DNA of 64,000 nucleotides, from assembly GCA_028875575.1 (NCBI GenBank), contig JAPPDF010000037.1, positions 1-64,000 on the forward strand, in the 5' to 3' direction. Source of the stretch: Acidobacteriota bacterium (lineage in GTDB: Bacteria; Acidobacteriota; Terriglobia; Versatilivoradales; Versatilivoraceae). Each line of letters starts with the position of its first letter. The first letter of the stretch is position 1. Position numbers and translations under genes: made by a program. Below the pieces are notes generated by a model, which did not search any database, was not told the origin of the DNA, and was given only the letters and a program-made list of their open reading frames with translations. Shown one piece after another: positions 1-64,000 of this stretch.

Positions 1-165
1 GATTATCCGCCAAAGGTCCTTCTCAGAACGGTACAGGAGTCGGTGAGACAAGGGCCCCGCCCGCGGTCGAACCGGTGGGGGGGACGGAATCGACGAGATC
101 GCCGCATAGGAGATCCAGCCCGCAGTCGAGCCGGTGGCGGGACTCGTCTTTCGCCCGGCGAATCC
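1..165. other. left-edge intergenic stretch with an imperfect repeat
   Basis: No convincing gene is visible here. Two similar blocks, near 60-85 and 119-143, share the pattern cccgc(g/a)gtcga(a/g)ccggtgg, so this is an imperfect duplicated sequence about 59 bases apart. The plus-strand open frame that runs through 43-651 has no recognisable protein features and lies antisense to the thioesterase gene, so I do not call it. Confidence 0.4.
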
Positions 166-579
166 TCATTCCAGCCCTTCGAAGTCCTTGACCTGTTGCC
201 GCATCGTCTCCGGAATAGGAACCGTCCGGCCGTTCTTCATGTCGAAACAGGCCTGCACCGACAGGCCGTCTGCGATCAGACGCCCGGTCCGGCTCTCGGT
301 CAGGCGATACTCGAAGGTGAAGCTGGAATTCTTGAGGGCGGAGATTCGGGCGGCAATGGTAATGGTCTCACCCAGGAGCGCGGGGGAGCGGTAGTTGCAC
401 TCGGTTCGCACCATCACGAATCCCCAGTCATGGGCGGGAGGGAGTCCGAAGAGGTGCTTCCAATATCGGGTGCGAACGATCTCGAAATAGGTGAGATAGA
501 CGGCGTTGTTGACGTGGCCCAGGGCGTCCAGATCTCGAAAGCGAATCTCCAGTTCGGTTGTGAAACGAAACGATGTCAT
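166..579 (-). CDS. acyl-CoA thioesterase, 4HBT hotdog family (YbgC/FadM-like)
   Basis: A 137-residue single hotdog domain, the usual size for this family. Residues 14-24 carry the hallmark FRDLDALGHVNN, in which the second Asp (D18) is the expected catalytic residue and GHVNN lies at the start of the long helix. Members hydrolyse acyl-CoA thioesters in the cytoplasm; the acyl chain preferred here cannot be read from sequence. The gene is the last of a minus-strand series (gatB, ygfZ, thioesterase) with a 90-base gap to ygfZ, so shared transcription is possible but not shown. Family assignment is firm; physiological role is open. Confidence 0.88.
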   Translation of the reverse strand: MTSFRFTTELEIRFRDLDALGHVNNAVYLTYFEIVRTRYWKHLFGLPPAHDWGFVMVRTECNYRSPALLGETITIAARISALKNSSFTFEYRLTESRTGRLIADGLSVQACFDMKNGRTVPIPETMRQQVKDFEGLE

Positions 580-669
580 GGCTGGTCGTCGTCAGGCCGT
601 CCGAGAGACGGTAACGGCCTGGAACGGGCAATCCCGTTATCCGTCGAGTGAGTTCCGCCCATCTCGCTT

Positions 670-1749
670 TCAGTCGAAGGGATACTGCGTCACCTCGGCA
701 TCGGTCCGGACCCCGCCGCTATCCACTCCGACGCTCGTGCCGGGGTCCCAGGCCTCCTTGCGAACGTAAGCCAGGGCGATAGCTCGCCGCAGCCCGGGAG
801 AGTAGGCGCTGTCCGTAACCCAGCCCACCTCCTGCCCGTTGCGGAATATCTTGTCTCCCCCCCGGGCGGGCTCCCCGGATGACAGCAGGAGACCCGTGAG
901 CTTGCGATTGACGTGTCCGCGAAAGGTAGCCCGGGCCACGACTTCCTGGCCGATGTAGCACCCCTTGCTATAGCTGATGGCTTCTTCCAGGCCGGTCTCC
1001 AGGGGGATGCGGGCTTCGTCCATATCGATGCCGTACCAGGGGATACCCGCCTCAAGCCGGCGGACGTTCCAGGCTGCAAGGCCTACCGGGCGTAGTCCGG
1101 CCGGCTTTCCCGCCTGAAGGAGGAGGTTCCAGAGGTCGACTGATTGGGATTCGGGCACGATGAGGTCGCAGCCTCCCGAGGCGGTTCGCCGCACCCTTGC
1201 GCAGCGGACCGGCAGATTCCCGACTTGAATGAGGCGATGTTCGAAGGGGGCCTCCGGCGGGGAGGTTCCTCGGCACAGCCCTGCGATGACCTCGGCCGCC
1301 CTGGGTCCTTGCAGCGAGAGAATAGCCAGGTCGGCCGACCGATCGATGACCTCGACCTGATCCGCGATAATGTACCTCCTCAAGAGGGCCAGATCCTTCT
1401 CCACGAGGTCGGCGTCGACCAGCAGCATCAGGGCTTCCTCCAGACAGAGGACTCGCATGTCGGTGAGGATCCGTCCCTGGGGAGTAAGCATGAGCGCATA
1501 GCAACCCTGACCCGGTGAGAGACTCCGGATGTCGTTGGTAACCATTCCATGGAGAAATCGCGATCGGTCTCTGCCCCGCAATTCGACCACACCCTGAACC
1601 GACAGATCGAGAAGACCGGCCTCATGGCCCAAGGCGGCATACTCCTCATCCAGAGAAGTGAAGCGCTTGGGAACCTCCCGGCCCCGAAATTCCATGAAGT
1701 CCGCTCCCGACTCCCGTTGGGTTCCAAAAAGCACAGATCGTTCCGGCAT
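670..1749 (-). CDS. ygfZ: folate-binding YgfZ/GcvT-like protein
   Basis: 359 residues with the GcvT-type fold. The diagnostic YgfZ motif KGCYIGQEVVAR is at residues 262-273 and contains the conserved cysteine. YgfZ proteins bind tetrahydrofolate and help maturation or repair of certain Fe-S enzymes (the IscA/IbaG-dependent route in E. coli); they are not the glycine-cleavage aminomethyltransferase although they resemble it. The C-terminal barrel (about 285-355) follows the motif in the expected order. The gene lies 20 bases downstream of gatB on the same strand, suggesting co-transcription. The start ATG at 1749 gives a normal length. Confidence 0.88.
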   Translation of the reverse strand: MPERSVLFGTQRESGADFMEFRGREVPKRFTSLDEEYAALGHEAGLLDLSVQGVVELRGRDRSRFLHGMVTNDIRSLSPGQGCYALMLTPQGRILTDMRVLCLEEALMLLVDADLVEKDLALLRRYIIADQVEVIDRSADLAILSLQGPRAAEVIAGLCRGTSPPEAPFEHRLIQVGNLPVRCARVRRTASGGCDLIVPESQSVDLWNLLLQAGKPAGLRPVGLAAWNVRRLEAGIPWYGIDMDEARIPLETGLEEAISYSKGCYIGQEVVARATFRGHVNRKLTGLLLSSGEPARGGDKIFRNGQEVGWVTDSAYSPGLRRAIALAYVRKEAWDPGTSVGVDSGGVRTDAEVTQYPFD

Positions 1750-1769
1750 GATTCCTAACTCCTGCGGCG

Positions 1770-3218
1770 TTAACCGTCCAGCCTCTTTCTCAACAACTCA
1801 TTGACCAAGCGGGGATTGGCCTGCCCCTTGGTGGCCTTCATGACTTGACCCACAAAGAAACCGAAGGTGGCCTTTTTGCCGCCAAGATACTGCTCGAGAA
1901 TTCTGGGATTGCCGGCAAGGACCTCTTCAATCACGGTTGTGATCGCATCGGGATCGGTGATCTGCTTCAGACCCTTTTCCCGGATGACCTGCCTGGCCGG
2001 CTTTTTCTCCCGAAACATGGCCTCGAAGATTTCCTTGGCCATCTTGCCCGACACCTCTTTGCTGTCGATGCATCCGATCAGTTCGGCCAATTGGCTGGGG
2101 CTGATCGGAGAGGATTCGATGTCGAGATTGAATTCCTTGAGGTCACGCAACAGGTCTCCCATGATCCAGTTGGAAGCCGCCTTGGGATTTCGGGATCGGG
2201 CAGCGGTGTCTTCGAAAAAATCGGCCAGGGCACGCGTGGTGGTCAACACACCTGCGTCGTATGCGGGGATGGAATACTCGTCCACGAACCGCTGCTTTTT
2301 TTCTTCGGGCAGCTCCGGCATGTCCGCCCGTATTTCATGCTGCCAATCGACGTCCACCGCCAGGGGCGGCAGGTCGGGTTCGGGGAAATAGCGATAATCG
2401 TGAGCTTCTTCCTTGCTGCGCATGGGGAAGGAACGCTGCTCAGTCGTGCTCCACAGGCGGGTTTCCTGAGTAACGGTACCTCCCTGCTGCAGGAGGCGTG
2501 TCTGGCGGCCGATCTCATATTCGAGCGCCTTCTGCAGAAAGCGGAAGCTGTTCAGGTTTTTCAGCTCGGTCTTGGTTCCCAGAGTCTGTGAGCCGACCGG
2601 GCGGATCGACACGTTGGCGTCGCAACGGAGACTGCCTTCCTCCATGTTGCCGTCGCAGACTTGCAGGTATTCGAGAATGACCTTCAGGCGGGTCAGGTAG
2701 TCGTGGGCCTGGGTCGGAGAATAGATCTCGGGTTCGCTGACGATTTCGATCAGCGGCGTGCCGCTCCGGTTCAAGTCGATATAACTGAAGCGATCGGAAT
2801 CGGCAAATCCGTCATGAATCGATTTGCCGGCATCCTCTTCCAGATGGACACGCTTGATCCCCACCCGTTGGGGGTGGCCGTTCTCCTCGAGATCGAGGTG
2901 TCCGTATTCCGCCAGGGGTTTGTCGAATTGGGAAATCTGGTAGCCCTTGGGCAGATCGGGATAGAAGTAATTCTTGCGTGCAAAAATCGAAAGGGAATTG
3001 ATGCGGCAATTGAACGCCAGGGCAGCCTTGACGGCCATGACGACCGCCTCGCGATTCAGCACCGGCAGAGCTCCGGGAAGACCCAGGCAAACCGGACAGG
3101 TATTGGTATTGGGGGGGGCTCCGAATTGGTTAGGGCAGGAGCAGAAGATCTTGGTTCGGGTCAGCAGTTGGGCGTGAACCTCGAGGCCAATGACGGCTTC
3201 ATAGGTCATTTGGGTCAT
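1770..3218 (-). CDS. gatB: Asp-tRNA(Asn)/Glu-tRNA(Gln) amidotransferase subunit B
   Basis: 482 residues, the normal GatB length. The N-terminus [14 protein letters not shown] is the family signature. It is followed by the zinc-binding cysteines FCSCP and [11 protein letters not shown], and by the kinase-like core including [16 protein letters not shown]. The C-terminal YqeY-like tail ends in [13 protein letters not shown]. GatB phosphorylates and amidates misacylated Glu-tRNA(Gln) or Asp-tRNA(Asn) together with GatA and GatC, neither of which is in this window. An alternative start lies three codons in (second ATG); the Shine-Dalgarno sequence is weak for both. The stop is TAA. Confidence 0.97.
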
Positions 3219-3296
3219 GGGATCTTATGGATGCGACCAATGATGGGCTTCTGCGGGTTGAGCGCTGCTCGGGTATGAGGAGTACAGCCGGGGGAA

Positions 3297-4874
3297 CTAA
3301 TCTCCCTGCTTTCTGACCAGCAGGTCAGAATCGCCCGAGTCACGGTTGATGAGAGCCTTGGCCTGAGGAAGCACCTCCAGTGCCTTGGCGAATTGGGGAT
3401 CGTTCTCCAGGGAAACCTTGTGAGCCTCGGCTTGACCCACCCGAGAGAGGAAGTATTCGTAGCGCATCTGGAACTTGATGAAGTCCAGGTTGTCCTGAAA
3501 GTCGCTTTCCTTGTAGACCAGTTTCTGACTGGTCAGATAAGTCCGAAATTCCTTCAGGATTTCGGGCGTTGCCTGGAAGTTCCGGTCCACTGTCGGGTGG
3601 TCGGCGTTGTAGGCACGGATGAAGCTGAAGATCATTCCCCTGCTGGTCAGCAGCAGCTGGAATTCATTGATCTTATTGGTCTTGATCTGGAAATCCGGAG
3701 TTATGCCACCTCCCCCGTAAACCTCACGCCCGCTGTCGGTATAGTAGACTTTCCTCTTCTCCGGATCCTTGTTTCTGGCGTAGTAGTAGTCGATATACGA
3801 TTGATTGGCGTAATCTCGCTGGATGAGCCTCCCGCTGGGAGTGTGCCACTTGGCGGTGGTGAGGGAAACGCCCGCGCCGTTGTCCAGGGGATAGACCGTC
3901 TGAACCAGTCCCTTGCCGAAACTGACTTCGCCCACCAGCAGCCCGCGATCATGGTCCTGAATGGCGCCGGCCACGATTTCGGAAGCACTGGCGCTGCCGG
4001 TGTTGATGAGCACCACCAGGGGGAACAGAACTCCACCGGATCCTCTGGGGGCTTCGTAGGACTGTTTGGCGCTTGGCGTGCGTCCGTCGGTAATCAAGAC
4101 CTTCTGGCCCTTTTTCAGGAACTTGTCCGCCACCTGGATGGCCGCCTGCAGGTATCCTCCGGGGTTGGATCTCAGGTCAAAGATCAGACCCTGCAGATCC
4201 GTTCCCAATTTCTCCAGGCTTTCCTGAACTTCCCTGTTGGTGGTCTCGTTGAAGGTGCTGAGCTTGATGTAGCCGATACCCGGGCGGAAGAAGAAGGCGA
4301 AAGGAACACTGTGGTGGGGGATCTCATCGCGAATGATGGCCATATCGAGCAATTTCGGAATTCCGACTCGGTCTATGGAGATGTTGACCACCGTCCCCTT
4401 GGGGCCCCTCAGCCTTTCCACGACCGCCTGAATATCCAATCCCTCGGTGGGGTTCCCTTCAATCTTGGCGATGACGTCTCCGGAGCGAATGCCCAGGCGG
4501 TATGCGGGCGTCCCCGGAATGGGCGTGATGACGGTGGGCTTGGCATTCCTCATGGAGATGATGATGCCCAGCCCATAGAAATTCCCGCGCTGGTCTTCCC
4601 TGAATTGGGCGAACTGCTTGGCGTCGAAGAAGTTCGAATGGGGGTCCAACGTCTTCAACATGCTCCGCAGCGAAGCGTGAACGCTCTTCTCGACGTCGAT
4701 TTCGTCGGCGTAGTACTTCTCCGCCAGGTCGAGCACCTGGGAGTAGACGTTCACCAGGAGTTCACGTTCGTTGGACTGGGACGTCGCTTGAACCGGCCTC
4801 CCCCAAAATCCTCCAATCAGGGAGGCGATAACGATGACGGTCGCGACCGTGGTCCAGGAACGAAGTCTTTGCAT
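3297..4874 (-). CDS. ctpA: S41 family C-terminal processing protease (CtpA/Prc type)
   Basis: About 525 residues. An N-terminal membrane anchor or signal segment (VATVIVIASLIGGFWG) is followed by a PDZ domain (about 100-170, ending YRLGIRSGDVIAKIEG). The S41 core has the catalytic Ser in NTGSASASEIVAGA and the Lys in GEVSFGKGLVQ. The protein should cleave C-terminal tails of periplasmic substrates. The ATG at 4874 is preferred over the GTG at 4880 because an AGAGG Shine-Dalgarno sits five bases before it. The region after about residue 390 is longer than in minimal CtpA. The gene is divergent from tatA/B. The stop codon is TAG, showing that amber is an ordinary stop here. Confidence 0.93.
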   Translation of the reverse strand: MQRLRSWTTVATVIVIASLIGGFWGRPVQATSQSNERELLVNVYSQVLDLAEKYYADEIDVEKSVHASLRSMLKTLDPHSNFFDAKQFAQFREDQRGNFYGLGIIISMRNAKPTVITPIPGTPAYRLGIRSGDVIAKIEGNPTEGLDIQAVVERLRGPKGTVVNISIDRVGIPKLLDMAIIRDEIPHHSVPFAFFFRPGIGYIKLSTFNETTNREVQESLEKLGTDLQGLIFDLRSNPGGYLQAAIQVADKFLKKGQKVLITDGRTPSAKQSYEAPRGSGGVLFPLVVLINTGSASASEIVAGAIQDHDRGLLVGEVSFGKGLVQTVYPLDNGAGVSLTTAKWHTPSGRLIQRDYANQSYIDYYYARNKDPEKRKVYYTDSGREVYGGGGITPDFQIKTNKINEFQLLLTSRGMIFSFIRAYNADHPTVDRNFQATPEILKEFRTYLTSQKLVYKESDFQDNLDFIKFQMRYEYFLSRVGQAEAHKVSLENDPQFAKALEVLPQAKALINRDSGDSDLLVRKQGD

Positions 4875-4997
4875 ACCCACCTCTTAACTTGGCCCAAATA
4901 TAGCACCGGCCCCCGCTCGAAGTAAAGCCTCAAACGGCAGCTCTGCCTTGACTTGAACCCCCGCTCCCATTATGATTCGGTACGTTTGGAGGAACGG

Positions 4998-5453
4998 ATG
5001 GGCCCTATCGGCGTACCCGAGTTGATCATCATTTTTGTCGTGGCTCTGCTGGTATTCGGGCCGCGAAAGTTGCCTGAACTGGGGAAATCTCTCGGCAGGG
5101 GCCTCTCCGAGTTCCGGCGCGCCTCCAACGAGCTCAGAAATACACTGGAGGAAGAGGTTCGCGCGGCCGAATACGAGCCTCCCCCACCCCCACCCAAGCT
5201 GGACAAGCCGGCTGAAGCCGCGCCTGCCGACCCTCAACCGGCCGTCGAGACCGGGGAGGATCCGGCAGCGCCGACCTCCTCCGAAGCGGAGGGCGGCGAT
5301 AGCGCGGCGGAATCCGCCTCCGCCGGGGAGCAACTGGAAGCTCCCTCCCAACCTTCAGAAGCCGACTCCGGCCCGGAGCCGGAGGCTGCCACAGCCTCCT
5401 CGCCCGGCTTGAGTTCGGAGCCCAAGCCTGAACCCAAGCCGGATGGACACTGA
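4998..5453 (+). CDS. twin-arginine translocase TatA/TatB-type subunit
   Basis: 151 residues. The N-terminal membrane helix GVPELIIIFVVALLVFGP ends in the FGPRKLPELGK hinge that defines TatA/B, followed by an amphipathic helix. The remaining 90 residues are a low-complexity Pro/Glu/Ala tail. The start is the ATG at 4998 because a GGAGG lies at 4988-4992; the open frame also runs upstream from a TTG with no ribosome site. The stop overlaps the tatC start by 11 bases, so the two are translationally coupled. The protein forms the Tat pore or receptor with TatC. Whether it works as TatA or TatB cannot be told from this gene alone. Confidence 0.92.
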   Translation: MGPIGVPELIIIFVVALLVFGPRKLPELGKSLGRGLSEFRRASNELRNTLEEEVRAAEYEPPPPPPKLDKPAEAAPADPQPAVETGEDPAAPTSSEAEGGDSAAESASAGEQLEAPSQPSEADSGPEPEAATASSPGLSSEPKPEPKPDGH

Positions 5454-6213
5454 CCCAAGGGACGAAAACGAGCTTGCGGCCTCCGGCAAGATGTCCTTTT
5501 TGGATCATCTGGACGAGTTGCGCCGGCGCATCATCGTGGCCATCGCCGCGGTGGGCATCACTTTTGTTGCCTGCTGGATCTTTCACGAGAGAATCTTCGA
5601 CTTCCTGTCGGTTCCGATCACCCAGCACCTGGGAGATCGCAAGCTGACCTATCTGAGCCCCACCGAGCCCTTCATGATCTACATGAAGGCTTCCTTCTAC
5701 GCCGCGATCTTTGTGGCCTCCCCCGTGGTACTGTGGCAGGTCTGGCTGTTCATTGCCCCGGGGCTTTATTCCCGCGAAAAACGATACGCCATACCCTTCC
5801 TGCTGTCGTCCAGCATGCTCTTTATTCTGGGGGGAATCTTCGCCTACACGGTCGGCCTTCCCATGACCTTGAACTTTCTCACCGATTTCGGCCGAAACTT
5901 TCAGGAGATCGTGACCGCAACCTTCTACTTCGACTTTGCCCTGGTCGTCATCCTGGGATGCGCCATCATTTTCGAAATTCCGATCGTCATTTTCTTCCTC
6001 TCCATCATGGGCATCACCAATGCCCGATTCCTGTTGAGAAACCTTCGCTACGCGGTCCTCATTATTTTCATTACAGCAGCCATCATCACGCCAACGCCTG
6101 ACATCCCAACCTTGATGGTCTTCGCCGCGCCCATGCTCTTGCTGTACCTGGTGGGCATATTGGTAGCCTGGATCTTCGGCAAAAAGCGCCTGAGGGATGA
6201 GAATTCCGACTGA
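5443..6213 (+). CDS. tatC: Sec-independent protein translocase TatC
   Basis: 256 residues with six predicted membrane helices and the family signatures MSFLDHLDELRRRI near the N-terminus and LSPTEPFMIYMK in the first periplasmic loop (the conserved Glu lies in EPF). TatC recognises twin-arginine signal peptides. A client with such a signal is encoded at 60124-61521. The start ATG lies inside the end of the preceding tatA/B gene. The closing residues GKKRLRDENSD form a charged cytoplasmic tail. Confidence 0.96.
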   Translation: MDTDPRDENELAASGKMSFLDHLDELRRRIIVAIAAVGITFVACWIFHERIFDFLSVPITQHLGDRKLTYLSPTEPFMIYMKASFYAAIFVASPVVLWQVWLFIAPGLYSREKRYAIPFLLSSSMLFILGGIFAYTVGLPMTLNFLTDFGRNFQEIVTATFYFDFALVVILGCAIIFEIPIVIFFLSIMGITNARFLLRNLRYAVLIIFITAAIITPTPDIPTLMVFAAPMLLLYLVGILVAWIFGKKRLRDENSD

Positions 6214-6270
6214 CGTTCCAGGGCCCTTTTCCCGATCCCGCGGTTACAGCGGTCTTGCTGGTGACCCGCC

Positions 6271-7665
6271 ATGGCCGATTCCCCCAGCGCAGATCGGCAG
6301 TCATTGAGAGCACGCCTGGTCAAGGGCAGGCCGATCTTCAGGCGCCATCTCTACATCAGCTCCGCTCTCTTTCTGCTGGTGATCGGCGCCATCGCCTTTT
6401 CCCTGATCGATTTGGCCAACCGCTGGGCAGGCGAGCGGGTGGAGCTTGAAATGGAGGCATTGCGCGACGATTTGAAGGATCGGATCGAGGATCGAATGCG
6501 CCTCGTCGATCTGGAGCTGCCGGGCGCCGATCCCGCCGATGAGCTTCTGCGGCGGCAGCACATGGAGCGGTATCTGGAGGAGTTGTTGGCCGCCAACGAC
6601 CAGGTCGTCTATGTTTTCGCAAGGCACCCCCGGGGAGACCTCCTTTGGCAGCGCCTGCAGATGGGAAGGGAACTGGAGCAGAGCCACTTTCCCGACCTCA
6701 TTCTGTCAGCCAGGGCAAGACAGGAAATCGCTTCGGTCAGCAATCCTGGAGAGCGAATTACCGACTGGGTCGAGCCGGTTGTTTCCCAGCGGCAATTGAG
6801 GCTGTTCATCCATTTCGGTTTCGACAACACCCTCATCGCAGACCGGGTTGCGGAAGACCAGACCCGGATCAATCGGCAGATCCTGGTGGCTTCCTCGGTG
6901 GTGCTGGCGCTGCTGCTGGTAGCCCTTTTCTATGTGCGCTGGCTGCTCAAGCAAGCCCAAGTGATCGAGGCCGAAGCCCACACGGCCGAGCGGCTGGCGG
7001 TGCTGGGGACGCTGGCCAGCGGGCTGGCCCATGAGATCCGGAACCCCCTGAGCGCCATCAACCTGAATCTGCAGATGATCGAAGAGGAAGTCTCCCAGTC
7101 TCGGAACCATTCCGGCGAGATGACCCAACTCCTGGCCGGGGCCAAGTCCGAGATTCGGAGGCTGGAGCGGTTGGCCCGCAATTTTCTGGTCTATGCCAAA
7201 CCGTTGAAGCCGGATCGACAGGTGGTTTCGCTGCCGCAGGTCCTGGACCAGGTGGTCCGGCTGGTGGCCAAGGAGTTCGACAGAGCAGGAATCGAGCTGG
7301 TGAGGCAGGACGGGCCGGGATTGCCGGAGTTTCGGGGAGACCGGGATTTGTTGCAGCAGGCCGTCATGAACCTGCTGGTCAATGCCAGGGAATCGGTCCT
7401 GGCCAGGGGGGATGGACCGCGGCAGATCTCAATGGGGGCCAGGCGGGAGGCGGGTCGCCTGCTGGTGTGGGTTCGCGACAGCGGCACCGGAGTCTCGGAG
7501 GGGGAAACCGGCCGGCTCTTTGACCTGTTTTATTCGAGCAAGCGTGGGGGGACGGGTCTGGGCTTGCCCATTGCCCAACGGATCGTGGAAGCCCACGGCG
7601 GGCGGTTGGAGTGGAAGAATATTGACCAGGGAGGGGCGGAGTTTTCGATGCTCTTCAACCTTTAG
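6271..7665 (+). CDS. membrane sensor histidine kinase (NtrB/AtoS-like), orphan
   Basis: 464 residues. TM1 is at about 27-48, an extracytoplasmic domain spans about 50-200, and TM2 is at about 203-226 (ILVASSVVLALLLVALFYVRWLL). The H-box is GLAHEIRNPLSAINL with the phospho-accepting His at 254, and HATPase_c motifs follow (N-box NLLVNARESV, G-boxes VRDSGTGVSEG and GTGLGLPIAQRIV). No PAS domain or clear HAMP is visible. The gene starts 57 bases after tatC. No response regulator is adjacent, so the partner must be elsewhere. The class resembles kinases that work with NtrC-type regulators (inference). Confidence 0.9.
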   Translation: MADSPSADRQSLRARLVKGRPIFRRHLYISSALFLLVIGAIAFSLIDLANRWAGERVELEMEALRDDLKDRIEDRMRLVDLELPGADPADELLRRQHMERYLEELLAANDQVVYVFARHPRGDLLWQRLQMGRELEQSHFPDLILSARARQEIASVSNPGERITDWVEPVVSQRQLRLFIHFGFDNTLIADRVAEDQTRINRQILVASSVVLALLLVALFYVRWLLKQAQVIEAEAHTAERLAVLGTLASGLAHEIRNPLSAINLNLQMIEEEVSQSRNHSGEMTQLLAGAKSEIRRLERLARNFLVYAKPLKPDRQVVSLPQVLDQVVRLVAKEFDRAGIELVRQDGPGLPEFRGDRDLLQQAVMNLLVNARESVLARGDGPRQISMGARREAGRLLVWVRDSGTGVSEGETGRLFDLFYSSKRGGTGLGLPIAQRIVEAHGGRLEWKNIDQGGAEFSMLFNL

Positions 7666-7699
7666 CAAGGCTGTACCGCAAACCGATAGGCCGGCGAAA

Positions 7700-7750
7700 A
7701 GAGATATCCACCAAGAGACACGAAGAACGACGAAGGGACCCGAAGAAAAA
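7700..7750. repeat. CACGAAG-type short repeat cluster
   Basis: Several near-repeats of (c)acgaag separated by a few bases (ccaagagacacgaag, aacgacgaagg, gacccgaag). A very similar cluster lies at 42515-42560. Both sit beside a family-B element. These are non-coding and of unknown function. Confidence 0.7.
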
Positions 7751-7764
7751 CCCAATGAATTGTT

Positions 7765-7958
7765 GAGCTTTTTGCAGAATTCGCCGCGGGACGTTTACCG
7801 CGAATGGCCACAAAAGGCAAAAAATCACAACGTGTGACTCTTGTGCTTTATGTGGTAAGACAGCATTTTTGACCAGGTCGCACCCAATATTGAAAAAGGA
7901 AGAACCTCAGGTTTGCCGGCAGGATGACCTGCCCCGCTACGATTTTTGCAAAAGGCTC
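7765..7958 (+). mobile_element. family-B MITE-like element, copy 1 (about 194 bp)
   Basis: The left end GAGCTTTTTGCAGAATTCG and the right end, read on the minus strand as GAGCCTTTTGCAAAAATCG, form terminal inverted repeats. The interior matches the copy at 42668-42853 read in the opposite orientation along its whole length, for example ccaggtcgca(c/t)cc(a/g)atattgaaaaa and gtttgccggca(g/a)gat. It contains no open frame that looks real. Size, inverted ends and two dispersed copies fit a non-autonomous element. Confidence 0.75.
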
Positions 7959-8123
7959 TTGTTGATTGGGGAACTGCTTACAAGGGCTGAATGCGGCAGC
8001 CGCCTTCGCGTTTTGCTGGAACCGCCCGCTGGCACCCTTGGAATAATCAACCAAAGACCCTATCCCCTGGGCAGTGTTGTGTATTAGGGGAGAGCCGCCA
8101 AGGCGGCCATATGGGGCCGGCAC
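7959..8123. other. intergenic stretch without a recognised gene
   Basis: The stretch between the family-B element and the groEL terminator shows no coding features. It contains gggagagccgccaaggcggccat, a short inverted repeat (gccgcc..ggcggc) near 8091-8108 of uncertain meaning. Confidence 0.4.
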
Positions 8124-8159
8124 AAAAAAAAGCCACCGGAGCGGGCTCCGGTGGCTTTG
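8124..8159 (-). terminator. Rho-independent terminator of the groES-groEL transcript
   Basis: Read on the minus strand, a perfect 12-base stem (agccaccggagc / gctccggtggct) is followed directly by a run of eight T. It begins about 20 bases after the groEL stop codon. Confidence 0.93.
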
Positions 8160-8178
8160 AGGTTTTTGGGTCCAGGTG

Positions 8179-9801
<1,623 letters not shown>

Positions 9802-9871
9802 TCATTCCTCCATATTTTTGGTGGGTTGATCTGTCGAGGCCGGGTTGGCCCGGGTGGGACGCCTTCGCCTC

Positions 9872-10168
9872 CTAGCCGGCGTCCGCCAGAATACCGAGGA
9901 CCTCGTCTTCCCTCAGGATGAGGTATTCCTCACCTTCAATCTTGATGTCGGTTCCTGAATATTTGCCGAAGAGTATGTGATCGCCTTCTTTGACCTCCAG
10001 GTTCAAGCGGGTCCCATCGTCCAGGATCTTTCCATTGCCAACCGCCACCACAATTCCCTCCTGGGGCTTTTCCTTGGCGGTGTCGGGAATGATGATCCCA
10101 CCCCTGATGTTTTCGGTCTCCTCGATGCGCCTGATCAGTATCCGGTCGTGGAGCGGTCTGACCTTCAT
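9872..10168 (-). CDS. groS: co-chaperonin GroES (10 kDa)
   Basis: 98 residues, full length. The N-terminus [16 protein letters not shown], the mobile loop around [20 protein letters not shown], and the C-terminal [21 protein letters not shown] are all typical. GroES caps the GroEL chamber. It is the first gene of the operon, 73 bases upstream of groEL. The 5' leader carries a sigma70-type promoter overlapping a CIRCE operator, so heat-shock control by HrcA is expected; the hrcA gene is not in this window. Confidence 0.98.
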
Positions 10169-10224
10169 GCCGGCATCTCCTTTCTATTCCACATGTCACC
10201 AGTCTTGCGATCGGATCGGAGTCG

Positions 10225-10251
10225 TTAGCACTCCAGGTCCGAGAGTGCTGA
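10225..10251 (-). promoter_or_regulatory. CIRCE operator (HrcA binding site)
   Basis: TTAGCACTC, nine bases, GAGTGCTGA. This matches the CIRCE consensus TTAGCACTC-N9-GAGTGCTAA at 17 of 18 arm positions. It lies 57 bases before the groES start and touches the -10 box, where HrcA binding would block transcription. Confidence 0.96.
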
Positions 10252-10279
10252 TAATAGGAACGGGTCCCTACCGAGTCAA
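10251..10279 (-). promoter_or_regulatory. sigma70-type promoter of groES-groEL
   Basis: On the minus strand, TTGACT (10279-10274), exactly 17 bases, then TATTAT (10256-10251). The -35 box is embedded in the last codons of the upstream fis-like gene (its C-terminal RLTR and stop), so the heat-shock promoter overlaps a coding sequence. CIRCE begins at the last base of the -10 box. Confidence 0.9.
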
Positions 10280-10513
10280 GCGTTTTTTGGTTGGAACGGC
10301 TTTTTTTCGGGGGTTGGAGTGGTTGGATGAAGAGAGCTTTTTTTGAAGGGTGTTGCGGTGGATTCCCAGCGTCCTGGCGGTCTGGGTCCGATTGCCCCCG
10401 GATCGCTCTAAACACTTCATGATAAACTGTTTTTCAAATTCCTTGGTGGCTTCTTCAAAGAGAAGCCCTCGATCCAGCATTTCGGTGATCAGGCGGTCCA
10501 GTTGGTCTTTCAC
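10268..10513 (-). CDS. small Fis-type helix-turn-helix protein
   Basis: 81 residues if started at the GTG at 10513, which has TGGGGA seven to eight bases upstream. The longer frame back to 10669 overlaps cvpA and looks non-native. Residues 20-60 form a Fis/NtrC-type DNA-binding domain: FEKQFIMKCLERSGGNRTQTARTLGIHRNTLQKKL. The tail is basic and Lys/Arg-rich. It resembles the C-terminal domain of NtrC activators without the AAA+ part, and could be a nucleoid-associated or local regulator. It follows cvpA on the same strand. Its last codons hold the -35 box of groES. Confidence 0.8.
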   Translation of the reverse strand: MKDQLDRLITEMLDRGLLFEEATKEFEKQFIMKCLERSGGNRTQTARTLGIHRNTLQKKLSSSNHSNPRKKAVPTKKRLTR

Positions 10514-10652
10514 GATCGAATCCCCATGAGTTTTCCGCGCCGTGCTGCCGAATCGCCCCAAAACCCGGCCACTCTCCCAACCCTCGCTCTCAGGGTGCCA
10601 AGGTGTCTGATTCCCTGTTGAGAAGGCCCCTGCGCAGACAACTGAACGCAGC

Positions 10653-11219
10653 CTAGGCTTCCTCTTCACTCGGCGGCTCGGACTGTTCCCGCCAGAGTCT
10701 CTCCACTTCGCCGTAGCCTTCCATGAATCGATCCTTCAGGGTCTGAGGGGTGATCAGGATCAGGACCCGGGCGCTGACCAGGAGGAACGGGGCCAACCTG
10801 GCTTCCTGGATGCTGGCCAACTTTATCGGGAAGGCTGTCAGGAGCAGAACCAGAACGGCAGCGATCAGCCATCCGCGAATCAGTCCGAAAGCGGCTCCCA
10901 GCACGCGGTCGAACCACTGCAGGTGTGCCAGTCTCACGAATTTGTGGACGAAGAAGGAGACCAGGGCTCCTGCAATCAGGCATCCCGAGAAAATCGTCAC
11001 AAAGCCCAGGATGGCGGCAAGGTCCTGGCTCGTGACGAACTGAAGAAAGAAACCGGTGGTCATCGAGTACAGCCAGGAAGCCAGCACGATTCCAACCACC
11101 ACCGACCCCAGAGAGATGGCCTCTCGGGCGAAGCCCTTCAGCAGACTGCCAAACACGGAGATGAACACCACCGCCAGGATGACCCAGTCGAGGGAGTTCA
11201 GTTCGCGGAGAAGCTCCAT
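10653..11219 (-). CDS. CvpA family membrane protein
   Basis: 188 residues with four predicted membrane helices. The N-terminus LNSLDWVILAVVFISVFGSLLKGFARE is the CvpA-type start (conserved DWVI and the small-residue motif before the Arg/Glu). In E. coli CvpA is needed for colicin V production; the general molecular role is unresolved. The tail (VERLWREQSEPPSEEEA) is cytoplasmic and acidic. The gene starts five bases after the PHP-phosphatase stop, indicating an operon PHP-cvpA-fis. Confidence 0.87.
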   Translation of the reverse strand: MELLRELNSLDWVILAVVFISVFGSLLKGFAREAISLGSVVVGIVLASWLYSMTTGFFLQFVTSQDLAAILGFVTIFSGCLIAGALVSFFVHKFVRLAHLQWFDRVLGAAFGLIRGWLIAAVLVLLLTAFPIKLASIQEARLAPFLLVSARVLILITPQTLKDRFMEGYGEVERLWREQSEPPSEEEA

Positions 11220-11223
11220 GCAG

Positions 11224-12105
11224 TCAGTCCCTCCTGTCCATCAGCTCTTCAATCATCTCTTTGCCGCGGACTTTAACGGAGCCAATGCGAACGTGCGGTT
11301 TGACTCTCCCGTGAAAATCGGAGCCCGCCGTCTTCACCAGATTCCAGCGGGCCGCCCAGTCGGAGAACCGTCGAGTCGACCGGGGCTCATGGTAGGAGGA
11401 ATAGACTTCCAAACCGACCAGTCCATGAGCGACAAAGGTCTGCAGAACATTCTCGTCGGCCTCATAGCCGGGAGCCCCCGGGTGGGCCAATACCGGCACG
11501 CCGCCTGCCCGGCGGATCAACTGCAGGGCTTCCAGGGTTCCGAGCCTCTCCATCTCGGCAAAAGCGGGTTTCCCAGGGGCAAAGAAGTCTCGATAAAAGG
11601 CAATGACCCCTCGGGCGGCGTCCTTCCCGTGAAGATAGCGATGCAGCCTGGGAGACTCCCGGGATTCGGGTTTCGCCAAGAGGGCTTGAGCGATGGCCGG
11701 ACCCGTCGGTATCGGGTTGCCGATAGCTCGGATGACCTCTTCAAATGTAATCCCGAAACCTGAATGCCGCAGCCGTTCCACCCTTGCCTTCGCCTGTTGA
11801 CGTCTTCCCTCGGCCAAGCCTTGAAGCCTTGACTGCAACTCGGCAGACCGGTAATCGACCAGGGGGGCCAGCACGTGGAACTTGCGGGTCAGGTAATGAG
11901 TGCTGATCTCGACGTTGGGGTAAAACTCAAGGGGAAACTCCCGGGCCAGGCGTGTTCCCTCGGCGATGGCCGCCACCGTGTCGTGGTCGGAGATGCACAG
12001 ACCGGCAAGACCGGCTTGGCAAGCCATTTCAAAAAGCCGCCGGGGGGGATGGTCGGCGTCACTGGAGTAATTCGAATGAATGTGTAGGTCGTAGAAGCGA
12101 GACAT
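11224..12105 (-). CDS. PHP-domain phosphoesterase
   Basis: 293 residues. Metal-binding motifs of the PHP superfamily are present: DLHIHSNYSSDADH at residues 6-19, CISDHDTVAA near 38-47, and later VLAHPGAPGY and GSDFHGR. The arrangement matches the YciV/RnmAM-like group, which releases phosphate from 3',5'-bisphosphonucleosides or 5' ends of RNA; the substrate here is inferred only from that similarity. It is the first gene of a likely operon with cvpA. A 205-base gap separates it from purC. Confidence 0.88.
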   Translation of the reverse strand: MSRFYDLHIHSNYSSDADHPPRRLFEMACQAGLAGLCISDHDTVAAIAEGTRLAREFPLEFYPNVEISTHYLTRKFHVLAPLVDYRSAELQSRLQGLAEGRRQQAKARVERLRHSGFGITFEEVIRAIGNPIPTGPAIAQALLAKPESRESPRLHRYLHGKDAARGVIAFYRDFFAPGKPAFAEMERLGTLEALQLIRRAGGVPVLAHPGAPGYEADENVLQTFVAHGLVGLEVYSSYHEPRSTRRFSDWAARWNLVKTAGSDFHGRVKPHVRIGSVKVRGKEMIEELMDRRD

Positions 12106-12310
12106 CGCCCATCCGATCCGGACCCGCCCGCATGGTTACCGGCAGCCTGCGCGATTCAGCGAATTTTAGGGAGAATCTTCTAAAATAAAGACTGAATTTC
12201 CCATTGAACAGGGAAGAAGATTCTCTTTCAATCAATGTTTATATCAATTAAAGGGAACGCACTTCATCGGTAGGTCACGTAGTTTTCTCTGCAAGACGAA
12301 GTTCCAGCAG
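12106..12310. other. AT-rich intergenic region with a nested hairpin
   Basis: Lies between purC and the PHP gene, both on the minus strand. A perfect 11-base inverted repeat, GAGAATCTTCT (12171-12181) and AGAAGATTCTC (12215-12225), encloses a second one, TTCCC/GGGAA (12198-12202 and 12211-12215). There is no U-run, so it is not a classic terminator. It could be an attenuator, an operator or an RNA-stability element. The rest is AT-rich and may hold the PHP-gene promoter. Confidence 0.5.
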
Positions 12311-13210
12311 TCAGCTATCCAGTTTTCTGTCGGTGAGGCGCTCGAAAGCATCCATGTACTTCCGGCTGGTCGCTTCCACGACCCAGTCGGGCAGCTTGGG
12401 CGCGGGAGGCTGCTTGTTCCACTGAATCTCTTCCAGGTAGTTCCGCACGAACTGCTTGTCGAATGGCTGCTGGGGTTTGCCGGGCTCGTAGTCGGAAGCC
12501 AGCCAGAACCGGGAAGAGTCTGGAGTCAGGACTTCGTCGACGAGAATGATGTCGCCCTGGTAGGCGCCGAACTCAAACTTGGTGTCGGCAATGATGAAGC
12601 CCTTGGTAGCCGCGTAGTCGCGGGCCTTGCAGTAGATGGACAAAGTGATGTCACGGAGCCTTTCGGCCGTGTCCTGCCCAATCAGCTCGACCATTCGTTC
12701 AAAGGAGATATTTTCGTCGTGACCGGTGGTGGCCTTGGTGGCGGGAGTAAAAACAGGCTCCTCCAGGCGGGCCGATTCCGGCAGTCCTGAGGGCAGCTGG
12801 ATGCCGCAAACCGACTGGGACCGCTGATACTCCTTCCAGCCCGATCCGGCCAGGTAACCCCTGACCACGCATTCCACCGGAAAGACCTCGGCTTTCTTCA
12901 CCAGCATCGATCGTCCGGCCAGCAGGTGGCCAAAGGGTTGAAGATCGGCTGGAAACTCCTCGACGTCGGCTGTTACCAGGTGGTGAGGAACAATATCGGC
13001 GATGCGCTCGAACCAGAAGAGCGACATCTGGGTCAGGATGCGTCCCTTGTTGGGAATGCCACTGGCCAGCACATAGTCGAAGGCCGAAATTCTGTCTGTG
13101 GCGATGATCAGCAGGTGGTCCCCAATTTCGTAGTTGTCTCGGACCTTGCCTCTTCCGACCAGGTGGTGATGGGGTAAGTTCACCTCGGTTTGCAGGCTCT
13201 CTGCGGCCAT
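12311..13210 (-). CDS. purC: phosphoribosylaminoimidazole-succinocarboxamide synthase (SAICAR synthase)
   Basis: 299 residues from the ATG at 13210. The frame is open further upstream to 13339, but the extra residues do not look native and the family begins at about this point. Conserved blocks: GRGKVRDNYEIGDHLLIIATDRISAFD, PVECVVRGYLAGSGWKEY and DTKFEFG. It makes SAICAR from CAIR and aspartate with ATP in purine synthesis. The length (about 300) is of the longer yeast-Ade1-like type rather than the 237-residue E. coli type. No other purine gene is adjacent. Confidence 0.96.
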   Translation of the reverse strand: MAAESLQTEVNLPHHHLVGRGKVRDNYEIGDHLLIIATDRISAFDYVLASGIPNKGRILTQMSLFWFERIADIVPHHLVTADVEEFPADLQPFGHLLAGRSMLVKKAEVFPVECVVRGYLAGSGWKEYQRSQSVCGIQLPSGLPESARLEEPVFTPATKATTGHDENISFERMVELIGQDTAERLRDITLSIYCKARDYAATKGFIIADTKFEFGAYQGDIILVDEVLTPDSSRFWLASDYEPGKPQQPFDKQFVRNYLEEIQWNKQPPAPKLPDWVVEATSRKYMDAFERLTDRKLDS

Positions 13211-13394
13211 AGGATTGCTCACTGTCCTTTCGTTTGGGAGCGCCGGGCGGAAATAGGGAGGAGACCCTCGAACCTTTCGACTTGCCCGGATTTTTCCTTC
13301 AGGAGGGGGCCATTCTAGTACATGGAGGATGGTTGTCAAGGCCCATGTGAGAACCCGTTTGAAACCCGTAAGAAGACGGCCGGCAGCAGGGGAA

Positions 13395-16300
13395 TCAGTT
13401 CATCCGGACCGAGACCAGCTTGGACACGCCGGCCTCTTCCATGGTCACTCCATAGAGTGCGTCAGCCGCCTCCATGGTGCGCTTGCTGTGGGTGATGAGC
13501 AGGAATTGGGTCTCCCCGCTCATGGATTTGATCTTCTGCGAGTACCGCCCCAGGTTGACGTCGTCCAGGGGAGCGTCGACTTCATCCAGAACGCAAAAAG
13601 GGCTGGGTTGGTAGCTGAAAATGGCCAGCAGAAGGGCGATGGCGGTCAACGCCTTTTCGCCGCCCGAGAGGAGCAGCACATTCTGCAATCGTTTCCCCGG
13701 CGGCTGGGCGACGATCTCGATCCCCGTCTCCAGCAGATCCTGAGGGTCCAGCAATTTCATTTCGCCCCGCCCCCCTCCGAACAATTCGCGGAAGCTTTCC
13801 CTGAAGTTCAGGTTCACGGCGTCGAAGGCTTGCTGAAACTGCTCGCAGGAGACCTCGTCGATCTCGCGGATGGCGGCGCCGGTGTCCTCAATGGAATCGA
13901 GCAGGTCCCGGCGTTGCCGGTTGAGGAAATCGAATCGCTCCTCGCATTCCTGGAATTCCTCCAGGGCCATCATGTTCACCGGTCCCATGGAATCCAGGCG
14001 TTTCCTTAGCCGGAGGTAGCGTTCCTCCGCTTTCCGATAGGTTTCCTGGTTGAATTCGCCGGCCCCCTCCACCTGAAGCGATTCCAGCAGTTCCCCCAAT
14101 TCCTGGCGGCAGGTTTCTTCCAGATGGGAATAGTCGGAGGTGAGCCGGGCGCGGTCGACCTCGATTTGCGTCTTCCGGTTCCTTAGTTCGTCCAGTTCCA
14201 GGCGCCACCCCTGCAGCTCTTCTCCCAGTTGTGCCTGGGCCTTTCGGGACGCCTCCAACCGGCCCTCCCTGATCCGGATCTCAGCCTCCAGAGAAGCGCG
14301 TTGCACGGCTCGATTGAAGACGGTTTCCTCCAGTTGTCGAACCGAATTCCGTATCTCCAGGCTCTGACCGGACCACTCCTCTCGCTGGGCGTCAAGCCTG
14401 GTCCTGCGTTGGAGGCAGGCTTGCAGGTTGGCTTGAACCCGTTCCAGGTCGGCCTCGGTAGCGAGCTTGCGCTCGCCGCAAGCGGCCAGCTCCGAGCCTG
14501 TTTGGCTGAGCTGCCGCGAATGTTGCAACCATTCGTCCCTCAAGCTGCGCCAGTCGGCTTGATTCGAGTCGATGGCCCGGCCTACCTCGGTCTTGCGTGC
14601 TTCGGCCCGCGCGATTTCCGATCCGGACTGGAGGCGGCGCCGGCCGATTTCCGACCGCTCTTGAGCCACGCTCCGGAGTTCCCCGGCGAATTCCCGCTCC
14701 CTTTGGCTGAGGCGTTCGAGCTCGCCGGCGAGGTACTCAAGCCGGTGATCGGAGCCTACCAGCTCCTTTTCCAGTTCCTGCACCTGCCGGTTCACCCGGG
14801 TCAGCTCCTGCTCGCCGGACTGCACCGACCGGTCCAGAGCCTGGAACCGTTCCTCCAGCGACAGCAGGTCCCGTCGGGCCGATTCGAGCCGGCGGCCCAA
14901 CTCGCGGATCTCTCGCTTCAGGGAGAGGTGTCCGCGCTGGTCCCCGCTGCCGCCGGAAATGAGCTGTCCTCGAAACACCTCACCCTGGGGCGTCAGCACC
15001 GTCAACTTCGGATGGGCGTGAGCGATCTCCAGGGCCGCCTCGTAGCTGGGGGCAATGAGGCTGTGGAACAGATGGGGGAGGGCAGAGCGCAGCCCCTGGC
15101 GATGGCGGGAGGGCACACGGATGACGCGGCTCATGGGAATGAGCCGTGGGTCTCCATCGGCCAGATCCTGAACCAGGGCTTCAAGAGTGTCTGGGGCCAG
15201 GTCGGAGGCGCCATTGCCGGGGAACAGAAAAGTGGATCTGCCGGCGCCGCTCTTGCGCAGCAGATCGATGCCCTCCCGCGCGTTGGACGGAGAATCCACC
15301 AGGAAATATTCGAGCTCATGACGCACAAACTGTTCTACGGTCTTCTCGTGCTCGGCATTCACCTCTACCAGATCGGCCAGGATGCCGTGGGTCCGAAAAT
15401 CGGCGCCGCCGGACCGGTCGGCAACCGACAACAGCATCCGCACCGATTCGGCGCTGTAGGCATGATGGGCAGCCAGCTCCTGAAGAGACTGAAGTCGTTG
15501 ATCCTGCGCACTGAGGTCTTCCCGTTTCTCAGCCACCTGCTGCCGCGCTCGAATCTGCTGCTCCCGTTCCCGGTCGACGTCTGCCGAGAGTGCTTTGACC
15601 CTGTCGGCCAACTCCCGCAGGCGCGCTTCCTCGTCGGCGTGTCGGTTGCCGGCCTTTTCACGGGTGTCCGCCAGGCTCCGGTGATCCCGGGCTGCCTGAT
15701 TGCGTTCGTTTTCCAGGCGAACGGACTGCAGCCCCAGCTGCTTCTCGTGCTCGTCCATCTGGGTGACGGCGCTGCGAAGGGTGGTCGCCCGACTCAGTAG
15801 GTCCAGTTGTTCCGACCTCAGTCGGTCTCCCGCGGTCTCCAGTTCGCCCAGCTTCTTCTGCCGGAGTTCCTGCTCCCGATTGCGAGCGTCGTACTGCTCG
15901 TCCAGGCTGTCGAATTGCCGGGTCACCTGCTGGAGGGCCTGCTGCTTTTCGCCGACCTGCGCATGAAATTGCTCCTCCTGCTCCGAGAGCAACTGGAGCT
16001 CGAGGGCATTTTCGCGAGACCGGACTTCCAGTTGGTCGTACCGGTCCTTCTGATGCTGAATCGTCTGCTGATCCCTCTGGTTATCCATCTGCAACAGGGA
16101 CAACCGTTCACGTTGCCCTTTCAATGCGGTCTCGGCCTCGAAGTGAGCGTCGTTCTCTCGGCGAAAATGGGTCTCCTGCTGCTGGATGTATTCCTGTTTC
16201 CGATCGACCTGGTCCTGGAATCGATCGAACTCTTCCGATACCTGGCTCAGTTGGGCCTTCAGGTGGCGGGCGCGGGCGGAGAAGAGGCTCCTGGAGAGAT

Positions 16301-17156
16301 TTCGGGCTTCCTGGCTGAGTTCCCGGAAGCGGTGGGCCTTGCCGGCCTGGCGCTTGAGGGTGTCGAGCTGGCGGGAAACCTCCTCGGTGATATCGTTGAC
16401 ACGGAGCAGGTTCTGTTTGGCCTGTTCCAGTTTCGAGGAGGCCAGCTTGCGCTTGACCTTGAATTTGGTGACCCCGGCCGCCTCCTCGATAATGGCCCGT
16501 CGGTCCGAGGGTTTGGAGCTGAGGATCAGTCCTACCCGGTCCTGCTCTATCAGCGCATAGGAATCCGGTCCCAGTCCGGTTCCCAGGAATGTCTCCTGAA
16601 CGTCCCGCAGGCGGACCTTCCTTCCGTTGAGAAGGTACTCGCTCTCTCCCGAACGAAAGAGGCGCCGGGACACCACCAACTCTCCCGGTTTGGCGGGCTT
16701 CCTGGACTGTCTTCTCCTCTTTTTGGAGGTTGAGGCAGGTCTGGCCTCGAAGGGAATGGTCCGGCCGGAACCCTCGTTCATTGCCTCACCCTTGCCAGGG
16801 GCGCCGTCTTGGCCGACTGTCGGACCGTTGCCGGCCAAAGCCGTCGTTGAGGCAGAGGAGGCGGTCGAGGCCGGTTCCTCTGCCCTCTCCGGATCGAACA
16901 GAACCACGCTGACCTCGGCCAGCCCCAGGGGCAGCCGGGAGCGGGTTCCGTTAAAAATCACGTCCCGCATTCTCCCGCCCCGAAGGGTTCGGGCGCTCTG
17001 CTCCCCCAACACCCATGCAATGGCATCCGAGATGTTGCTCTTGCCGCAACCGTTGGGTCCCACGATAGCGGCGATGCCGGATCCGTCAAAAGTCAGTTCG
17101 GTTTTGTCAGCGAAGGATTTGAAGCCTTGAATCTGGATTTGCTTCAGTTTCAGCAA
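13395..17156 (-). CDS. smc: chromosome segregation ATPase SMC
   Basis: About 1253 residues from the TTG at 17156, giving the canonical beginning LKLKQIQIQGFKSFADKTEL. A weak GAGGG lies upstream. Frames continuing to 17423 enter a MITE and are not native. Walker A is GPNGCGKSN (33-41), the hinge lies around the RSTFLFPGN and LVDSP region, and the signature LLLSGGEKALTAIALL and Walker B FCVLDEVDAPLDD are near the end. Long coiled coils join these parts. SMC with ScpAB compacts and segregates the chromosome. An insert of roughly 65 low-complexity residues (about 91-157, nt 16686-16886) lengthens the N-terminal head lobe. Confidence 0.97.
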   Translation of the reverse strand: MLKLKQIQIQGFKSFADKTELTFDGSGIAAIVGPNGCGKSNISDAIAWVLGEQSARTLRGGRMRDVIFNGTRSRLPLGLAEVSVVLFDPERAEEPASTASSASTTALAGNGPTVGQDGAPGKGEAMNEGSGRTIPFEARPASTSKKRRRQSRKPAKPGELVVSRRLFRSGESEYLLNGRKVRLRDVQETFLGTGLGPDSYALIEQDRVGLILSSKPSDRRAIIEEAAGVTKFKVKRKLASSKLEQAKQNLLRVNDITEEVSRQLDTLKRQAGKAHRFRELSQEARNLSRSLFSARARHLKAQLSQVSEEFDRFQDQVDRKQEYIQQQETHFRRENDAHFEAETALKGQRERLSLLQMDNQRDQQTIQHQKDRYDQLEVRSRENALELQLLSEQEEQFHAQVGEKQQALQQVTRQFDSLDEQYDARNREQELRQKKLGELETAGDRLRSEQLDLLSRATTLRSAVTQMDEHEKQLGLQSVRLENERNQAARDHRSLADTREKAGNRHADEEARLRELADRVKALSADVDREREQQIRARQQVAEKREDLSAQDQRLQSLQELAAHHAYSAESVRMLLSVADRSGGADFRTHGILADLVEVNAEHEKTVEQFVRHELEYFLVDSPSNAREGIDLLRKSGAGRSTFLFPGNGASDLAPDTLEALVQDLADGDPRLIPMSRVIRVPSRHRQGLRSALPHLFHSLIAPSYEAALEIAHAHPKLTVLTPQGEVFRGQLISGGSGDQRGHLSLKREIRELGRRLESARRDLLSLEERFQALDRSVQSGEQELTRVNRQVQELEKELVGSDHRLEYLAGELERLSQREREFAGELRSVAQERSEIGRRRLQSGSEIARAEARKTEVGRAIDSNQADWRSLRDEWLQHSRQLSQTGSELAACGERKLATEADLERVQANLQACLQRRTRLDAQREEWSGQSLEIRNSVRQLEETVFNRAVQRASLEAEIRIREGRLEASRKAQAQLGEELQGWRLELDELRNRKTQIEVDRARLTSDYSHLEETCRQELGELLESLQVEGAGEFNQETYRKAEERYLRLRKRLDSMGPVNMMALEEFQECEERFDFLNRQRRDLLDSIEDTGAAIREIDEVSCEQFQQAFDAVNLNFRESFRELFGGGRGEMKLLDPQDLLETGIEIVAQPPGKRLQNVLLLSGGEKALTAIALLLAIFSYQPSPFCVLDEVDAPLDDVNLGRYSQKIKSMSGETQFLLITHSKRTMEAADALYGVTMEEAGVSKLVSVRMN

Positions 17157-17331
17157 TAGGAAGGCACCCTCAAAGGCTTGACGCCAACTGGAACTGTTGG
17201 GGTTGACAGGGTCGGGAAAGGGTAGGGATTCATGCTGACTCGGCGAGTGTACCACGGATCGGACAGGAGTGCAAAGGACCATGGAAAAGACTCGCCCGTA
17301 TTGACTTATCGGTGAAGCGCGGTCTATTCTG

Positions 17332-17599
17332 GTGTCCTGTCTGAAGAACAGGATTGCCATCTCCGATGGAGGTTCCCCAAGGATACGGTCGGTTCGACAG
17401 ACCCATTGCGATTCAGCGAACAAGCAACGCTCTGCTCTCCCTGGGGGGAACCTCCATCGGCCCTCCGGGTTCGGGCGGAACGGCGCCGTCTTCGTCGTCG
17501 CTCCTCCTCACAATGAATGGGCATTGCATCGGCGGCGCTTCTGGAATCCGGCGCCGTTGCGCTCCGAAACATGGCAACCCTGTTCCTGAGACAGAACAC
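17332..17599 (+). mobile_element. family-A MITE, copy 1 (268 bp)
   Basis: The ends are GTGTCCTGTCTGAAGAACAGG on the left (shown to 21 positions by pattern only: GTGTCCTGTC then gaa-gaacagg) and the inverted CCTGTTCCTGAGACAGAACAC on the right. The TA dinucleotide follows on the right; the left flank is TG. The interior has a second inverted pair, CCGATGGAGGTT / AACCTCCATCGG. It is the same length as copy 2 and similar throughout. It sits in the divergent smc-cysS intergenic region, so it may contribute promoter sequence to either gene. It has no coding capacity. Confidence 0.85.
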
Positions 17600-17687
17600 T
17601 AGGCCCGGAAATCGGGCCGACCCGAAGTCGTAGTCGGGCGGGCGGGAGGCGCCGCCGGGCTGAGGAGTCCAGCAGGAGATTTCAATC

Positions 17688-19079
17688 ATGCTGCGGTTGT
17701 CCAACACCCTCTCCGGAAGGATCGAACCCTTTCAGCCGCTGGAACCCCGGCAGGTCAAAATGTACACCTGTGGTCCAACGGTGTACGACTTTGTCCACAT
17801 CGGAAACCTCAGAACCTTCGTCTTTCAGGACATTCTGAAGCGCTATCTGCGGTACAAGGGCTTCGGAGTCTTTCACGTCATGAACATCACCGACGTTGAC
17901 GACAAGACCATCCGGAATTCCGAGGCGCAAACCATCGCTCAGCTCAAAACATTTACGGACCGCTTTACCCAAGCCTTTTTCGAGGACTGCGATCGGCTGG
18001 GCATCGAGAAACCCGACCGAGCTGTTCACGCGACCGATCACATCGATGACATGGTGGCCCTGATCCGGCAGCTTCAGTCCGGGGGTTACACCTACGAGAA
18101 AGACGGATCGATCTATTTCCGGATCGAGTCCTTCGAGGACTACGGGAAGCTTGCCAAGCTGGACCGTGAGGGAATCCGGGCAGGGGCTCGGGTGGACGTG
18201 GACGAATACGACAAGCAGGATGCGCGGGACTTCGTCTTGTGGAAGGCCCCCAAGAACGGGGAACCCCGATGGGAGACTCCCCTGGGTCCCGGTCGTCCGG
18301 GATGGCACATCGAGTGTTCAGCCATGAGCATGAAATATCTGGGCGAGACCTTCGACCTGCATTGCGGCGCGGTGGATCTCATCTTTCCCCACCACGAGAA
18401 CGAGATTGCTCAAAGCGAGGCCGCCACCGCCAAGCCCTTCGTGCGCTACTGGGTTCACGGGGAGCATCTCATCGTGGACGGCGAGAAGATGTCCAAGTCC
18501 AAGGGCAATTTCTTTACCCTTCGGGACTTGCTCGAGAAGGGGATTCAACCCGGAGCCATCCGTTACGCTCTGCAGAGCGTTCCTTATAAACGTCAACTCA
18601 ACTTCACGGCGGATGCCGTAAGGCAGGCCGAGGCCTCGCTCCAGCGGCTGCAGGATTTCAGGCAGCGGATCGAAACCGAGGCTCTGCCGACGGGCGCCAA
18701 TCACGAACTCCAGTCCGGCTGCAAGGCGGTTCTGGAGAAGTTCGAGGAGGCCATGGACCAGGACCTCAACACGGCCCAGGCCCTGGCGGCCGTCTTTGAC
18801 TGGGTGCGTCAGGTCAATACCGCCCTGGCGGCCGGCCGGGTCCATGACGCCGACGGCTCGGCGATTCTGGCCACCATGGACAGGCTCAACCGGGTCCTGC
18901 CGCTCTGGGAGTCTGAAGAGTCCGGGCTGGACCCCCGGATCCAAAGCCTTATCGAGCAAAGAAGCCGGGCGCGGAAGGCCCGAGACTTCGCTCTGGCGGA
19001 CGAGCTCCGCAACCGGATTTTCGACCTGGGCTACCTGGTCGAGGACACCAAGGACGGCGTCCGCTGGAAGAAGCGATAG
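17688..19079 (+). CDS. cysS: cysteinyl-tRNA synthetase
   Basis: 463 residues, normal length. The zinc/HIGH region is MYTCGPTVYDFVHIGNLR (27-44). Further zinc ligands are in HIECSAM and HHENEIAQ, and the KMSKS loop is EKMSKSKGNFF. The enzyme charges tRNA-Cys in the cytoplasm. ATG at 17688 with GGAGA nine bases before. The gene is divergent from smc, with a family-A MITE between them. Confidence 0.98.
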   Translation: MLRLSNTLSGRIEPFQPLEPRQVKMYTCGPTVYDFVHIGNLRTFVFQDILKRYLRYKGFGVFHVMNITDVDDKTIRNSEAQTIAQLKTFTDRFTQAFFEDCDRLGIEKPDRAVHATDHIDDMVALIRQLQSGGYTYEKDGSIYFRIESFEDYGKLAKLDREGIRAGARVDVDEYDKQDARDFVLWKAPKNGEPRWETPLGPGRPGWHIECSAMSMKYLGETFDLHCGAVDLIFPHHENEIAQSEAATAKPFVRYWVHGEHLIVDGEKMSKSKGNFFTLRDLLEKGIQPGAIRYALQSVPYKRQLNFTADAVRQAEASLQRLQDFRQRIETEALPTGANHELQSGCKAVLEKFEEAMDQDLNTAQALAAVFDWVRQVNTALAAGRVHDADGSAILATMDRLNRVLPLWESEESGLDPRIQSLIEQRSRARKARDFALADELRNRIFDLGYLVEDTKDGVRWKKR

Positions 19080-19230
19080 GACCGAATCCGCCGCGGCGTA
19101 GGTCGAGTTGCGTTCCAGACCCTCTCGCATCGAGACGGTTTCTCCCCGGGGCGCTCCCTGAGGAATAAGAGCAGCGCGCCCCCTCCCGGCTGTTGGGCTT
19201 CTCCGTCGGCATCTCTCCCTCCGCAACCTG

Positions 19231-19728
19231 TTGTCTTCATCCAACCGATCCACTGGGCCGGCTGCGGTCCGTGCGAGGGCCCCGGTGCGGTCCATCTGGC
19301 TTGAAAAGGGAAAGCGATGGCTGGCCGAGCGCTTCGGCCGTGCCCCCCGCCGGTCCAACCCCTCGGAGATGGGAATGAAAGGAGAATTGGTCGCCTACGC
19401 CTATCTGAAGCGGCAAGGGTATCGCATTGTCGCCCACCGCTACCGCAGCCGCTCAGGGGAGATCGATCTCATCGGTTGGGATGGAGACGTCCTGGCCTTC
19501 ATTGAGGTGAAATATCGCCGGAATCGTCTATACGGAGGGCCCGAGGAAGCGGTGGGTCTTGCCAAGCAGCGGCGGATCTGTGGAGCAGCCGCCGACTATC
19601 GCCGGGGACTTCGTCGAAAAGCGGCGGTCTGGCGCTTCGACATCGTGGGCATTCAAGGGGACTGGGAGCATCCCGAGCTCTCCCTTTTCAAGGATGCCTT
19701 CAGGGTGCCGGGGAGGGTTGGCTGGTAG
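19231..19728 (+). CDS. YraN/UPF0102 family endonuclease-like protein
   Basis: Up to 165 residues. The core from about residue 49 matches the family: KGELVAYAYLKRQGYRIVAHRYRSRSGEIDLI, then DVLAFIEVKYRR, the PD-(D/E)XK-type arrangement with E, D and ExK. Function is unproven; a nuclease fold acting on DNA is the accepted prediction. The start is uncertain: TTG at 19231, GTG at 19285 or ATG at 19369. The middle option would leave a basic N-terminal segment of about 30 residues. The gene follows cysS by 151 bases and is convergent with the porin gene. Confidence 0.8.
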   Translation: MSSSNRSTGPAAVRARAPVRSIWLEKGKRWLAERFGRAPRRSNPSEMGMKGELVAYAYLKRQGYRIVAHRYRSRSGEIDLIGWDGDVLAFIEVKYRRNRLYGGPEEAVGLAKQRRICGAAADYRRGLRRKAAVWRFDIVGIQGDWEHPELSLFKDAFRVPGRVGW

Positions 19729-19786
19729 TATCGGCGGAACGGCCCCCGTACCCTCGATTGGTCGATGGATCCTACCGTCCTGCCGC

Positions 19787-21214
19787 TCAGAATTTGTAGC
19801 TGGTGAACAGGTAGGAGTAAGTGAATGGGTGGCCGGGGGTGTTGGCCTTGACAAAGGGGCCGGGAAGCATGTGTGCGAGGCCGCCTCCCAGGCTGAAGTT
19901 GTCGGTTACCGGAACGGCAAAGACGGCGTCGACCTCGTTGCCGACCTTTGCGTCCCGGGCGCCGCCAGGGGGTGGGGCTACCGCCACTCGCCCGACCGCG
20001 TTGTAGAGGGCATCGGTCCTGGAGGCCAGCCAGAAGGAGTGGAATTCCAATAGTAGCGTCAGCTTGGAGTGCGGCTTCAGCTCGCTCCCCAGGCGCAGGC
20101 CCTTGTGGTTGCGCCAGCCGACCCGGTTGGCGCGGCCGTACAGGAAGGCGGTGGTGGGATAGAGGTTATCGAAGCCCTCGATGCGGCCGTCGTTGGGATC
20201 CTTGTCGCCGGAGCCGAAGTTGTAGTGGACATAGAGGCGTGGGTTCAGCCTGGCCTCGATCGAATAGCCCAGTTCTCCGTAGGCGCCCCAGGCCTGGATT
20301 TCAGCGCCTGCCGCCTGCCCCCACTGGCGGACCAGGGCGGCGTTGTAGTCCCAGGGCCCCAGCCCTTTGCCCCAGGCCCGGAATCCCAGGGTATAACGGT
20401 CCAGATCTCCGAGTGCGTTCAGCTCATTGACGACCGAGGGCTTTGTCTGCCAGAGCAGGTAGGGTTCGAGAGTGGATCCCGGGATGACGTTCTCCAGGGA
20501 GACGTAGAGGCCGTGCAGGTATTCTCCCTGGGCCGATCGGTTCAAGCGGCGGTTGGGGTCGTTCCGCACCACCGAGGCCGAGAAAAGGTCGAGCTTGGCG
20601 CCCGATCCTCGCACCTGCAGCCTTACGGCGTCGAAGACGCGGGAGGTGTTGGACCAGTCTGGAGCACCGATCAGGCGCGAGTCGCCGTAGATCAGCGCCT
20701 GCCTGCCCACTTTCAGCGATGCCGCAGACCGGCTGGCGCCGATCTCGGCATAGGCCTGGCGCAGATCGAACGGATCCCGAACAGCTCCGGAGTTGGACAG
20801 CGCCGGCCGGATACCCGGCGCCCTGGAGTCCTGGGCCTGAATTCCGAAGTTCAGCCAGGAGACCGGCCGGATCCCCACCTCCAGACGGGTCCGTGTCAGT
20901 CCGTAGCCGTCGTCGCTTTCGTCGCTATAGCCCAGGCCCTGCAGGTTTTCGAAGCGGAAGCGGAACTCGCCGGACAGGGAGAGCCAGCCCGGCAGCTCTT
21001 CCCCCAGACCGCTCTGCAGCGTGACCGGAGTTTCGTCCTGCTTGGTGGAGCCTTCCTCTCCGAAACCGGGGCTTGCCGACAGGATCCAGACCAGACCTGC
21101 CAGGGCCACCCGCTTCAGTCGGGCACAGCAAGTCCTCGGGCCAGCCTGCCCTGGAGGGGCGGTCGAGACCTGCCGGGATGGTTGCTGTGGAGCCATCGAC
21201 TTGGTGAATCCCAT
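19787..21214 (-). CDS. outer-membrane porin of the alginate-export family
   Basis: About 475 residues from the ATG at 21214. A signal sequence is visible (KRVALAGLVWILSASPGFG), later than usual after the Met, so an in-frame ATG at 21196 is also possible. The mature part starts SLSGEFRFRFENLQG and continues with beta-strand patterns. The motif ...KVGRQALIYGDSRLIGAPDWSNTSR is typical of Alginate_exp (AlgE-like) domains, and the C-terminus TYSYLFTSYKF ends in Phe as in outer-membrane barrels. Such proteins are not all alginate channels. The gene lies 113 bases downstream of the signalling cluster and may be its last member. Confidence 0.82.
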   Translation of the reverse strand: MGFTKSMAPQQPSRQVSTAPPGQAGPRTCCARLKRVALAGLVWILSASPGFGEEGSTKQDETPVTLQSGLGEELPGWLSLSGEFRFRFENLQGLGYSDESDDGYGLTRTRLEVGIRPVSWLNFGIQAQDSRAPGIRPALSNSGAVRDPFDLRQAYAEIGASRSAASLKVGRQALIYGDSRLIGAPDWSNTSRVFDAVRLQVRGSGAKLDLFSASVVRNDPNRRLNRSAQGEYLHGLYVSLENVIPGSTLEPYLLWQTKPSVVNELNALGDLDRYTLGFRAWGKGLGPWDYNAALVRQWGQAAGAEIQAWGAYGELGYSIEARLNPRLYVHYNFGSGDKDPNDGRIEGFDNLYPTTAFLYGRANRVGWRNHKGLRLGSELKPHSKLTLLLEFHSFWLASRTDALYNAVGRVAVAPPPGGARDAKVGNEVDAVFAVPVTDNFSLGGGLAHMLPGPFVKANTPGHPFTYSYLFTSYKF

Positions 21215-21327
21215 ATCTCTTACGGGGCGCCCGGAGTGCCCACCGTGGGGGCAGGCGGTTTGCGCTTGGGACCGGAACCCGAGGCCTCCGCCCAAGGTCG
21301 ATACAGCCTTGAGACGGCCACCGTCTG

Positions 21328-23811
21328 TCAGGAGTTCCTGGCCTCGGGCCTGTCCGATTCACCGGCAGAGAGCACCGGCTCATCTTCATCTTCATCTGCT
21401 GGTCCAGCCACTTCCACGCGGGCAGGCGTTTCCAGGGGCAATTCAACCAGCATCTCGGTGAATCTGCCGGGTTCGGTCTCCACCTTGATGGCTCCTCCAT
21501 GCTCTCGCACGATATCGTTGGACAGCGCCAGCCCCAGCCCGGTTCCCTCATTGGTGGGCTTGGTGGTGAAGAAGGGGTTGAAGATCTTGTCGACGACATC
21601 GGCGGGAATGCCGTCCCCATTGTCCTTCACTCGGATTTCGACCCGATCCTCCAGGCGCTTGGTGCTGAGCCAGAGCGTCGGGCTGTACTCGGAAAGGGCT
21701 TCCTCGGGGGAACCCTTCCCATCGGCCTGTTCTCCACCGGGTGTTTGGAGGGAACGCCGTTTCTGATCGGTGGCATAGCAGGCGTTGCTGACCAAGTTCA
21801 AAAAGACGCGTCCCATCTCTTGCGAGACGACGTCAATGGACCCCAGCTCCGGATCCAGATCCTGCTTGATGTCCAGGTTGAACGACTTGTCGGTGGCTCG
21901 GGCGCTGTGGTAGGCCAGTCGGGCACTCTGATCGAGCAGACCGTTGATGTCGGTCGGTTGCCGCTCGCCCGAACCTCGTCCCATCGAGAGCATGTCGTGA
22001 ATCACCCGATTGGCGCGATCCCCGTGTTGGCGAATGCTCTTGAGATTGCCGGTCAGATCTCCGGAAATCTCCTCGAGCAGCTCCCGGTCGTCCTTGCTCA
22101 GCTTCTCCTGGTTGTCGGTGAGGATCTCTCCCATTTCCTCCAGCAACTCCTCGGAAACTTCCGAGAAATTCTTGACGAAGTTGAGCGGATTCTTGATCTC
22201 GTGAGCCACGCCCGCGGTGAGCTGGCCGAGTTCCGCCAGCTTGTCGCGCATGACGATTTGATCCTGAGCCTTTCGCAGGTCGTCCATGGCTTTCTCGAGC
22301 TGAGAATTCTTTCCCTTCAGTTCTTCGGCCAGCTTCTCGACCAGGTTCAAGCGCTGAACCTCCAGGGCGTGACGTCGAAACACCTCCAGAGCCGCCGCCA
22401 TTTCGGCCACTTCGTCGCGCCCGCTGATCTCCACCCGGGCCTCCAGATCGCCTCCGGCCATGCCACGCATGCGATCGGACAGCTTTTTGAGGCGGCGCAG
22501 CAGGATCTTTCCGACAAACAGCCAACCGATCAGCAAAGCTCCGGTAATACTGACCAGGTTCAGGATCAAAAGCAGCCTGCGTCCGGTGAGGATGGCTTGC
22601 GTGGAGGAGAGAGTCGCATCCTGAGCCCGCGCGCTGGCCGAACCGACCATGCCTTCGACTTCAGCCACGAGGTCCATGGAGAGACTGCGATTGCGCTCCA
22701 GCAGGTCCCGCTGTCTATTGGCGAGACCGAGTTCCTGGGCACGCAGATCGAATCCATTCTGTTCTCCCAGCCCCAGATCCAACAGCTGGTCGAAGACCGG
22801 GGATATCCTGTCCCGCAACGGAGCCGTGCCGAGAGCCTCAAGGCTGCGCCCGATGCCGTCGCGGGCCGACTCGAAGCGCTCCCGAACCGGCTCGATCAGC
22901 GGGATTTCCGTCAGATTGGTGACGCCCGCCAGAAGCTGGGTCGCAGTGGTCGCATGCGCCTGCAATTCGATCATGTGGCGGTAGCGATTGAACTCGGCTT
23001 TCGCGAAGTGCCGTGCCGGGGAGGCCGGCCGTTCGCCAAGGTTCCGGTAGCCGGTCAGGGCGTAGAAGTAATGGTCGTCGATGGCCGGAACCAGAATGAC
23101 GGTCAGTTCATCCTGCAGACCTTCCAGCGTCGTGAGCAGTTCTTCGCTGCGCTCGCTGAGCACGAATGACCGGGATACCGAATCTCGAATGGCCCCGATG
23201 TTCGAAATAATTTCACTCCCATGGGCGAGAATGCGTGAGACTTTTTCTTCTTCCCCCTCGCGGGGGCTCAGGGCTTGGAGGCGTGTCTCGAAGTCCGTTT
23301 GCTCCATGGCAACCGCGGCGGCGACACCGGTGAAGTCGGCCGGAGTTGCGGCGGTGACCAGGCGCGGGGCCGCAGCCACCAGGGTGCCGGCCTGGCGCGC
23401 CACACCGAAGGCGGCGGTCATTTCCGGGATGCTGTCCTCGTTGACGCGGTTCTGGGCATCGCCCACTTGATTGAAGGAGAACCAGGCTACCAGGCTCGCC
23501 GACAGGGTGATGGCCACAGCTCCGCCGATCCCGATGTAGAGCTGCATTCCGAGCCCGATTCGGCCGTCACGAAGCCGCTGCACCAGCTCCATCGCGAGCC
23601 CGCGATGGCGTTGAACCCTCTCGGCCCCGATCAGCCGGGACAAGGGGCTCAAGATGGCTGTCAGGAATCGGCTCTCGAGCAGTCGCTGCAACAAGCCGGC
23701 GGCGGCGGTTCCCACGGACTGGCCGATTGGGGTCTTGGAGCGGGCGGCAGGCCGCTTTGATTCCCCGGAGTGAAAACGGTTCTTGAACAGGCTTCGCAGC
23801 CGGTCGATCAC
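21328..23811 (-). CDS. sensor histidine kinase with long extracytoplasmic helical domain and HAMP
   Basis: 827 residues from the GTG at 23811, which overlaps the stop of the upstream binding-protein gene by four bases (GTGA). An N-terminal cytoplasmic stretch of about 85 residues precedes TM1 (about 88-112). A helical periplasmic region of about 290 residues follows, then TM2 (LLLILNLVSITGALLIGWLFV), HAMP, a coiled coil, the H-box LTAGVAHEIKNPLNFVKNF and HATPase_c (N-box NLVSNACYATDQ; GTGLGLALSNDIVREHGG). The coupling to a binding protein suggests the latter is the ligand sensor, as in LuxP/LuxQ or TorT/TorS (inference). Confidence 0.9.
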   Translation of the reverse strand: MIDRLRSLFKNRFHSGESKRPAARSKTPIGQSVGTAAAGLLQRLLESRFLTAILSPLSRLIGAERVQRHRGLAMELVQRLRDGRIGLGMQLYIGIGGAVAITLSASLVAWFSFNQVGDAQNRVNEDSIPEMTAAFGVARQAGTLVAAAPRLVTAATPADFTGVAAAVAMEQTDFETRLQALSPREGEEEKVSRILAHGSEIISNIGAIRDSVSRSFVLSERSEELLTTLEGLQDELTVILVPAIDDHYFYALTGYRNLGERPASPARHFAKAEFNRYRHMIELQAHATTATQLLAGVTNLTEIPLIEPVRERFESARDGIGRSLEALGTAPLRDRISPVFDQLLDLGLGEQNGFDLRAQELGLANRQRDLLERNRSLSMDLVAEVEGMVGSASARAQDATLSSTQAILTGRRLLLILNLVSITGALLIGWLFVGKILLRRLKKLSDRMRGMAGGDLEARVEISGRDEVAEMAAALEVFRRHALEVQRLNLVEKLAEELKGKNSQLEKAMDDLRKAQDQIVMRDKLAELGQLTAGVAHEIKNPLNFVKNFSEVSEELLEEMGEILTDNQEKLSKDDRELLEEISGDLTGNLKSIRQHGDRANRVIHDMLSMGRGSGERQPTDINGLLDQSARLAYHSARATDKSFNLDIKQDLDPELGSIDVVSQEMGRVFLNLVSNACYATDQKRRSLQTPGGEQADGKGSPEEALSEYSPTLWLSTKRLEDRVEIRVKDNGDGIPADVVDKIFNPFFTTKPTNEGTGLGLALSNDIVREHGGAIKVETEPGRFTEMLVELPLETPARVEVAGPADEDEDEPVLSAGESDRPEARNS

Positions 23812-24995
23812 GGCCGACCCCCGCCCCGGAGCGTCTCGATTGGGTGATAGTAGCCGTCGCGGCCGATCCTGGTCAGGAAAACGGAATCGGAGCCCTGGTT
23901 GTCCGTGTCGCCGAAGCGGAGCTCGAACCCGTCCAGATCGATGGGGTCGGAGAGACGCAGACTGTCTAGAAATCCGGCTCGATCCACGTCTCGGCCGCAG
24001 CGTTCCAGGGCCGCGATGGCCAAGCGGCCGGCCAGGTAGCCTTCGAACGAGACAAATCCGGGTGTGGCGTCCGAATCGAAGGACCACAGGGCTCGGTTGT
24101 AGTTGGCGGTGATCGGGTGGGTGGTGTCGGTCGGCGGAGGAACCACCTGGGTAACGAAAACCCCTACGCCGGCGGGACCCAGTGCTTCCGACAAGGCGTT
24201 GCTGCCCACGAAGGAGAGCGCCATGAAGACCGCCCTCATCCCGGTGTGGCGAGCCCAGGCGATCAGTGAAGAGACCGGCTTGTAGGCGCCGATGAGAATC
24301 ACCGCCCCCGGGTCTTGGGCACGCAGGTCCAGAAGAGGCGTCTTCACGGCGGTGGTGTTGCGCTGATACACCCCCACCGATACCGGCTTGAGCTGACGTC
24401 GCCCCAGGGATCGTGTCAAGCTGCGGTAGGTGTCACGTCCGAACGAATCGTCCTGATACATGACGCCGATACGGTCGATGCCCAGCCTGTCGGTCAGGTG
24501 GGAGACCATGGTATCGATTTCCTGCCTGTAGGAGGCCCGGAGGTTGATGACGTTTCGCCATTGTTCGTCCCGCAGGAAAGCGGCGCCTGTGAAGGGTGCG
24601 ATGTAGGGAACTCCGGCAGCGGCGGCCACGGGGGTGGAAGCGCGTGAGGTCGGTGTACCCACGGCTCCGATAAGCGCGAAGACCTTGTCGTCGTGGATCA
24701 GTTTATGGGTGTTGGCGATGGCGGCTTCCGGCTCATAGGCATCGTCGAGGCTCAACAGCTCCAGCCGCCGCTCGTGAACGCCGCCTCGCGCGTTGGCTTC
24801 GTTGAAGGCCGCTTGGATTCCGAGGCGCATGTTGCGCCCCAGCTCTCGGGCAGGTCCGCTGAAGGCGGCCGATTGTCCGAAGAGGATACGATTCGCTGAG
24901 ACGCCAACTTCTTGCGCGAAGCCCGCGGTTGGCCCGCTGAATAGAGAGCCGGAAGCGAGCAGCAGCGCCGCCGCCATCCGGCACGCCGGACTCAT
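23808..24995 (-). CDS. periplasmic ligand-binding protein (Peripla_BP_6, LivK-like)
   Basis: 395 residues from the ATG at 24995, which overlaps the preceding stop as ATGA. The signal peptide is RMAAALLLASGSLFSGPTAGFAQ. The mature protein starts VSANRILFGQSAAFSGPARELG and shows the type-I binding-protein layout (IGAVGTPTSRASTPVAAAAGVPYIAPFTGA; DRIGVMYQDDSFGRD). The family binds branched-chain amino acids, amides or aromatic compounds; the ligand is unknown here. No ABC permease or ATPase is nearby. The gene is sandwiched between an RsbW-like kinase and a histidine kinase, which argues for a sensory rather than a transport job. Confidence 0.88.
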   Translation of the reverse strand: MSPACRMAAALLLASGSLFSGPTAGFAQEVGVSANRILFGQSAAFSGPARELGRNMRLGIQAAFNEANARGGVHERRLELLSLDDAYEPEAAIANTHKLIHDDKVFALIGAVGTPTSRASTPVAAAAGVPYIAPFTGAAFLRDEQWRNVINLRASYRQEIDTMVSHLTDRLGIDRIGVMYQDDSFGRDTYRSLTRSLGRRQLKPVSVGVYQRNTTAVKTPLLDLRAQDPGAVILIGAYKPVSSLIAWARHTGMRAVFMALSFVGSNALSEALGPAGVGVFVTQVVPPPTDTTHPITANYNRALWSFDSDATPGFVSFEGYLAGRLAIAALERCGRDVDRAGFLDSLRLSDPIDLDGFELRFGDTDNQGSDSVFLTRIGRDGYYHPIETLRGGGRP

Positions 24996-25405
24996 CCGTC
25001 CCTCCGCTTGATCAGAGTCAGATGATTTCTGTCCTGCTCCCGACGGTAAGATGCTTCGTCCATCAGAGTCTGCACCAGATAAACGCCCAACCCGCCGATG
25101 GGACGGTCTTCCAGGGGTGCCGCCACATCCGGCTGGGGAGCCTGGTGCAGTGGATCGAAGGCGCGGCCGTCGTCGGCAATCTTGATGGTGAGGGTGTCCG
25201 GTTCCGAGATCAGTTGGACATCTATCTTGTGTCCCGCTCTCTCCTCGTAGCCGTAATTGACGATATTGACGATCACCTCCTCCAGGACGAGCTTGACCTG
25301 GTAAAGGAGGGTTGGGGGCCATTGCTCCCGCTCCCCGAGATCCTCAACGGCCGCTTCAAGTCGTTGCAATTCTTCGAGCCGGGAATCGAGACACAAAGAA
25401 AGCAT
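24992..25405 (-). CDS. RsbW/SpoIIAB-like ATP-binding serine kinase (anti-sigma type)
   Basis: About 137 residues from the ATG at 25405, five bases after the phosphatase stop; the longer frame to 25447 overlaps that gene. A GHKL ATPase domain is visible: N-box VLEEVIVNIVNYGY (40-53), G1 IKIADDGRAFDP and G2 GGLGVYLVQTLMD. In partner-switching systems such a kinase phosphorylates a STAS antagonist and sequesters a sigma factor or another target. The STAS partner is probably the product of 27024-27359 and the opposing phosphatase that of 25411-26577. No sigma factor gene is present, so the output is unknown. Confidence 0.87.
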   Translation of the reverse strand: MLSLCLDSRLEELQRLEAAVEDLGEREQWPPTLLYQVKLVLEEVIVNIVNYGYEERAGHKIDVQLISEPDTLTIKIADDGRAFDPLHQAPQPDVAAPLEDRPIGGLGVYLVQTLMDEASYRREQDRNHLTLIKRRDG

Positions 25406-25410
25406 CGGGA

Positions 25411-26577
25411 TCAGCCGCCGTCGCGACCGTGCAGGAGTGTCACGCAAGTGATGTCGTCGGACTGGGGAGTGGCGCCGGCGAATTTCTCTACGGCTTCAAA
25501 AACGGCACGGTTGGCTGCCTGGACATCTTCGGGCGCCGTACCTGCGAAGACGTCTTTAAGACGATCGGTTCCGAACTGGTCACCCTGCTCGTCGAAGGCC
25601 TCGGTGACACCGTCGGTGAATAGAACGATCAGGTCTCCCGGAGCAAGGGTCACGGTGTTGTTGTCGTAGTCGAGATCGGGCATCAATCCCAGAGCAATGC
25701 CTCCGGTCAAGGGCAACTCGACGGAGCTTCCGTCGGCATGCACAACCAGAGGTGAATTGTGGCCTCCGTTTGCATATTGAAATCGCTGACTGTCGGGGTC
25801 ATAGACGCCATAGAAAACGGTAACGAACATGGCGGCGTCGTTGTCTTCCTGCAGCAACTGGTTCACCTCGTGCAACACTTCTCCGGGATCCGTCTTGCCG
25901 ATGGCAGCACCCTTGATGAGTGTGCGGCAGGACATCATGAAGAGAGCGGCGGGAACCCCCTTGTCGGAAACGTCGGCGATGGCGATGCCGATGCGGCCGT
26001 CCTGCAGGCTGATGACATCGAAAAAGTCCCCTCCCACATTGCGGGCAGGTTTCATGTTGGCGAAGATGCGGCAGTCGGGCCTGTCGGGAAAGTGAGTGGG
26101 CAGGATCGACTGCTGTATCTTGCTGGCGACGCCGAGCTCGTTTTGCAGCGCCACCAGCTTGTCGCGCGATTCAAGAGCTTCGCGCCATTCGACAAGGTGC
26201 TGCAGGGTACGGGAAATGGTGAGCTTCAGGTCGTCAAAATCGATTGGCTTGGTGACAAAGTCGAACGCGCCCCGATTCATGGCCGTGCGGATATTCTTCA
26301 TATCGCCATAGGCCGAGATGATCACGGAGCGGATATCGGGTTGGACCTTGGGGATCTGCTCGATCAGCGTGAGCCCGTCCATCTTGGGCATATTGATGTC
26401 GGACAGCACCAAGTCGATATCCGGCTGCTCCTTCAGCCGGTCGAGGGCTTCCAGGCCGTTTTGGGCAAAGACGAACTTGTAGAGGCCGGCGCGAATGTCG
26501 CGACGCATTCGCTGCAACATGAGCCGTTCGAGATCAGGCTCGTCGTCCACGACCAGAATCTTGTACTTCCAACTCAT
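25411..26577 (-). CDS. response regulator with SpoIIE-type PP2C phosphatase output (RsbU-like)
   Basis: 388 residues. The N-terminal REC domain (about 1-125) has the acidic pair VVDDEPD, phospho-Asp60 in VLSDINMPKMDG, and the Lys in FVTKPIDF. A short coiled coil is followed by a PPM/SpoIIE domain (about 165-385) with metal ligands in NVGGDFFDV, IADVSDKGVPAALFM, VLFTDGVTEA and SDDITCV. Phosphorylation of the REC domain, most likely by the kinase encoded downstream, should control dephosphorylation of the STAS protein. This links two-component input to partner switching within one cluster. Confidence 0.94.
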   Translation of the reverse strand: MSWKYKILVVDDEPDLERLMLQRMRRDIRAGLYKFVFAQNGLEALDRLKEQPDIDLVLSDINMPKMDGLTLIEQIPKVQPDIRSVIISAYGDMKNIRTAMNRGAFDFVTKPIDFDDLKLTISRTLQHLVEWREALESRDKLVALQNELGVASKIQQSILPTHFPDRPDCRIFANMKPARNVGGDFFDVISLQDGRIGIAIADVSDKGVPAALFMMSCRTLIKGAAIGKTDPGEVLHEVNQLLQEDNDAAMFVTVFYGVYDPDSQRFQYANGGHNSPLVVHADGSSVELPLTGGIALGLMPDLDYDNNTVTLAPGDLIVLFTDGVTEAFDEQGDQFGTDRLKDVFAGTAPEDVQAANRAVFEAVEKFAGATPQSDDITCVTLLHGRDGG

Positions 26578-26669
26578 CGTTTGGCCTTCCCCACTGGCGT
26601 AGAACCCGCCACTCTTGTCGGGAGTTTCTCCTTGCCTGCAAAGACCCGCCTCCCGGTTTCGGAAGGTTA

Positions 26670-26937
26670 GTGTCCTGTCCCAGAAACAGGATTACCATCT
26701 CCGATGGAGGTTTCACCGGGAAACGATCGGTCGGAGAGGTCCGTTTCGATTTAGCGAGCAGGCACCGTGGTGCTCTTCCTACCCGGAACCTCCATCGGCC
26801 CTCCGGGGTCGGGCGGAACGGCACCGTCTTCGTCGTTGCTCCTCCTCGCAATGAATGAGCATTGGCTCGTCGTCGCTCCTAGAATCCGGCGCCGTTGCAC
26901 TCCGAAAGATGGCAACCCTATTTCTGGGACAGAACAC
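26670..26937 (+). mobile_element. family-A MITE, copy 2 (268 bp)
   Basis: The ends are GTGTCCTGTCCCAGAAAC on the left and the inverted TTTCTGGGACAGAACAC on the right. It is flanked on both sides by TA (26668-26669 and 26938-26939), the target duplication typical of Tc1/mariner-IS630-type elements. The internal inverted pair CCGATGGAGG/CCTCCATCGG is conserved. It is inserted between the STAS gene and the REC-phosphatase gene of the signalling cluster. It has no coding capacity. Confidence 0.9.
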
Positions 26938-27023
26938 TAGCTGGCTTGCGCTCCATGGGCTGATCAGGTTGGCACAAGGATAGGCGGAACCCTCTCCGGC
27001 AGACTACCGGAAAGGGAGCGTCG

Positions 27024-27359
27024 CTAGCCTATGGAAGCTTTTGCATCGCCCAAATTTGCATGAATCGGGATGATCTTGTCGAAGCCGCTGATTTCGAAGA
27101 CCTCTCGAATCGGCTCGGCGAGCGAGCAAATCAACAGCTTGGCGCTCCTTTGCTGGAGGGTTTTGGCGGTCAGCAGAATCACCCGAAGGCCGGCGCTGCT
27201 GACGTATGAGACTTTCTCCAGATCCATAATCAAAACCTGGTCGCTATCGCTGATCGCGGATTTCAAGGCATCGTCGAACTCTCTCGCATTGATGCTGTCG
27301 AGGCGACCTCCCGCCCTTGCAACCAGGAGCGTACCTTCCCGCTCCGTATTGATCTCCAT
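27024..27359 (-). CDS. STAS-domain anti-sigma factor antagonist (RsbV/SpoIIAA-like)
   Basis: 111 residues, a single STAS domain of normal size. The motif DLEKVSYVSSAGLRVILLTA (46-65) contains the expected phospho-acceptor serine (Ser54 or Ser55). When unphosphorylated it should bind the RsbW-like kinase and release that kinase's target. The ATG at 27359 has a GGAGACGGAG-type ribosome site. It would be the first gene of the 21.3-27.4 kb cluster, but 446 bases including a family-A MITE separate it from the phosphatase gene. The AT-rich region before it (27360-27490) is a likely promoter region. Confidence 0.9.
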   Translation of the reverse strand: MEINTEREGTLLVARAGGRLDSINAREFDDALKSAISDSDQVLIMDLEKVSYVSSAGLRVILLTAKTLQQRSAKLLICSLAEPIREVFEISGFDKIIPIHANLGDAKASIG

Positions 27360-27492
27360 CGGCTCCGTCTCCTTTGTGTAAGGTTCAACCTCCGGTCGAC
27401 AATGACACCCATATGATGGTTATTTACACACAAGTGCCATAGTGTAGCAAAAATGGTCCAATCGGAATACTCGCACGACAAATCTAACTATC

Positions 27493-27544
27493 CGGCCCCG
27501 TTGCGTTCTGGAATCTGGCAACCCTAATTCTGAGACAGAACACT
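27493..27544 (+). mobile_element. family-A MITE right-end remnant
   Basis: About 52 bases matching the right end of family A: ggccccgttgcgttctggaatctggcaaccc, then attctgagacagaacac. The left part is missing. It overlaps the last codons of the transglutaminase gene. Confidence 0.8.
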
Positions 27545-28450
27545 GGTCCTTTCCGCAAAGGGCTCTTCCCCTGTGCCTGGCGAATCTGTACGCGCGCTCA
27601 CCTTGACGGCTACCTCGATTCTGGCGCTCTCTCCTCCTCGCAGGATTCCTCGGGTTGGGGATACGTCCCTGTAGTCGCGTCCCACCGCGATGCGCACATG
27701 CCGCTCGTCGGCCAGGCACCGGTTGGTAGGGTCGAATCCCACCCAGCCCAGTTCCGGGAGCAGGCACTCGACCCAGGCGTGGGTGGCGTTTCCCGCCGCC
27801 TGCTCGCCATCCAGGCCGGCGAGGTGCAGATAGCCCGAGACATATCGGGCAGGAATGCCCCAGGAGCGTGCGATCGCGATCATGGTATGGGCGTAGTCCT
27901 GACAGACGCCGCGACCCGATTTGAGGATTTGTTCAATGGAGGACATGACCGAAGTACTGCCGGGAGCGTAACGGAGCCGCTGGTGGAGCGTGTCCGAAAG
28001 CCGCAGCAGCCCCTCCAGAGGATCCCTCCCGGGCTGGATGCCGTACCGGTCGACGAATTGGGCGAGGAGGGATGACGGTCGGGTCAATGGGCTCGGGTGG
28101 ATAAAGTCCCAGAGAGCGAAGGAGTCCTTCCACGATTGGATCTCTATCCAGGCACCTGCTCCAAGGGAGTGCGGGAGGGGACTGAAGGGGGCCGGTGAAA
28201 CCGTGGAACGAGCGACGATCTCCAGAACCCGATGCTCGCCGTCGAGATTGAAGACGTGTCGAGTATTGCCGAAACCATCCCGTTCGGAGGTCAGGAGGGA
28301 GGCCGGGTCGGTTTCGATGTCAAAACTCAGCACCCGCTGTCCCCGGTCGTTTTGCGGTTTCAGACAGAGCATCATCACGCACTGCTTCGGACTGCGAGTG
28401 TAGTGGTAGCGGGAGAGGTGCTCGATGTCGTAGTGGATGGCCTCAGCCAT
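27524..28450 (-). CDS. transglutaminase-like protein with Bact_transglu_N domain
   Basis: 308 residues from the ATG at 28450, five bases after the alpha-E stop. The N-terminal beta domain (AIHYDIEHLSRYHYTRSPKQ...) is Bact_transglu_N. The cysteine-protease-like core has Cys in GRGVCQDYAHTMIAIARSWG, His in NATHAWVECLL and Asp in GWVGFDPTN. Such proteins co-occur with alpha-E and circularly permuted ATP-grasp proteins and are predicted to process or ligate peptides. The last seven residues (TSVLSQN) and the TAG stop are encoded by the terminal repeat of a family-A MITE remnant, so the C-terminus was altered by the insertion. Confidence 0.9.
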   Translation of the reverse strand: MAEAIHYDIEHLSRYHYTRSPKQCVMMLCLKPQNDRGQRVLSFDIETDPASLLTSERDGFGNTRHVFNLDGEHRVLEIVARSTVSPAPFSPLPHSLGAGAWIEIQSWKDSFALWDFIHPSPLTRPSSLLAQFVDRYGIQPGRDPLEGLLRLSDTLHQRLRYAPGSTSVMSSIEQILKSGRGVCQDYAHTMIAIARSWGIPARYVSGYLHLAGLDGEQAAGNATHAWVECLLPELGWVGFDPTNRCLADERHVRIAVGRDYRDVSPTRGILRGGESARIEVAVKVSARTDSPGTGEEPFAERTSVLSQN

Positions 28451-28454
28451 GGAA

Positions 28455-29423
28455 TCAGTGGACGGGTGCGTCCTCGACGCTATAGTCAATGTATGCGGTC
28501 ATTATCCGATCGTGGAAGTTACGGCAGTGCTCATCGATCTGCCGGAGCATGGCCTCCCGGTCTTTTCGATCCGGCCATTCGTGCCGGACCAGGGCCTGCG
28601 CCCGGCCTGCCAGCCGACTGGCGGCGGCGCTGCTGGCCGCGCTCGGTCCGTCAGCGATGGCGGCCAATTCCGTGGCGGCGGAGTCGAGCGAGCAGCAGAG
28701 CGAGTTGGGCAGCAGGGGGTCGGTGGCCAGCAGGTCCAGCACCTGATGGGGCTGGATTTCGACGCTGTGCTTGCGATCATAAGCATCGAAGGCGTGGTAA
28801 AGGCGTAGCAGGGTCGCGCAGTCCCCTTCCGGAGATTCCGGATAGAGTCTGGCGGTGGCGATCTGTGACAGGAAGAGCGCCACCGAGTGCTGGGCGCGCT
28901 CGATGTGATGGCCCAACTGCATGAAGTGCCAACCTTCGTCCCGGTACATGGTGGTCGCAGCTACCCCCGCGAACGTATGGATTTCTTCCACGGTCTCGGC
29001 GTAGAAATTCTCCGGGGAGGTTTTCCAAATGTCCTCGATGTTCAACCTCTGAATTTTCAGATAGGCCAGATTCAGGCAGATCCACATCTCGGCGCTGATG
29101 CGGTGGCGCATCTGCCGCGCGTTCTCGCGGCCCTGGGCAAAGCAGCTCCAGACCGAGTCGGGATTGGAGCGCTCGAAAGTGAGATCTCCGGCCAGCGTGT
29201 AGGAATCTGCCAGGGTATAGTTGTCTCTTCTGTCGAACTGGATGCCGCCGAAGGGAGGCTGCCGGTTCAAGGTGGTGTAGATTCTGCTCCAGCCGAGATG
29301 GATCTCCCGAACCGGCCTGTCCACCAACGCTTCCACCTGCAACTGCAGCAGGCGGCAGAGGTGCTGCGCACGCTCGAGGTAGCGGCCCATCCAGTAGAGG
29401 CCCTGCGCGCTACGCGATAGCAT
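28455..29423 (-). CDS. alpha-E domain protein (DUF403)
   Basis: 322 residues from the ATG at 29423. It begins [21 protein letters not shown], the diagnostic start of the all-helical alpha-E family. The function is unknown; comparative work places it with ATP-grasp ligases and transglutaminase-like proteins in a predicted peptide-forming system. It is directly coupled to the transglutaminase gene (four-base gap). The frame continues upstream to 29552 without native-looking sequence. It is separated from amt by a hairpin at 29553-29575. Confidence 0.9.
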   Translation of the reverse strand: MLSRSAQGLYWMGRYLERAQHLCRLLQLQVEALVDRPVREIHLGWSRIYTTLNRQPPFGGIQFDRRDNYTLADSYTLAGDLTFERSNPDSVWSCFAQGRENARQMRHRISAEMWICLNLAYLKIQRLNIEDIWKTSPENFYAETVEEIHTFAGVAATTMYRDEGWHFMQLGHHIERAQHSVALFLSQIATARLYPESPEGDCATLLRLYHAFDAYDRKHSVEIQPHQVLDLLATDPLLPNSLCCSLDSAATELAAIADGPSAASSAAASRLAGRAQALVRHEWPDRKDREAMLRQIDEHCRNFHDRIMTAYIDYSVEDAPVH

Positions 29424-29552
29424 GATTCCTCTCCAGTAGCAAAAAGATCCAGTCTCCGCTTCGCCTCCGGCCCGACGGAGATTTGCCCCGGCCGAGCACC
29501 GTCTCCGGTCGCGGTTGCGACCGGGATTCTCCCGTTTCCTCAAATGATTCAA

Positions 29553-29575
29553 CCGGGCTCCGAAACGGAGCCCGG
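29553..29575 (-). terminator. terminator-like hairpin after amt
   Basis: A perfect ten-base stem, CCGGGCTCCG / CGGAGCCCGG, with an AAA loop, 19 bases beyond the amt stop on the minus strand. It is followed by TTGAATCATTTG, so the U-tract is poor. It probably limits read-through from amt into the alpha-E gene. Confidence 0.6.
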
Positions 29576-29594
29576 CACGCCCTGTCTGCGGGCC

Positions 29595-30989
29595 TCAGTC
29601 ACGATCCTCCTCTTCCGGCATCAAGACGAACTCGGGGTAGGCTTCGATACCCAACTCCCCGGCGTCCTGGCCCAGTTGCTCGACCTGGCGCGTCACCCGT
29701 GCCGTCAAGATCAGATCCAGCAATCGCCACAGCACCCAGGAACTTGCGAAGACGAAGGCTCCGATGGCCAGGATGCCGATCAGTTGCACACCGAGCCCGC
29801 CGCCCCCGGCGATGCAGGCAGCCAGAGTTCCCCAGATTCCTGCGAACAGGTGGGCCGGGATGGCTCCCACCACGTCATCCAGCTTGACCTTCTCCAGGAG
29901 CTTGAGTCCGGCGGTGCACACCATGCCTCCGATGGCGCCGATGATCACGGCCCAGTAGTGCTCCACGATGTCGGGCGCGGCGGTGATCGAGACCAGTCCC
30001 GCGATGGCGCCGTTCAGTCCGGCAAACAGGTCCATGCGCCCCAGTATGGGCCGCGAGACAGCCAGAGCCATCATGACTCCGGCGGCTGCCGCCAGGTTGG
30101 TGTTGACCAGCACGTGGCTCATGGCGATGACATCGGCCGCGCTCCCCAGCGCCAATTGCGAGCCACCGTTGAAGCCGAACCATCCGAACCAGAGGATGAA
30201 CACTCCCAGGGTCACTGCCAGGATGTTCGAGGGCGGAGTAGGCTTGGTAGTTCCGTCCTTGCGGAATTTGCCATACCTCGGTCCGACCACCATGGCTCCC
30301 GCAAGCGCCGCCCATCCCCCGGTGCTGTGCACGATGGTCGAGCCGGCAAAGTCCGTGAAGCCCATTGCGTTCAGCCAGCCCCCGCCCCAGGTCCAGGCGC
30401 CCACGATGGGATAGATGACGCCGGTCAGCAGGAGCGTGAAGACGAAAAACGGCCACATCTTGACCCGTTCCGCCAGTGTTCCCGACACGATGGAGGCAGC
30501 GGTAGCCACGAAAACCATCTGGAAAAACCAGTCCGACATGGTGGAGTAGCCCTTCTTGAGCAGTTCGGCTGACGGTGCAGCGGCCTCGGTTGCGGCCAGC
30601 AGAGCGACCTCGGTCTCCGAGGGCCCGTAAAGGAGCTTGAATGAGCCGATCACGCTACCCACGTCGACATACATGAGGTTGTAGCCGATGAAGTAGTAGG
30701 CCAACCCCGCGATGGAGTAGAGGCCAATGTTCTTCAGGCAGATCATCGAGGCGTTCTTGGTGCGCACCGAGCCCGATTCGAGCATGGTGAATCCCGCGCA
30801 CATCCACATCACCAGGGCGCCCCAGAGGAGAAAAGAAAAGGTGTTGAAGACAAACACGACTTCGCTTTCGATCGCTGCTTGTGCCGCCGTGGTTCCAAGC
30901 AGCAGGCAGCCAACCAGGAGGAGTGTCTTTCCCGCCAGGCTGCCGGCGCGGCCTTTGTTCAAGAATCCGTTCATCACTGTTTTTGCCAT
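29595..30989 (-). CDS. amt: ammonium transporter, Amt family
   Basis: 464 residues from the ATG at 30989, with an N-terminal signal-like segment (LLLVGCLLLGTTAAQA) and about 11 membrane helices. Conserved Amt features include WGALVMWMCAGFTMLESGSVRTKN, DFAGSTIVHSTGGWAALAGA with the first pore His, WFGWFGFNGGSQLA, and IPAHLFAGIWGTLA with the second pore His. It imports ammonium. No glnK (PII) gene is adjacent, which is the more usual partner. Instead it lies between the ATP-grasp and alpha-E genes, all on the same strand. Confidence 0.96.
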   Translation of the reverse strand: MAKTVMNGFLNKGRAGSLAGKTLLLVGCLLLGTTAAQAAIESEVVFVFNTFSFLLWGALVMWMCAGFTMLESGSVRTKNASMICLKNIGLYSIAGLAYYFIGYNLMYVDVGSVIGSFKLLYGPSETEVALLAATEAAAPSAELLKKGYSTMSDWFFQMVFVATAASIVSGTLAERVKMWPFFVFTLLLTGVIYPIVGAWTWGGGWLNAMGFTDFAGSTIVHSTGGWAALAGAMVVGPRYGKFRKDGTTKPTPPSNILAVTLGVFILWFGWFGFNGGSQLALGSAADVIAMSHVLVNTNLAAAAGVMMALAVSRPILGRMDLFAGLNGAIAGLVSITAAPDIVEHYWAVIIGAIGGMVCTAGLKLLEKVKLDDVVGAIPAHLFAGIWGTLAACIAGGGGLGVQLIGILAIGAFVFASSWVLWRLLDLILTARVTRQVEQLGQDAGELGIEAYPEFVLMPEEEDRD

Positions 30990-31156
30990 AGGTGCCCCCT
31001 GATCTGTCGAGAAGTAACGGTGAGACGACCAACAGTACTTTGCATCTACCCTTGACCGCTGCCGCAAGAAATGCTTCGGCAGGATTCGATTTCACCTGTC
31101 GGCCCGGCGGTGGGAGCGCTCTTTCCGGCCTGGCAGCCTTGAAGCGCCCACCCGAT

Positions 31157-32590
31157 TCAATCTTCCAGGACCCAAAGGTCCTTTCCTCCACCGCCCTGGC
31201 TGGAGTTCACCACCAGGCTGCCACGCCGAAGAGCCACCCGGCAGAAGGCCCCGCCCACCAGGCGCGTCTTGGTCCCGTGGAGCACGAAGGGGCGCAGGTC
31301 CACGTGCCTGGGCTCGGGACGGCCCTCGATCAGGCAGGCTGCGCGTGACAGCGGCAGCACCGGCTGGGAGATGAAGTCGGCCGGGTCGGCGCGCATCTGC
31401 CTGGCATAGGCCTCGCGCTCCTCGGGGGTTGAGTGGGGACCGACCAGCATCCCGTACCCTCCGGACTCGCCGACCCGCTTCACCACCAGGTTCTCCAGGT
31501 TGTCCAGGGTGTATTCGAGCCCCTCGGGCCGACGGCACAAGTGGGTTTGGACGTTGCCCAGGATCGGTTCCTCTCCCAGATAGTAGCGAATCATGTCGGG
31601 GACGTAGGCATAGACGCTCTTGTCGTCCGCGATGCCCGTTCCGGGGGCGTTGACGACGGCCACATTGCCGAGCTTGTAGGCGTGGATCAACCCGGGCACG
31701 CCCAGCAGCGAGTCTTCGCGGAAGACCAGGGGATCGAGAAAGTCGTCGTCCACCCGCCGGTAGACCACGTCCACGCGCCGCAGTCCCTTGGTGGTGCGCA
31801 TGTATACGAAACCGTCTTTTACCAGCAGGTCGCGGCCTTCCACAAGTTCCGCGCCGATCTCCCGGGCCAGGAACATGTGTTCGTAGAAGGCGGAGTTGTA
31901 GACTCCCGGCGTCAACAGCGCAATGCAGGGGTCGTTTCGGCCGCCCGGCGAGAGCTCGCGCAACGTCTCCTGCAGCAGGCGCCCGTAGTGCTCGACCCCC
32001 CGCACCCGGGAACTTCGGTACAGTCGGCGCAGGCTGGTCTTGACCACTTTGCGGTTTGCGATCATGTAGGAAACGCCCGAAGGCACCCTCAGGTTGTCTT
32101 CCAGCACCACGAAGCCCTGGTTGGTACGCACCAGGTCGGTGCCGCAGATGGCGACCCAGGTTCCGTGAGGCACGTTGACGCCGCACATTTCGCTGCGGTA
32201 CTGGGGGCAGCCGCGCACAACGTCCACCGGAATCACACCGTCGTCGATGATGCGGGCCTTCCCGTAGACATCATTCAGGAAGCGGTTCAGGGCCGTGAGG
32301 CGTTGCGTCAGGCCGATTTCGAGATGCTTCCACTCGACAGCCGGCAGGATCCGAGGCAGGCAGTCGACCGGGATAATCCGCTCGTTGGCTTCGGCGTCCC
32401 CGTAGACAGTGAAGGAGATGCCTTCGTTCGAAAAGGAACGGGTGACCCGCTCCTGGATGCTGCCGATCTCGTCACTGGAGAGTTGGCACAGGGTCTCGTA
32501 GAGCAATCGGGAATGCTCCCGGGGCTCGCCGTTCGGCTGAAGCATCTCGTCGTAGATCCCGTCGTCAAGATCGTAGCCGGCAAAATCCAT
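31157..32590 (-). CDS. circularly permuted type 2 ATP-grasp protein (DUF404/DUF407)
   Basis: 477 residues. Typical blocks include EHSRLLYETLCQLS, VYGDAEANERIIPVDCLPRIL, RGCPQYRSEMCGVNVPHGTWVAICGTDLVR, NLRVPSGVSYMIANRKV, and the ATP-binding LVVKRVGESGGYGMLVG. The end is NSSQGGGGKDLWVLED, the usual C-terminus. The fold predicts an amide- or peptide-bond-forming ligase. Its conserved neighbours alpha-E and transglutaminase follow on the same strand, with amt between them. It is divergent from the formate dehydrogenase operon (178-base gap). The substrate is unknown. Confidence 0.92.
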   Translation of the reverse strand: MDFAGYDLDDGIYDEMLQPNGEPREHSRLLYETLCQLSSDEIGSIQERVTRSFSNEGISFTVYGDAEANERIIPVDCLPRILPAVEWKHLEIGLTQRLTALNRFLNDVYGKARIIDDGVIPVDVVRGCPQYRSEMCGVNVPHGTWVAICGTDLVRTNQGFVVLEDNLRVPSGVSYMIANRKVVKTSLRRLYRSSRVRGVEHYGRLLQETLRELSPGGRNDPCIALLTPGVYNSAFYEHMFLAREIGAELVEGRDLLVKDGFVYMRTTKGLRRVDVVYRRVDDDFLDPLVFREDSLLGVPGLIHAYKLGNVAVVNAPGTGIADDKSVYAYVPDMIRYYLGEEPILGNVQTHLCRRPEGLEYTLDNLENLVVKRVGESGGYGMLVGPHSTPEEREAYARQMRADPADFISQPVLPLSRAACLIEGRPEPRHVDLRPFVLHGTKTRLVGGAFCRVALRRGSLVVNSSQGGGGKDLWVLED

Positions 32591-32768
32591 GAAGCCGCGC
32601 GCTCTCGGGGAGGTTATCGGAGGACCTGATTCTGATTCGCGGCATTATCCGGCGTCATGCGGCCGTTGTCAATCCGGTCTGTCCACCGGGGACTTGCGCT
32701 TGCATCGGTTCCGGTTGTAACGGTAGACTCATGAGCCCGTGGAATTCAGGGGCGAAAGGAAGGCTTTC

Positions 32769-34679
32769 ATGCAGTGGAAACGAGGCGAGCGGCTGACCGA
32801 GCCTCTGGTGAGGGACGGCGCCGGTCTTCGCCCGGCAGGTTGGGACGAAGCGCTGGAACGGGCCGCTCGAGGGTTTCAGAGGGCTGCCAGGGACAAGGGG
32901 CCGCAGGCTTTCGGGATGTTCAGTTGCTCCAAGACCACCAACGAGCTCAACTTCGCCGCCCAGAAGTTCGTTCGTACAGTCATTGGCAGCAACAACATCG
33001 ACAGTTGCAACCGCACTTGACACGCTCCCAGCGTCGTCGGTCTGGCGACGGTTTTCGGGATGGGTGGCGGCACCAGTTCCTACCAGGAAATCGAGGATAC
33101 CGATCTCATCCTGCTGTGGGGATCCAACGCCCGCGAAACGCACCCGATCTTCTTTCATCACGTGCTGAAGGGAGTGAAACGCGGAGCCCGGCTCTTCGTC
33201 ATCGACCCCCGCAGAACCAGTTCGGCCCAGTGGGCTGACGGTTGGCTAGGTCTCGAGGTGGGCAGCGACATTGCCCTGTCCAACGCCATGGCCCGGGAAA
33301 TCCTGGATGCCGGCCTGGAGAATCGGACCTTCATCGAGCATGCCACCAGCGGCTTCGACGAATACTGTCGCTCGCTGGAGTCCTACACGCTGGAACGGGG
33401 TGAGCGGGAAACCGGGGTTCCCGCCGAGAGCATTCGGAAGCTGGCTCACGAGTACGCTCGGGCAGAAAGAGCCGAACTGTGCTGGACACTGGGGATTACC
33501 GAGCACCATAACGCCGTCGACAACGTGCTGGCCCTGATCAACCTGGCGCTGTTGACGGGTCACGTGGGTAAATACGGGAGCGGGCTGAATCCACTGAGGG
33601 GTCAGAACAACGTCCAGGGAGGCGGCGACATGGGCGCCATTCCCGACCGGCTTCCCGGATTTCAGCACGTGGAGAACGACGAGCTCCGCTCCCGCTTCGA
33701 ACAGGCCTGGGGAGTAAAGATCCCCCCCAAGCGGGGCCTGCACCTCAGCGGAATGTTCGACGCCATGGAGGAAGGCAAGCTGACGGCGCTCTATGTTCTG
33801 GGAGAGAACCCGGCGGTATCGGAGGCCGACCAGGGACGGGCTCTGCGTCTCCTTGGGGGGCTGGATTGCCTGGTCGTGCAGGACCTGCTCATGACGGACA
33901 CCACGGCCATCGCCGACGTTGTCCTGCCGGCTGCGGCCGGCTGGTGCGAGTCGGAAGGCACCGTCACCAGCAGCGAACGCAAGGTGCAGCGCGTTCGCCG
34001 GGCGCTGTCCTCGCCGCCCGGAGTGAAGGACGACCTGGACATCCTCTACGAATTGGCCCGCCGCCTGGGAAGCGACTGGGGCCAACCGGAACCGAAGCGC
34101 ATCTGGGACGAGCTCCGCGGCCTCAGTCCCATGCATCGCGGAATGAGCTACGAGCGGCTGGAAGCCCTTGACGGCATTCGCTGGCCTTGTTATGACGAGT
34201 CGCATCCAGGCGAGCTCTACCTGCACAGCCGACTGTGGCAAGAACCCCTGTTGGGGCCGCAGGCGCCCTTCAGTCCGGTTGAATTCGAACCCCCCGTGGA
34301 CGAGTTGAACGATCGGTTTCCTCTCAGACTCACCACCGGCAGGCGTCTGGATTCCTACAATACCGGTGCCCAGACCTTGTCCTTTTCCTCTCCCCTCCGG
34401 CGGGGAGAATCATTGGATCTGTCTCCCGAAGACGGTGAGCGCTATGGGGTGCTGGAGGGGGAACGGGTCAAGGTGGTCTCGCGCCGCGGCTCGGTCATTG
34501 CTCCGGTCCGTTTCGATACCGGTCTCCGCCCCGGTCTGGCCTTCATGACCCTGCACTTTCCGGACGAGGTTCAGACCAACCAGCTCACCATCGACGCCGT
34601 CGACCCCAAGTCTGGCACCGCAGAGTTCAAGGCCTCTGCAGTTCGCATTGTCAAGCTTGCGGCTTCTCAGCCGGGCTAG
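32769..34679 (+). CDS. formate dehydrogenase alpha subunit, molybdopterin catalytic part, with in-frame TGA (selenocysteine)
   Basis: About 636 residues when the TGA at 33018-33020 is read as selenocysteine. ATG at 32769 follows GGAAGG by five bases. The sequence around the TGA is DSCNRT-U-HAPSVVGLATVFG, exactly where FdhF-type enzymes carry Sec or Cys followed by the essential His. Both sides stay in one frame, and the downstream part has strict FDH blocks (WTLGITEHHNAVDN, YGSGLNPLRGQNNVQGGG, GDMGAIP). The protein lacks the N-terminal Fe4S4 domain, which is encoded separately at 36684-37712. The C-terminal Mo-binding domain is complete. The TAG stop is formed by the flank of a MITE-end palindrome. 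Confidence 0.93.
33021..33062 (+). promoter_or_regulatory. bacterial SECIS-like element for the fdh TGA codon
   Basis: Directly after the TGA the mRNA can form a seven-base stem, CGUCGUC (33032-33038) with GGCGACG (33044-33050), capped by the loop GGUCU. Outer CCC (33027-33029) may pair with GGG (33057-33059). The loop lies 18 bases after the TGA; from memory, the E. coli fdhF SECIS has GGUCU in its loop at the same distance. A SelB-type recognition element is therefore plausible. Confidence 0.82.
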
Positions 34680-34697
34680 TGTTCCGAGACGGGACAC
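34679..34697. repeat. family-A MITE end palindrome (deletion remnant)
   Basis: GTGTTCCGAGACGGGACAC, flanked on both sides by TA. The right 12 bases match the family-A end GAGACAGGACAC with one change, and the first six match the other end (GTGTTC). It looks like an element reduced to its joined tips. The left TA plus the first G form the TAG stop of the fdh catalytic gene. Confidence 0.65.
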
Positions 34698-34743
34698 TAT
34701 GGACGCGTCGACCACCCGGCCGGGGTAGCCGAGGAGTCCACCG

Positions 34744-36615
34744 TTGGATCTTCACATTGCGGGTCAATCTCCGGACCGGGACGAGCGGTCCGCCGTCGAC
34801 AGCGTCCTGGGTCCCCTGCAGGACGGGAAGGCGGAAAGCTATCACCTCCAGCAAGAACGGCCGGAGCGGTCTCAGAGGCACCTGCTGCTTCCGGTTCTCC
34901 ACGCCATCAACAGCCGCGTCGGCTGGATCAGCCCCGGAGCCCTGAACTACGCCTGCAGCCGGTTGAACCTCCCTCCTGCCGAAGCCTTCGGCGTCGCCAA
35001 TTTCTACGGGCTCTTCTCAATGAATCGGCGGCCCAGGGTCGTCATTCACGTGTGTGACGACATTGCCTGCCTGATTCGGGGAGCGCCTGAGATCTGCGAG
35101 CACCTGGCGGGCCGCCTGGGCCCGCCCGGAGCGGCCGAGCCCTCGGACAAGATCACCTGGCTCAGGAGTCCCTGCCTCGGCCTGTGCGAGCGCGCCCCGG
35201 CTGCCCTGGTCTCGGCGGCCGGCCCCAAGCCCTGGGAATGCGCTTTGGCGCCAACCACGGCAGATACCGTACTGGCTGCAGTGGACCAGCCGGAACGCGA
35301 ACCGGAGCCGCCTCCCGTGCCGACGTCACTCAGCGTCCCGCAACAGGGTCAACCGGGGTTGCGCCTGCTGCGCCGCGTCGGCCGCTTGCAGCCGGAGAGC
35401 CTGCAGGATCATCTGGCCCAAGGGGGGTATGAGGCCTTGAGGCGGGCAGTGGGCATCGGTCCAGAGCGGGTCATTCGAGAAGTCAACGATTCCAAGCTGG
35501 TGGGAAGGGGCGGGGCGGCCTTTCCCGCCGGGCGGAAATGGGAGGCGGTCTACCGTGCCCGTTCCTCCCAGCCGGTCCGTTACCTGGTCTGCAACGCGGA
35601 CGAGTCGGAGCCCGGAACTTTCAAGGATCGGGTGATCATGGAGGAAGATCCCTATCTCCTCATCGAATCCATGACCATTGCCGGGCTGGCCACCGGCTGC
35701 CAACAGGGTTACCTCTACATCCGCGGAGAATATCCCCTGGCTTTCGAGCGCTTGAGCCACGCCATCCGCCAGGCCAGGCACCACGGTTTCCTGGGAAAGA
35801 GGATCCTGAATATGGACCTGTCCTTCGACATCGAGATCCGCCGGGGAGCAGGCGCATACATCTGTGGCGAGGAGACGGCGCTGTTCAACTCGATCGAGGG
35901 CTATCGGGGAGAGCCCCGAAACAAGCCACCCTTCCCCACCGAGGTCGGCCTGTTCGGTCGTCCCACCCTGGTCAACAACGTCGAGACCCTGGTCAACGTT
36001 CCGGGTATCGTCCTGTGGGGAGGACAGTCCTTTGCCACCATCGGGACTCCCCGGTCGACAGGAACCAAGCTGTTCTGTCTCTCCGGCCATGTCGGTCGGC
36101 CGGGAGTGTATGAGGTCCCCTTCGGCGCCAGCCTGGCAAGCCTGCTGGAGCTGGCGGGGGGAGTGGGCGGTAGCGGCCGGCTGCAGGGTGTCCTGATCGG
36201 AGGTGCGGCCGGGACCTTCCTTACTCACAGGGAACTGGATACCCCGATGACCTTCGAAGGTACCCGGGCGATCGGCGCCGCCCTCGGCTCGGCCGTGGTG
36301 ATGCCCTTTGACGACAGTGTGGATCTGAGTAAAATCCTTCTGAGAATCGCGGCCTTTTTCCGTGACGAGTCCTGCGGCCAATGCGTTCCTTGCCGGGTCG
36401 GCACGGTGAGACAGGAGGAAGCCCTGTCCCGCATGTTCGGGGGGAATGTTCAGGGAGTGGGACGGGCGCCGTTGCAGTTGGCCGAGATCGGCCAGGTCAT
36501 GAGCGACGCGTCCATTTGCGGGCTCGGGCACACCGCTTCCAGCGCCATCCAGTCCGCTCTGGCGCGCTGGGGGGAGTTTGAGGGTCTCCGCCAAGGGTCG
36601 AATCCGGAGGATTAG
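34744..36615 (+). CDS. NuoE-NuoF fusion, formate dehydrogenase diaphorase subunit
   Basis: 623 residues beginning at TTG 34744, with GAGGAG seven bases upstream. Residues about 40-180 are a NuoE/thioredoxin-like 2Fe-2S domain with cysteines in HVCDDIACL and SPCLGLCERAP. Residues about 215-610 are NuoF: GRGGAAFPAGRKW and NADESEPGTFKDR for FMN/NADH, GAGAYICGEETALFNS, and the 4Fe-4S ligands ESCGQCVPCRVGT with a later Cys in SICGLGHTA. It should pass electrons between formate oxidation and NAD(P). It is the middle gene of the fdh operon. Confidence 0.93.
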   Translation: MDLHIAGQSPDRDERSAVDSVLGPLQDGKAESYHLQQERPERSQRHLLLPVLHAINSRVGWISPGALNYACSRLNLPPAEAFGVANFYGLFSMNRRPRVVIHVCDDIACLIRGAPEICEHLAGRLGPPGAAEPSDKITWLRSPCLGLCERAPAALVSAAGPKPWECALAPTTADTVLAAVDQPEREPEPPPVPTSLSVPQQGQPGLRLLRRVGRLQPESLQDHLAQGGYEALRRAVGIGPERVIREVNDSKLVGRGGAAFPAGRKWEAVYRARSSQPVRYLVCNADESEPGTFKDRVIMEEDPYLLIESMTIAGLATGCQQGYLYIRGEYPLAFERLSHAIRQARHHGFLGKRILNMDLSFDIEIRRGAGAYICGEETALFNSIEGYRGEPRNKPPFPTEVGLFGRPTLVNNVETLVNVPGIVLWGGQSFATIGTPRSTGTKLFCLSGHVGRPGVYEVPFGASLASLLELAGGVGGSGRLQGVLIGGAAGTFLTHRELDTPMTFEGTRAIGAALGSAVVMPFDDSVDLSKILLRIAAFFRDESCGQCVPCRVGTVRQEEALSRMFGGNVQGVGRAPLQLAEIGQVMSDASICGLGHTASSAIQSALARWGEFEGLRQGSNPED

Positions 36616-36683
36616 CGGCCCCTCGGCTGTCGTCGGGATTCAGCAACGGTTCCGGAGAATCAAGGCGACTGCAATCGAAGATC

Positions 36684-37712
36684 ATGAACAAGAAAAACCC
36701 GGTGACGCAGGATAGTTTTTTCTTCAACGACTCGGCCCCCAACCCGACCGTCCCGGTGCCTCCCGGTCCGATTCCCGCGCCCCCGCCAGCGGCCCCCAGG
36801 AAAAAGGTTACCCTGACCATCGACGACAAGAAGGTTCGGGTTGCCGAAGGATCCACCCTTCTGGAGGCTTGCAGGACTCTGGGGATCGAAACACCCACCC
36901 TCTGCTATCTGGAAAACCTGAATCCTGTCAATGTCTGCCGCGTCTGCGTGGTCGAGCTGGAAGGGTCGCGGACTCTGGTTCCGGCCTGCTCCCGCCCGGC
37001 AGAAAACGGGATGGTGATCCGTACCGACAGCGAACGCGTCCGCCTGAGCCGTCGAATGGTCCTGGAGTTTCTGGCTTCCTCGGTCGATGTTTCCACCGCT
37101 CCCGAACTGCAGTCCTACCTGGAGCGCTATGGCGGGCAACCCGAGCGATACGGGCCCGCGGCGCCGTCGGCGGCAGCCGAAGAACCGGAAACGGAGCGGG
37201 CCGGAGCCCACTGCCCAACGGACGGCCAGACGGCGGCGACCGTGGCTCAGCCGGTCAAAATCGACAACGATCTCTATGTGCGGGACTACGGCAAGTGCAT
37301 CCTCTGCTACAAGTGCGTGCAGGCGTGCGGCGAGGAGGCTCAGAACACCTTCGCCATTGCCGTCGCCGGCCGCGGATTCGACAGCCGCATCTCCACCGAA
37401 TATTCGGTTCCCCTCCCGGATTCCGCCTGCGTCTACTGCGGGAACTGCATCGGGGTCTGTCCGACCGGGGCCCTGATGTTCAAGTCGGAATACGACATGC
37501 GTGAGGCGGGCACCTGGAAGGAATCCGAGCAAGAGCGCACCGACACCATCTGCCCCTACTGCGGAGTCGGTTGCACCCTCACCCTGCATGTGCAGGACAA
37601 CCAGATCGTCAAGGCCACCTCACCGCTCGACCAGGAGGTTACCCGCGGACATCTCTGCATCAAGGGCCGCTTCGGCTGGCAGTTCGTGCGCGGGAAAGAC
37701 AAGAAGAAGTGA
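36684..37712 (+). CDS. formate dehydrogenase alpha subunit, N-terminal Fe-S part (NuoG-like) on a separate gene
   Basis: 342 residues. A Pro-rich start is followed by a 2Fe-2S domain (about 40-115: CYLENLNPVNVCRVC, later LVPAC). Two ferredoxin clusters come next (CILCYKCVQAC; CVYCGNCIGVCPTG), then a Molybdop_Fe4S4 domain (TICPYCGVGC, GHLCIKGRFGWQF) at the very C-terminus. In ordinary FDH alpha chains this last motif runs straight into the molybdopterin domain. Here the polypeptide stops after GKDKKK, and the rest is the first gene of the operon. The two products should assemble into one catalytic unit. Confidence 0.9.
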   Translation: MNKKNPVTQDSFFFNDSAPNPTVPVPPGPIPAPPPAAPRKKVTLTIDDKKVRVAEGSTLLEACRTLGIETPTLCYLENLNPVNVCRVCVVELEGSRTLVPACSRPAENGMVIRTDSERVRLSRRMVLEFLASSVDVSTAPELQSYLERYGGQPERYGPAAPSAAAEEPETERAGAHCPTDGQTAATVAQPVKIDNDLYVRDYGKCILCYKCVQACGEEAQNTFAIAVAGRGFDSRISTEYSVPLPDSACVYCGNCIGVCPTGALMFKSEYDMREAGTWKESEQERTDTICPYCGVGCTLTLHVQDNQIVKATSPLDQEVTRGHLCIKGRFGWQFVRGKDKKK

Positions 37713-37756
37713 GAAGTTTGAAGTTTGAAGTGAGAAGTGTGAAGTGTGAAGAGTGG
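37711..37756 (+). repeat. heptad GAAGTNN array, forward
   Basis: Six or more tandem heptads of the form gaagttt, gaagtga, gaagtgt, starting at the stop codon of the fdh N-terminal gene. It is the inverted counterpart of the array at 37866-37959. Confidence 0.85.
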
Positions 37757-37865
37757 GCGGTCGAGGGTTTCGGGAACAGGCAAACCCCTGGTGACCTGAC
37801 CGAGCTTGTTTGACGGACTGCGCCGATGCTAACAAGACGCTTCGCGTGTCGATCAAATAGCTCTC

Positions 37866-37959
37866 CACACCTCAAACTTCAAACCTCAAACTTGTAACTT
37901 CTCACTTCGACCTTCAAACCTCTCACTTCAAACTTCTCACTTCACCCTTCAAACTTCAC
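37866..37959 (-). repeat. heptad GAAGTNN array, reverse
   Basis: About 13 heptads when read on the minus strand (gaagttt, gaagggt, gaagtga, gaggttt and similar). It runs into the 3' end of the HAD gene, whose last codons and TGA stop are part of the array. With the forward array it could fold into a long imperfect hairpin around a spacer of about 110 bases, between two convergent genes. Confidence 0.85.
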
Positions 37960-38673
37960 CGCTTCGGCCATCTCTCCGATGGAGAAATAGATAAAATCGG
38001 TAGAGGGGATGGTTTCCGTCCGCTCGGTTGCTCCCCAACTCCCACCTTCCGAAAGCCGCTGCCGGTCGATCCAGGCGTTGGCGATGCCGAAACGGTTGGC
38101 CGGCGCGTGGTCATGGTAGAGGCTCTGGGCCACGTGCAGGATTCGGGACCGGTCCAGGCCCAGATCCGACTTGAGGTGAGCCAGCAGGTAGGCGAAGTTG
38201 GCGTCGGCAGGCTTGTAGGAGCCGATGTCCTGAGCCGTGTAGACCGCGTCGAATTCAACTCCCAGTTTCCGCGTGGAGGCAGCAATCCCGCCGCGATGCA
38301 CATTGGACAGGATCACGAGCTTGTAGTGCCGGCTGAGGAGACGCAGCCCGTCAGCACTGTCCGGAAATGCAGGCCAGTGTGGCACGGAGTCTCCGAAGGC
38401 TGTATCGAGGTCCCGGTTGGATTCAAGACCGTACATCTCGGCGATGCCGCGGTGTACGCGCGACAGCAGCTCCGGGTAAGGCAGATCGGGCGTGGTCTGC
38501 TGCTGTCGACTCTCCCCCCGGGCGAAGGCTCCGAGCGCGGTCTCGCGAGTGAGGTCCGACCCGGGATTGTTCAGGATCAGCGGTTGCAAGGCGTCCCAGA
38601 TCCCGATTTCCCAGTCGATCAGGGTGCCGTAGCAGTCGAAGCTGAGGGCGCTGTAGTCGGTCAGGCGAGGCAT
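37942..38673 (-). CDS. HAD-superfamily hydrolase, haloacid dehalogenase type II-like
   Basis: 243 residues from the ATG at 38673; the frame runs further but without native sequence. Motif I is LSFDCYGTLIDWE (Asp nucleophile), motif II VILSNVHRGG, and motif III GSYKPADANF with HVAQSLYHDHAPAN (motif IV acids). The layout is that of the L-2-haloacid dehalogenase/phosphoglycolate-phosphatase-like branch; the true substrate is unknown. The C-terminal VKFEG and stop are encoded by heptad repeats. It is divergent from the TonB receptor gene, with a perfect palindrome between them. Confidence 0.87.
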   Translation of the reverse strand: MPRLTDYSALSFDCYGTLIDWEIGIWDALQPLILNNPGSDLTRETALGAFARGESRQQQTTPDLPYPELLSRVHRGIAEMYGLESNRDLDTAFGDSVPHWPAFPDSADGLRLLSRHYKLVILSNVHRGGIAASTRKLGVEFDAVYTAQDIGSYKPADANFAYLLAHLKSDLGLDRSRILHVAQSLYHDHAPANRFGIANAWIDRQRLSEGGSWGATERTETIPSTDFIYFSIGEMAEAVKFEG

Positions 38674-38705
38674 GGATTCAGGTCCGGTTTGGAGCAAGCT
38701 TGACA

Positions 38706-38736
38706 ATTTTACCCTCCGTGAGAGATGCGGTAAAAT
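38706..38736. promoter_or_regulatory. operator-like palindrome between HAD and TonB-receptor genes
   Basis: ATTTTACC, 15 bases, GGTAAAAT: perfect eight-base arms. A TTGACA lies immediately before it (38700-38705) and TACAAT after it (38740-38745), but their spacing is not that of one promoter. It is about 84 bases before the TonB-receptor start and 33 bases before the HAD start. The regulator is unknown. Confidence 0.5.
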
Positions 38737-38819
38737 TGCTACAATGCGCGGTAGCGAAGATGCACTATGGCCTATTCCCCCGTTCGTGCTCGTCTTGTGC
38801 GTGTTGATAGTGAGGAGAA

Positions 38820-41606
38820 ATGATGAAGAAAGCCAGCCGTCTCGGCTGTCTGGCCATGTTGGTGGCACTGCCCGGGTTACCCGCGACACTGTCGGCATTG
38901 GACCAGTCGGCCGGCCCTCGGCAGGAACAGTGCCTCGAGGTTCGGGTTCTGGATCCCTCCGCGGCATCGATCCCGAGCGCTACGGTCACCGTCGGTAATC
39001 GAGAGCAGATGACTGACAGCTCCGGTGTCGCCACCTTTTGCGGTCTAGGCCCCGGGCCACACCAGGTGGTGGTGTCGGCGGACGATTTTGAAGTTCATCA
39101 AGGTTCGGTGGAGACGTCCCAGGGCAGCATCACCGTCATCCTTCAGTTGCTCCTCGAGACCGAACTGGTGGTCGTCGGGAGCCGCGCCCAACCCCGGTCG
39201 GTGACCGAATCCCCCGTACCGATAGACGCCATCCCGCTGCAGGACGTCGTGAGCCAGGGATCCACCTCCCTCGACTACCAGTTGCGGACGCTGGTCCCGT
39301 CCTTCAACGTGGCCACCCATCCCATCAGCGACGCCGCCACCCTGGTGCGACCGGCCAGCCTGCGCAACCTGGCCCACGATCACACGCTGGTGCTGGTGAA
39401 CGGGAAGCGCCGTCACCGCTCCTCGGTCATCGCCTGGTTCGCCGGGGTGACGGATGGCGCCCAAGGTCCCGACATCGCGCCTATTCCCGCCATCTCGCTG
39501 CGCCAGGTGGAGGTGCTGCGGGACGGGGCCTCCGCCCAATACGGCTCGGACGCCATCGCCGGCGTACTGAACTTTCAGCTCAAGGATGCCCGAGAGGGGG
39601 GCAGCGTGGAGTTCAACACCGGAACCTATCGCGCCGGGGATGGGGATTCCTACACCATAGCCGCAAACATCGGGCTGCCCCTCGGCAAGAGCGGATTCGC
39701 CAACCTCAGCCTGGAATACGGCAACTCCGACCCCACCAACCGCAGCGTGCAACGCGCCGACGCGGCGGCCCTGATCGCGGCCGGCAACACGGCCGTGGCC
39801 AATCCGGCCCAAATCTGGGGCAACCCCACCATCGACGACGACGTGAAGTTCTTCGGTAACTTCGGCCACCCGTTTTCCAACTCCGTGCAGCTATACGGCC
39901 ACACCAATTATGCCGAGAAGAAGGTGACCGAGGGCTTCTACTTCCGGAATCCCAACAATCGGGCCAACATCTACAGCCTTGACGAAGGCAAGACCCTCCT
40001 GATCGGCGATGTGCTGGACGCGCGCGACGGAGTCCTTGACGGGTCCGCCAACTGTCCCGTGGTGCGGATCACCGACAACGTACCCGACCCCGAAGCCCTG
40101 GGGAGAGTGTTCGAGGATCCGAACTGTTTCTCTTTTCGGGAGATCGCCCCTGGAGGATTCACACCCCGGTTCGGGGGCGTGGTCACCGACATGTCGGTGG
40201 TGGGCGGCGTGCGCGGTGTTCTGGGTAACGGCATGAGCTGGGACGCCAGCGCCAGTTTCGGCGCCCATGAGTCCGACTTTTTCTTCCAGAATACGGTCAA
40301 CGCCTCACTCGGGCCCGACACGCCCCGGGAGTTCGACCCGGGACTCTACCGCCAGGAAGACACCAACCTCAATTTCGACGTCTCCTATGCCGCCACCGAC
40401 ATGGTCAACATCGCGGCCGGCACCGAGTGGCGCAGGGAGCGTTTCGAGATCGGCGCCGGCGGAAGACCCTCCTGGGAGGTAGGACCCTACGCCGCCCAGG
40501 GCTTCGTCTCCGGCTCCAACGGCTTTCCCGGATTTCCCGACTATACGGCCGGCGCCTGGAATCGCAGCAACGTGGCCCTCTACGGCGATCTGGAATTGCG
40601 GGATCCGGACGACCGCTGGACGGTGGGTGGCGCCCTCCGATTCGAGCACTTCGACCTCTTCGGCGCGACGACCAACGGCAAGCTGTCGGCCCGGCTGGGG
40701 CTGAGTAAAACCGTCTCCCTGCGGGGCGGTGTCAGCACCGGGTTCCGTGCTCCCACACCGGGCCAGCAGAACACGCTCAACGTGCAGACCACCATCGACC
40801 CCAAGACGCTGCAGTTGGTCGATAGCGCCAACGTGCCCTCCACCTTCCTGGCGGCGGAACTGAAGGGCGGCAAGCCGCTCGAGCCAGAGACCTCTGTAAA
40901 CACCACCGCGGGTCTGGTGGTCGACACCGGCCCCTTCACCTTGACTGCAGACTATTTCCGCGTCGACCTCTCCAACCGACTGGCACTGTCCCAAACCTTT
41001 ACGCTCACCGAGGACGAGCGCGCGCTGCTGCTCTCGGAGGGGATCGCCTCCGCCGGCACGCTGGCTTTCTTCCGGTTCTTCATCAACGACTTCTCCAGTC
41101 GAAATCAGGGCATCGACCTGGTCACAACCTACACCCCGGCGGAACTGGGAGGCGAGACTGTCTTCAGTTACGCGCTGAACTATACCCACACGCAGTTGAC
41201 GGAAGAGTCGGACCTGCTCACCCCCGGAGACGTGCTGGGGCTTGAACGTGGCGTTCCCCGAATCCGCTGGAACGCCGCCGTCACCCAGCGCCTGGGGCGG
41301 GTAGATTTGCTGGGCCGGGTGAACTATTTCGGCTCCTGGGTCGACCACTTCGACGCCCGCTTCGTCCGCGGCAAGGACTCGCCCCTGCTGGACGGGCGCC
41401 ACATCCTCGACCTGGAAGCGAGCATCTCCCTGACCGACAGCCTGAGGCTGGCGCTCGGCGGTCAGAACGTCTTCAACACCTTCTCCCAGCGGATGGACCT
41501 CTTCGCCAACATTTTCGGACTCCCCTACAGCCAGTTCACCCCCTGGGGCATGAGCGGCGGATACTACTACGCCCGAATCAACTACTCCTGGGGAAGCGGT
41601 TTTTAG
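38820..41606 (+). CDS. TonB-dependent outer-membrane receptor
   Basis: 928 residues; ATG at 38820 after GAGGAG. The signal peptide (RLGCLAMLVALPGLPATLSA) is followed by a carboxypeptidase-regulatory-like beta domain (LEVRVLDPSAASIPSATVTVGN). The plug domain follows (VPIDAIPLQDVVSQGS, LVNGKRRHRSS, RQVEVLRDGASAQYGSDAIAGVLNF), then a 22-strand-type barrel ending YARINYSWGSGF with terminal Phe. It should import a siderophore, cobalamin, sugar or similar compound using TonB. There is no neighbouring ABC transporter or TonB gene to identify the ligand. Its 3' end overlaps the convergent methyltransferase gene by 29 bases. Confidence 0.95.
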   Translation: MMKKASRLGCLAMLVALPGLPATLSALDQSAGPRQEQCLEVRVLDPSAASIPSATVTVGNREQMTDSSGVATFCGLGPGPHQVVVSADDFEVHQGSVETSQGSITVILQLLLETELVVVGSRAQPRSVTESPVPIDAIPLQDVVSQGSTSLDYQLRTLVPSFNVATHPISDAATLVRPASLRNLAHDHTLVLVNGKRRHRSSVIAWFAGVTDGAQGPDIAPIPAISLRQVEVLRDGASAQYGSDAIAGVLNFQLKDAREGGSVEFNTGTYRAGDGDSYTIAANIGLPLGKSGFANLSLEYGNSDPTNRSVQRADAAALIAAGNTAVANPAQIWGNPTIDDDVKFFGNFGHPFSNSVQLYGHTNYAEKKVTEGFYFRNPNNRANIYSLDEGKTLLIGDVLDARDGVLDGSANCPVVRITDNVPDPEALGRVFEDPNCFSFREIAPGGFTPRFGGVVTDMSVVGGVRGVLGNGMSWDASASFGAHESDFFFQNTVNASLGPDTPREFDPGLYRQEDTNLNFDVSYAATDMVNIAAGTEWRRERFEIGAGGRPSWEVGPYAAQGFVSGSNGFPGFPDYTAGAWNRSNVALYGDLELRDPDDRWTVGGALRFEHFDLFGATTNGKLSARLGLSKTVSLRGGVSTGFRAPTPGQQNTLNVQTTIDPKTLQLVDSANVPSTFLAAELKGGKPLEPETSVNTTAGLVVDTGPFTLTADYFRVDLSNRLALSQTFTLTEDERALLLSEGIASAGTLAFFRFFINDFSSRNQGIDLVTTYTPAELGGETVFSYALNYTHTQLTEESDLLTPGDVLGLERGVPRIRWNAAVTQRLGRVDLLGRVNYFGSWVDHFDARFVRGKDSPLLDGRHILDLEASISLTDSLRLALGGQNVFNTFSQRMDLFANIFGLPYSQFTPWGMSGGYYYARINYSWGSGF

Positions 41607-42456
41607 TGGTTAGTGGATCAATCCTCTGGAACTGAATGGCGCAGACCCGGAGGGTGCGGCGGGGGTTTTGCCGCCAGAGCCAAGACGGGGTCACCTGGGC
41701 CTTTCCGACCTGAGTGCGGAGGACGGCACTATTGCTTGCCAGTGCGCAAAGCTCCTGTGGGCTCACGCCCAGGAAGGCATTGCTGGAAGTCCCCTCGGCG
41801 CTTTCCGGCTCCGGTGAAGTCCCCCGGGCCGGACGGGAGCTGCCTCGCTCCAGGGCGAAGTCGGTGAACAGAAAGCCGACACCGCCCGGCACAAGCAACT
41901 CCGCCAGCAGCTGGAGGTGCCGCTGCCGCAGAGTTTCCACCAGTTCCTCGGGTACGGCCTGCGATCCGGTCACCGAGACGATCGAGTCGATGATCTGGGA
42001 CAACAGGCACATCGAAGCGGCGACTTCGAACCGGCCCGGAAACGGAAGACCGGCAAAGGCATGGGCCTCGCGGATGCAGTGAGCGATGCTCTCTCTTCCG
42101 GGCCGGTATCGTTCCCAGGTAGCCAGGGTCTTCAAGATGCCGGTAAGGTCGATTCCCCCGTGGAGGCTGATGCGGCCGGGCGCAAGCGGAGATTGCCGCT
42201 GGACGCCCTTGGCCATGGCCTCCCGGTCGAGATCCACTAGGTCCACCTGTGCGAAACGGCCCGTGAATCGGGCCAGGTCCAGGTCATTGCAGTTACCGGC
42301 GCCCAGGATGCAGAGCCTGTCCGAGGCCGGCTGGGGAGGCTGGCAGATCAGGTCGGCCACCGCTTCCCGGTGAGAACGATAGAGGCGCCAGTTGTCGAGG
42401 GTCTCCCGGTTGAGTCGGAGTTGGCGCGCCACCAGGGGGTTGGTCCACAGATTCAT
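41578..42456 (-). CDS. putative class I SAM-dependent methyltransferase-like protein
   Basis: 292 residues, not assigned to a named family. Residues 46-75 (RLCILGAGNCNDLDLARFTGRFAQVDLVDLD) have the glycine-rich loop and the acidic end of beta 2 expected for SAM binding. Later, PGGVGFLFTDFAL could be motif IV/post-motif. The N-terminus LVARQLRLNRETLDNWRLYRSHRE resembles other uncharacterised proteins of this kind. It is convergent with the TonB receptor gene. Methyl acceptor unknown. Confidence 0.68.
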   Translation of the reverse strand: MNLWTNPLVARQLRLNRETLDNWRLYRSHREAVADLICQPPQPASDRLCILGAGNCNDLDLARFTGRFAQVDLVDLDREAMAKGVQRQSPLAPGRISLHGGIDLTGILKTLATWERYRPGRESIAHCIREAHAFAGLPFPGRFEVAASMCLLSQIIDSIVSVTGSQAVPEELVETLRQRHLQLLAELLVPGGVGFLFTDFALERGSSRPARGTSPEPESAEGTSSNAFLGVSPQELCALASNSAVLRTQVGKAQVTPSWLWRQNPRRTLRVCAIQFQRIDPLTTKNRFPRSS

Positions 42457-42514
42457 GCAACGATCCGCCCGGCAGGGCGGGGGCGGGACTCATTTGAAAC
42501 AAACGAAAAAAGAG

Positions 42515-42560
42515 TAATCCACGAAGTGACACGAAGGACCGCGAAGGGACACGAAGCGGG
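42515..42560. repeat. CACGAAG-type short repeat cluster
   Basis: Repeats ccacgaag, gacacgaagg, accgcgaagg, gacacgaag. They closely match the cluster at 7700-7750, including the flanking gaaaa(a)gag.at.cca sequence. Confidence 0.7.
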
Positions 42561-42667
42561 ACGGCTCTGTCGCATCGACACGGCTGTGGCCAGGCAACCC
42601 GGGCCGCGCCCTCGGGTAGGTTTCATCCCATGACCTCTGTTGGCTGGAAACCGGTTCAAAGTCGAGC

Positions 42668-42853
42668 GAGCTTTTTGCAAGATTCGCAGCGAGGCAGGTA
42701 ATCTTGCCGGCAAACTGAAGGTTCTGCCTTTTTCAATATCGGATGCGACCTGGTGAAGAGTGCTTTCTAACCACAAAAGGCACAAATTGTGTTCTTGTGC
42801 CTTTTGTGGCCATCTCCGGCAAACGCCCCGCTGCCGAATTTTGCAAAAGGCTC
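42668..42853 (-). mobile_element. family-B MITE-like element, copy 2 (about 186 bp)
   Basis: Inverted relative to copy 1 at 7765-7958. The ends are GAGCTTTTTGCAAGATTCG and, on the other strand, GAGCCTTTTGCAAAATTCGG. The interior matches copy 1 across its length, with a central inverted pair ccacaaaaggcacaa / ttgtgccttttgtgg that is clearer here than in copy 1. It is non-coding. Confidence 0.78.
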
Positions 42854-42876
42854 AAGCATGAGTAGATCTTTGATTT

Positions 42877-43019
42877 ACATGGATGCACAGGATTTTTTCA
42901 GGAAACGGCTGGCTTTCAATTCCGGGAATCCGCAAATCCGCATGGGATCATCGCTCGAGCTGGCCTCTGGCGCAGGATGCTCTTGTCCTGATTATCCTGT
43001 GCATCCTGTGCATCCATGT
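42877..43019. repeat. family-C repeat element (143 bp) with CCTGTGCAT ends
   Basis: The left end ACATGGATGCACAGGAT is the inverse of the right end ATCCTGTGCATCCATGT; the right end also carries a second CCTGTGCAT unit. A matching end, including cagccgtttcctgaaaaa, occurs at 59925-59967. It is non-coding. Confidence 0.7.
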
Positions 43020-43123
43020 TCATTAGGTAGAACACCGTGCCAACGGAACAGGGTCCTTTGAGCCGTTCCGAATCGAATGCGCCCCGCATGGGGAGTCTCA
43101 TTGACTCCTGTAGCCGGGAGACC

Positions 43124-44152
43124 TCACGAACGGCCCTCGTCGTCTGGCTCGGCATCAGTCGATTCGAGACGAGAGTCTCCGGATTCATAGTTCAGGGGAG
43201 GTCGACGGGAGCGGTCCACGCTTAGCTTGAAGATGTCGAACCGGTTGTATCCGCCCACCACGTCATGAATCTGCTTGGGGGCCACCGTTTGGGAGAGATC
43301 GATCTCGGCGTAGAGGATACCTTCCTCGTCCTGCAGAATGGGACTGACGGGGGTTCCTTCCGGACCCATGATGACGGAGATGCCTCTGGGGCTCCCGTCC
43401 AGGATGCGCTCGGCCTCCGGGGTCAGTTGCCCCAGCCGGTCCCGGGCGGCCGCATCCAGGAAGCCGGAGGTCACCACGTTGAATACCTTGCCTTCGAAGG
43501 AGTGGGCGCCGGCCCGAATCCGTATGGCCTGCTTGAGATCATAGTTGACGCCGGTGGCGGGGTCCCGGGTGGGCCACATGGGAGGGTAGGTGGACAGATG
43601 GACCTGCTCGCCCTGGGCCAGCAGGGCGAAACGGGCCAGAGGATTGGTGTTCTCTCCGCAAATCAGCATACCCACCCGACCCAACCGGGTCTCGCACACC
43701 TGCAGTCCGCTGCCGTCCCCGGGCGCCCACACCAGTTTCTCGTAGAAGGTCGGAACCAGCTTGCGATGGTGGCAGAGGATGTCTCCCCGGTCGCTCAGGA
43801 GCAGGTTGGCGTTCCAGAGACAGCCGGCGCTGACGGCCGAGACCTCGTTGAATCCCAGCGAGACGAAGATGCCGCTGCGGCGGGCTGCATCGGCGACCTT
43901 GCCGATTTCCGGCCCGTCCACCCGCAGGCTGCCGGCAGCGAGCTGGCAGAAAAGCGCATGGTTCTCAATGGGCGCCTGCAGAGCGCACCAGAGCGGGAAG
44001 GCGGGAATGTAGGTCTCCGGGAAGACGATGAGCTGAGCCCCGTTGCGGGCGGCTTCCCGGATCAGGGCGCAGGCCTTGTCCACGGTTGCGTCCCGATCGA
44101 GGAACACCGGGGCCACATGAGCGGCGGCCACCTTGTAGGCTGGAGGTTGCAT
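43124..44152 (-). CDS. nitrilase-superfamily carbon-nitrogen hydrolase
   Basis: 342 residues from the ATG at 44152; a GTG at 44173, directly after the upstream stop, would add seven residues. The catalytic triad is Glu in IVFPETYIPAFP, Lys in HRKLVPTFYEKLVW and Cys in GMLICGENTNPLARF. Size and motifs fit true nitrilases or cyanide-degrading relatives more than ureido hydrolases, but the substrate is not known. It follows a glutamine-amidotransferase-like gene with a 21-base gap, so the pair probably forms an operon. The C-terminal tail after about 320 is polar and variable. Confidence 0.88.
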   Translation of the reverse strand: MQPPAYKVAAAHVAPVFLDRDATVDKACALIREAARNGAQLIVFPETYIPAFPLWCALQAPIENHALFCQLAAGSLRVDGPEIGKVADAARRSGIFVSLGFNEVSAVSAGCLWNANLLLSDRGDILCHHRKLVPTFYEKLVWAPGDGSGLQVCETRLGRVGMLICGENTNPLARFALLAQGEQVHLSTYPPMWPTRDPATGVNYDLKQAIRIRAGAHSFEGKVFNVVTSGFLDAAARDRLGQLTPEAERILDGSPRGISVIMGPEGTPVSPILQDEEGILYAEIDLSQTVAPKQIHDVVGGYNRFDIFKLSVDRSRRPPLNYESGDSRLESTDAEPDDEGRS

Positions 44153-44173
44153 TATGAAAAGGCGTCTCCCCAC

Positions 44174-44872
44174 TCACTCCAACCGGGCCGCCAGCCCCTC
44201 GAGAATCGGATCCAGCAGTCGATTCAGCCGGCTGAAGCGGCCGGGATCGGACAACATCAGGTCGGCGCTCTGAATGAACGGTCTGTCGACAAGTTCGTCG
44301 GCGCAGCCGTGAGCCAGGTCCTCAAGGGCTTTCCGGGTGGTTTCGAGGTGGAATTGAAGGCCCAGGACGCGGTCGCCGTAGGCAAAAGCCTGGTTCAGAC
44401 AGGCCTGACTACGGGCCAGGTGGACGGCCCCGCGGGGCAGGTCGAAGGTTTCTCCGTGCCAGTGAAAGACCTCGGCTTGTTCGGGGAAAAGGCTCCCCAA
44501 CGGGTGAGCGGCCGCCTCCGGGGAGCGATGTATGGGAAACCAGCCGATCTCGGGCTCGCTGTTCTTGTATACCCTGGAGCCGAGAACGTCGGCGATGAGC
44601 TGGCTGCCCAGGCAGACGCCCAGAATGGCTTTGTCGGCCTGGAGGGCCTGACCGATGAAGTCCTTTTCGGCCTTGAGCCAGGCGTGCCTGGACTCGTCGT
44701 TGGCGCTCATGGGGCCGCCCATCACCACCAGCCAGTCGATCTCATCCACGGGTGGAAGCGGTTCATCCCGATAGAGCTCGGTCAGGCTGACCTGCCATCC
44801 GCGCTCCCGGAACCAGGGGAGCATGGATCCCAGGCCCTCGAAGGGCACGTGTTTCAAGGTGTGAACTCTCAT
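44174..44872 (-). CDS. class I glutamine amidotransferase-like protein (GMP-synthase-type GATase1)
   Basis: 232 residues, a stand-alone GATase domain. The nucleophile Cys is in ILGVCLGSQLIADVLG, and the catalytic His and Glu in LGLQFHLETT. The oxyanion region is VVMGGPMSANDE. Stand-alone members hydrolyse glutamine or gamma-glutamyl compounds; the acceptor is unknown. It lies directly upstream of the nitrilase gene, which suggests nitrogen release from small amides or nitriles (inference). ATG at 44872. Confidence 0.88.
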   Translation of the reverse strand: MRVHTLKHVPFEGLGSMLPWFRERGWQVSLTELYRDEPLPPVDEIDWLVVMGGPMSANDESRHAWLKAEKDFIGQALQADKAILGVCLGSQLIADVLGSRVYKNSEPEIGWFPIHRSPEAAAHPLGSLFPEQAEVFHWHGETFDLPRGAVHLARSQACLNQAFAYGDRVLGLQFHLETTRKALEDLAHGCADELVDRPFIQSADLMLSDPGRFSRLNRLLDPILEGLAARLE

Positions 44873-44970
44873 ATCGGCAAGGGGTTTCTCTCGGGTGACC
44901 GCAGGCTCGCTCGGGGCGGGTCAGCCCTCCCAGTCCTCAGAGCCGGACAAGTGCCGGAAGCGCAGTCCGA

Positions 44971-46155
44971 TCATTCCGTTCCGAATGTGAAAACCACGGA
45001 ATGACGGTAGGTCTGACCCGGCCGCAAAATGATGGAGTGCCAACCCGGCTGGCCCTCCTTGGTGATGGAATCGGGGAAGTGCTGGGTCTCCAGGCAGAAT
45101 CCGGTCTGTTTCCGGTAGGCGATGCCGCCCTTCCCCTGGATCGACCCGTCCAGATAGTTGCCGGTGTAGAGCTGCACTCCCGGCGCGGTGGTGTGCACTT
45201 CCAGGGTCCTGCCTGAAACGGGCTCCCGCACCCTTGCCGCCCGCCTCAACTGGCCGGGGGATCCGTCCAGAACGAAGTTGACGTCGTAGCCCTCGCGCTG
45301 ATCCTTGGCGTCTGGCGCAATATTTCCAATGTCGGCGCCGAGCGTCTTGGGCTTGGTGAAGTCGAAACGGGTTCCCTCGACCGGGCTGATCTCGCCGGTC
45401 GGAACGCCCAGCCCATCCGACACCGTGTAGCTGGGCGCGTTCAACTGCAGCTCGTGTCCCAGCACATCCGCCGCGTCATGCCCCGCCAGATTCCAGTAGG
45501 CGTGGTGGGCCAGGTTGACGATGGTGGGAGCGTCGGTTTCGGCCTCCATCTCGAATCTCAGCGAGTTGTCGTCTGCCAGGGTATAGGTGACCGTGGTGGT
45601 CAGATTTCCGGGGTATCCCTCCTCTCCGTCGGGGCTGGTGTAGGTCATCTTCACCGAGGCTCCGTTGTCGGATTCGGACTCGCCGGCCACCGTCCACACC
45701 TTTCGATCGAATCCCTGGTCTCCTCCGTGAATATGGTGTTCCCCGTAGTTCTTGGTCAGGGAGTACTCGTGGCCGTCGATGGTGAACCGGGCGTTGGAAA
45801 TTCGGTTCACCACCCGCCCGCAGATGCAGCCGAAGTAGGGATGGCGCGGCAGGTAGTCCGCCAGCTTGTCGAAACCCAGAGTGACGTCCGCCATCTCGCC
45901 CTGGCGATCCGGAACGTGCATCTCGGTAAGAATCGTCCCGTAATTGGTGATCCTGGCCTTGAGGCCCTGGCTGTTGGTCAGGGTGTAGAGAAACACGGGG
46001 GCTTCGCCTACCTGACCCCACTCCACCTTTTGCAATCGGACCGGTTTCTCCTCATCACCCGACCGGCTGGATTCCGGCGGGCCGCAACTCAGAGTCCCGG
46101 CCAGAAGGCTCACGGCCATCAGGGTCGGCGCAACTTCTCGGTAGGCTCTCGTCAT
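44971..46155 (-). CDS. aldose 1-epimerase (galactose mutarotase), exported
   Basis: 394 residues; ATG at 46155 after GGAGGAA. The N-terminus LMAVSLLAGTLSCGPPESS resembles a lipoprotein signal with an imperfect lipobox (TLSC). The mutarotase core shows NYGTILTEMHVPDRQG, the first catalytic His region HPYFGCICGRVVNRI, NLAHHAYWNLAGH, and the catalytic Glu in GFCLETQHFPDS. It interconverts alpha and beta anomers of hexoses. An extracytoplasmic location is inferred from the signal. Its neighbours are a PHP hydrolase upstream and GATase downstream, not a sugar operon. Confidence 0.93.
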   Translation of the reverse strand: MTRAYREVAPTLMAVSLLAGTLSCGPPESSRSGDEEKPVRLQKVEWGQVGEAPVFLYTLTNSQGLKARITNYGTILTEMHVPDRQGEMADVTLGFDKLADYLPRHPYFGCICGRVVNRISNARFTIDGHEYSLTKNYGEHHIHGGDQGFDRKVWTVAGESESDNGASVKMTYTSPDGEEGYPGNLTTTVTYTLADDNSLRFEMEAETDAPTIVNLAHHAYWNLAGHDAADVLGHELQLNAPSYTVSDGLGVPTGEISPVEGTRFDFTKPKTLGADIGNIAPDAKDQREGYDVNFVLDGSPGQLRRAARVREPVSGRTLEVHTTAPGVQLYTGNYLDGSIQGKGGIAYRKQTGFCLETQHFPDSITKEGQPGWHSIILRPGQTYRHSVVFTFGTE

Positions 46156-46235
46156 GGGTTCCTCCGGTGGATTGACGGCCTGCAGTCAACCTCAGCCGGC
46201 GACTCCTTCCTGGATGCGAGCAGTCGAACCTCGAA

Positions 46236-47222
46236 TCAGGAATCCTTGTCCACAAATACCGGCTGAGTCCAGGCCACGTATCCCATGGAGTCCACCACCC
46301 GGGCCCGCACGTAGCGCTCGCCCCCCTGGAACCGATAGCGGGCCGTCAACCCGTGGGCCTTGGTGAGCAGGCGGCCTCCGTCACCGATGAAATGGGTGGT
46401 GTACTTGAAAGTCGGTTTCTCCTCAATGGTGATCTCGATTCCCTGGTCGTCAACCCGCAGATCCGACAGGGAAACGCCGGTGGAAGCATAGAAGCGACCG
46501 GCCTCCAGGCCCTCCATGATGGCCACGGTCGAAAGACGGGGAGCCCGAACCACCACCCAGCCGCGCCCCGGGTTGAGGCGGTCGGGGCTGAATTCCCCCT
46601 TGAATTGGTGGGCGTCATCCACGGCGATCCCGTAAATGAGCTTGCCGCTGCTGAGGATCTCGTCCCACATGGCCTCCAGTCCCGGCGAGCCACCGCCTCC
46701 GTGGTTGTGGACCGACGGCGCGCCGTTGTAGATCTCGAAGAGCTTGTTGTTGCGGATTTGGCGCATTTGATCGGCGGTCAGAGCCCAGTGGAAGTTGGGA
46801 TGGTTGATGTGGGGCACGCCGCCCACCCCGCGGATGGCGTCCACGTTGCGCTGGAGCATGTCCACCGGGTCGGAGCCGCCTTGAGGTGGGACGACCTCCC
46901 GCAGGTTCAGTCCATTGATGTGGATGGGGCTTCCTTCGAGGCTGTCGGTGACTTCTTCTCCGTTGATGACCAGGAACTGCTCCCGGGCTGCAAATATGCT
47001 GTTGAGGCCCTTGACCTCGGTCAGGAAGTTATGGTCCGTCAGCACCAGGAAGTGGTAGCGGTGCTCCTTGTACCAGCGCACCACCTCGTCCGGAGTGCTG
47101 TCTCCGTCCGAGTTGATGGTGTGGGTGTGGGTGTTCCCCTTGTACCACTGCAGCGTCTCGTCCGGAGTCATGGCCAGCAGGCAGAGGGGGATGAATGCGA
47201 CGGCAAGGTGGATGCGTTTCAT
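46236..47222 (-). CDS. secreted PHP-domain metallohydrolase (CehA/McbA-like)
   Basis: 328 residues. A signal peptide (RIHLAVAFIPLCLLAM) is followed by PHP metal motifs: GNTHTHTINSDGDSTPDE (29-46), VLTDHNFLTE, and later HINHPNFHW and IAVDDAHQFKG. This is the layout of CehA/McbA-type esterases. The C-terminal 70 residues form a beta-rich domain (VRARVVDSMGYVAWTQPVFV), common in this group. The natural substrate is unknown. It lies 80 bases upstream of the mutarotase gene. A family-A MITE lies 32 bases before its start and may have displaced its promoter. Confidence 0.87.
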   Translation of the reverse strand: MKRIHLAVAFIPLCLLAMTPDETLQWYKGNTHTHTINSDGDSTPDEVVRWYKEHRYHFLVLTDHNFLTEVKGLNSIFAAREQFLVINGEEVTDSLEGSPIHINGLNLREVVPPQGGSDPVDMLQRNVDAIRGVGGVPHINHPNFHWALTADQMRQIRNNKLFEIYNGAPSVHNHGGGGSPGLEAMWDEILSSGKLIYGIAVDDAHQFKGEFSPDRLNPGRGWVVVRAPRLSTVAIMEGLEAGRFYASTGVSLSDLRVDDQGIEITIEEKPTFKYTTHFIGDGGRLLTKAHGLTARYRFQGGERYVRARVVDSMGYVAWTQPVFVDKDS

Positions 47223-47254
47223 GGGACCTGTTTCCGAGGAGATTGTGCCGGCTG

Positions 47255-47485
47255 GTGTTCTGTCTCAGAAATAGGGTTGCCATCTTTCGGAGCGCAACGG
47301 CGCCGGACTCCAGGAGCGACGACGAAGACGGTGCCGTTCCGCCTGAACCTGGAGGGCCGATGGAGGTTCCCGGGAGGGTGAGCACAACGGTTCCTGTTCA
47401 CTCAATCGCAATGAGTTTCTCCAACCGACCGTTTCCTGGTGGAACCTCTATCGGAGATGGTGATCCTATTTCTGAGACAGGACAC
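47255..47485 (-). mobile_element. family-A MITE, copy 3 (231 bp, inverted)
   Basis: The ends are GTGTTCTGTCTCAGAAATAG and, inverted, CTGAGACAGGACAC. It is in reverse orientation relative to copies 1 and 2 and about 37 bases shorter, with changed flanks (TG and TT). The internal gatggaggttccc and ggaacctctatcgg arms are preserved. Confidence 0.85.
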
Positions 47486-47696
47486 TTGGCCGGGCAGCCA
47501 GCCTAAACATAACCCATCCCTCCGAGCCAAGGCAACGATTCCCGAAGGTGGCGGGACTCCCCGGGCAAAAAGAAAGACAAAGGCTGACCGACCTGCAATA
47601 CTGGTTCACGGGGAGCGCCTTCGAACAGGCTGAGAACGGGCCTCCAACCCTTCCCGCGAACGACTCCCGGGTATTCTGAGACAATGGAGGTGACTC

Positions 47697-48395
47697 ATGG
47701 TCGATGAGGATTCTTCACCTGCCGAAATTGGTCGATCCATCCAGGCCCATGCCCGGGCCATGACGGTAATGAGCCAGGAACTCGGCTCCAGGATCGATGC
47801 CGCCGCGTCCAAGCTGAGCCAGCAGGCCCGAATGCTCAAGATCCTGGTCTGGCTCCTGGCGATCCATGCGGGCTTCGGGTTTCTGGTGATGGCTGCTCTC
47901 GGTTTCTTCGGGGTCATGGGATACCTGGCGTCCCGCCAGGCAGCCGTCGGCATGCAGGTTCAAAGCGACAGCGCCGCCATGGTCGGCAAGCTTCTGCCCG
48001 GTTTCAGACTGGAGGACCAATCCGGAACCCAGGTGACCAATCGGGAAGTCGAGGGCAAGGTGGTTCTGCTGAACTTCTGGGCCACCTGGTGCGGGCCCTG
48101 CAGGACCGAAATGCCCTGGTTCGTGGAGTTCCAGGAACGCTACCGGGAGAGCGGCTTTACCGTGCTGGCCGTATCGATGGACCAGGAAGGTTGGGAGGTC
48201 GTGCGGCCATTCATCGAGCAACAGGGGCTCAACTTTCCGGTCTTTGTGGGCGACCGCGACTTCGGGGATGCCTTTGGCGGCGTCGAGGTGCTGCCCATTA
48301 CCTTCATCGTGGATCGCACGGGGAAGATAACCGCCCGCCACAGGGGGCTTGTCGACAAATCGGAGTATGAGAAAGAGATCGAGGCTCTTCTCTAG
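47697..48395 (+). CDS. membrane-anchored TlpA/ResA-like thioredoxin-fold protein
   Basis: 232 residues; ATG at 47697 after GGAGGTGA. An N-terminal cytoplasmic helix of about 45 residues precedes one membrane segment (LVWLLAIHAGFGFLVMAALGFFGVMGY, about 51-77). A TlpA-type domain follows, with the redox motif FWATWCGPCRTEMPW and the cis-Pro region EVLPITFIVDRTG. It should reduce or exchange disulfides outside the membrane, for example in cytochrome c maturation. The long cytoplasmic N-terminal helix is not usual for ResA. It is transcribed with, or close to, the following PQQ-propeller gene. Confidence 0.92.
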   Translation: MVDEDSSPAEIGRSIQAHARAMTVMSQELGSRIDAAASKLSQQARMLKILVWLLAIHAGFGFLVMAALGFFGVMGYLASRQAAVGMQVQSDSAAMVGKLLPGFRLEDQSGTQVTNREVEGKVVLLNFWATWCGPCRTEMPWFVEFQERYRESGFTVLAVSMDQEGWEVVRPFIEQQGLNFPVFVGDRDFGDAFGGVEVLPITFIVDRTGKITARHRGLVDKSEYEKEIEALL

Positions 48396-48479
48396 CCCGC
48401 ATTTCTCACCAAGGGACGTGATGATAGCGCAGGCTTTTCACTGGTTGCTGCAGACTCCTGACCGCTACCATAGGCCGAA

Positions 48480-49757
48480 ATGGCTGGAATCCTGATATCT
48501 GCATTCCGAATTTCGCTGATTTGCGGACTGCTTCTCCTTTCGGGTGTGAGACAGCATGGGGTGAGCCCGATGCCGGCCGGAGAGTCGGACTGGCCCCAGT
48601 TCCTGGGTCCGAAGCGGAACGGCGTATACGGAGGTCCGGCGATTCCCGGTTCCTGGCCTGCCTCCGGGCCATCCATCCTCTGGCGGAAGCCGGTTGGGGA
48701 GGGGTTCAGCGGAACGGTGGTGCAGGCCGGACGCCTGATTCTGTTTCATCGGCTCGAGAGCAGGGAACGGGTGGAGTGCCTTGAGGCTCGAACCGGCCGC
48801 CCACTGTGGCACTACGACTATCCGACCGGCTATCGGGACGATTTCGGTTTCGACGGCGGCCCCCGAGCCACTCCCTCGGTCTGGGAGGGCAAGGTCTACA
48901 CCCTTGGCGCCCAGGGAGTGCTGTATTGCCTGGAGCTGGAGAACGGCAGGAAAGTCTGGAGCGTGAAGACCCATGAGAAGTTCGGCGTACGCAAGGGCTT
49001 CTTCGGCGCCGCCTGCTCCCCCCTGGTTGAGGACGGGCGGCTGTTCCTGAACGTCGGCGGACAAGACCAGGCGGGGCTGGTTGCCTTCGATGCCCGAAAC
49101 GGGCGAGTCTTGTGGACCGCCACCGATGACGAGGCCAGCTACTCCTCTCCGGCCATGGCCACCTTGGGCGGCCGCCGCCAAGTATTGTTTTTCACCCGTA
49201 CCGGACTGGTTTCGGCGGATCCGAAGAGCGGAGAGGTCCTGTTCCGCTTTCGCTGGAGAGCCCGCAGCCGGGCTTCGGTGAACGCCGCCACTCCGTTGTC
49301 GGCAGGCGCCTCGATTTTCCTCTCGTCCAGCTATCGGACCGGAGCGGTACGGCTCAGGGTCAATGGCTCCGAGCTGGAAACCGTCTGGACCTCGGACGAG
49401 TCCCTTTCCAACCACTATTCGACCAGCGTGATCCGAGGGGACCACCTCTTCGGGTTCCACGGCCGCCAGGAATATGGCCAGTCCCTGCGCTGCGTGGCGC
49501 TGAAGACGGGTCGGGTCCTCTGGAGCCGGGACGGTGTCGGCGCCGGCACCGTGAGCCTGGCGGGGGACCGGCTGGTGGTGCTGAAGGAGAACGGGGAACT
49601 GCTTCTGGTCGCGGCCTCGCCTGGGGCCTTTCGCCTCATCGCCAAAGCCAGGATCCTGGCCTCGACCGTGCGAGCCTATCCGGCCCTGGCCGACGGCCGC
49701 CTGTTTGCACGCAATCAGAAGGAGCTCGTGGCCGTGGATCTTCAGCCCGACCGATAA
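48480..49757 (+). CDS. PQQ-like beta-propeller protein, exported (paralogue 1)
   Basis: 425 residues. A hydrophobic start (RISLICGLLLLSG) is followed by WPQFLGPKRNGVYGG, the usual opening of PQQ-type propellers in this group. Repeats follow with patterns such as V..LEARTGRPLWHY, YCLELENGRKVWSV and VAFDARNGRVLWTA. No catalytic residues of alcohol dehydrogenases are recognised. These proteins are usually structural or binding modules of unknown function. It is related to the protein at 51039-52553 (shared TGY.D.(Y/F)G and FG...PLVE/D patterns). A DUF418 gene lies between the two. Confidence 0.87.
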   Translation: MAGILISAFRISLICGLLLLSGVRQHGVSPMPAGESDWPQFLGPKRNGVYGGPAIPGSWPASGPSILWRKPVGEGFSGTVVQAGRLILFHRLESRERVECLEARTGRPLWHYDYPTGYRDDFGFDGGPRATPSVWEGKVYTLGAQGVLYCLELENGRKVWSVKTHEKFGVRKGFFGAACSPLVEDGRLFLNVGGQDQAGLVAFDARNGRVLWTATDDEASYSSPAMATLGGRRQVLFFTRTGLVSADPKSGEVLFRFRWRARSRASVNAATPLSAGASIFLSSSYRTGAVRLRVNGSELETVWTSDESLSNHYSTSVIRGDHLFGFHGRQEYGQSLRCVALKTGRVLWSRDGVGAGTVSLAGDRLVVLKENGELLLVAASPGAFRLIAKARILASTVRAYPALADGRLFARNQKELVAVDLQPDR

Positions 49758-49804
49758 CAACCACTGCCCACGAAGGGGACAGATGCAGGAAAGTGTTTCA
49801 TGGT

Positions 49805-51055
49805 TCAGGGCTTGGGGACCTGTGCTCGCTGCAGCGGTTGGCGCGCTCCGTAGGTGAGCGAACGCCAGGCCCACTCGGCCGGTCCGAAGCGGAACCGCTG
49901 CAGCCAGAGCCGCGAGGCGACGAGCTGCACCGCCCAGACGCCGGCCACCAAGCCCACCTGTCCCAGGCGGTCGACCGACCCAAACCAGCCGAGCCCGTGG
50001 CCGTAGAATATGGTCGTGCACAGGACGGACTGCAGCAGGTAGTTCGTCAGCGCCGTCCGGCCGACCGCGGTGAACGGACGGGTGAGACGGCGAAGCGCGG
50101 TGGTGCGGCATGCGAGCATGACGAGCCCGACGTAGCCTAGGCTGACGGCAATGCTCGGCCAGTAGTTGAACTGGGCGCCGATGAAGAACGACCAGACAGG
50201 CCATCCCCGCTCGAAGTCGAGGGAGAGGCCGTATGCCTGGAGGGGAAGGCCGACCGCTACCGCCGCCGCGATCAGCCCCGCATAGAAGCGCGTCGAGCGG
50301 CGGGCGCTGAAAACGTCGCACTTGAAGAGCGCCATACCCATGAGCATCAGCCCGCCTGCACGCCAAAATCCCCAGATGATCAAGACGAACGTCTGGAAGG
50401 CGAAGGCCTCCGCCGACCGGACGGGCTGTTGATCGACCCAACTGCCGCGAAAGGCGGCGAGCGAGGACTCGATCATCTCCGGCGTCGGACGCCACACGTC
50501 GGCCGTAAACGCGTTCAGCGCTTCCTTCGGCCAGTACTCCAGCGACAGGCCGCCCGCCAGGGAGGTGGCCGAGCCGACCGCCAGCAGGGTCGTTCCGAGC
50601 GCCGCCAGCCATCCCGGCGACAGGCGGCGCAGCGGGTAGACCGCCACTCCGCAGACCGCGTAGGTGAAGAGAATGTCGCCAGGCCAGAGCAGGTAGGCAT
50701 GGAGCAGCCCGATGACCAGCAGGTACCCCATCCGGCGGAAATGCACCCCGGCGGCGTCGCCGCGCGTCTCGGCCCGCTCCGCCATCAGGACGATGCCCGC
50801 GCCGAACAGCATCGAGAAGATAGCCATGAACTTCTGATCGGCGAGCAACCGTCCCGCCAGCCAGACGTAGAGGTTCGCGCCCTCCAGGTCGCCGTAGGCG
50901 GTCGGGTTGAAGTAGGCCGCCCGGGGCATCGCGAATGCCTGGATGTTCATCACCAGGATGCCGAGCAGGGCGAAACCGCGCAGGACGTCGATCGCGTCGA
51001 TGCGCGCGGTCTCGGTGATGGGCCCTGAGTCCAGCCGGTCAAGGGGTCTGGTCAT
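49805..51055 (-). CDS. DUF418 multi-pass membrane protein
   Basis: About 416 residues from the ATG at 51055; another ATG at 51067 is possible, and neither has a good ribosome site. The start RIDAIDVLRGFALLGILVMNIQAFAMP is the mark of the DUF418/YeiB family, and about nine membrane helices follow, with the C-terminal DUF418 block (GRTALTNYLLQSVLCTTIFYGHG, GPAEWAWRSLTYG). Function is unknown; the family is related to acyltransferase-3-like membrane proteins. The 5' end overlaps the stop of the upstream PQQ-propeller gene, so they are probably cotranscribed. Confidence 0.9.
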   Translation of the reverse strand: MTRPLDRLDSGPITETARIDAIDVLRGFALLGILVMNIQAFAMPRAAYFNPTAYGDLEGANLYVWLAGRLLADQKFMAIFSMLFGAGIVLMAERAETRGDAAGVHFRRMGYLLVIGLLHAYLLWPGDILFTYAVCGVAVYPLRRLSPGWLAALGTTLLAVGSATSLAGGLSLEYWPKEALNAFTADVWRPTPEMIESSLAAFRGSWVDQQPVRSAEAFAFQTFVLIIWGFWRAGGLMLMGMALFKCDVFSARRSTRFYAGLIAAAVAVGLPLQAYGLSLDFERGWPVWSFFIGAQFNYWPSIAVSLGYVGLVMLACRTTALRRLTRPFTAVGRTALTNYLLQSVLCTTIFYGHGLGWFGSVDRLGQVGLVAGVWAVQLVASRLWLQRFRFGPAEWAWRSLTYGARQPLQRAQVPKP

Positions 51056-52553
51056 GTTGCCGTTCATTCGCCCGCAGGTCGTAGCAGAGCAGCCGGGGGG
51101 ATCCTCCCCGCACGAAGTCGCGGCGGTTCTGGGAGACATAGAGCAGGCCGCGGCTGAGGACCGGAGGAGACCAGGACTCGCGGGCGGCGAACAGCCAGGC
51201 GCGGGAGAGGATCCGGTAGCCCTGGGGGGAAAGGTCGAGCCACAGGAGGTGGCCCAGTTCTCCCAGGCAGAGAAAATGTCCATCGGCCCAGAGCAGGGAT
51301 CCCCGGTAGGTGGTGAAGGTTCGGGTCATCCGGCGGCCGCCGAACTCGACGGTTTCTTCCCATTCGGGAACGGCGCGCCACATCTCCTTTCCCGTCTTCA
51401 GATCGACGCACACCAGGGCCGCATCGGGCTCATTGCGGCCGTCGAACCCGTAGAGGTAACCCTCACGGTGTATGGCCGTGTTCCAGTGCAGGCCGAAGTG
51501 GGGCGCGGTCCAGGCCAATCGGTGGGTACCGTCGGGGAGAAGGTCGAGCAGCGCCGCTCCCGTCTTGTAGCTGGCCGAGATCAGCACCTGGTTGCCGATC
51601 ACCACCGGGTTGGAAGCATTGACCGACTCGTAGCTGCGGCTTCTCCAGGGAAAGCGGAAGTCGATTTTTCCGTTGGCGGGATCGATGCTCAACAGCCCCC
51701 CGGTGGGAGGACGGCTTTCGCCTCCGGCGTAGACGAAAATGCGCCGCTTGCCTCTCACCGTGGCCGGAACCGGGGACGCATAGCTGGGTCCCCATCGGTC
51801 TCCGGTCTCCCACACCAGCTTGCCGGTGACCTTGTCCAGAGCGATCACCGAGGGCCCTCCGGGGGCGCCCACGTTGACGATCAGCAGGTTTCCTTCCACC
51901 AGGGGTGTGGAGGCGACTCCGAAGAAATCCTGGGGTACACGGAACTCCCGCGACAATTGGCGTTTCCAGTGGATGGCGCCGGACTCCAGATCCAGGCAGT
52001 GGAGCTGACCTTCGGCGCCGTAGGTGTAGACGCGGTTGCCGTCGATCACAGGGCTGCAGCGGGGCCCGTTGTTGTAACCGTAGCGGTCGCTGTAGCCCGT
52101 CGGGTAGCGAAGGGTCCAGTAGCCTTGTCCGGTTTCGGGGTGCAGGCAGTCGACGATTTCCTCCTGTCCCTGGCGGTAGAAGTAGACCAGCCGGGAGCCG
52201 TGAATGGCCGGTGAGGTGTAGCCGGTCCCCTTGGCCAGTTCCCAGACCAGGGGCGGCCCCCCGTCCGGCCAATCCTTGAGCAGGCGGGTCTCGGTGGAAA
52301 CCCCGTCGTGGGACGGTCCCAGGAAAGAGGTCCAATCGTGGGTGACGGCTCCCGGGGGCAGGGGCTTGGGCTTGATGTGAAAGCGAACACCGGGGTGAGT
52401 TTCCGGTGAAGGAGGGTTGCCTTTGGCGGATGCCAGCAGCGGAGCGGCTCCGGCGGTCCACCCATGGGCCGGCAAAGACCGATCGCCCGTTTGACAGGCG
52501 CTCTGGCCGAGCCAGATTCCGGCCAGCATGAATCCCAGCAATGGTCGTCTCAT
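51039..52553 (-). CDS. PQQ-like beta-propeller lipoprotein (paralogue 2)
   Basis: 504 residues; ATG at 52553 after GAAGGAG. The N-terminus LLGFMLAGIWLGQSACQTGD fits a lipoprotein signal with Cys20. It continues HDWTSFLGPSHDGVS and then propeller repeats (DCLHPETGQGYWTLRYPTGY, LHCLDLESGAIHWKR, IALDKVTGKLVWETGD). It shares layout and local sequence with paralogue 1 at 48480-49757 on the other strand, so one is likely a duplicate of the other. It is followed by DUF418 with overlapping ends. Role unknown. Confidence 0.88.
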   Translation of the reverse strand: MRRPLLGFMLAGIWLGQSACQTGDRSLPAHGWTAGAAPLLASAKGNPPSPETHPGVRFHIKPKPLPPGAVTHDWTSFLGPSHDGVSTETRLLKDWPDGGPPLVWELAKGTGYTSPAIHGSRLVYFYRQGQEEIVDCLHPETGQGYWTLRYPTGYSDRYGYNNGPRCSPVIDGNRVYTYGAEGQLHCLDLESGAIHWKRQLSREFRVPQDFFGVASTPLVEGNLLIVNVGAPGGPSVIALDKVTGKLVWETGDRWGPSYASPVPATVRGKRRIFVYAGGESRPPTGGLLSIDPANGKIDFRFPWRSRSYESVNASNPVVIGNQVLISASYKTGAALLDLLPDGTHRLAWTAPHFGLHWNTAIHREGYLYGFDGRNEPDAALVCVDLKTGKEMWRAVPEWEETVEFGGRRMTRTFTTYRGSLLWADGHFLCLGELGHLLWLDLSPQGYRILSRAWLFAARESWSPPVLSRGLLYVSQNRRDFVRGGSPRLLCYDLRANERQHDQTP

Positions 52554-52638
52554 CGCTCCTTCTCAAGTTCGGGAGGCCGCAGCCAACGCGGAATGATACC
52601 TCTTGTGAGGAGTGCAGACCACGGGTGAGACAGGCAAG

Positions 52639-55107
52639 TCAATACCGCACCTGAGTAGGTCGCCCTCTGTCCTCGCCGCGCAGCCAGATGAAGACCGGGG
52701 CGTGGGGTTCTGGCGAAGGCCAGGGCAGGGCGATCCGCAGGGTCTGTTTTTTGGGGTCGTCCGGGAACGGGGTGGGGATGCCCGCAACGGGGCGACCCCG
52801 GCTCTCGTCCCAACCCGCCCTGACGATGTGGTGCAGCTCCTCTCCGGTAAGGATACCCTCGTAGAGCGATTCCCCCAGCTTTGTGCCGGTCAGGACGAAT
52901 CGCTCGATCCTGGGCAAGCGGACCACCCGGCCCAGGGGGTGCGGGTCGGATGATCCGGTGGTCTCGTTGCGGACCACCACCGCCAGGGAGCAGTCGGTGG
53001 CGCTCAGGCTGCCCGGGTCCAGCGAGAGAAACAGGGTGTCCCTCCCGGTGATGTCCAGCCTGGTGACGCCTTGGGGTTGGCCCGGGACAAGCGTGAGCCT
53101 GGATTGGAATTGCCCGTCGCTCCGGCATCCGAGTTGCAAGGAGGCCAGGGGAAGCAGGCGCTCCACCTCGATGGCGAAGCTGACCGGGAGACCGGCCGGG
53201 ATCTCACCCTCGCGCAGTCCCAGCCCGGCCTTGGGCGGGAAGGAGGTGTTGGCGCGCGCAACTGCCGGCCGGCGCCCCACCACCTGCAATGCCTCCTTCA
53301 GCACGACCGGAGCTTCCATTCCGGTGACCCTCAAGGTGATGGGGAGGAGATCTCCCTGTTGGGCCGCATTCTCCAGATAGGCCATGACGCCACGCCGTTC
53401 AAGCTCCTGCGTCGCCGGCGACAGCGGCGCCAGTTCCCATCGGGCCTTGGCGCTCTCCAGCCCGTCGATGCGCTCCAGGCCGCTTCCCTCCAACAGGAGT
53501 CGCTGGCTTTCTTCTCCCAGATTGACTTTGAGAGGGAGATTGGAGAGTCGAGGCAGCGGGGGATGAACCTGCAAAGGAAGAACCTGAGGGTCGGCGTCAG
53601 CCTGGAAGATTTTCAGTCCGTAGTGGCCGGAGGCAAGCCCGTCGGTATCGAGTGCGAAGGCCAGTTGTGGCTGACGTCCGTCGGGAGTCCTTGAAGACAA
53701 CAGGAAGGCAAGCGGCGTGGTGGATTGCCCCAATGGGTTGGACTTCACCAACTCCAGCTTTTCGACGAACTGGAAGTCGGCCCCCGTCAACTCAATGCGG
53801 ACACGCCCGCTTTTGGTCACCAGCCTGTGTTGGGATTGGGGCGTCACCCGGGCCAGGGTCAGGTCGCCCAGGCGATGAAGGCGAAACCGGCCGGTCAGCT
53901 CAAAGGGCTCCCAATCCCAGGAAGCGGCAAGAGTGTACTCCCCCGGAGGGAGGACCTCTTTTCCGGTGTCCAGTTTCAGGGCACGCAGCGACGGCTGTAG
54001 CGCAACCCCCACGGCAAATTGCCGGCTGCTCCCGGCCTGGATCAGCTTCCAGTCGTGGGCCCGCGGCAACTGCCTCCAGTCGGAAGCGTCCTCTGCCCAG
54101 ATCCGTAGCAGGGCCTCCCGGGCTATGGGAAGGTGAGCGTCGGAGGCCACGCTGACCTGCGGCGGCCCCCGGGAGGGGACGCGCAGGGCCCACAGGTAGG
54201 CGATCCTGGCCCGGCCCTTGGCGGGTCGCCGTTGGGAGCAGAGCTGGATGTCGTGAGGGGGAACGTTCTGGGCGAAGGCCGAGCGGAAGTCGGTCCCGGG
54301 TGAGATCAAAGTCCTCAGGTTCTGAAACAGGGCCACCCCGCCGGTGGCAAGCAGAGCCGAGTTCCCCAAAAACATTGTGGCCAGGGAAGCGGCCAGACCG
54401 GCCGATTGTCGTATTCGGTGAGCCGGCTGGGGATTGAGCGGGTCGTAGGTCGCCAGCGACGGCAACAGCGTGCCCAACAGCAGGGCTGCCTGTTGATCGG
54501 CCGGCGCCTTGGGGTCGATGCGGGGCAGGCTGACGTTGTGCCGGGCCGAGAATCCCTGCAGCACGGCGTCCAGGGGTTGGGAGTTGTCGGGGGAGCGTTC
54601 CCAGGCTGCCAGCGCTTCCACCAGGGCTCCCACCTGGGCCGTCTGCTGGGCGTAGTCGGCGAGCTGGGTGATGACGTCCTCGTTGTTCCTGACCAGGGCC
54701 TTGACCTTCTTGACGTTCAGCCCCCGAGGACCGTAAACGGCCGCCACCACCTCGACGTCGAAGGGAACCTCCCACTGGGTGGCTGCCGCGGCCGGCCTGG
54801 GGTCCAGGACCACCCATTCCTTTTCGGGGCTGCTCCCGGCGGCGATCAGCACCAGGGCGATGCTGGCCTGGCGCTTGCGGTCGGACTGCTGGCGAACCGG
54901 GATGTAGAGCAGCTTCCGGCCTTTCTCCAGTCGATTGACCCCGGCCAGCGGGCGCGCTCTCACTTTGGGCGCGGGTTGCACCAGAAAACGAAATTGGCCG
55001 ATGGATTGTCCGCCGGCGCAGACGGGCGGTTCGGCCGCCACCGCGGGCCGGCACAGGGTCAGGGCCAGACCCAGCCCCATCGACAGCGCTGCAGGAATCG
55101 TAGGCAA
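52639..55107 (-). CDS. large secreted protein of unknown function
   Basis: 822 residues from the TTG at 55107, with GGGAGG five to six bases before it. The signal peptide is SMGLGLALTLCRPAVAAEPP. I recognise no family. The N-terminal third is mixed, with a helical stretch LAASLATMFLGNSALLATGGVALFQ (about 230-255) that may be membrane-associated. The remaining 500 residues are beta-rich, with several units resembling surface-protein beta-sandwiches (for example VRIELTGADFQFVEKLELV, RLLLEGSGLERIDGLESA, reminiscent of IPT/TIG folds). It precedes the PQQ lipoprotein by 85 bases on the same strand and may belong to the same envelope operon. Confidence 0.72.
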   Translation of the reverse strand: MPTIPAALSMGLGLALTLCRPAVAAEPPVCAGGQSIGQFRFLVQPAPKVRARPLAGVNRLEKGRKLLYIPVRQQSDRKRQASIALVLIAAGSSPEKEWVVLDPRPAAAATQWEVPFDVEVVAAVYGPRGLNVKKVKALVRNNEDVITQLADYAQQTAQVGALVEALAAWERSPDNSQPLDAVLQGFSARHNVSLPRIDPKAPADQQAALLLGTLLPSLATYDPLNPQPAHRIRQSAGLAASLATMFLGNSALLATGGVALFQNLRTLISPGTDFRSAFAQNVPPHDIQLCSQRRPAKGRARIAYLWALRVPSRGPPQVSVASDAHLPIAREALLRIWAEDASDWRQLPRAHDWKLIQAGSSRQFAVGVALQPSLRALKLDTGKEVLPPGEYTLAASWDWEPFELTGRFRLHRLGDLTLARVTPQSQHRLVTKSGRVRIELTGADFQFVEKLELVKSNPLGQSTTPLAFLLSSRTPDGRQPQLAFALDTDGLASGHYGLKIFQADADPQVLPLQVHPPLPRLSNLPLKVNLGEESQRLLLEGSGLERIDGLESAKARWELAPLSPATQELERRGVMAYLENAAQQGDLLPITLRVTGMEAPVVLKEALQVVGRRPAVARANTSFPPKAGLGLREGEIPAGLPVSFAIEVERLLPLASLQLGCRSDGQFQSRLTLVPGQPQGVTRLDITGRDTLFLSLDPGSLSATDCSLAVVVRNETTGSSDPHPLGRVVRLPRIERFVLTGTKLGESLYEGILTGEELHHIVRAGWDESRGRPVAGIPTPFPDDPKKQTLRIALPWPSPEPHAPVFIWLRGEDRGRPTQVRY

Positions 55108-55249
55108 TTCAACCTCCCTCGGGATCCATGATCGCCTATCCGGGAGAGGATTGAAAGTGCCAAAAAGAGTTGATTTTGGCGGTTTGTGGTTCGTGGATTG
55201 TGGTTAGCCGGCACTTCTGTAGTAACCGTAGCGCCTGGGGGGATAGAGC

Positions 55250-55768
55250 CTACGTGACAGGGCAAGCCTTCTTTACAGATTCGACGACATAGGTTCGCAG
55301 GAGCTTGTCATGCCAGGCCTGATTGTCCTTGTCAATCAACATCTACAAGAAGCCAAGAAAGAATACGAGGCACGAGAGTGCTCGTCCGACGGTCTCGCGG
55401 ATAAGCATCGTAAAAAAATCAGCGTTGCGGCCGTCTTCCTTGACGACGCGCATTCCCAGGAGCTTTTTGCCTGGGGTTGTCCCCTTGGTACAGAGGAATA
55501 AGGCACAGGCGACGTATACAAGGAAGGCGAACGAAACGACCTGAAGGAATGTAGAAAGTGATGTGTTGAGATGCGCAGATGAGAGCGACCCCATCCACAA
55601 GTATAGGAAGGTCGAAAACTGGACCGGGACATCAATCGCAAGTGCGATCAACCGCTTGATGGGCGGAGCCAGACGACCAATCTACGGATTGACTACACTT
55701 ACGTGGCAAATCGCACACCAGCGAATTACGGGCGGGAATTCAGCTTCACAAGACGGGCACGTGCTCAT
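55250..55768 (-). pseudogene. zinc-ribbon plus RDD membrane protein interrupted by two in-frame TAG codons
   Basis: Read from the ATG at 55768 (which overlaps the M48-protease stop as TGATG), the frame encodes STCPSCEAEFPPVIRWCAICH, a CxxC...CxxC ribbon. TAG follows at 55684-55682, then IGRLAPPIKRLIALAIDV and two membrane helices. The RDD motif KGTTPGKKLLGMRVV comes next. A second TAG at 55345-55343 precedes MLIDKDNQAWHDKLLRTYVV, the normal RDD ending, and a stop at 55252-55250. No frameshift occurs anywhere. The second TAG sits where relatives commonly have Trp, so TGG to TAG is the simple explanation. Suppression cannot be excluded. Confidence 0.75.
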
Positions 55769-57303
55769 CAGTGCATCCTCCTTTCGGGTTCTGCCTGATC
55801 GTTCGTCCTCGCACTCCCAAAGGATTCCTCCATTTGCCTGGTCGACGCCTGCAGCGCCGCGTCAAAAGCCGCCAGGTCAGCCGGCGTGTTCCAGACCGTG
55901 GGATGGCGGTATCTGACTCCGCTAGCCGCTTTCTGCTTCAGTGCGCTGGTGGGGTTCCCCGAGGTCGGCGGGACCCATTCGTTGTCCCCGAAGAGGACCA
56001 TCTTATCGTAGACGTCATCGATGTCCAGGGGGAGGCTGTTGTGCGCGGCGATATACCCGACTACATACTTCCTGAGATGCTCGCTTGCCGCCACATAGTC
56101 TCCCGACTGACTCGCCATGGCGTAGGCAATGTCCCGGTGAATGGCGGGGTAGATGCTTCGCTTATCTTGCTCGGCCGCCGTTACCAATAGGCCGCTAGCT
56201 TCGGCCAGCTTCTCCTCCGTCCGGGCGACCATGCGATAAGTTCGTCCCAGCGCCCACAGCAGCCTCGGGTCATGCGGCCGGTAGACGCGTGCTTTTTCCA
56301 GAAGTCGGATCGCCAGGTCGTGGCGGTCGCTGCGCTCAGCCATGAGGATGCCGGTATCGCGCATCAAGCCAGAAATGACGCTGCTGAATCGTGGTGTTCC
56401 TGTTGCAAGTCCACCTCCAGCTCGCTTTTCTTCGATCGCTGACCTGAGGTCCTGGGCGAGTAGCACCCTGAGATTCTCTGCCCGGACGTGGTCCCGTGGA
56501 TGGGAGCCAAACAGTGAGTGTGCGATCTTCCTTCTGACGTTCCACTTCCCGAATCGCTCATGCTGCCTTTCCCAAAACCGAGCGGCCTCCTCCGGATCGA
56601 AGCCCCGCGCTAGCGCGAGTTCGGTTCCGATCCGGTCGGCCTCCTTCTCATGCTCCTTGCTGAATTTGGATTGGATCACCAAATTGACCAAGGATGCGCC
56701 GACCGTGCCGACGGCTGCCCCGGTCGCGGCTCCCTTGAGTGTACCGAGTGTGCCGCCCTTCTTTCTTCCGAGGAAACCGCCCAGTGCCGCGCCGGCAGCG
56801 GCGCTGATCATCTTGTTGCGGCGCTGGTCGGAGCGCTGTTTGCGCAGCGATTCCAAGGCGTGCTCCTGGATCACGTGTCCGATCTCGTGGCCCAGCACCA
56901 TGGCCAACTGGGCCTCGTTTTCGACGTGTGCCAGCATGCCGGTCGTGAGGTAGATCCTCCCATCCGGCAGTGAGGACGCGTTCGGGTAGATGTCCTGGAC
57001 AACCCGAAACGAAAACGTGGTCGACGCTGCGGTTCCCGGAGGAACCAAGCTCTGGCCGAGGGAGCTGACGTAGCTCTGGACTAAGGAGTCCGAGTACTTG
57101 CGCGTTATCATCGCCTCAGCGTACCTGTCCGCCAGGGGCCTAACTTCCTTCAGCAATTGCTGACGTTTCTCTGCCTGTTCCGCTACCTTCTGCCGGGACT
57201 TCATGGCCCGCCTCTGCTGCTTTGCCCGGTCCTGTGCGAGCGCAGGTAGGTCGGACCCTGCCCCGATAAGCACTGCTGCAAGCGCGAGAATGTAAGTCTT
57301 CAT
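55768..57303 (-). CDS. exported M48-family zinc metalloprotease
   Basis: 511 residues from the ATG at 57303, preceded by GGGAGGAA; the signal peptide is TYILALAAVLIGAGSDLPALA. The zinc site is LGHEIGHVIQEHALE, with the third ligand in KEHEKEADRIGTELA. A glycine/alanine-rich helix (ISAAAGAALGGFLGRKKGG...AVGTVGASLVNLV) separates them, as in periplasmic Loi/BepA-type enzymes. The C-terminal 200 residues are helical, with TPR-like spacing (ARVYRPHDPRLLWALGRTYRM). It likely degrades or helps fold envelope proteins. It is translationally coupled to the damaged RDD gene. Confidence 0.92.
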   Translation of the reverse strand: MKTYILALAAVLIGAGSDLPALAQDRAKQQRRAMKSRQKVAEQAEKRQQLLKEVRPLADRYAEAMITRKYSDSLVQSYVSSLGQSLVPPGTAASTTFSFRVVQDIYPNASSLPDGRIYLTTGMLAHVENEAQLAMVLGHEIGHVIQEHALESLRKQRSDQRRNKMISAAAGAALGGFLGRKKGGTLGTLKGAATGAAVGTVGASLVNLVIQSKFSKEHEKEADRIGTELALARGFDPEEAARFWERQHERFGKWNVRRKIAHSLFGSHPRDHVRAENLRVLLAQDLRSAIEEKRAGGGLATGTPRFSSVISGLMRDTGILMAERSDRHDLAIRLLEKARVYRPHDPRLLWALGRTYRMVARTEEKLAEASGLLVTAAEQDKRSIYPAIHRDIAYAMASQSGDYVAASEHLRKYVVGYIAAHNSLPLDIDDVYDKMVLFGDNEWVPPTSGNPTSALKQKAASGVRYRHPTVWNTPADLAAFDAALQASTRQMEESFGSARTNDQAEPERRMH

Positions 57304-57571
57304 GGGTACATTCCTCCCTTTCCAGCACAGGAAGACCGCGGACCGCAAGAGCCACCGCATGCAAGTACCATACCCGCCACCGGGAGGGTGGCCTCCTTCT
57401 TCTCAGCCGAGGATAGATCCTGTATTTGATGGATTGCAGGACAAAATAAACGATGCAGGTGATTTCGGAGTGACGGTGAACACCAATGCCGTGGTAATAC
57501 GGTGAAGTTCTACAAAAAATCTTTATCTGTAACGCTCAGGCAGCTCATTCGACATCAAGAAAGGCTGCGGA
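57304..57571. other. intergenic stretch without a recognised feature
   Basis: This is the upstream region of the M48 gene. It probably holds its promoter, but no clear -35/-10 pair or operator was identified, and no gene is visible. Confidence 0.4.
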
Positions 57572-58866
57572 CTACTCCTGGCCCGGCACCAAGGCGCTGT
57601 CGCCGCTGCGCTCGCCAGGCCTACCTCCATCGTTAACCACCCCGTAGGTAACAAACAGGTTGCTGCCCGAGGTTTTCCTCACCTGAACATAACCTTGACC
57701 GATATCGCCGAGAATCCCATTTTCCTGCATCCAACGGCGGGGCCCGAGGGTCACGCTCTTTGTTCTCGGTTGAGACTCCCCGCTGCCGTCGTAAATGGTG
57801 ATCTCGAAAGTGATGGGGCTGTCGTCGATCTTACCGGTATTGACCAGGGCCAGGTTACTCCGGTTCTCCGCGTTTTGCTGCAGACCGTAGATCCAGGCGT
57901 TTTCAATCGAAGTCGAGCCGTATGGCACCGCGTTATATAAGAGGCTGTGTAGTCCCCCTCTCTTGTCCGGAGCTCCCGTCCGCGCCCCGATCACGATCCC
58001 GCTCATGTCCCCTTGGGCGACTGTGGCGAACAGGGCTCCCACAAGGGGGCGACGGGTTGCACCAATCCCAGCTACGTCCTGCTTTCGCAGCCGGTCGATG
58101 ATCCCGGGAATGATCCGCTGCTCACCGGCCTCAAGCCTTAGACTGAAGCTGGCCGTGTCGTGATTGGTCTCAATCGCCTCGGCCACGACGCGGAAATCCA
58201 TCGTCTTGGGAACCGGGGAGAAGTTCGTCACGCTCAACTCACTGTTGAAGTTTCCGCTTTCTATGATGACGGGCAGGGTCTGTCCCCTCTTGCCCACCAG
58301 AAAGTCCGCCCGGACCGGAAGCACGAACGACCCGTCCGAGTTGAAGTTGTCATTGATGACCCCGTAGGCATAGTAAGGCGCTGGCCCACTCACTCGTTCG
58401 ACCTTGACATTGCCATTCTCGAAACCGGCCATGTCCAGGATGCGGTTGTACTGATAGAAGCCTCCCGGGGCAGAGTTCGATCCGGCAAGGCCACGCTTCT
58501 CCCGGCTGACGCCGGGCCTCCGGAAAAGACCGTCACCTTCAGAGTAATGTTCGCGTCCCCGGCGTTCTGGACAGCCAGGTTGGAGCGGTCCGGTCTGATC
58601 TGACGCAGACCGGTAATGAAGGCAGGGTCGGTGATCAGGCCATCGGGATTCAATCCCGGGTAGGCCAGCCCGGCCCGCCCCTCTTCGACCGGCGTCGCGA
58701 CTCTCACAGTGACGGCAGCGTTTGAAGAGGAGGAGAGGTTAGAGAAATCGACCACGAGCGTGCCGCCTGCCGCTCCGCTGCTGAGGGGGACACCCAGACC
58801 CAGCTCGCCGATGACGCCAGTGCGGATGTCAAGTTCATTGGTTCCAGGTTGCGTTGGACACTTTAA
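57572..58866 (-). pseudogene. C-terminal remnant of a repeat-containing surface protein, frameshifted
   Basis: Two frames encode one protein. The first runs from about 58866 to 58495 (NELDIRTGVIGELGLG...ANITLKVTVFSGG...GRSVAL). The second continues from there (AGSNSAPGGFYQYNRILDMAG...) to the stop at 57572. The switch lies near 58490-58500 and fits loss of one C in gtggcCttgcc. There are two internal repeats of the form GL.Q....RSNLA..N.G ... VKV.R.SG...YYAYGVIND. No start or signal peptide is present: the frame begins right after the HigA-like stop. This is a truncated, decayed gene. Confidence 0.82.
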
Positions 58867-58872
58867 AGAGGC

Positions 58873-59199
58873 CTACGCTTCGACGCGGAGCCGTCCCCGG
58901 CGCTCCGAATGGGGCTCGCGGATGATGATGTCCACGTCGCGTCCCAGGACCGTCAAGAGGCGTAGAAGCCGCTCCATGGAGTACTCCCGGAAGTTCCCTC
59001 GCAGCAGGCGCGACACATCGGGCTGAGACAGCCCGAGCAGTTTCGCCGCCTCGACCTGCTTGAGGCCGCGTTGGCGAATAATCTTATCGATCCGAGTGAC
59101 GAGTTCGGCTTTGAGCAAGTGTGTGTCGGGATCCGGGAGACCCAGGTCAGCGAATACGTTGGCGCTGCCCCGTTCGATCTTCACGTTGTCGGCCTTCAT
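58873..59199 (-). CDS. HigA-type XRE antitoxin
   Basis: 108 residues from the ATG at 59199, chosen because GGAGG lies eight bases before it; an ATG at 59217 overlaps the toxin gene. The HTH is RGLKQVEAAKLLGLSQPDVSRLLRG (about 45-69), followed by MERLLRLLTVLGRDVDIIIRE, the usual HigA tail. It should bind the toxin and repress its own promoter. The toxin-first order (higB then higA) matches this family. The stop TAG is followed directly, in the same frame, by the decayed surface-protein remnant. Confidence 0.88.
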   Translation of the reverse strand: MKADNVKIERGSANVFADLGLPDPDTHLLKAELVTRIDKIIRQRGLKQVEAAKLLGLSQPDVSRLLRGNFREYSMERLLRLLTVLGRDVDIIIREPHSERRGRLRVEA

Positions 59200-59203
59200 C
59201 GAT

Positions 59204-59583
59204 CTACCCTCCGCCATAGTTCTCTCGGTAGTGTTGCTCGGCCACCCGGAGTCTCCGCCTGACCAGGTCGATTTCCGGCTGTGGCGTTGCGATTCCCCGC
59301 CTGGCCTTCTTTGGGAAAGCATGCAGCACGTAGACCGCGGCCCTGAACCGGACCGTGTACACCGCCCGAAACGCATCACCGTCGTGGCGCGCGACCACCT
59401 CCAGGACGTTGCTTCCCCAGCCCCTGAGCGGCTTGACGCCTCGGTGTTTCAGTCCGACCTGAGCCTGATAGAGCGCGTAGCCGACCACGTCCTGCACCGC
59501 CTCCGGGAAGCTCTTTAGATCCGTCTTGCTGGAGCCGATCCATTCGACTCGACAGGTTTGGGTAGGCCGGCGACCCTGCCCAT
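59204..59583 (-). pseudogene. HigB/Gp49-like toxin with N-terminal frameshift
   Basis: The conserved body is in one frame: VEWIGSSKTDLKSFPEAVQDVVGYALYQAQ, LEVVARHDGDAFRAVYTVRF, VYVLHAFPKKARRGIATPQPEIDLV. This is typical of phage-derived Gp49-like/HigB toxins (RNA interferase fold). That frame has no ATG, GTG or TTG before residue VQDV. The only well-placed start, ATG at 59583 with GGAGG ten bases before, is in another frame (MGRVAGLPKPVE) and would need a one-base shift near 59550. Either the toxin is inactivated or a base is miscalled. It overlaps or abuts higA. Confidence 0.75.
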
Positions 59584-59924
59584 TATAGTGATTCCTCCAT
59601 ATGTAAACATGCCGTTACCGGGTACGGTGACACCAGCAAATAGTCTCTATCGTCGATGCTCGGGGGCGCCGAGGCCGCTGACACTATTGCCGATGCGCCG
59701 GTAACTGACCGCTTTCGAGGATGTCCTCGCCCGCGAGACCGCCGATCCGCTCGCCGACGTGGCCACACAGGCGCACCTGTCCAAAGGGTTGGCAGCGGTG
59801 CCGTAGCGTGGCGGACAAATCCTAGAATGCCGGCCGACGGGTGAGCGCGTCCCGGAGCATTTGAAACATTGCCGGGGCCAGTTCGGGCATGTCGGTAACG
59901 GTGGTGAAGATTAGAAACGCGGAA

Positions 59925-59967
59925 CAGCCGTTTCCTGAAAAATCCTGTGCATCCTGTGCATCGATGT
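59925..59967. repeat. family-C repeat end
   Basis: The sequence cagccgtttcctgaaaaatcc followed by two tgtgcatc units matches, in inverted orientation, the left end of the element at 42877-43019, and its double CCTGTGCAT matches that element's right end. Confidence 0.7.
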
Positions 59968-60043
59968 CAGTGATTCCTGAAACTCACGAGGCGGGGCAAA
60001 GCGCCCCCCACCGGCTCGACAGCGGGCTGCGGCCTGGATAGCT

Positions 60044-60064
60044 GGGCAACCACAAGGGTTGCCC
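60044..60064. repeat. short palindromic repeat GGGCAACC-ACAA-GGTTGCCC type
   Basis: Stem GGCAACC / GGTTGCC with an ACAAG loop inside gggcaaccacaagggttgccc. It resembles widespread short palindromes of the form gggc(g/a)accacaagggt(c/t)gccc found between genes in many bacteria. Confidence 0.6.
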
Positions 60065-60123
60065 CTACAGCGGCATGCGGTGGGGGGTGGTCGCCGGGGT
60101 GTCCGCGTGCTCCAGGGCGGAAA

Positions 60124-61521
60124 TCAGACAAACAGCGGCGAAATCTCGTCCACATTCAGGAAGGTGGTTCCCGAGACCGGTTCCAGGTACTCGAAAGCCC
60201 GACCCGAGGGGGTGTTGGTGATCTTCTTGGACCAGTCGATGCCCAGGGCGGAGTACATGGTGGCGGCGATGTCTTCGATGTAGATGGACCGCTTCTGGCT
60301 CCAGCCGGAATCGACCACCTTGCCGCCGGTGGGGTCGGTGGCGCCGATGATGCGGCCGCCCTGGACGCCGCCGCCCGCAAACAGGCTGGTGGAAGCGAAC
60401 CGGTGGTGGTCGCGGCCTTTGTTGACTGTCAGGTCTCCCACGGTGCGCCCGAACTCGCCCATGCACACAATCAGGGTGCGGTCCAGGAGCACCTGTCCGT
60501 CCTTGGTTCTGAGCCGGCTCAGGTCGGTCAGCAGGCTGGCGAAAGCCGCGTCCAGCTCCCGGCCCAGAGTGTACTGGTTGGGAGTGCTGGTCTTGTCGTA
60601 GGCCTTGGCGTGAAGGTCCCAGCCGTCATGGGTGATGAACACGTAGCGGGTTCCGGCCTCGGACGCAATCAGGTTGCGCCCCAGGATGCAGGCATCCCCC
60701 AGGGCCGAGGACCCGTAGCGCTTGCGCTCCTCCGTCTCCAGCTTGAAGACGTCCCGGACCTCTGGAGCCATCATGATGGAGTGGGCCTCCCCGTAGTAGG
60801 ATCGAAACTCTTCAATCGGGCGCGAGCTCCCCGTCGACGAAACCGGGTGTCCCCGTTCCAGCCGGCTCAGAAGGTCCCACCGTCGCAGAAAGCGTTCCCG
60901 TTCGGCGTCCTCCAGCAGGAAGTGCCGGCCCTCCTGGGTATTGAAGGCCAGGGGACCGTACTTGGGGTCCAGACAGCCGGCGCCCACGATGCCGGCGCCA
61001 CTGGTGATGTTGTAGTTCATGGCCACGAAGGGAGGCAGAAAGTCGCCGGGCTTGCGGCGAGCCTCCATTTCGTAGGCGATGACGGCTCCCAGGGAAGGCA
61101 TTTCGGCCCGCCGGGCCGGGCTGACCGGGTGAGCCACCTGCAGGACGTACTGGGCTCGGGAGTGGCCGGCTTCCCAGGCCTCCACCGAACGCACGATGGC
61201 CAGGTCGTCCAGCTTCTCCGACAGCCGGGGGAACAAGGCATAGGGCAGCTTCAACATCCCGCCCCCGACGGTCCGCAGGTCGAAGTCCGCCGGCGTGTAA
61301 CGCCCCTCTTTGAAGTCGAAGGTGTCGATCTGGCTGGGTCCGCCGTCCAGAAAGAGAAAAATGCAGTAATCGGCGCTGCCCCGTGGGTTCACCTTGCGGG
61401 CCGCCTGCAGGTTGAGCGGTTCCATCATGGGCGACAGGCAGAAACTGGTGGCCGTGGCGGCCCCGGCGCGAATGAATCCCCGCCGGGTCAAGTGGGGGAT
61501 GCGGGTCATGGCTTCTTCCAT
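60124..61521 (-). CDS. DUF1501 protein with twin-arginine signal
   Basis: 465 residues. The N-terminus has the Tat motif LTRRGFIRAGAATATSF, so it should be exported folded by a TatABC system such as the one at 4998-6213. The body is DUF1501 (alkaline-phosphatase-like fold): LFLDGGPSQIDTFDFK, a central VFITHDGWDLHAKAYD, and MGEFGRTVGDLTVNKGRDHHRF with likely metal ligands. Function is unproven; paired DUF1501/DUF1549 genes are common in Planctomycetes, Verrucomicrobia and Acidobacteria and may act on sulfated or other polymers. It follows the DUF1549 gene by 16 bases. Confidence 0.93.
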   Translation of the reverse strand: MEEAMTRIPHLTRRGFIRAGAATATSFCLSPMMEPLNLQAARKVNPRGSADYCIFLFLDGGPSQIDTFDFKEGRYTPADFDLRTVGGGMLKLPYALFPRLSEKLDDLAIVRSVEAWEAGHSRAQYVLQVAHPVSPARRAEMPSLGAVIAYEMEARRKPGDFLPPFVAMNYNITSGAGIVGAGCLDPKYGPLAFNTQEGRHFLLEDAERERFLRRWDLLSRLERGHPVSSTGSSRPIEEFRSYYGEAHSIMMAPEVRDVFKLETEERKRYGSSALGDACILGRNLIASEAGTRYVFITHDGWDLHAKAYDKTSTPNQYTLGRELDAAFASLLTDLSRLRTKDGQVLLDRTLIVCMGEFGRTVGDLTVNKGRDHHRFASTSLFAGGGVQGGRIIGATDPTGGKVVDSGWSQKRSIYIEDIAATMYSALGIDWSKKITNTPSGRAFEYLEPVSGTTFLNVDEISPLFV

Positions 61522-61537
61522 GGGACCGGTTCCTCTC

Positions 61538-63367
61538 CTAAAGGTTGAACAGAAACTCCTTGGTGTTGAGCAGGCTCCACAGCAGGTCCTCGGCTCCGGA
61601 CTCGCGGTAGCGTTCGATCTGGGTCACCCCAAGACGCTGTTCCTCTTCCCGCGGGAGCCGACCCAGAGTCGCCAGGAAAAGCTCCTCCACGATAGCCTGG
61701 TTGCTCTTGAAGGGCTCCTGCTTGAGCAGCGCTTGAAGCCGCCCCTTGTCTGCCTGAACCTTCTCCTTGATCAGGTCGCTATTCAGCAACAGCGAGGCTT
61801 GTACGGTCGAGCCGGCCAGGCTCTTGTCGGCCACGTCGCGGTTGCTCCGTCCAAAGGCGGCCAGGAAGACCTTCAGCTCGCCCTGCAGGTCGTAGGGCCC
61901 CCGGGTCTGCATCACGTATTTGACCTTGAGATCGGTGCCCATGATGGGGATCTCGGGGAAAACGCCGGTGGCCTGGCAGAGGCTGTCATGGAGCTGGGCC
62001 GCCGAGAGACGCCGGGCGTTGCGCCGGGCGAAATAGCGGGCGTAGTCGGGGCGCCATTGGCCGGGAAACCGACTGGAGAGCTGATAGGCGCTCGATTTGG
62101 CGATCCGCCGGATGATGGCCCGCAAGCTGAAGCCGCTCTCGGCAAAGTCTTTCCCCAGGGCGTCCAGCAGCTCGGGATGGGTGGGCTGGATGGTCCAGGG
62201 AGCCGGCGGAGGATTGTCGGGGTCCTGCCGGGCCAGGTCGAACTCGAAGGGAGGATCGACAATGCCCACCCCCATCAGCTCGGTCCAGATCAGGTTGGCG
62301 GTGGCCCGTGCAAACTGGGGATGGGAGGTGAGCATGCGGGCATAGGCCCGGCGAAGGTCCTCTCCCGGCCTGGCCCGCTCGCCGTCGAGCAGGAAGGTGG
62401 GAGTCGTGTCCGCCGAATAGCGCTTCATGCGCTTGACGCTGGGGTACTTCAGGTCGTAGCGGTGAGTGCCTTCCTGCACGGGAAATTCCTGGCCGATCCC
62501 GAAGCCCCGGAACATCCGTATACCCCCGAAAAAGGAGGCCTGGCGCCAGAACTCCGCCCGCTTTTTCCGGCTGAGCCAGAGGTTGATCTTTTCCAGGTGG
62601 TAGGCGCCGTCATGGCAGGCGATGCACTCCAGGTTGATCCCCAGGAAGTTCCTGGTGCTGCTGATGGCGATGTCCTCGATGCTGTCCTCGTGGTTGACGG
62701 CCAACCCGTCGGCATCGTCGGCGTGGTTCCTGGCCAGATAGTTGGCGGGCGCCGACTCCCAGTTGGAGCGGGCCGTGGCCGTCAGCATCTCGGTGACCAA
62801 CTGGTCGTAGGGCACGTCCAGCAGCAGGGCCGTATTGAGGTAGTCCCAGAAGAGGTTCCGACCCTTGGGCCCTACCTCGCCCTGGGTGGTGCGAAAGAGA
62901 TCGCACAGAAAATAGGTCCAGCGATCCAGGTAGGGGTGGGAGGGGTGGTCCGCGGCGGCGGCGTCCACCCTGGCGCCGGTCAGCTCGTCGATGAGCCGGG
63001 ACCGCTTGTCGGGGTCTGTGTCCTTCAGAAAGCTCCGTACCCTGTCGACCTCGGGCAGGCGTCCGGTCAGGTCCAGGTGGGCTCTGCGCAGGAACTCGGC
63101 GTCCGAGGCCAGGGGGGCGTGGGGGATCCCGTTCCGCTCCAGCTTGTCGAAAATGAAGTCGTCGATGTAGTTGATTCTGCGGACCGGCGGCGAGTTTTCC
63201 GGACCGGCCAGGCCGGCTGTCACCCGGCTGGTGATTTCATCCAGCTCTGCCCGGCTGCCCGTGCCCGGTTTGGGGGGATGCGGCTTTTTGCTTTCCTTGT
63301 CCTCGGGCTGGCCCAGGACCGCCAGCGCAACGATGAGCAGCGGCAGCAGCAGTGGAGGTAGCTTCAT
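61538..63367 (-). CDS. DUF1549/DUF1553 secreted protein with a CxxCH motif
   Basis: 609 residues. A signal segment (LPPLLLPLLIVALAVLG) precedes the DUF1549 region (YIDDFIFDKLERNGI...DAEFLRRAHLDLTGRLP, about 65-105). It includes ECIACHDGAYHLEKIN, a possible heme-c site, and the DUF1553 region (HPELLDALGKDFAESGFSLRAIIRRIAKSSAYQLSSR...). The C-terminus LGRLPREEEQRLGVTQIERY...LLWSLLNTKEFLFNL is typical. It forms an operon with the DUF1501 gene. The c-type heme is inferred only from CxxCH; no N-terminal cytochrome domain is present. Confidence 0.93.
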   Translation of the reverse strand: MKLPPLLLPLLIVALAVLGQPEDKESKKPHPPKPGTGSRAELDEITSRVTAGLAGPENSPPVRRINYIDDFIFDKLERNGIPHAPLASDAEFLRRAHLDLTGRLPEVDRVRSFLKDTDPDKRSRLIDELTGARVDAAAADHPSHPYLDRWTYFLCDLFRTTQGEVGPKGRNLFWDYLNTALLLDVPYDQLVTEMLTATARSNWESAPANYLARNHADDADGLAVNHEDSIEDIAISSTRNFLGINLECIACHDGAYHLEKINLWLSRKKRAEFWRQASFFGGIRMFRGFGIGQEFPVQEGTHRYDLKYPSVKRMKRYSADTTPTFLLDGERARPGEDLRRAYARMLTSHPQFARATANLIWTELMGVGIVDPPFEFDLARQDPDNPPPAPWTIQPTHPELLDALGKDFAESGFSLRAIIRRIAKSSAYQLSSRFPGQWRPDYARYFARRNARRLSAAQLHDSLCQATGVFPEIPIMGTDLKVKYVMQTRGPYDLQGELKVFLAAFGRSNRDVADKSLAGSTVQASLLLNSDLIKEKVQADKGRLQALLKQEPFKSNQAIVEELFLATLGRLPREEEQRLGVTQIERYRESGAEDLLWSLLNTKEFLFNL

Positions 63368-63784
63368 GGCTTACGCCCCATGTCCGGAGGTCGATAGTTC
63401 CCGGCGCAAAGAGGTGCGTGAGGCAGTTCCCGGAATTTTAGCAGGATTACGCCGTAGATTGAAACGGTCTTGCCTGCGGCGCAGAAACACAGGGTGGGCA
63501 CAATGGATTCGGAATACTCGGAAGCTGGAGGGCGAAAGCCGTCAGAGAAGTTCAAGCGTATTTTCCGGCGAGCGCGTGGTGGCGTGGATGGACACGCTCG
63601 ACCGCCCTGAACGGCCCCGCTACCGCCCTGAGAATGACGGGTCTCCTGCAATTTCTCTGAGAGTCTGCTCGCCCAGCAAAGACAGCGAGACCCTCAGGAG
63701 CGAACGTAGCGCCCGGCTATGGGAAGGATCTCGGCGTCCACGGTGATTGTCGACCCTTGCTTCATGGATAGTTGAGAATTATGG
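63368..63784. other. 417-base intergenic stretch without a recognised gene
   Basis: Short open frames occur on both strands but none shows family features or a ribosome site. Possible promoters for the DUF1549 gene would be at its left end. No repeats of families A-C are present. Confidence 0.45.
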
Positions 63785-64000
63785 TCAGTTCGGGCGTCGG
63801 TCGCTTTCCATCAGAGTCCGCAGCATGGCATTCATGCGGGTTTGGTAACCCTTGCCCTTCGATTTCAACCAATCCAGAATGTCGGCGTCCAGGCGGACAT
63901 AGATGCCTTTTTTTGGCTGCGGCATCCGCAGCTCGGCGCGACGCCAGAAGCTCTCATCGGCTTCCGGGATGTCGGAATAGTCGATGTCCTGGTCTTGGAT
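63785..64000 (-). CDS. BrnA-type antitoxin, 5' end beyond the window
   Basis: 72 codons are visible, ending at TGA 63787-63785: DIDYSDIPEADESFWRRAEL, then PQPKKGIYVRLDADILDWLKSKGKGYQTRMNAMLRTLME. The pattern of an acidic N-terminal part, a ribbon-like KGIYVRLD strand and the C-terminal RMNAMLR helix is that of the BrnA/CopG-like antitoxins. A BrnT toxin gene would be expected just to the right of the window, since brnT precedes brnA. The start codon is not in view. Confidence 0.85.
   Translation of the reverse strand: MQDQDIDYSDIPEADESFWRRAELRMPQPKKGIYVRLDADILDWLKSKGKGYQTRMNAMLRTLMESDRRPN

Follow-up and report, generated by a model that had tools for sequence, protein, structure and literature searches.

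The locus described here raises two connected questions, namely whether an in-frame TGA in a gene resembling those of formate dehydrogenases (FDHs) is read as selenocysteine (Sec), and what kind of enzyme that gene encodes. The gene is located at positions 32769-34679 (+) of the window, which is the whole stretch of 64,000 nucleotides that was analysed. A preliminary description had proposed a selenoprotein of the FdhF type with its own SECIS hairpin.

The TGA codon and the selenocysteine machinery

The frame 32769-34679 is open in translation table 11 with TGA 33018-33020 (residue 84) as its sole interruption, and gives a product of 636 residues with Sec84. The context of the TGA, SCNRT-U-HAPSVVGL, places the active-site His85 immediately after it, confirming the earlier statement that the frame runs uninterrupted across the codon in an FdhF-like active site. 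A gene caller had been expected to split or truncate such a gene, and standard ORF calling indeed returned two ORFs, 32739-33020 and 33060-34679. The metal-site position of FDHs is known to be occupied by Sec or Cys. Sec84, His85 and the conserved active-site Arg277 (33597-33599) were invariant in 83/83 compared sequences, as in the Sec/Cys-His and Arg metal-site motif of FDHs (PMC8808070).

Scanning of a genome collection identified 80 loci with 70-98% identity to the catalytic gene, all 80 of which carried TGA at the Sec codon in the context SCNRT*HAPSV[VA]GL. Among the 83 compared sequences, TGA was present at residue 84 in every case and a Cys codon in none, with the reading frame kept on both sides; these counts are of relatives and not of independent events. 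The homologue alignment recommended in the preliminary description therefore gave TGA throughout, with TGC or TGT in no close relative. The enzyme (termed the split enzyme below; at least 66% identity) was found in 22 of 297 sampled Acidobacteriota genomes, with TGA in 22/22. In 301 Chloroflexota genomes, TGA was present in all 34 matches of at least 60% identity that cover the codon, these matches being classed by identity, with gene order checked in part of them; two further matches were fragments beginning 3' of the Sec codon. The sets overlap slightly, a few of these genomes being also among the loci of the 80-locus scan. In neither the 80 loci nor the 34 Chloroflexota and 22 Acidobacteriota matches covering the site did the split enzyme occur with Cys.

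The search for selA, selB, selC and selD that had been suggested recovered all four in the host genome (G000; 4.49 Mb, 101 contigs, estimated 100% complete). SelA scored 526 bits, SelB 331 bits, SelD 344 bits and tRNA-Sec 69.4 bits, the last being called tRNA-SeC with anticodon TCA (UCA) by ARAGORN; SelA, SelB, SelD and tRNA-Sec(UCA) thus occur together in one genome. The host selD gene (L020, G000:C52:502-1428) has an in-frame TGA of its own, in the context SCAG-U-ASKL, and its product is probably a selenoprotein likewise. SelB (E <= 1e-60) was detected in 21/22 Acidobacteriota genomes with the split enzyme compared with 175/275 others. The exception, G277 (estimated 97% complete), has the split enzyme and SelA (549 bits), and SelB was not above the cut-off; its best SelB match (192 bits, a 396-residue frame) is EF-Tu-like in appearance, and the absence of SelB is probably a gap in the genome. 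SelB was also present in 5/5 further genomes (those of loci L029, L060, L080, L089 and L045), which include two chromosome-level records and cultured Aquisphaera insulae (L089).

The hairpin downstream of the TGA

The candidate SECIS hairpin (33032-33050, +) consists of a seven-pair stem (33032-33038/33044-33050) and an apical loop GGUCU (33039-33043). The stem and loop are as they had been reported; the distance of 18 bases 3' of the TGA given for the element holds for the start of the loop and not for that of the stem. The statement that E. coli fdhF has GGUCU in its loop was borne out by the K-12 sequence (NC_000913.3), in which a GGTCT loop is found at the same 18-nt spacing as here.

Compared with shuffled sequences, the folding energy of the hairpin was unremarkable (z -0.6 and -0.4), and among synonymous recodings of this stretch approximately 9% retained the complete seven-pair stem and 0.8% both that stem and the GGTCT loop. 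Because the z values are ordinary and recodings retain the hairpin at these rates, the single sequence is no proof of a SECIS element. The minimum-free-energy test was uninformative, and tests of codon constraint took its place.

For their respective amino acids, the codons in the hairpin were the most conserved of the gene. Gly91 in the loop was encoded by GGT in 79/83 sequences (rank 1 of 41), whereas GGT made up approximately 10% at the remaining conserved glycines, and Leu92 by CTG in 83/83 (rank 1 of 29). Ala93 (GCG) ranked 1 of 29 conserved Ala positions, Val89 (GTC in 82/83) 1 of 19, and Ser88 (AGC) 1 of 16. The flanking codons, Ala86 and Pro87 on the 5' side and Val95 and Gly97 on the 3' side, varied freely. 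Stem pairs were kept at 96.5%, compared with 76.4 +/- 1.5% in a synonymous-codon null with codons drawn from the family's own usage, and the stem was fully paired in 53/70 distinct sequences, where the null gave 6.3 on average and 16 at most. Two-sided changes were observed at pair 33035-33047 (C-G to A-U) and at pair 33032-33050 (C-G to U-A), the latter, the bottom pair of the stem, being broken in 17/70 distinct sequences. The loop was GGTCT in 66/70 and GGGCT in 4/70, so that the loop G is preserved in a stem-loop under selection. Among one-chain relatives keeping Gly-Leu at the loop position, two Cys enzymes used GGC and the Sec enzymes GGT or GGG, which is consistent with a requirement of the loop. 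As evidence drawn from sequence, the cross-species comparison does prove a SECIS element where a single sequence would not.

In a single draft genome, such a TGA could stem from a sequencing error or from a nonsense mutation in a defunct Cys-type gene, and ordinary ORF calling gives two ORFs. The chance that this accounts for the TGA is nevertheless vanishingly small: the codon recurs in all 83 sequences, drawn from independent assemblies at 70-98% identity, the codons downstream are strongly constrained, and SelA, SelB, tRNA-Sec (SelC) and SelD are all present. This explanation was rejected, being refuted by the conservation of the TGA. Insertion of some other amino acid, through genome-wide recoding or ordinary read-through, has only the open frame in its favour, and we regard it as highly improbable in view of the complete Sec machinery with tRNA-Sec(UCA), the Sec or Cys found at this site in FDHs and the SECIS constraint. 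It is further opposed by the neighbouring genes, which are open under table 11 without in-frame TGA. This alternative was likewise rejected. The catalytic gene very probably encodes a SECIS-directed selenoprotein, ordinary in kind, and decoding of the UGA as Sec through SelB at the hairpin is strongly supported. The earlier proposal that the lineage inserts selenocysteine is supported by the machinery in the genome, the TGA in 83/83 sequences and the constrained hairpin.

Organisation and relatives of the divided alpha subunit

FDH catalytic subunits carry an N-terminal [4Fe-4S] domain. Searches with Pfam found Molybdopterin and Molydop_binding domains in 32769-34679 and did not find Molybdop_Fe4S4 there; nor was any Fe4S4 coding found in frame upstream of 32769. 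Positions 51-672 of TIGR01591 (Fdh-alpha) matched this first gene with 623.7 bits, which for the gene alone is below the curated cut-off of 666.25 bits. The AlphaFold model of its product (pLDDT 73.6) was best matched by E. coli FDH-H (1fdi, TM 0.83), and the nearest solved structures, by sequence and by fold, were FDHs. The first gene thus corresponds to the C-terminal part of an FDH alpha subunit, with the molybdopterin domains and without the Fe4S4 domain.

The next gene, at 34744-36615 (+), encodes a fused NuoE-NuoF-like diaphorase subunit (2Fe-2S thioredoxin-like, FMN/NADH and 4Fe-4S; Pfam 2Fe-2S_thioredx, Complex1_51K, SLBB and NADH_4Fe-4S), and a diaphorase is thus encoded alongside the FDH, as in systems of the FdsABG and MeFDH1 type. 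The third gene, at 36684-37712 (+), encodes, as a protein of its own, the N-terminal part of the alpha subunit, with NuoG-like 2Fe-2S and 4Fe-4S ferredoxin domains (Pfam Fer2_4 and Fer4) and a terminal Molybdop_Fe4S4 domain at residues 285-335. Positions 1-53 of TIGR01591 matched residues 288-340 of this product with 54.3 bits, the scores of the first and third genes adding up to 678. In alignments with alpha subunits of the FdsA type, the third gene covers residues 18-308 and the first gene the chain from residue 307 on. Cys290, Cys293, Cys297, Cys325 and Lys327, which follows the last Cys, were invariant in 65/65 sequences. The AlphaFold model of the third product was of low confidence (pLDDT 48) and of no use for docking.

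As the Fe4S4 part is in the third gene and the catalytic part in the first, with NuoEF between them, the alpha subunit is, as read from the sequence, cut at the border of the [4Fe-4S] domain (around TIGR01591 position 52) with its halves in reversed order. The order catalytic part, NuoEF, N-terminal part, on one strand, was found in 70/70 loci from several phyla, these being the loci complete enough to show it, the window included; many soil and marine bacteria have retained this layout. In none of the 70 did one chain combine the NuoG-like N-terminus, Fe4S4 and catalytic domains; two genes encoded them throughout. The active site matched that of FdhF enzymes; a self-contained FdhF-type subunit was rejected, since the [4Fe-4S] domain belongs to the third gene, two genes further along. 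Upstream, on the other strand, are genes for a circularly permuted ATP-grasp protein (31157-32590) and an ammonium transporter (29595-31067), for which no link to the FDH was seen, and downstream of the three genes a TonB-dependent receptor with a carboxypeptidase-like regulatory domain is encoded at 38820-41606 (+).

We take FdsABG of Rhodobacter capsulatus to carry Cys at its metal site, and the beta subunit of MeFDH1 is presumably a fused NuoE-NuoF, as here. FdsABG (6tg9; PMC7171172) shares the NuoG-like Fe-S N-terminus, the Fe4S4 and catalytic domains and the NuoE/NuoF-type diaphorase; its alpha subunit, in contrast, is one chain of 958 residues spanning both halves, whereas here Sec is used and the halves are encoded by separate genes in reversed order. 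Compared at the level of its chains, MeFDH1 of Methylorubrum extorquens (7vw6, 8j83; PMC10869683) shares the catalytic fold and the Fe-S chain; its alpha subunit is a single chain. E. coli FDH-H (FdhF, L114; 1fdi, 1aa6) shares the Sec-His site, GGUCU at 18 nt and the best fold match; unlike the split enzyme, to which it is 36% identical, it has its own Fe4S4 domain and works without a NuoEF partner. Closer in descent are one-chain Sec alpha subunits of other Acidobacteriota (L117-L119, from G008, G156 and G010), with Sec at the same site, a similar downstream stretch with GGTCT and, in two of three, a NuoF gene nearby. These differ in being one chain, in the order NuoF, NuoG-like/Fe4S4, catalytic, at approximately 45% identity to the split enzyme. 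The HylCBA-FdhA and FdhAB systems of anaerobes also combine an FDH with NAD-binding diaphorase and ferredoxin subunits, with Sec in some, but FdhA retains the Fe-S domains in the catalytic chain (PMC5736913); such heterodimeric and HylCBA-type NAD-linked FDHs, with the alpha chain intact, are described from Chloroflexi and clostridia (PMC5736913). In a survey of 2006, FDH was the most numerous bacterial selenoprotein family (103), and selenoproteins of Acidobacteria and Chloroflexi were already among those counted (PMC1794560). The open literature searched, which excluded most subscription papers, contained no description of a split, reordered FDH alpha subunit, and the same search did turn up Sec FDHs of Acidobacteria and Chloroflexi. 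Within that literature, the mechanism at the codon is known and the architecture would be a new variant.

A tree was built by a quick method from a hand-picked sample of catalytic regions, 25 from split and 21 from one-chain enzymes. In it the split enzymes formed one side of a single branch (support 100), with a long stem of 1.27 changes per column, and the three Sec enzymes nearest to them (support 89) were one-chain forms from other Acidobacteriota. A single change of architecture would be enough to explain this tree. At the Sec site, the one-chain relatives had either Sec or Cys, and in one case Gly. The Gly form (GGC), in the FDH-like relative L135 (G098:C119), is possibly inactive as an FDH, in the manner of a Ser form reported from Dehalococcoides (PMC5736913).

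The proposed enzyme and its significance

The three genes at 32769-37712 are in our view highly likely to be an operon that encodes a cytoplasmic Mo or W FDH, dependent on NAD, with Sec at the metal and Fe4S4 supplied in trans. According to this model, SelB and Sec-tRNA would bind the hairpin and UGA 33018-33020 would be decoded as Sec84, which would ligate Mo or W. The first gene product would oxidise formate at its Sec-His-Arg site. The electrons would exit through a [4Fe-4S] cluster that the third product contributes in trans with its C-terminal domain, and would then run along the ferredoxin clusters of that subunit to reach the NuoEF fusion and there FMN and NAD+. In solved FDHs, by contrast, the proximal [4Fe-4S] cluster is not supplied in trans. 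Whereas the in-frame TGA and its conservation, the constrained hairpin, the decoding genes and the conserved split are seen directly in the sequences, we infer the actual insertion of Sec, the docking of the Fe4S4 domain on the catalytic protein, the electron path, the NAD acceptor, the location and the metal; the putative path is modelled on FdsABG and MeFDH1 (PMC7171172, PMC10869683), and NAD+ as acceptor is suggested by the NuoF domain only.

Two other readings of the assembled enzyme were weighed. The catalytic protein, while Sec-dependent, might use an electron acceptor of its own, with the Fe4S4 domain of the third gene a relic or the property of another partner and the halves not reassembled. 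This is unlikely, as both halves and NuoEF are always found together in the same order (70/70), the break points match closely (TIGR01591 1-53 and 51-672), and neither the cluster ligands nor the Lys that follows the last Cys varies. That the split clade acts on a substrate other than formate could be suggested by its long stem branch (1.27 changes per column), the first-gene TIGR01591 score below the cut-off (623.7 against 666.25 bits) and the apparent lack of FdhD. FdhD is a sulfurtransferase usually needed by FDHs, and it was not found in the host genome, estimated 100% complete, with TIGR00129 or PF02634, nor in G257, G153, G219 and G071, all of which have the split FDH. It was found, however, in 17/22 Acidobacteriota genomes with the split enzyme, and its absence is therefore no trait of the clade. 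As all 83 sequences retain the Sec-His and Arg-Gly-Gln of FDHs, the nearest solved structures by sequence and fold are FDHs, and the missing model positions are located in the third gene (54.3 bits, for a summed score of 678), a different substrate appears distinctly improbable.

Our preferred reading of these enzymes as FDHs reassembled from two gene products extends beyond the window. They likely constitute a widespread clade, strictly Sec-dependent, in which the catalytic subunit has been cut once between the [4Fe-4S] and molybdopterin domains, its two parts now flanking the diaphorase gene in changed order; the first electron transfer away from the metal would then pass from one subunit to another. 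If the catalytic chain is indeed separable from the proximal cluster, experiments that mix parts could probe what that cluster does; a clade always relying on Sec would offer a useful contrast to the Sec/Cys turnover in other FDHs. Annotation pipelines may harm this enzyme twice, by truncating it at the TGA and by missing that it is an alpha subunit. Reports may consequently understate formate oxidation in Acidobacteriota, Chloroflexota and Planctomycetota.
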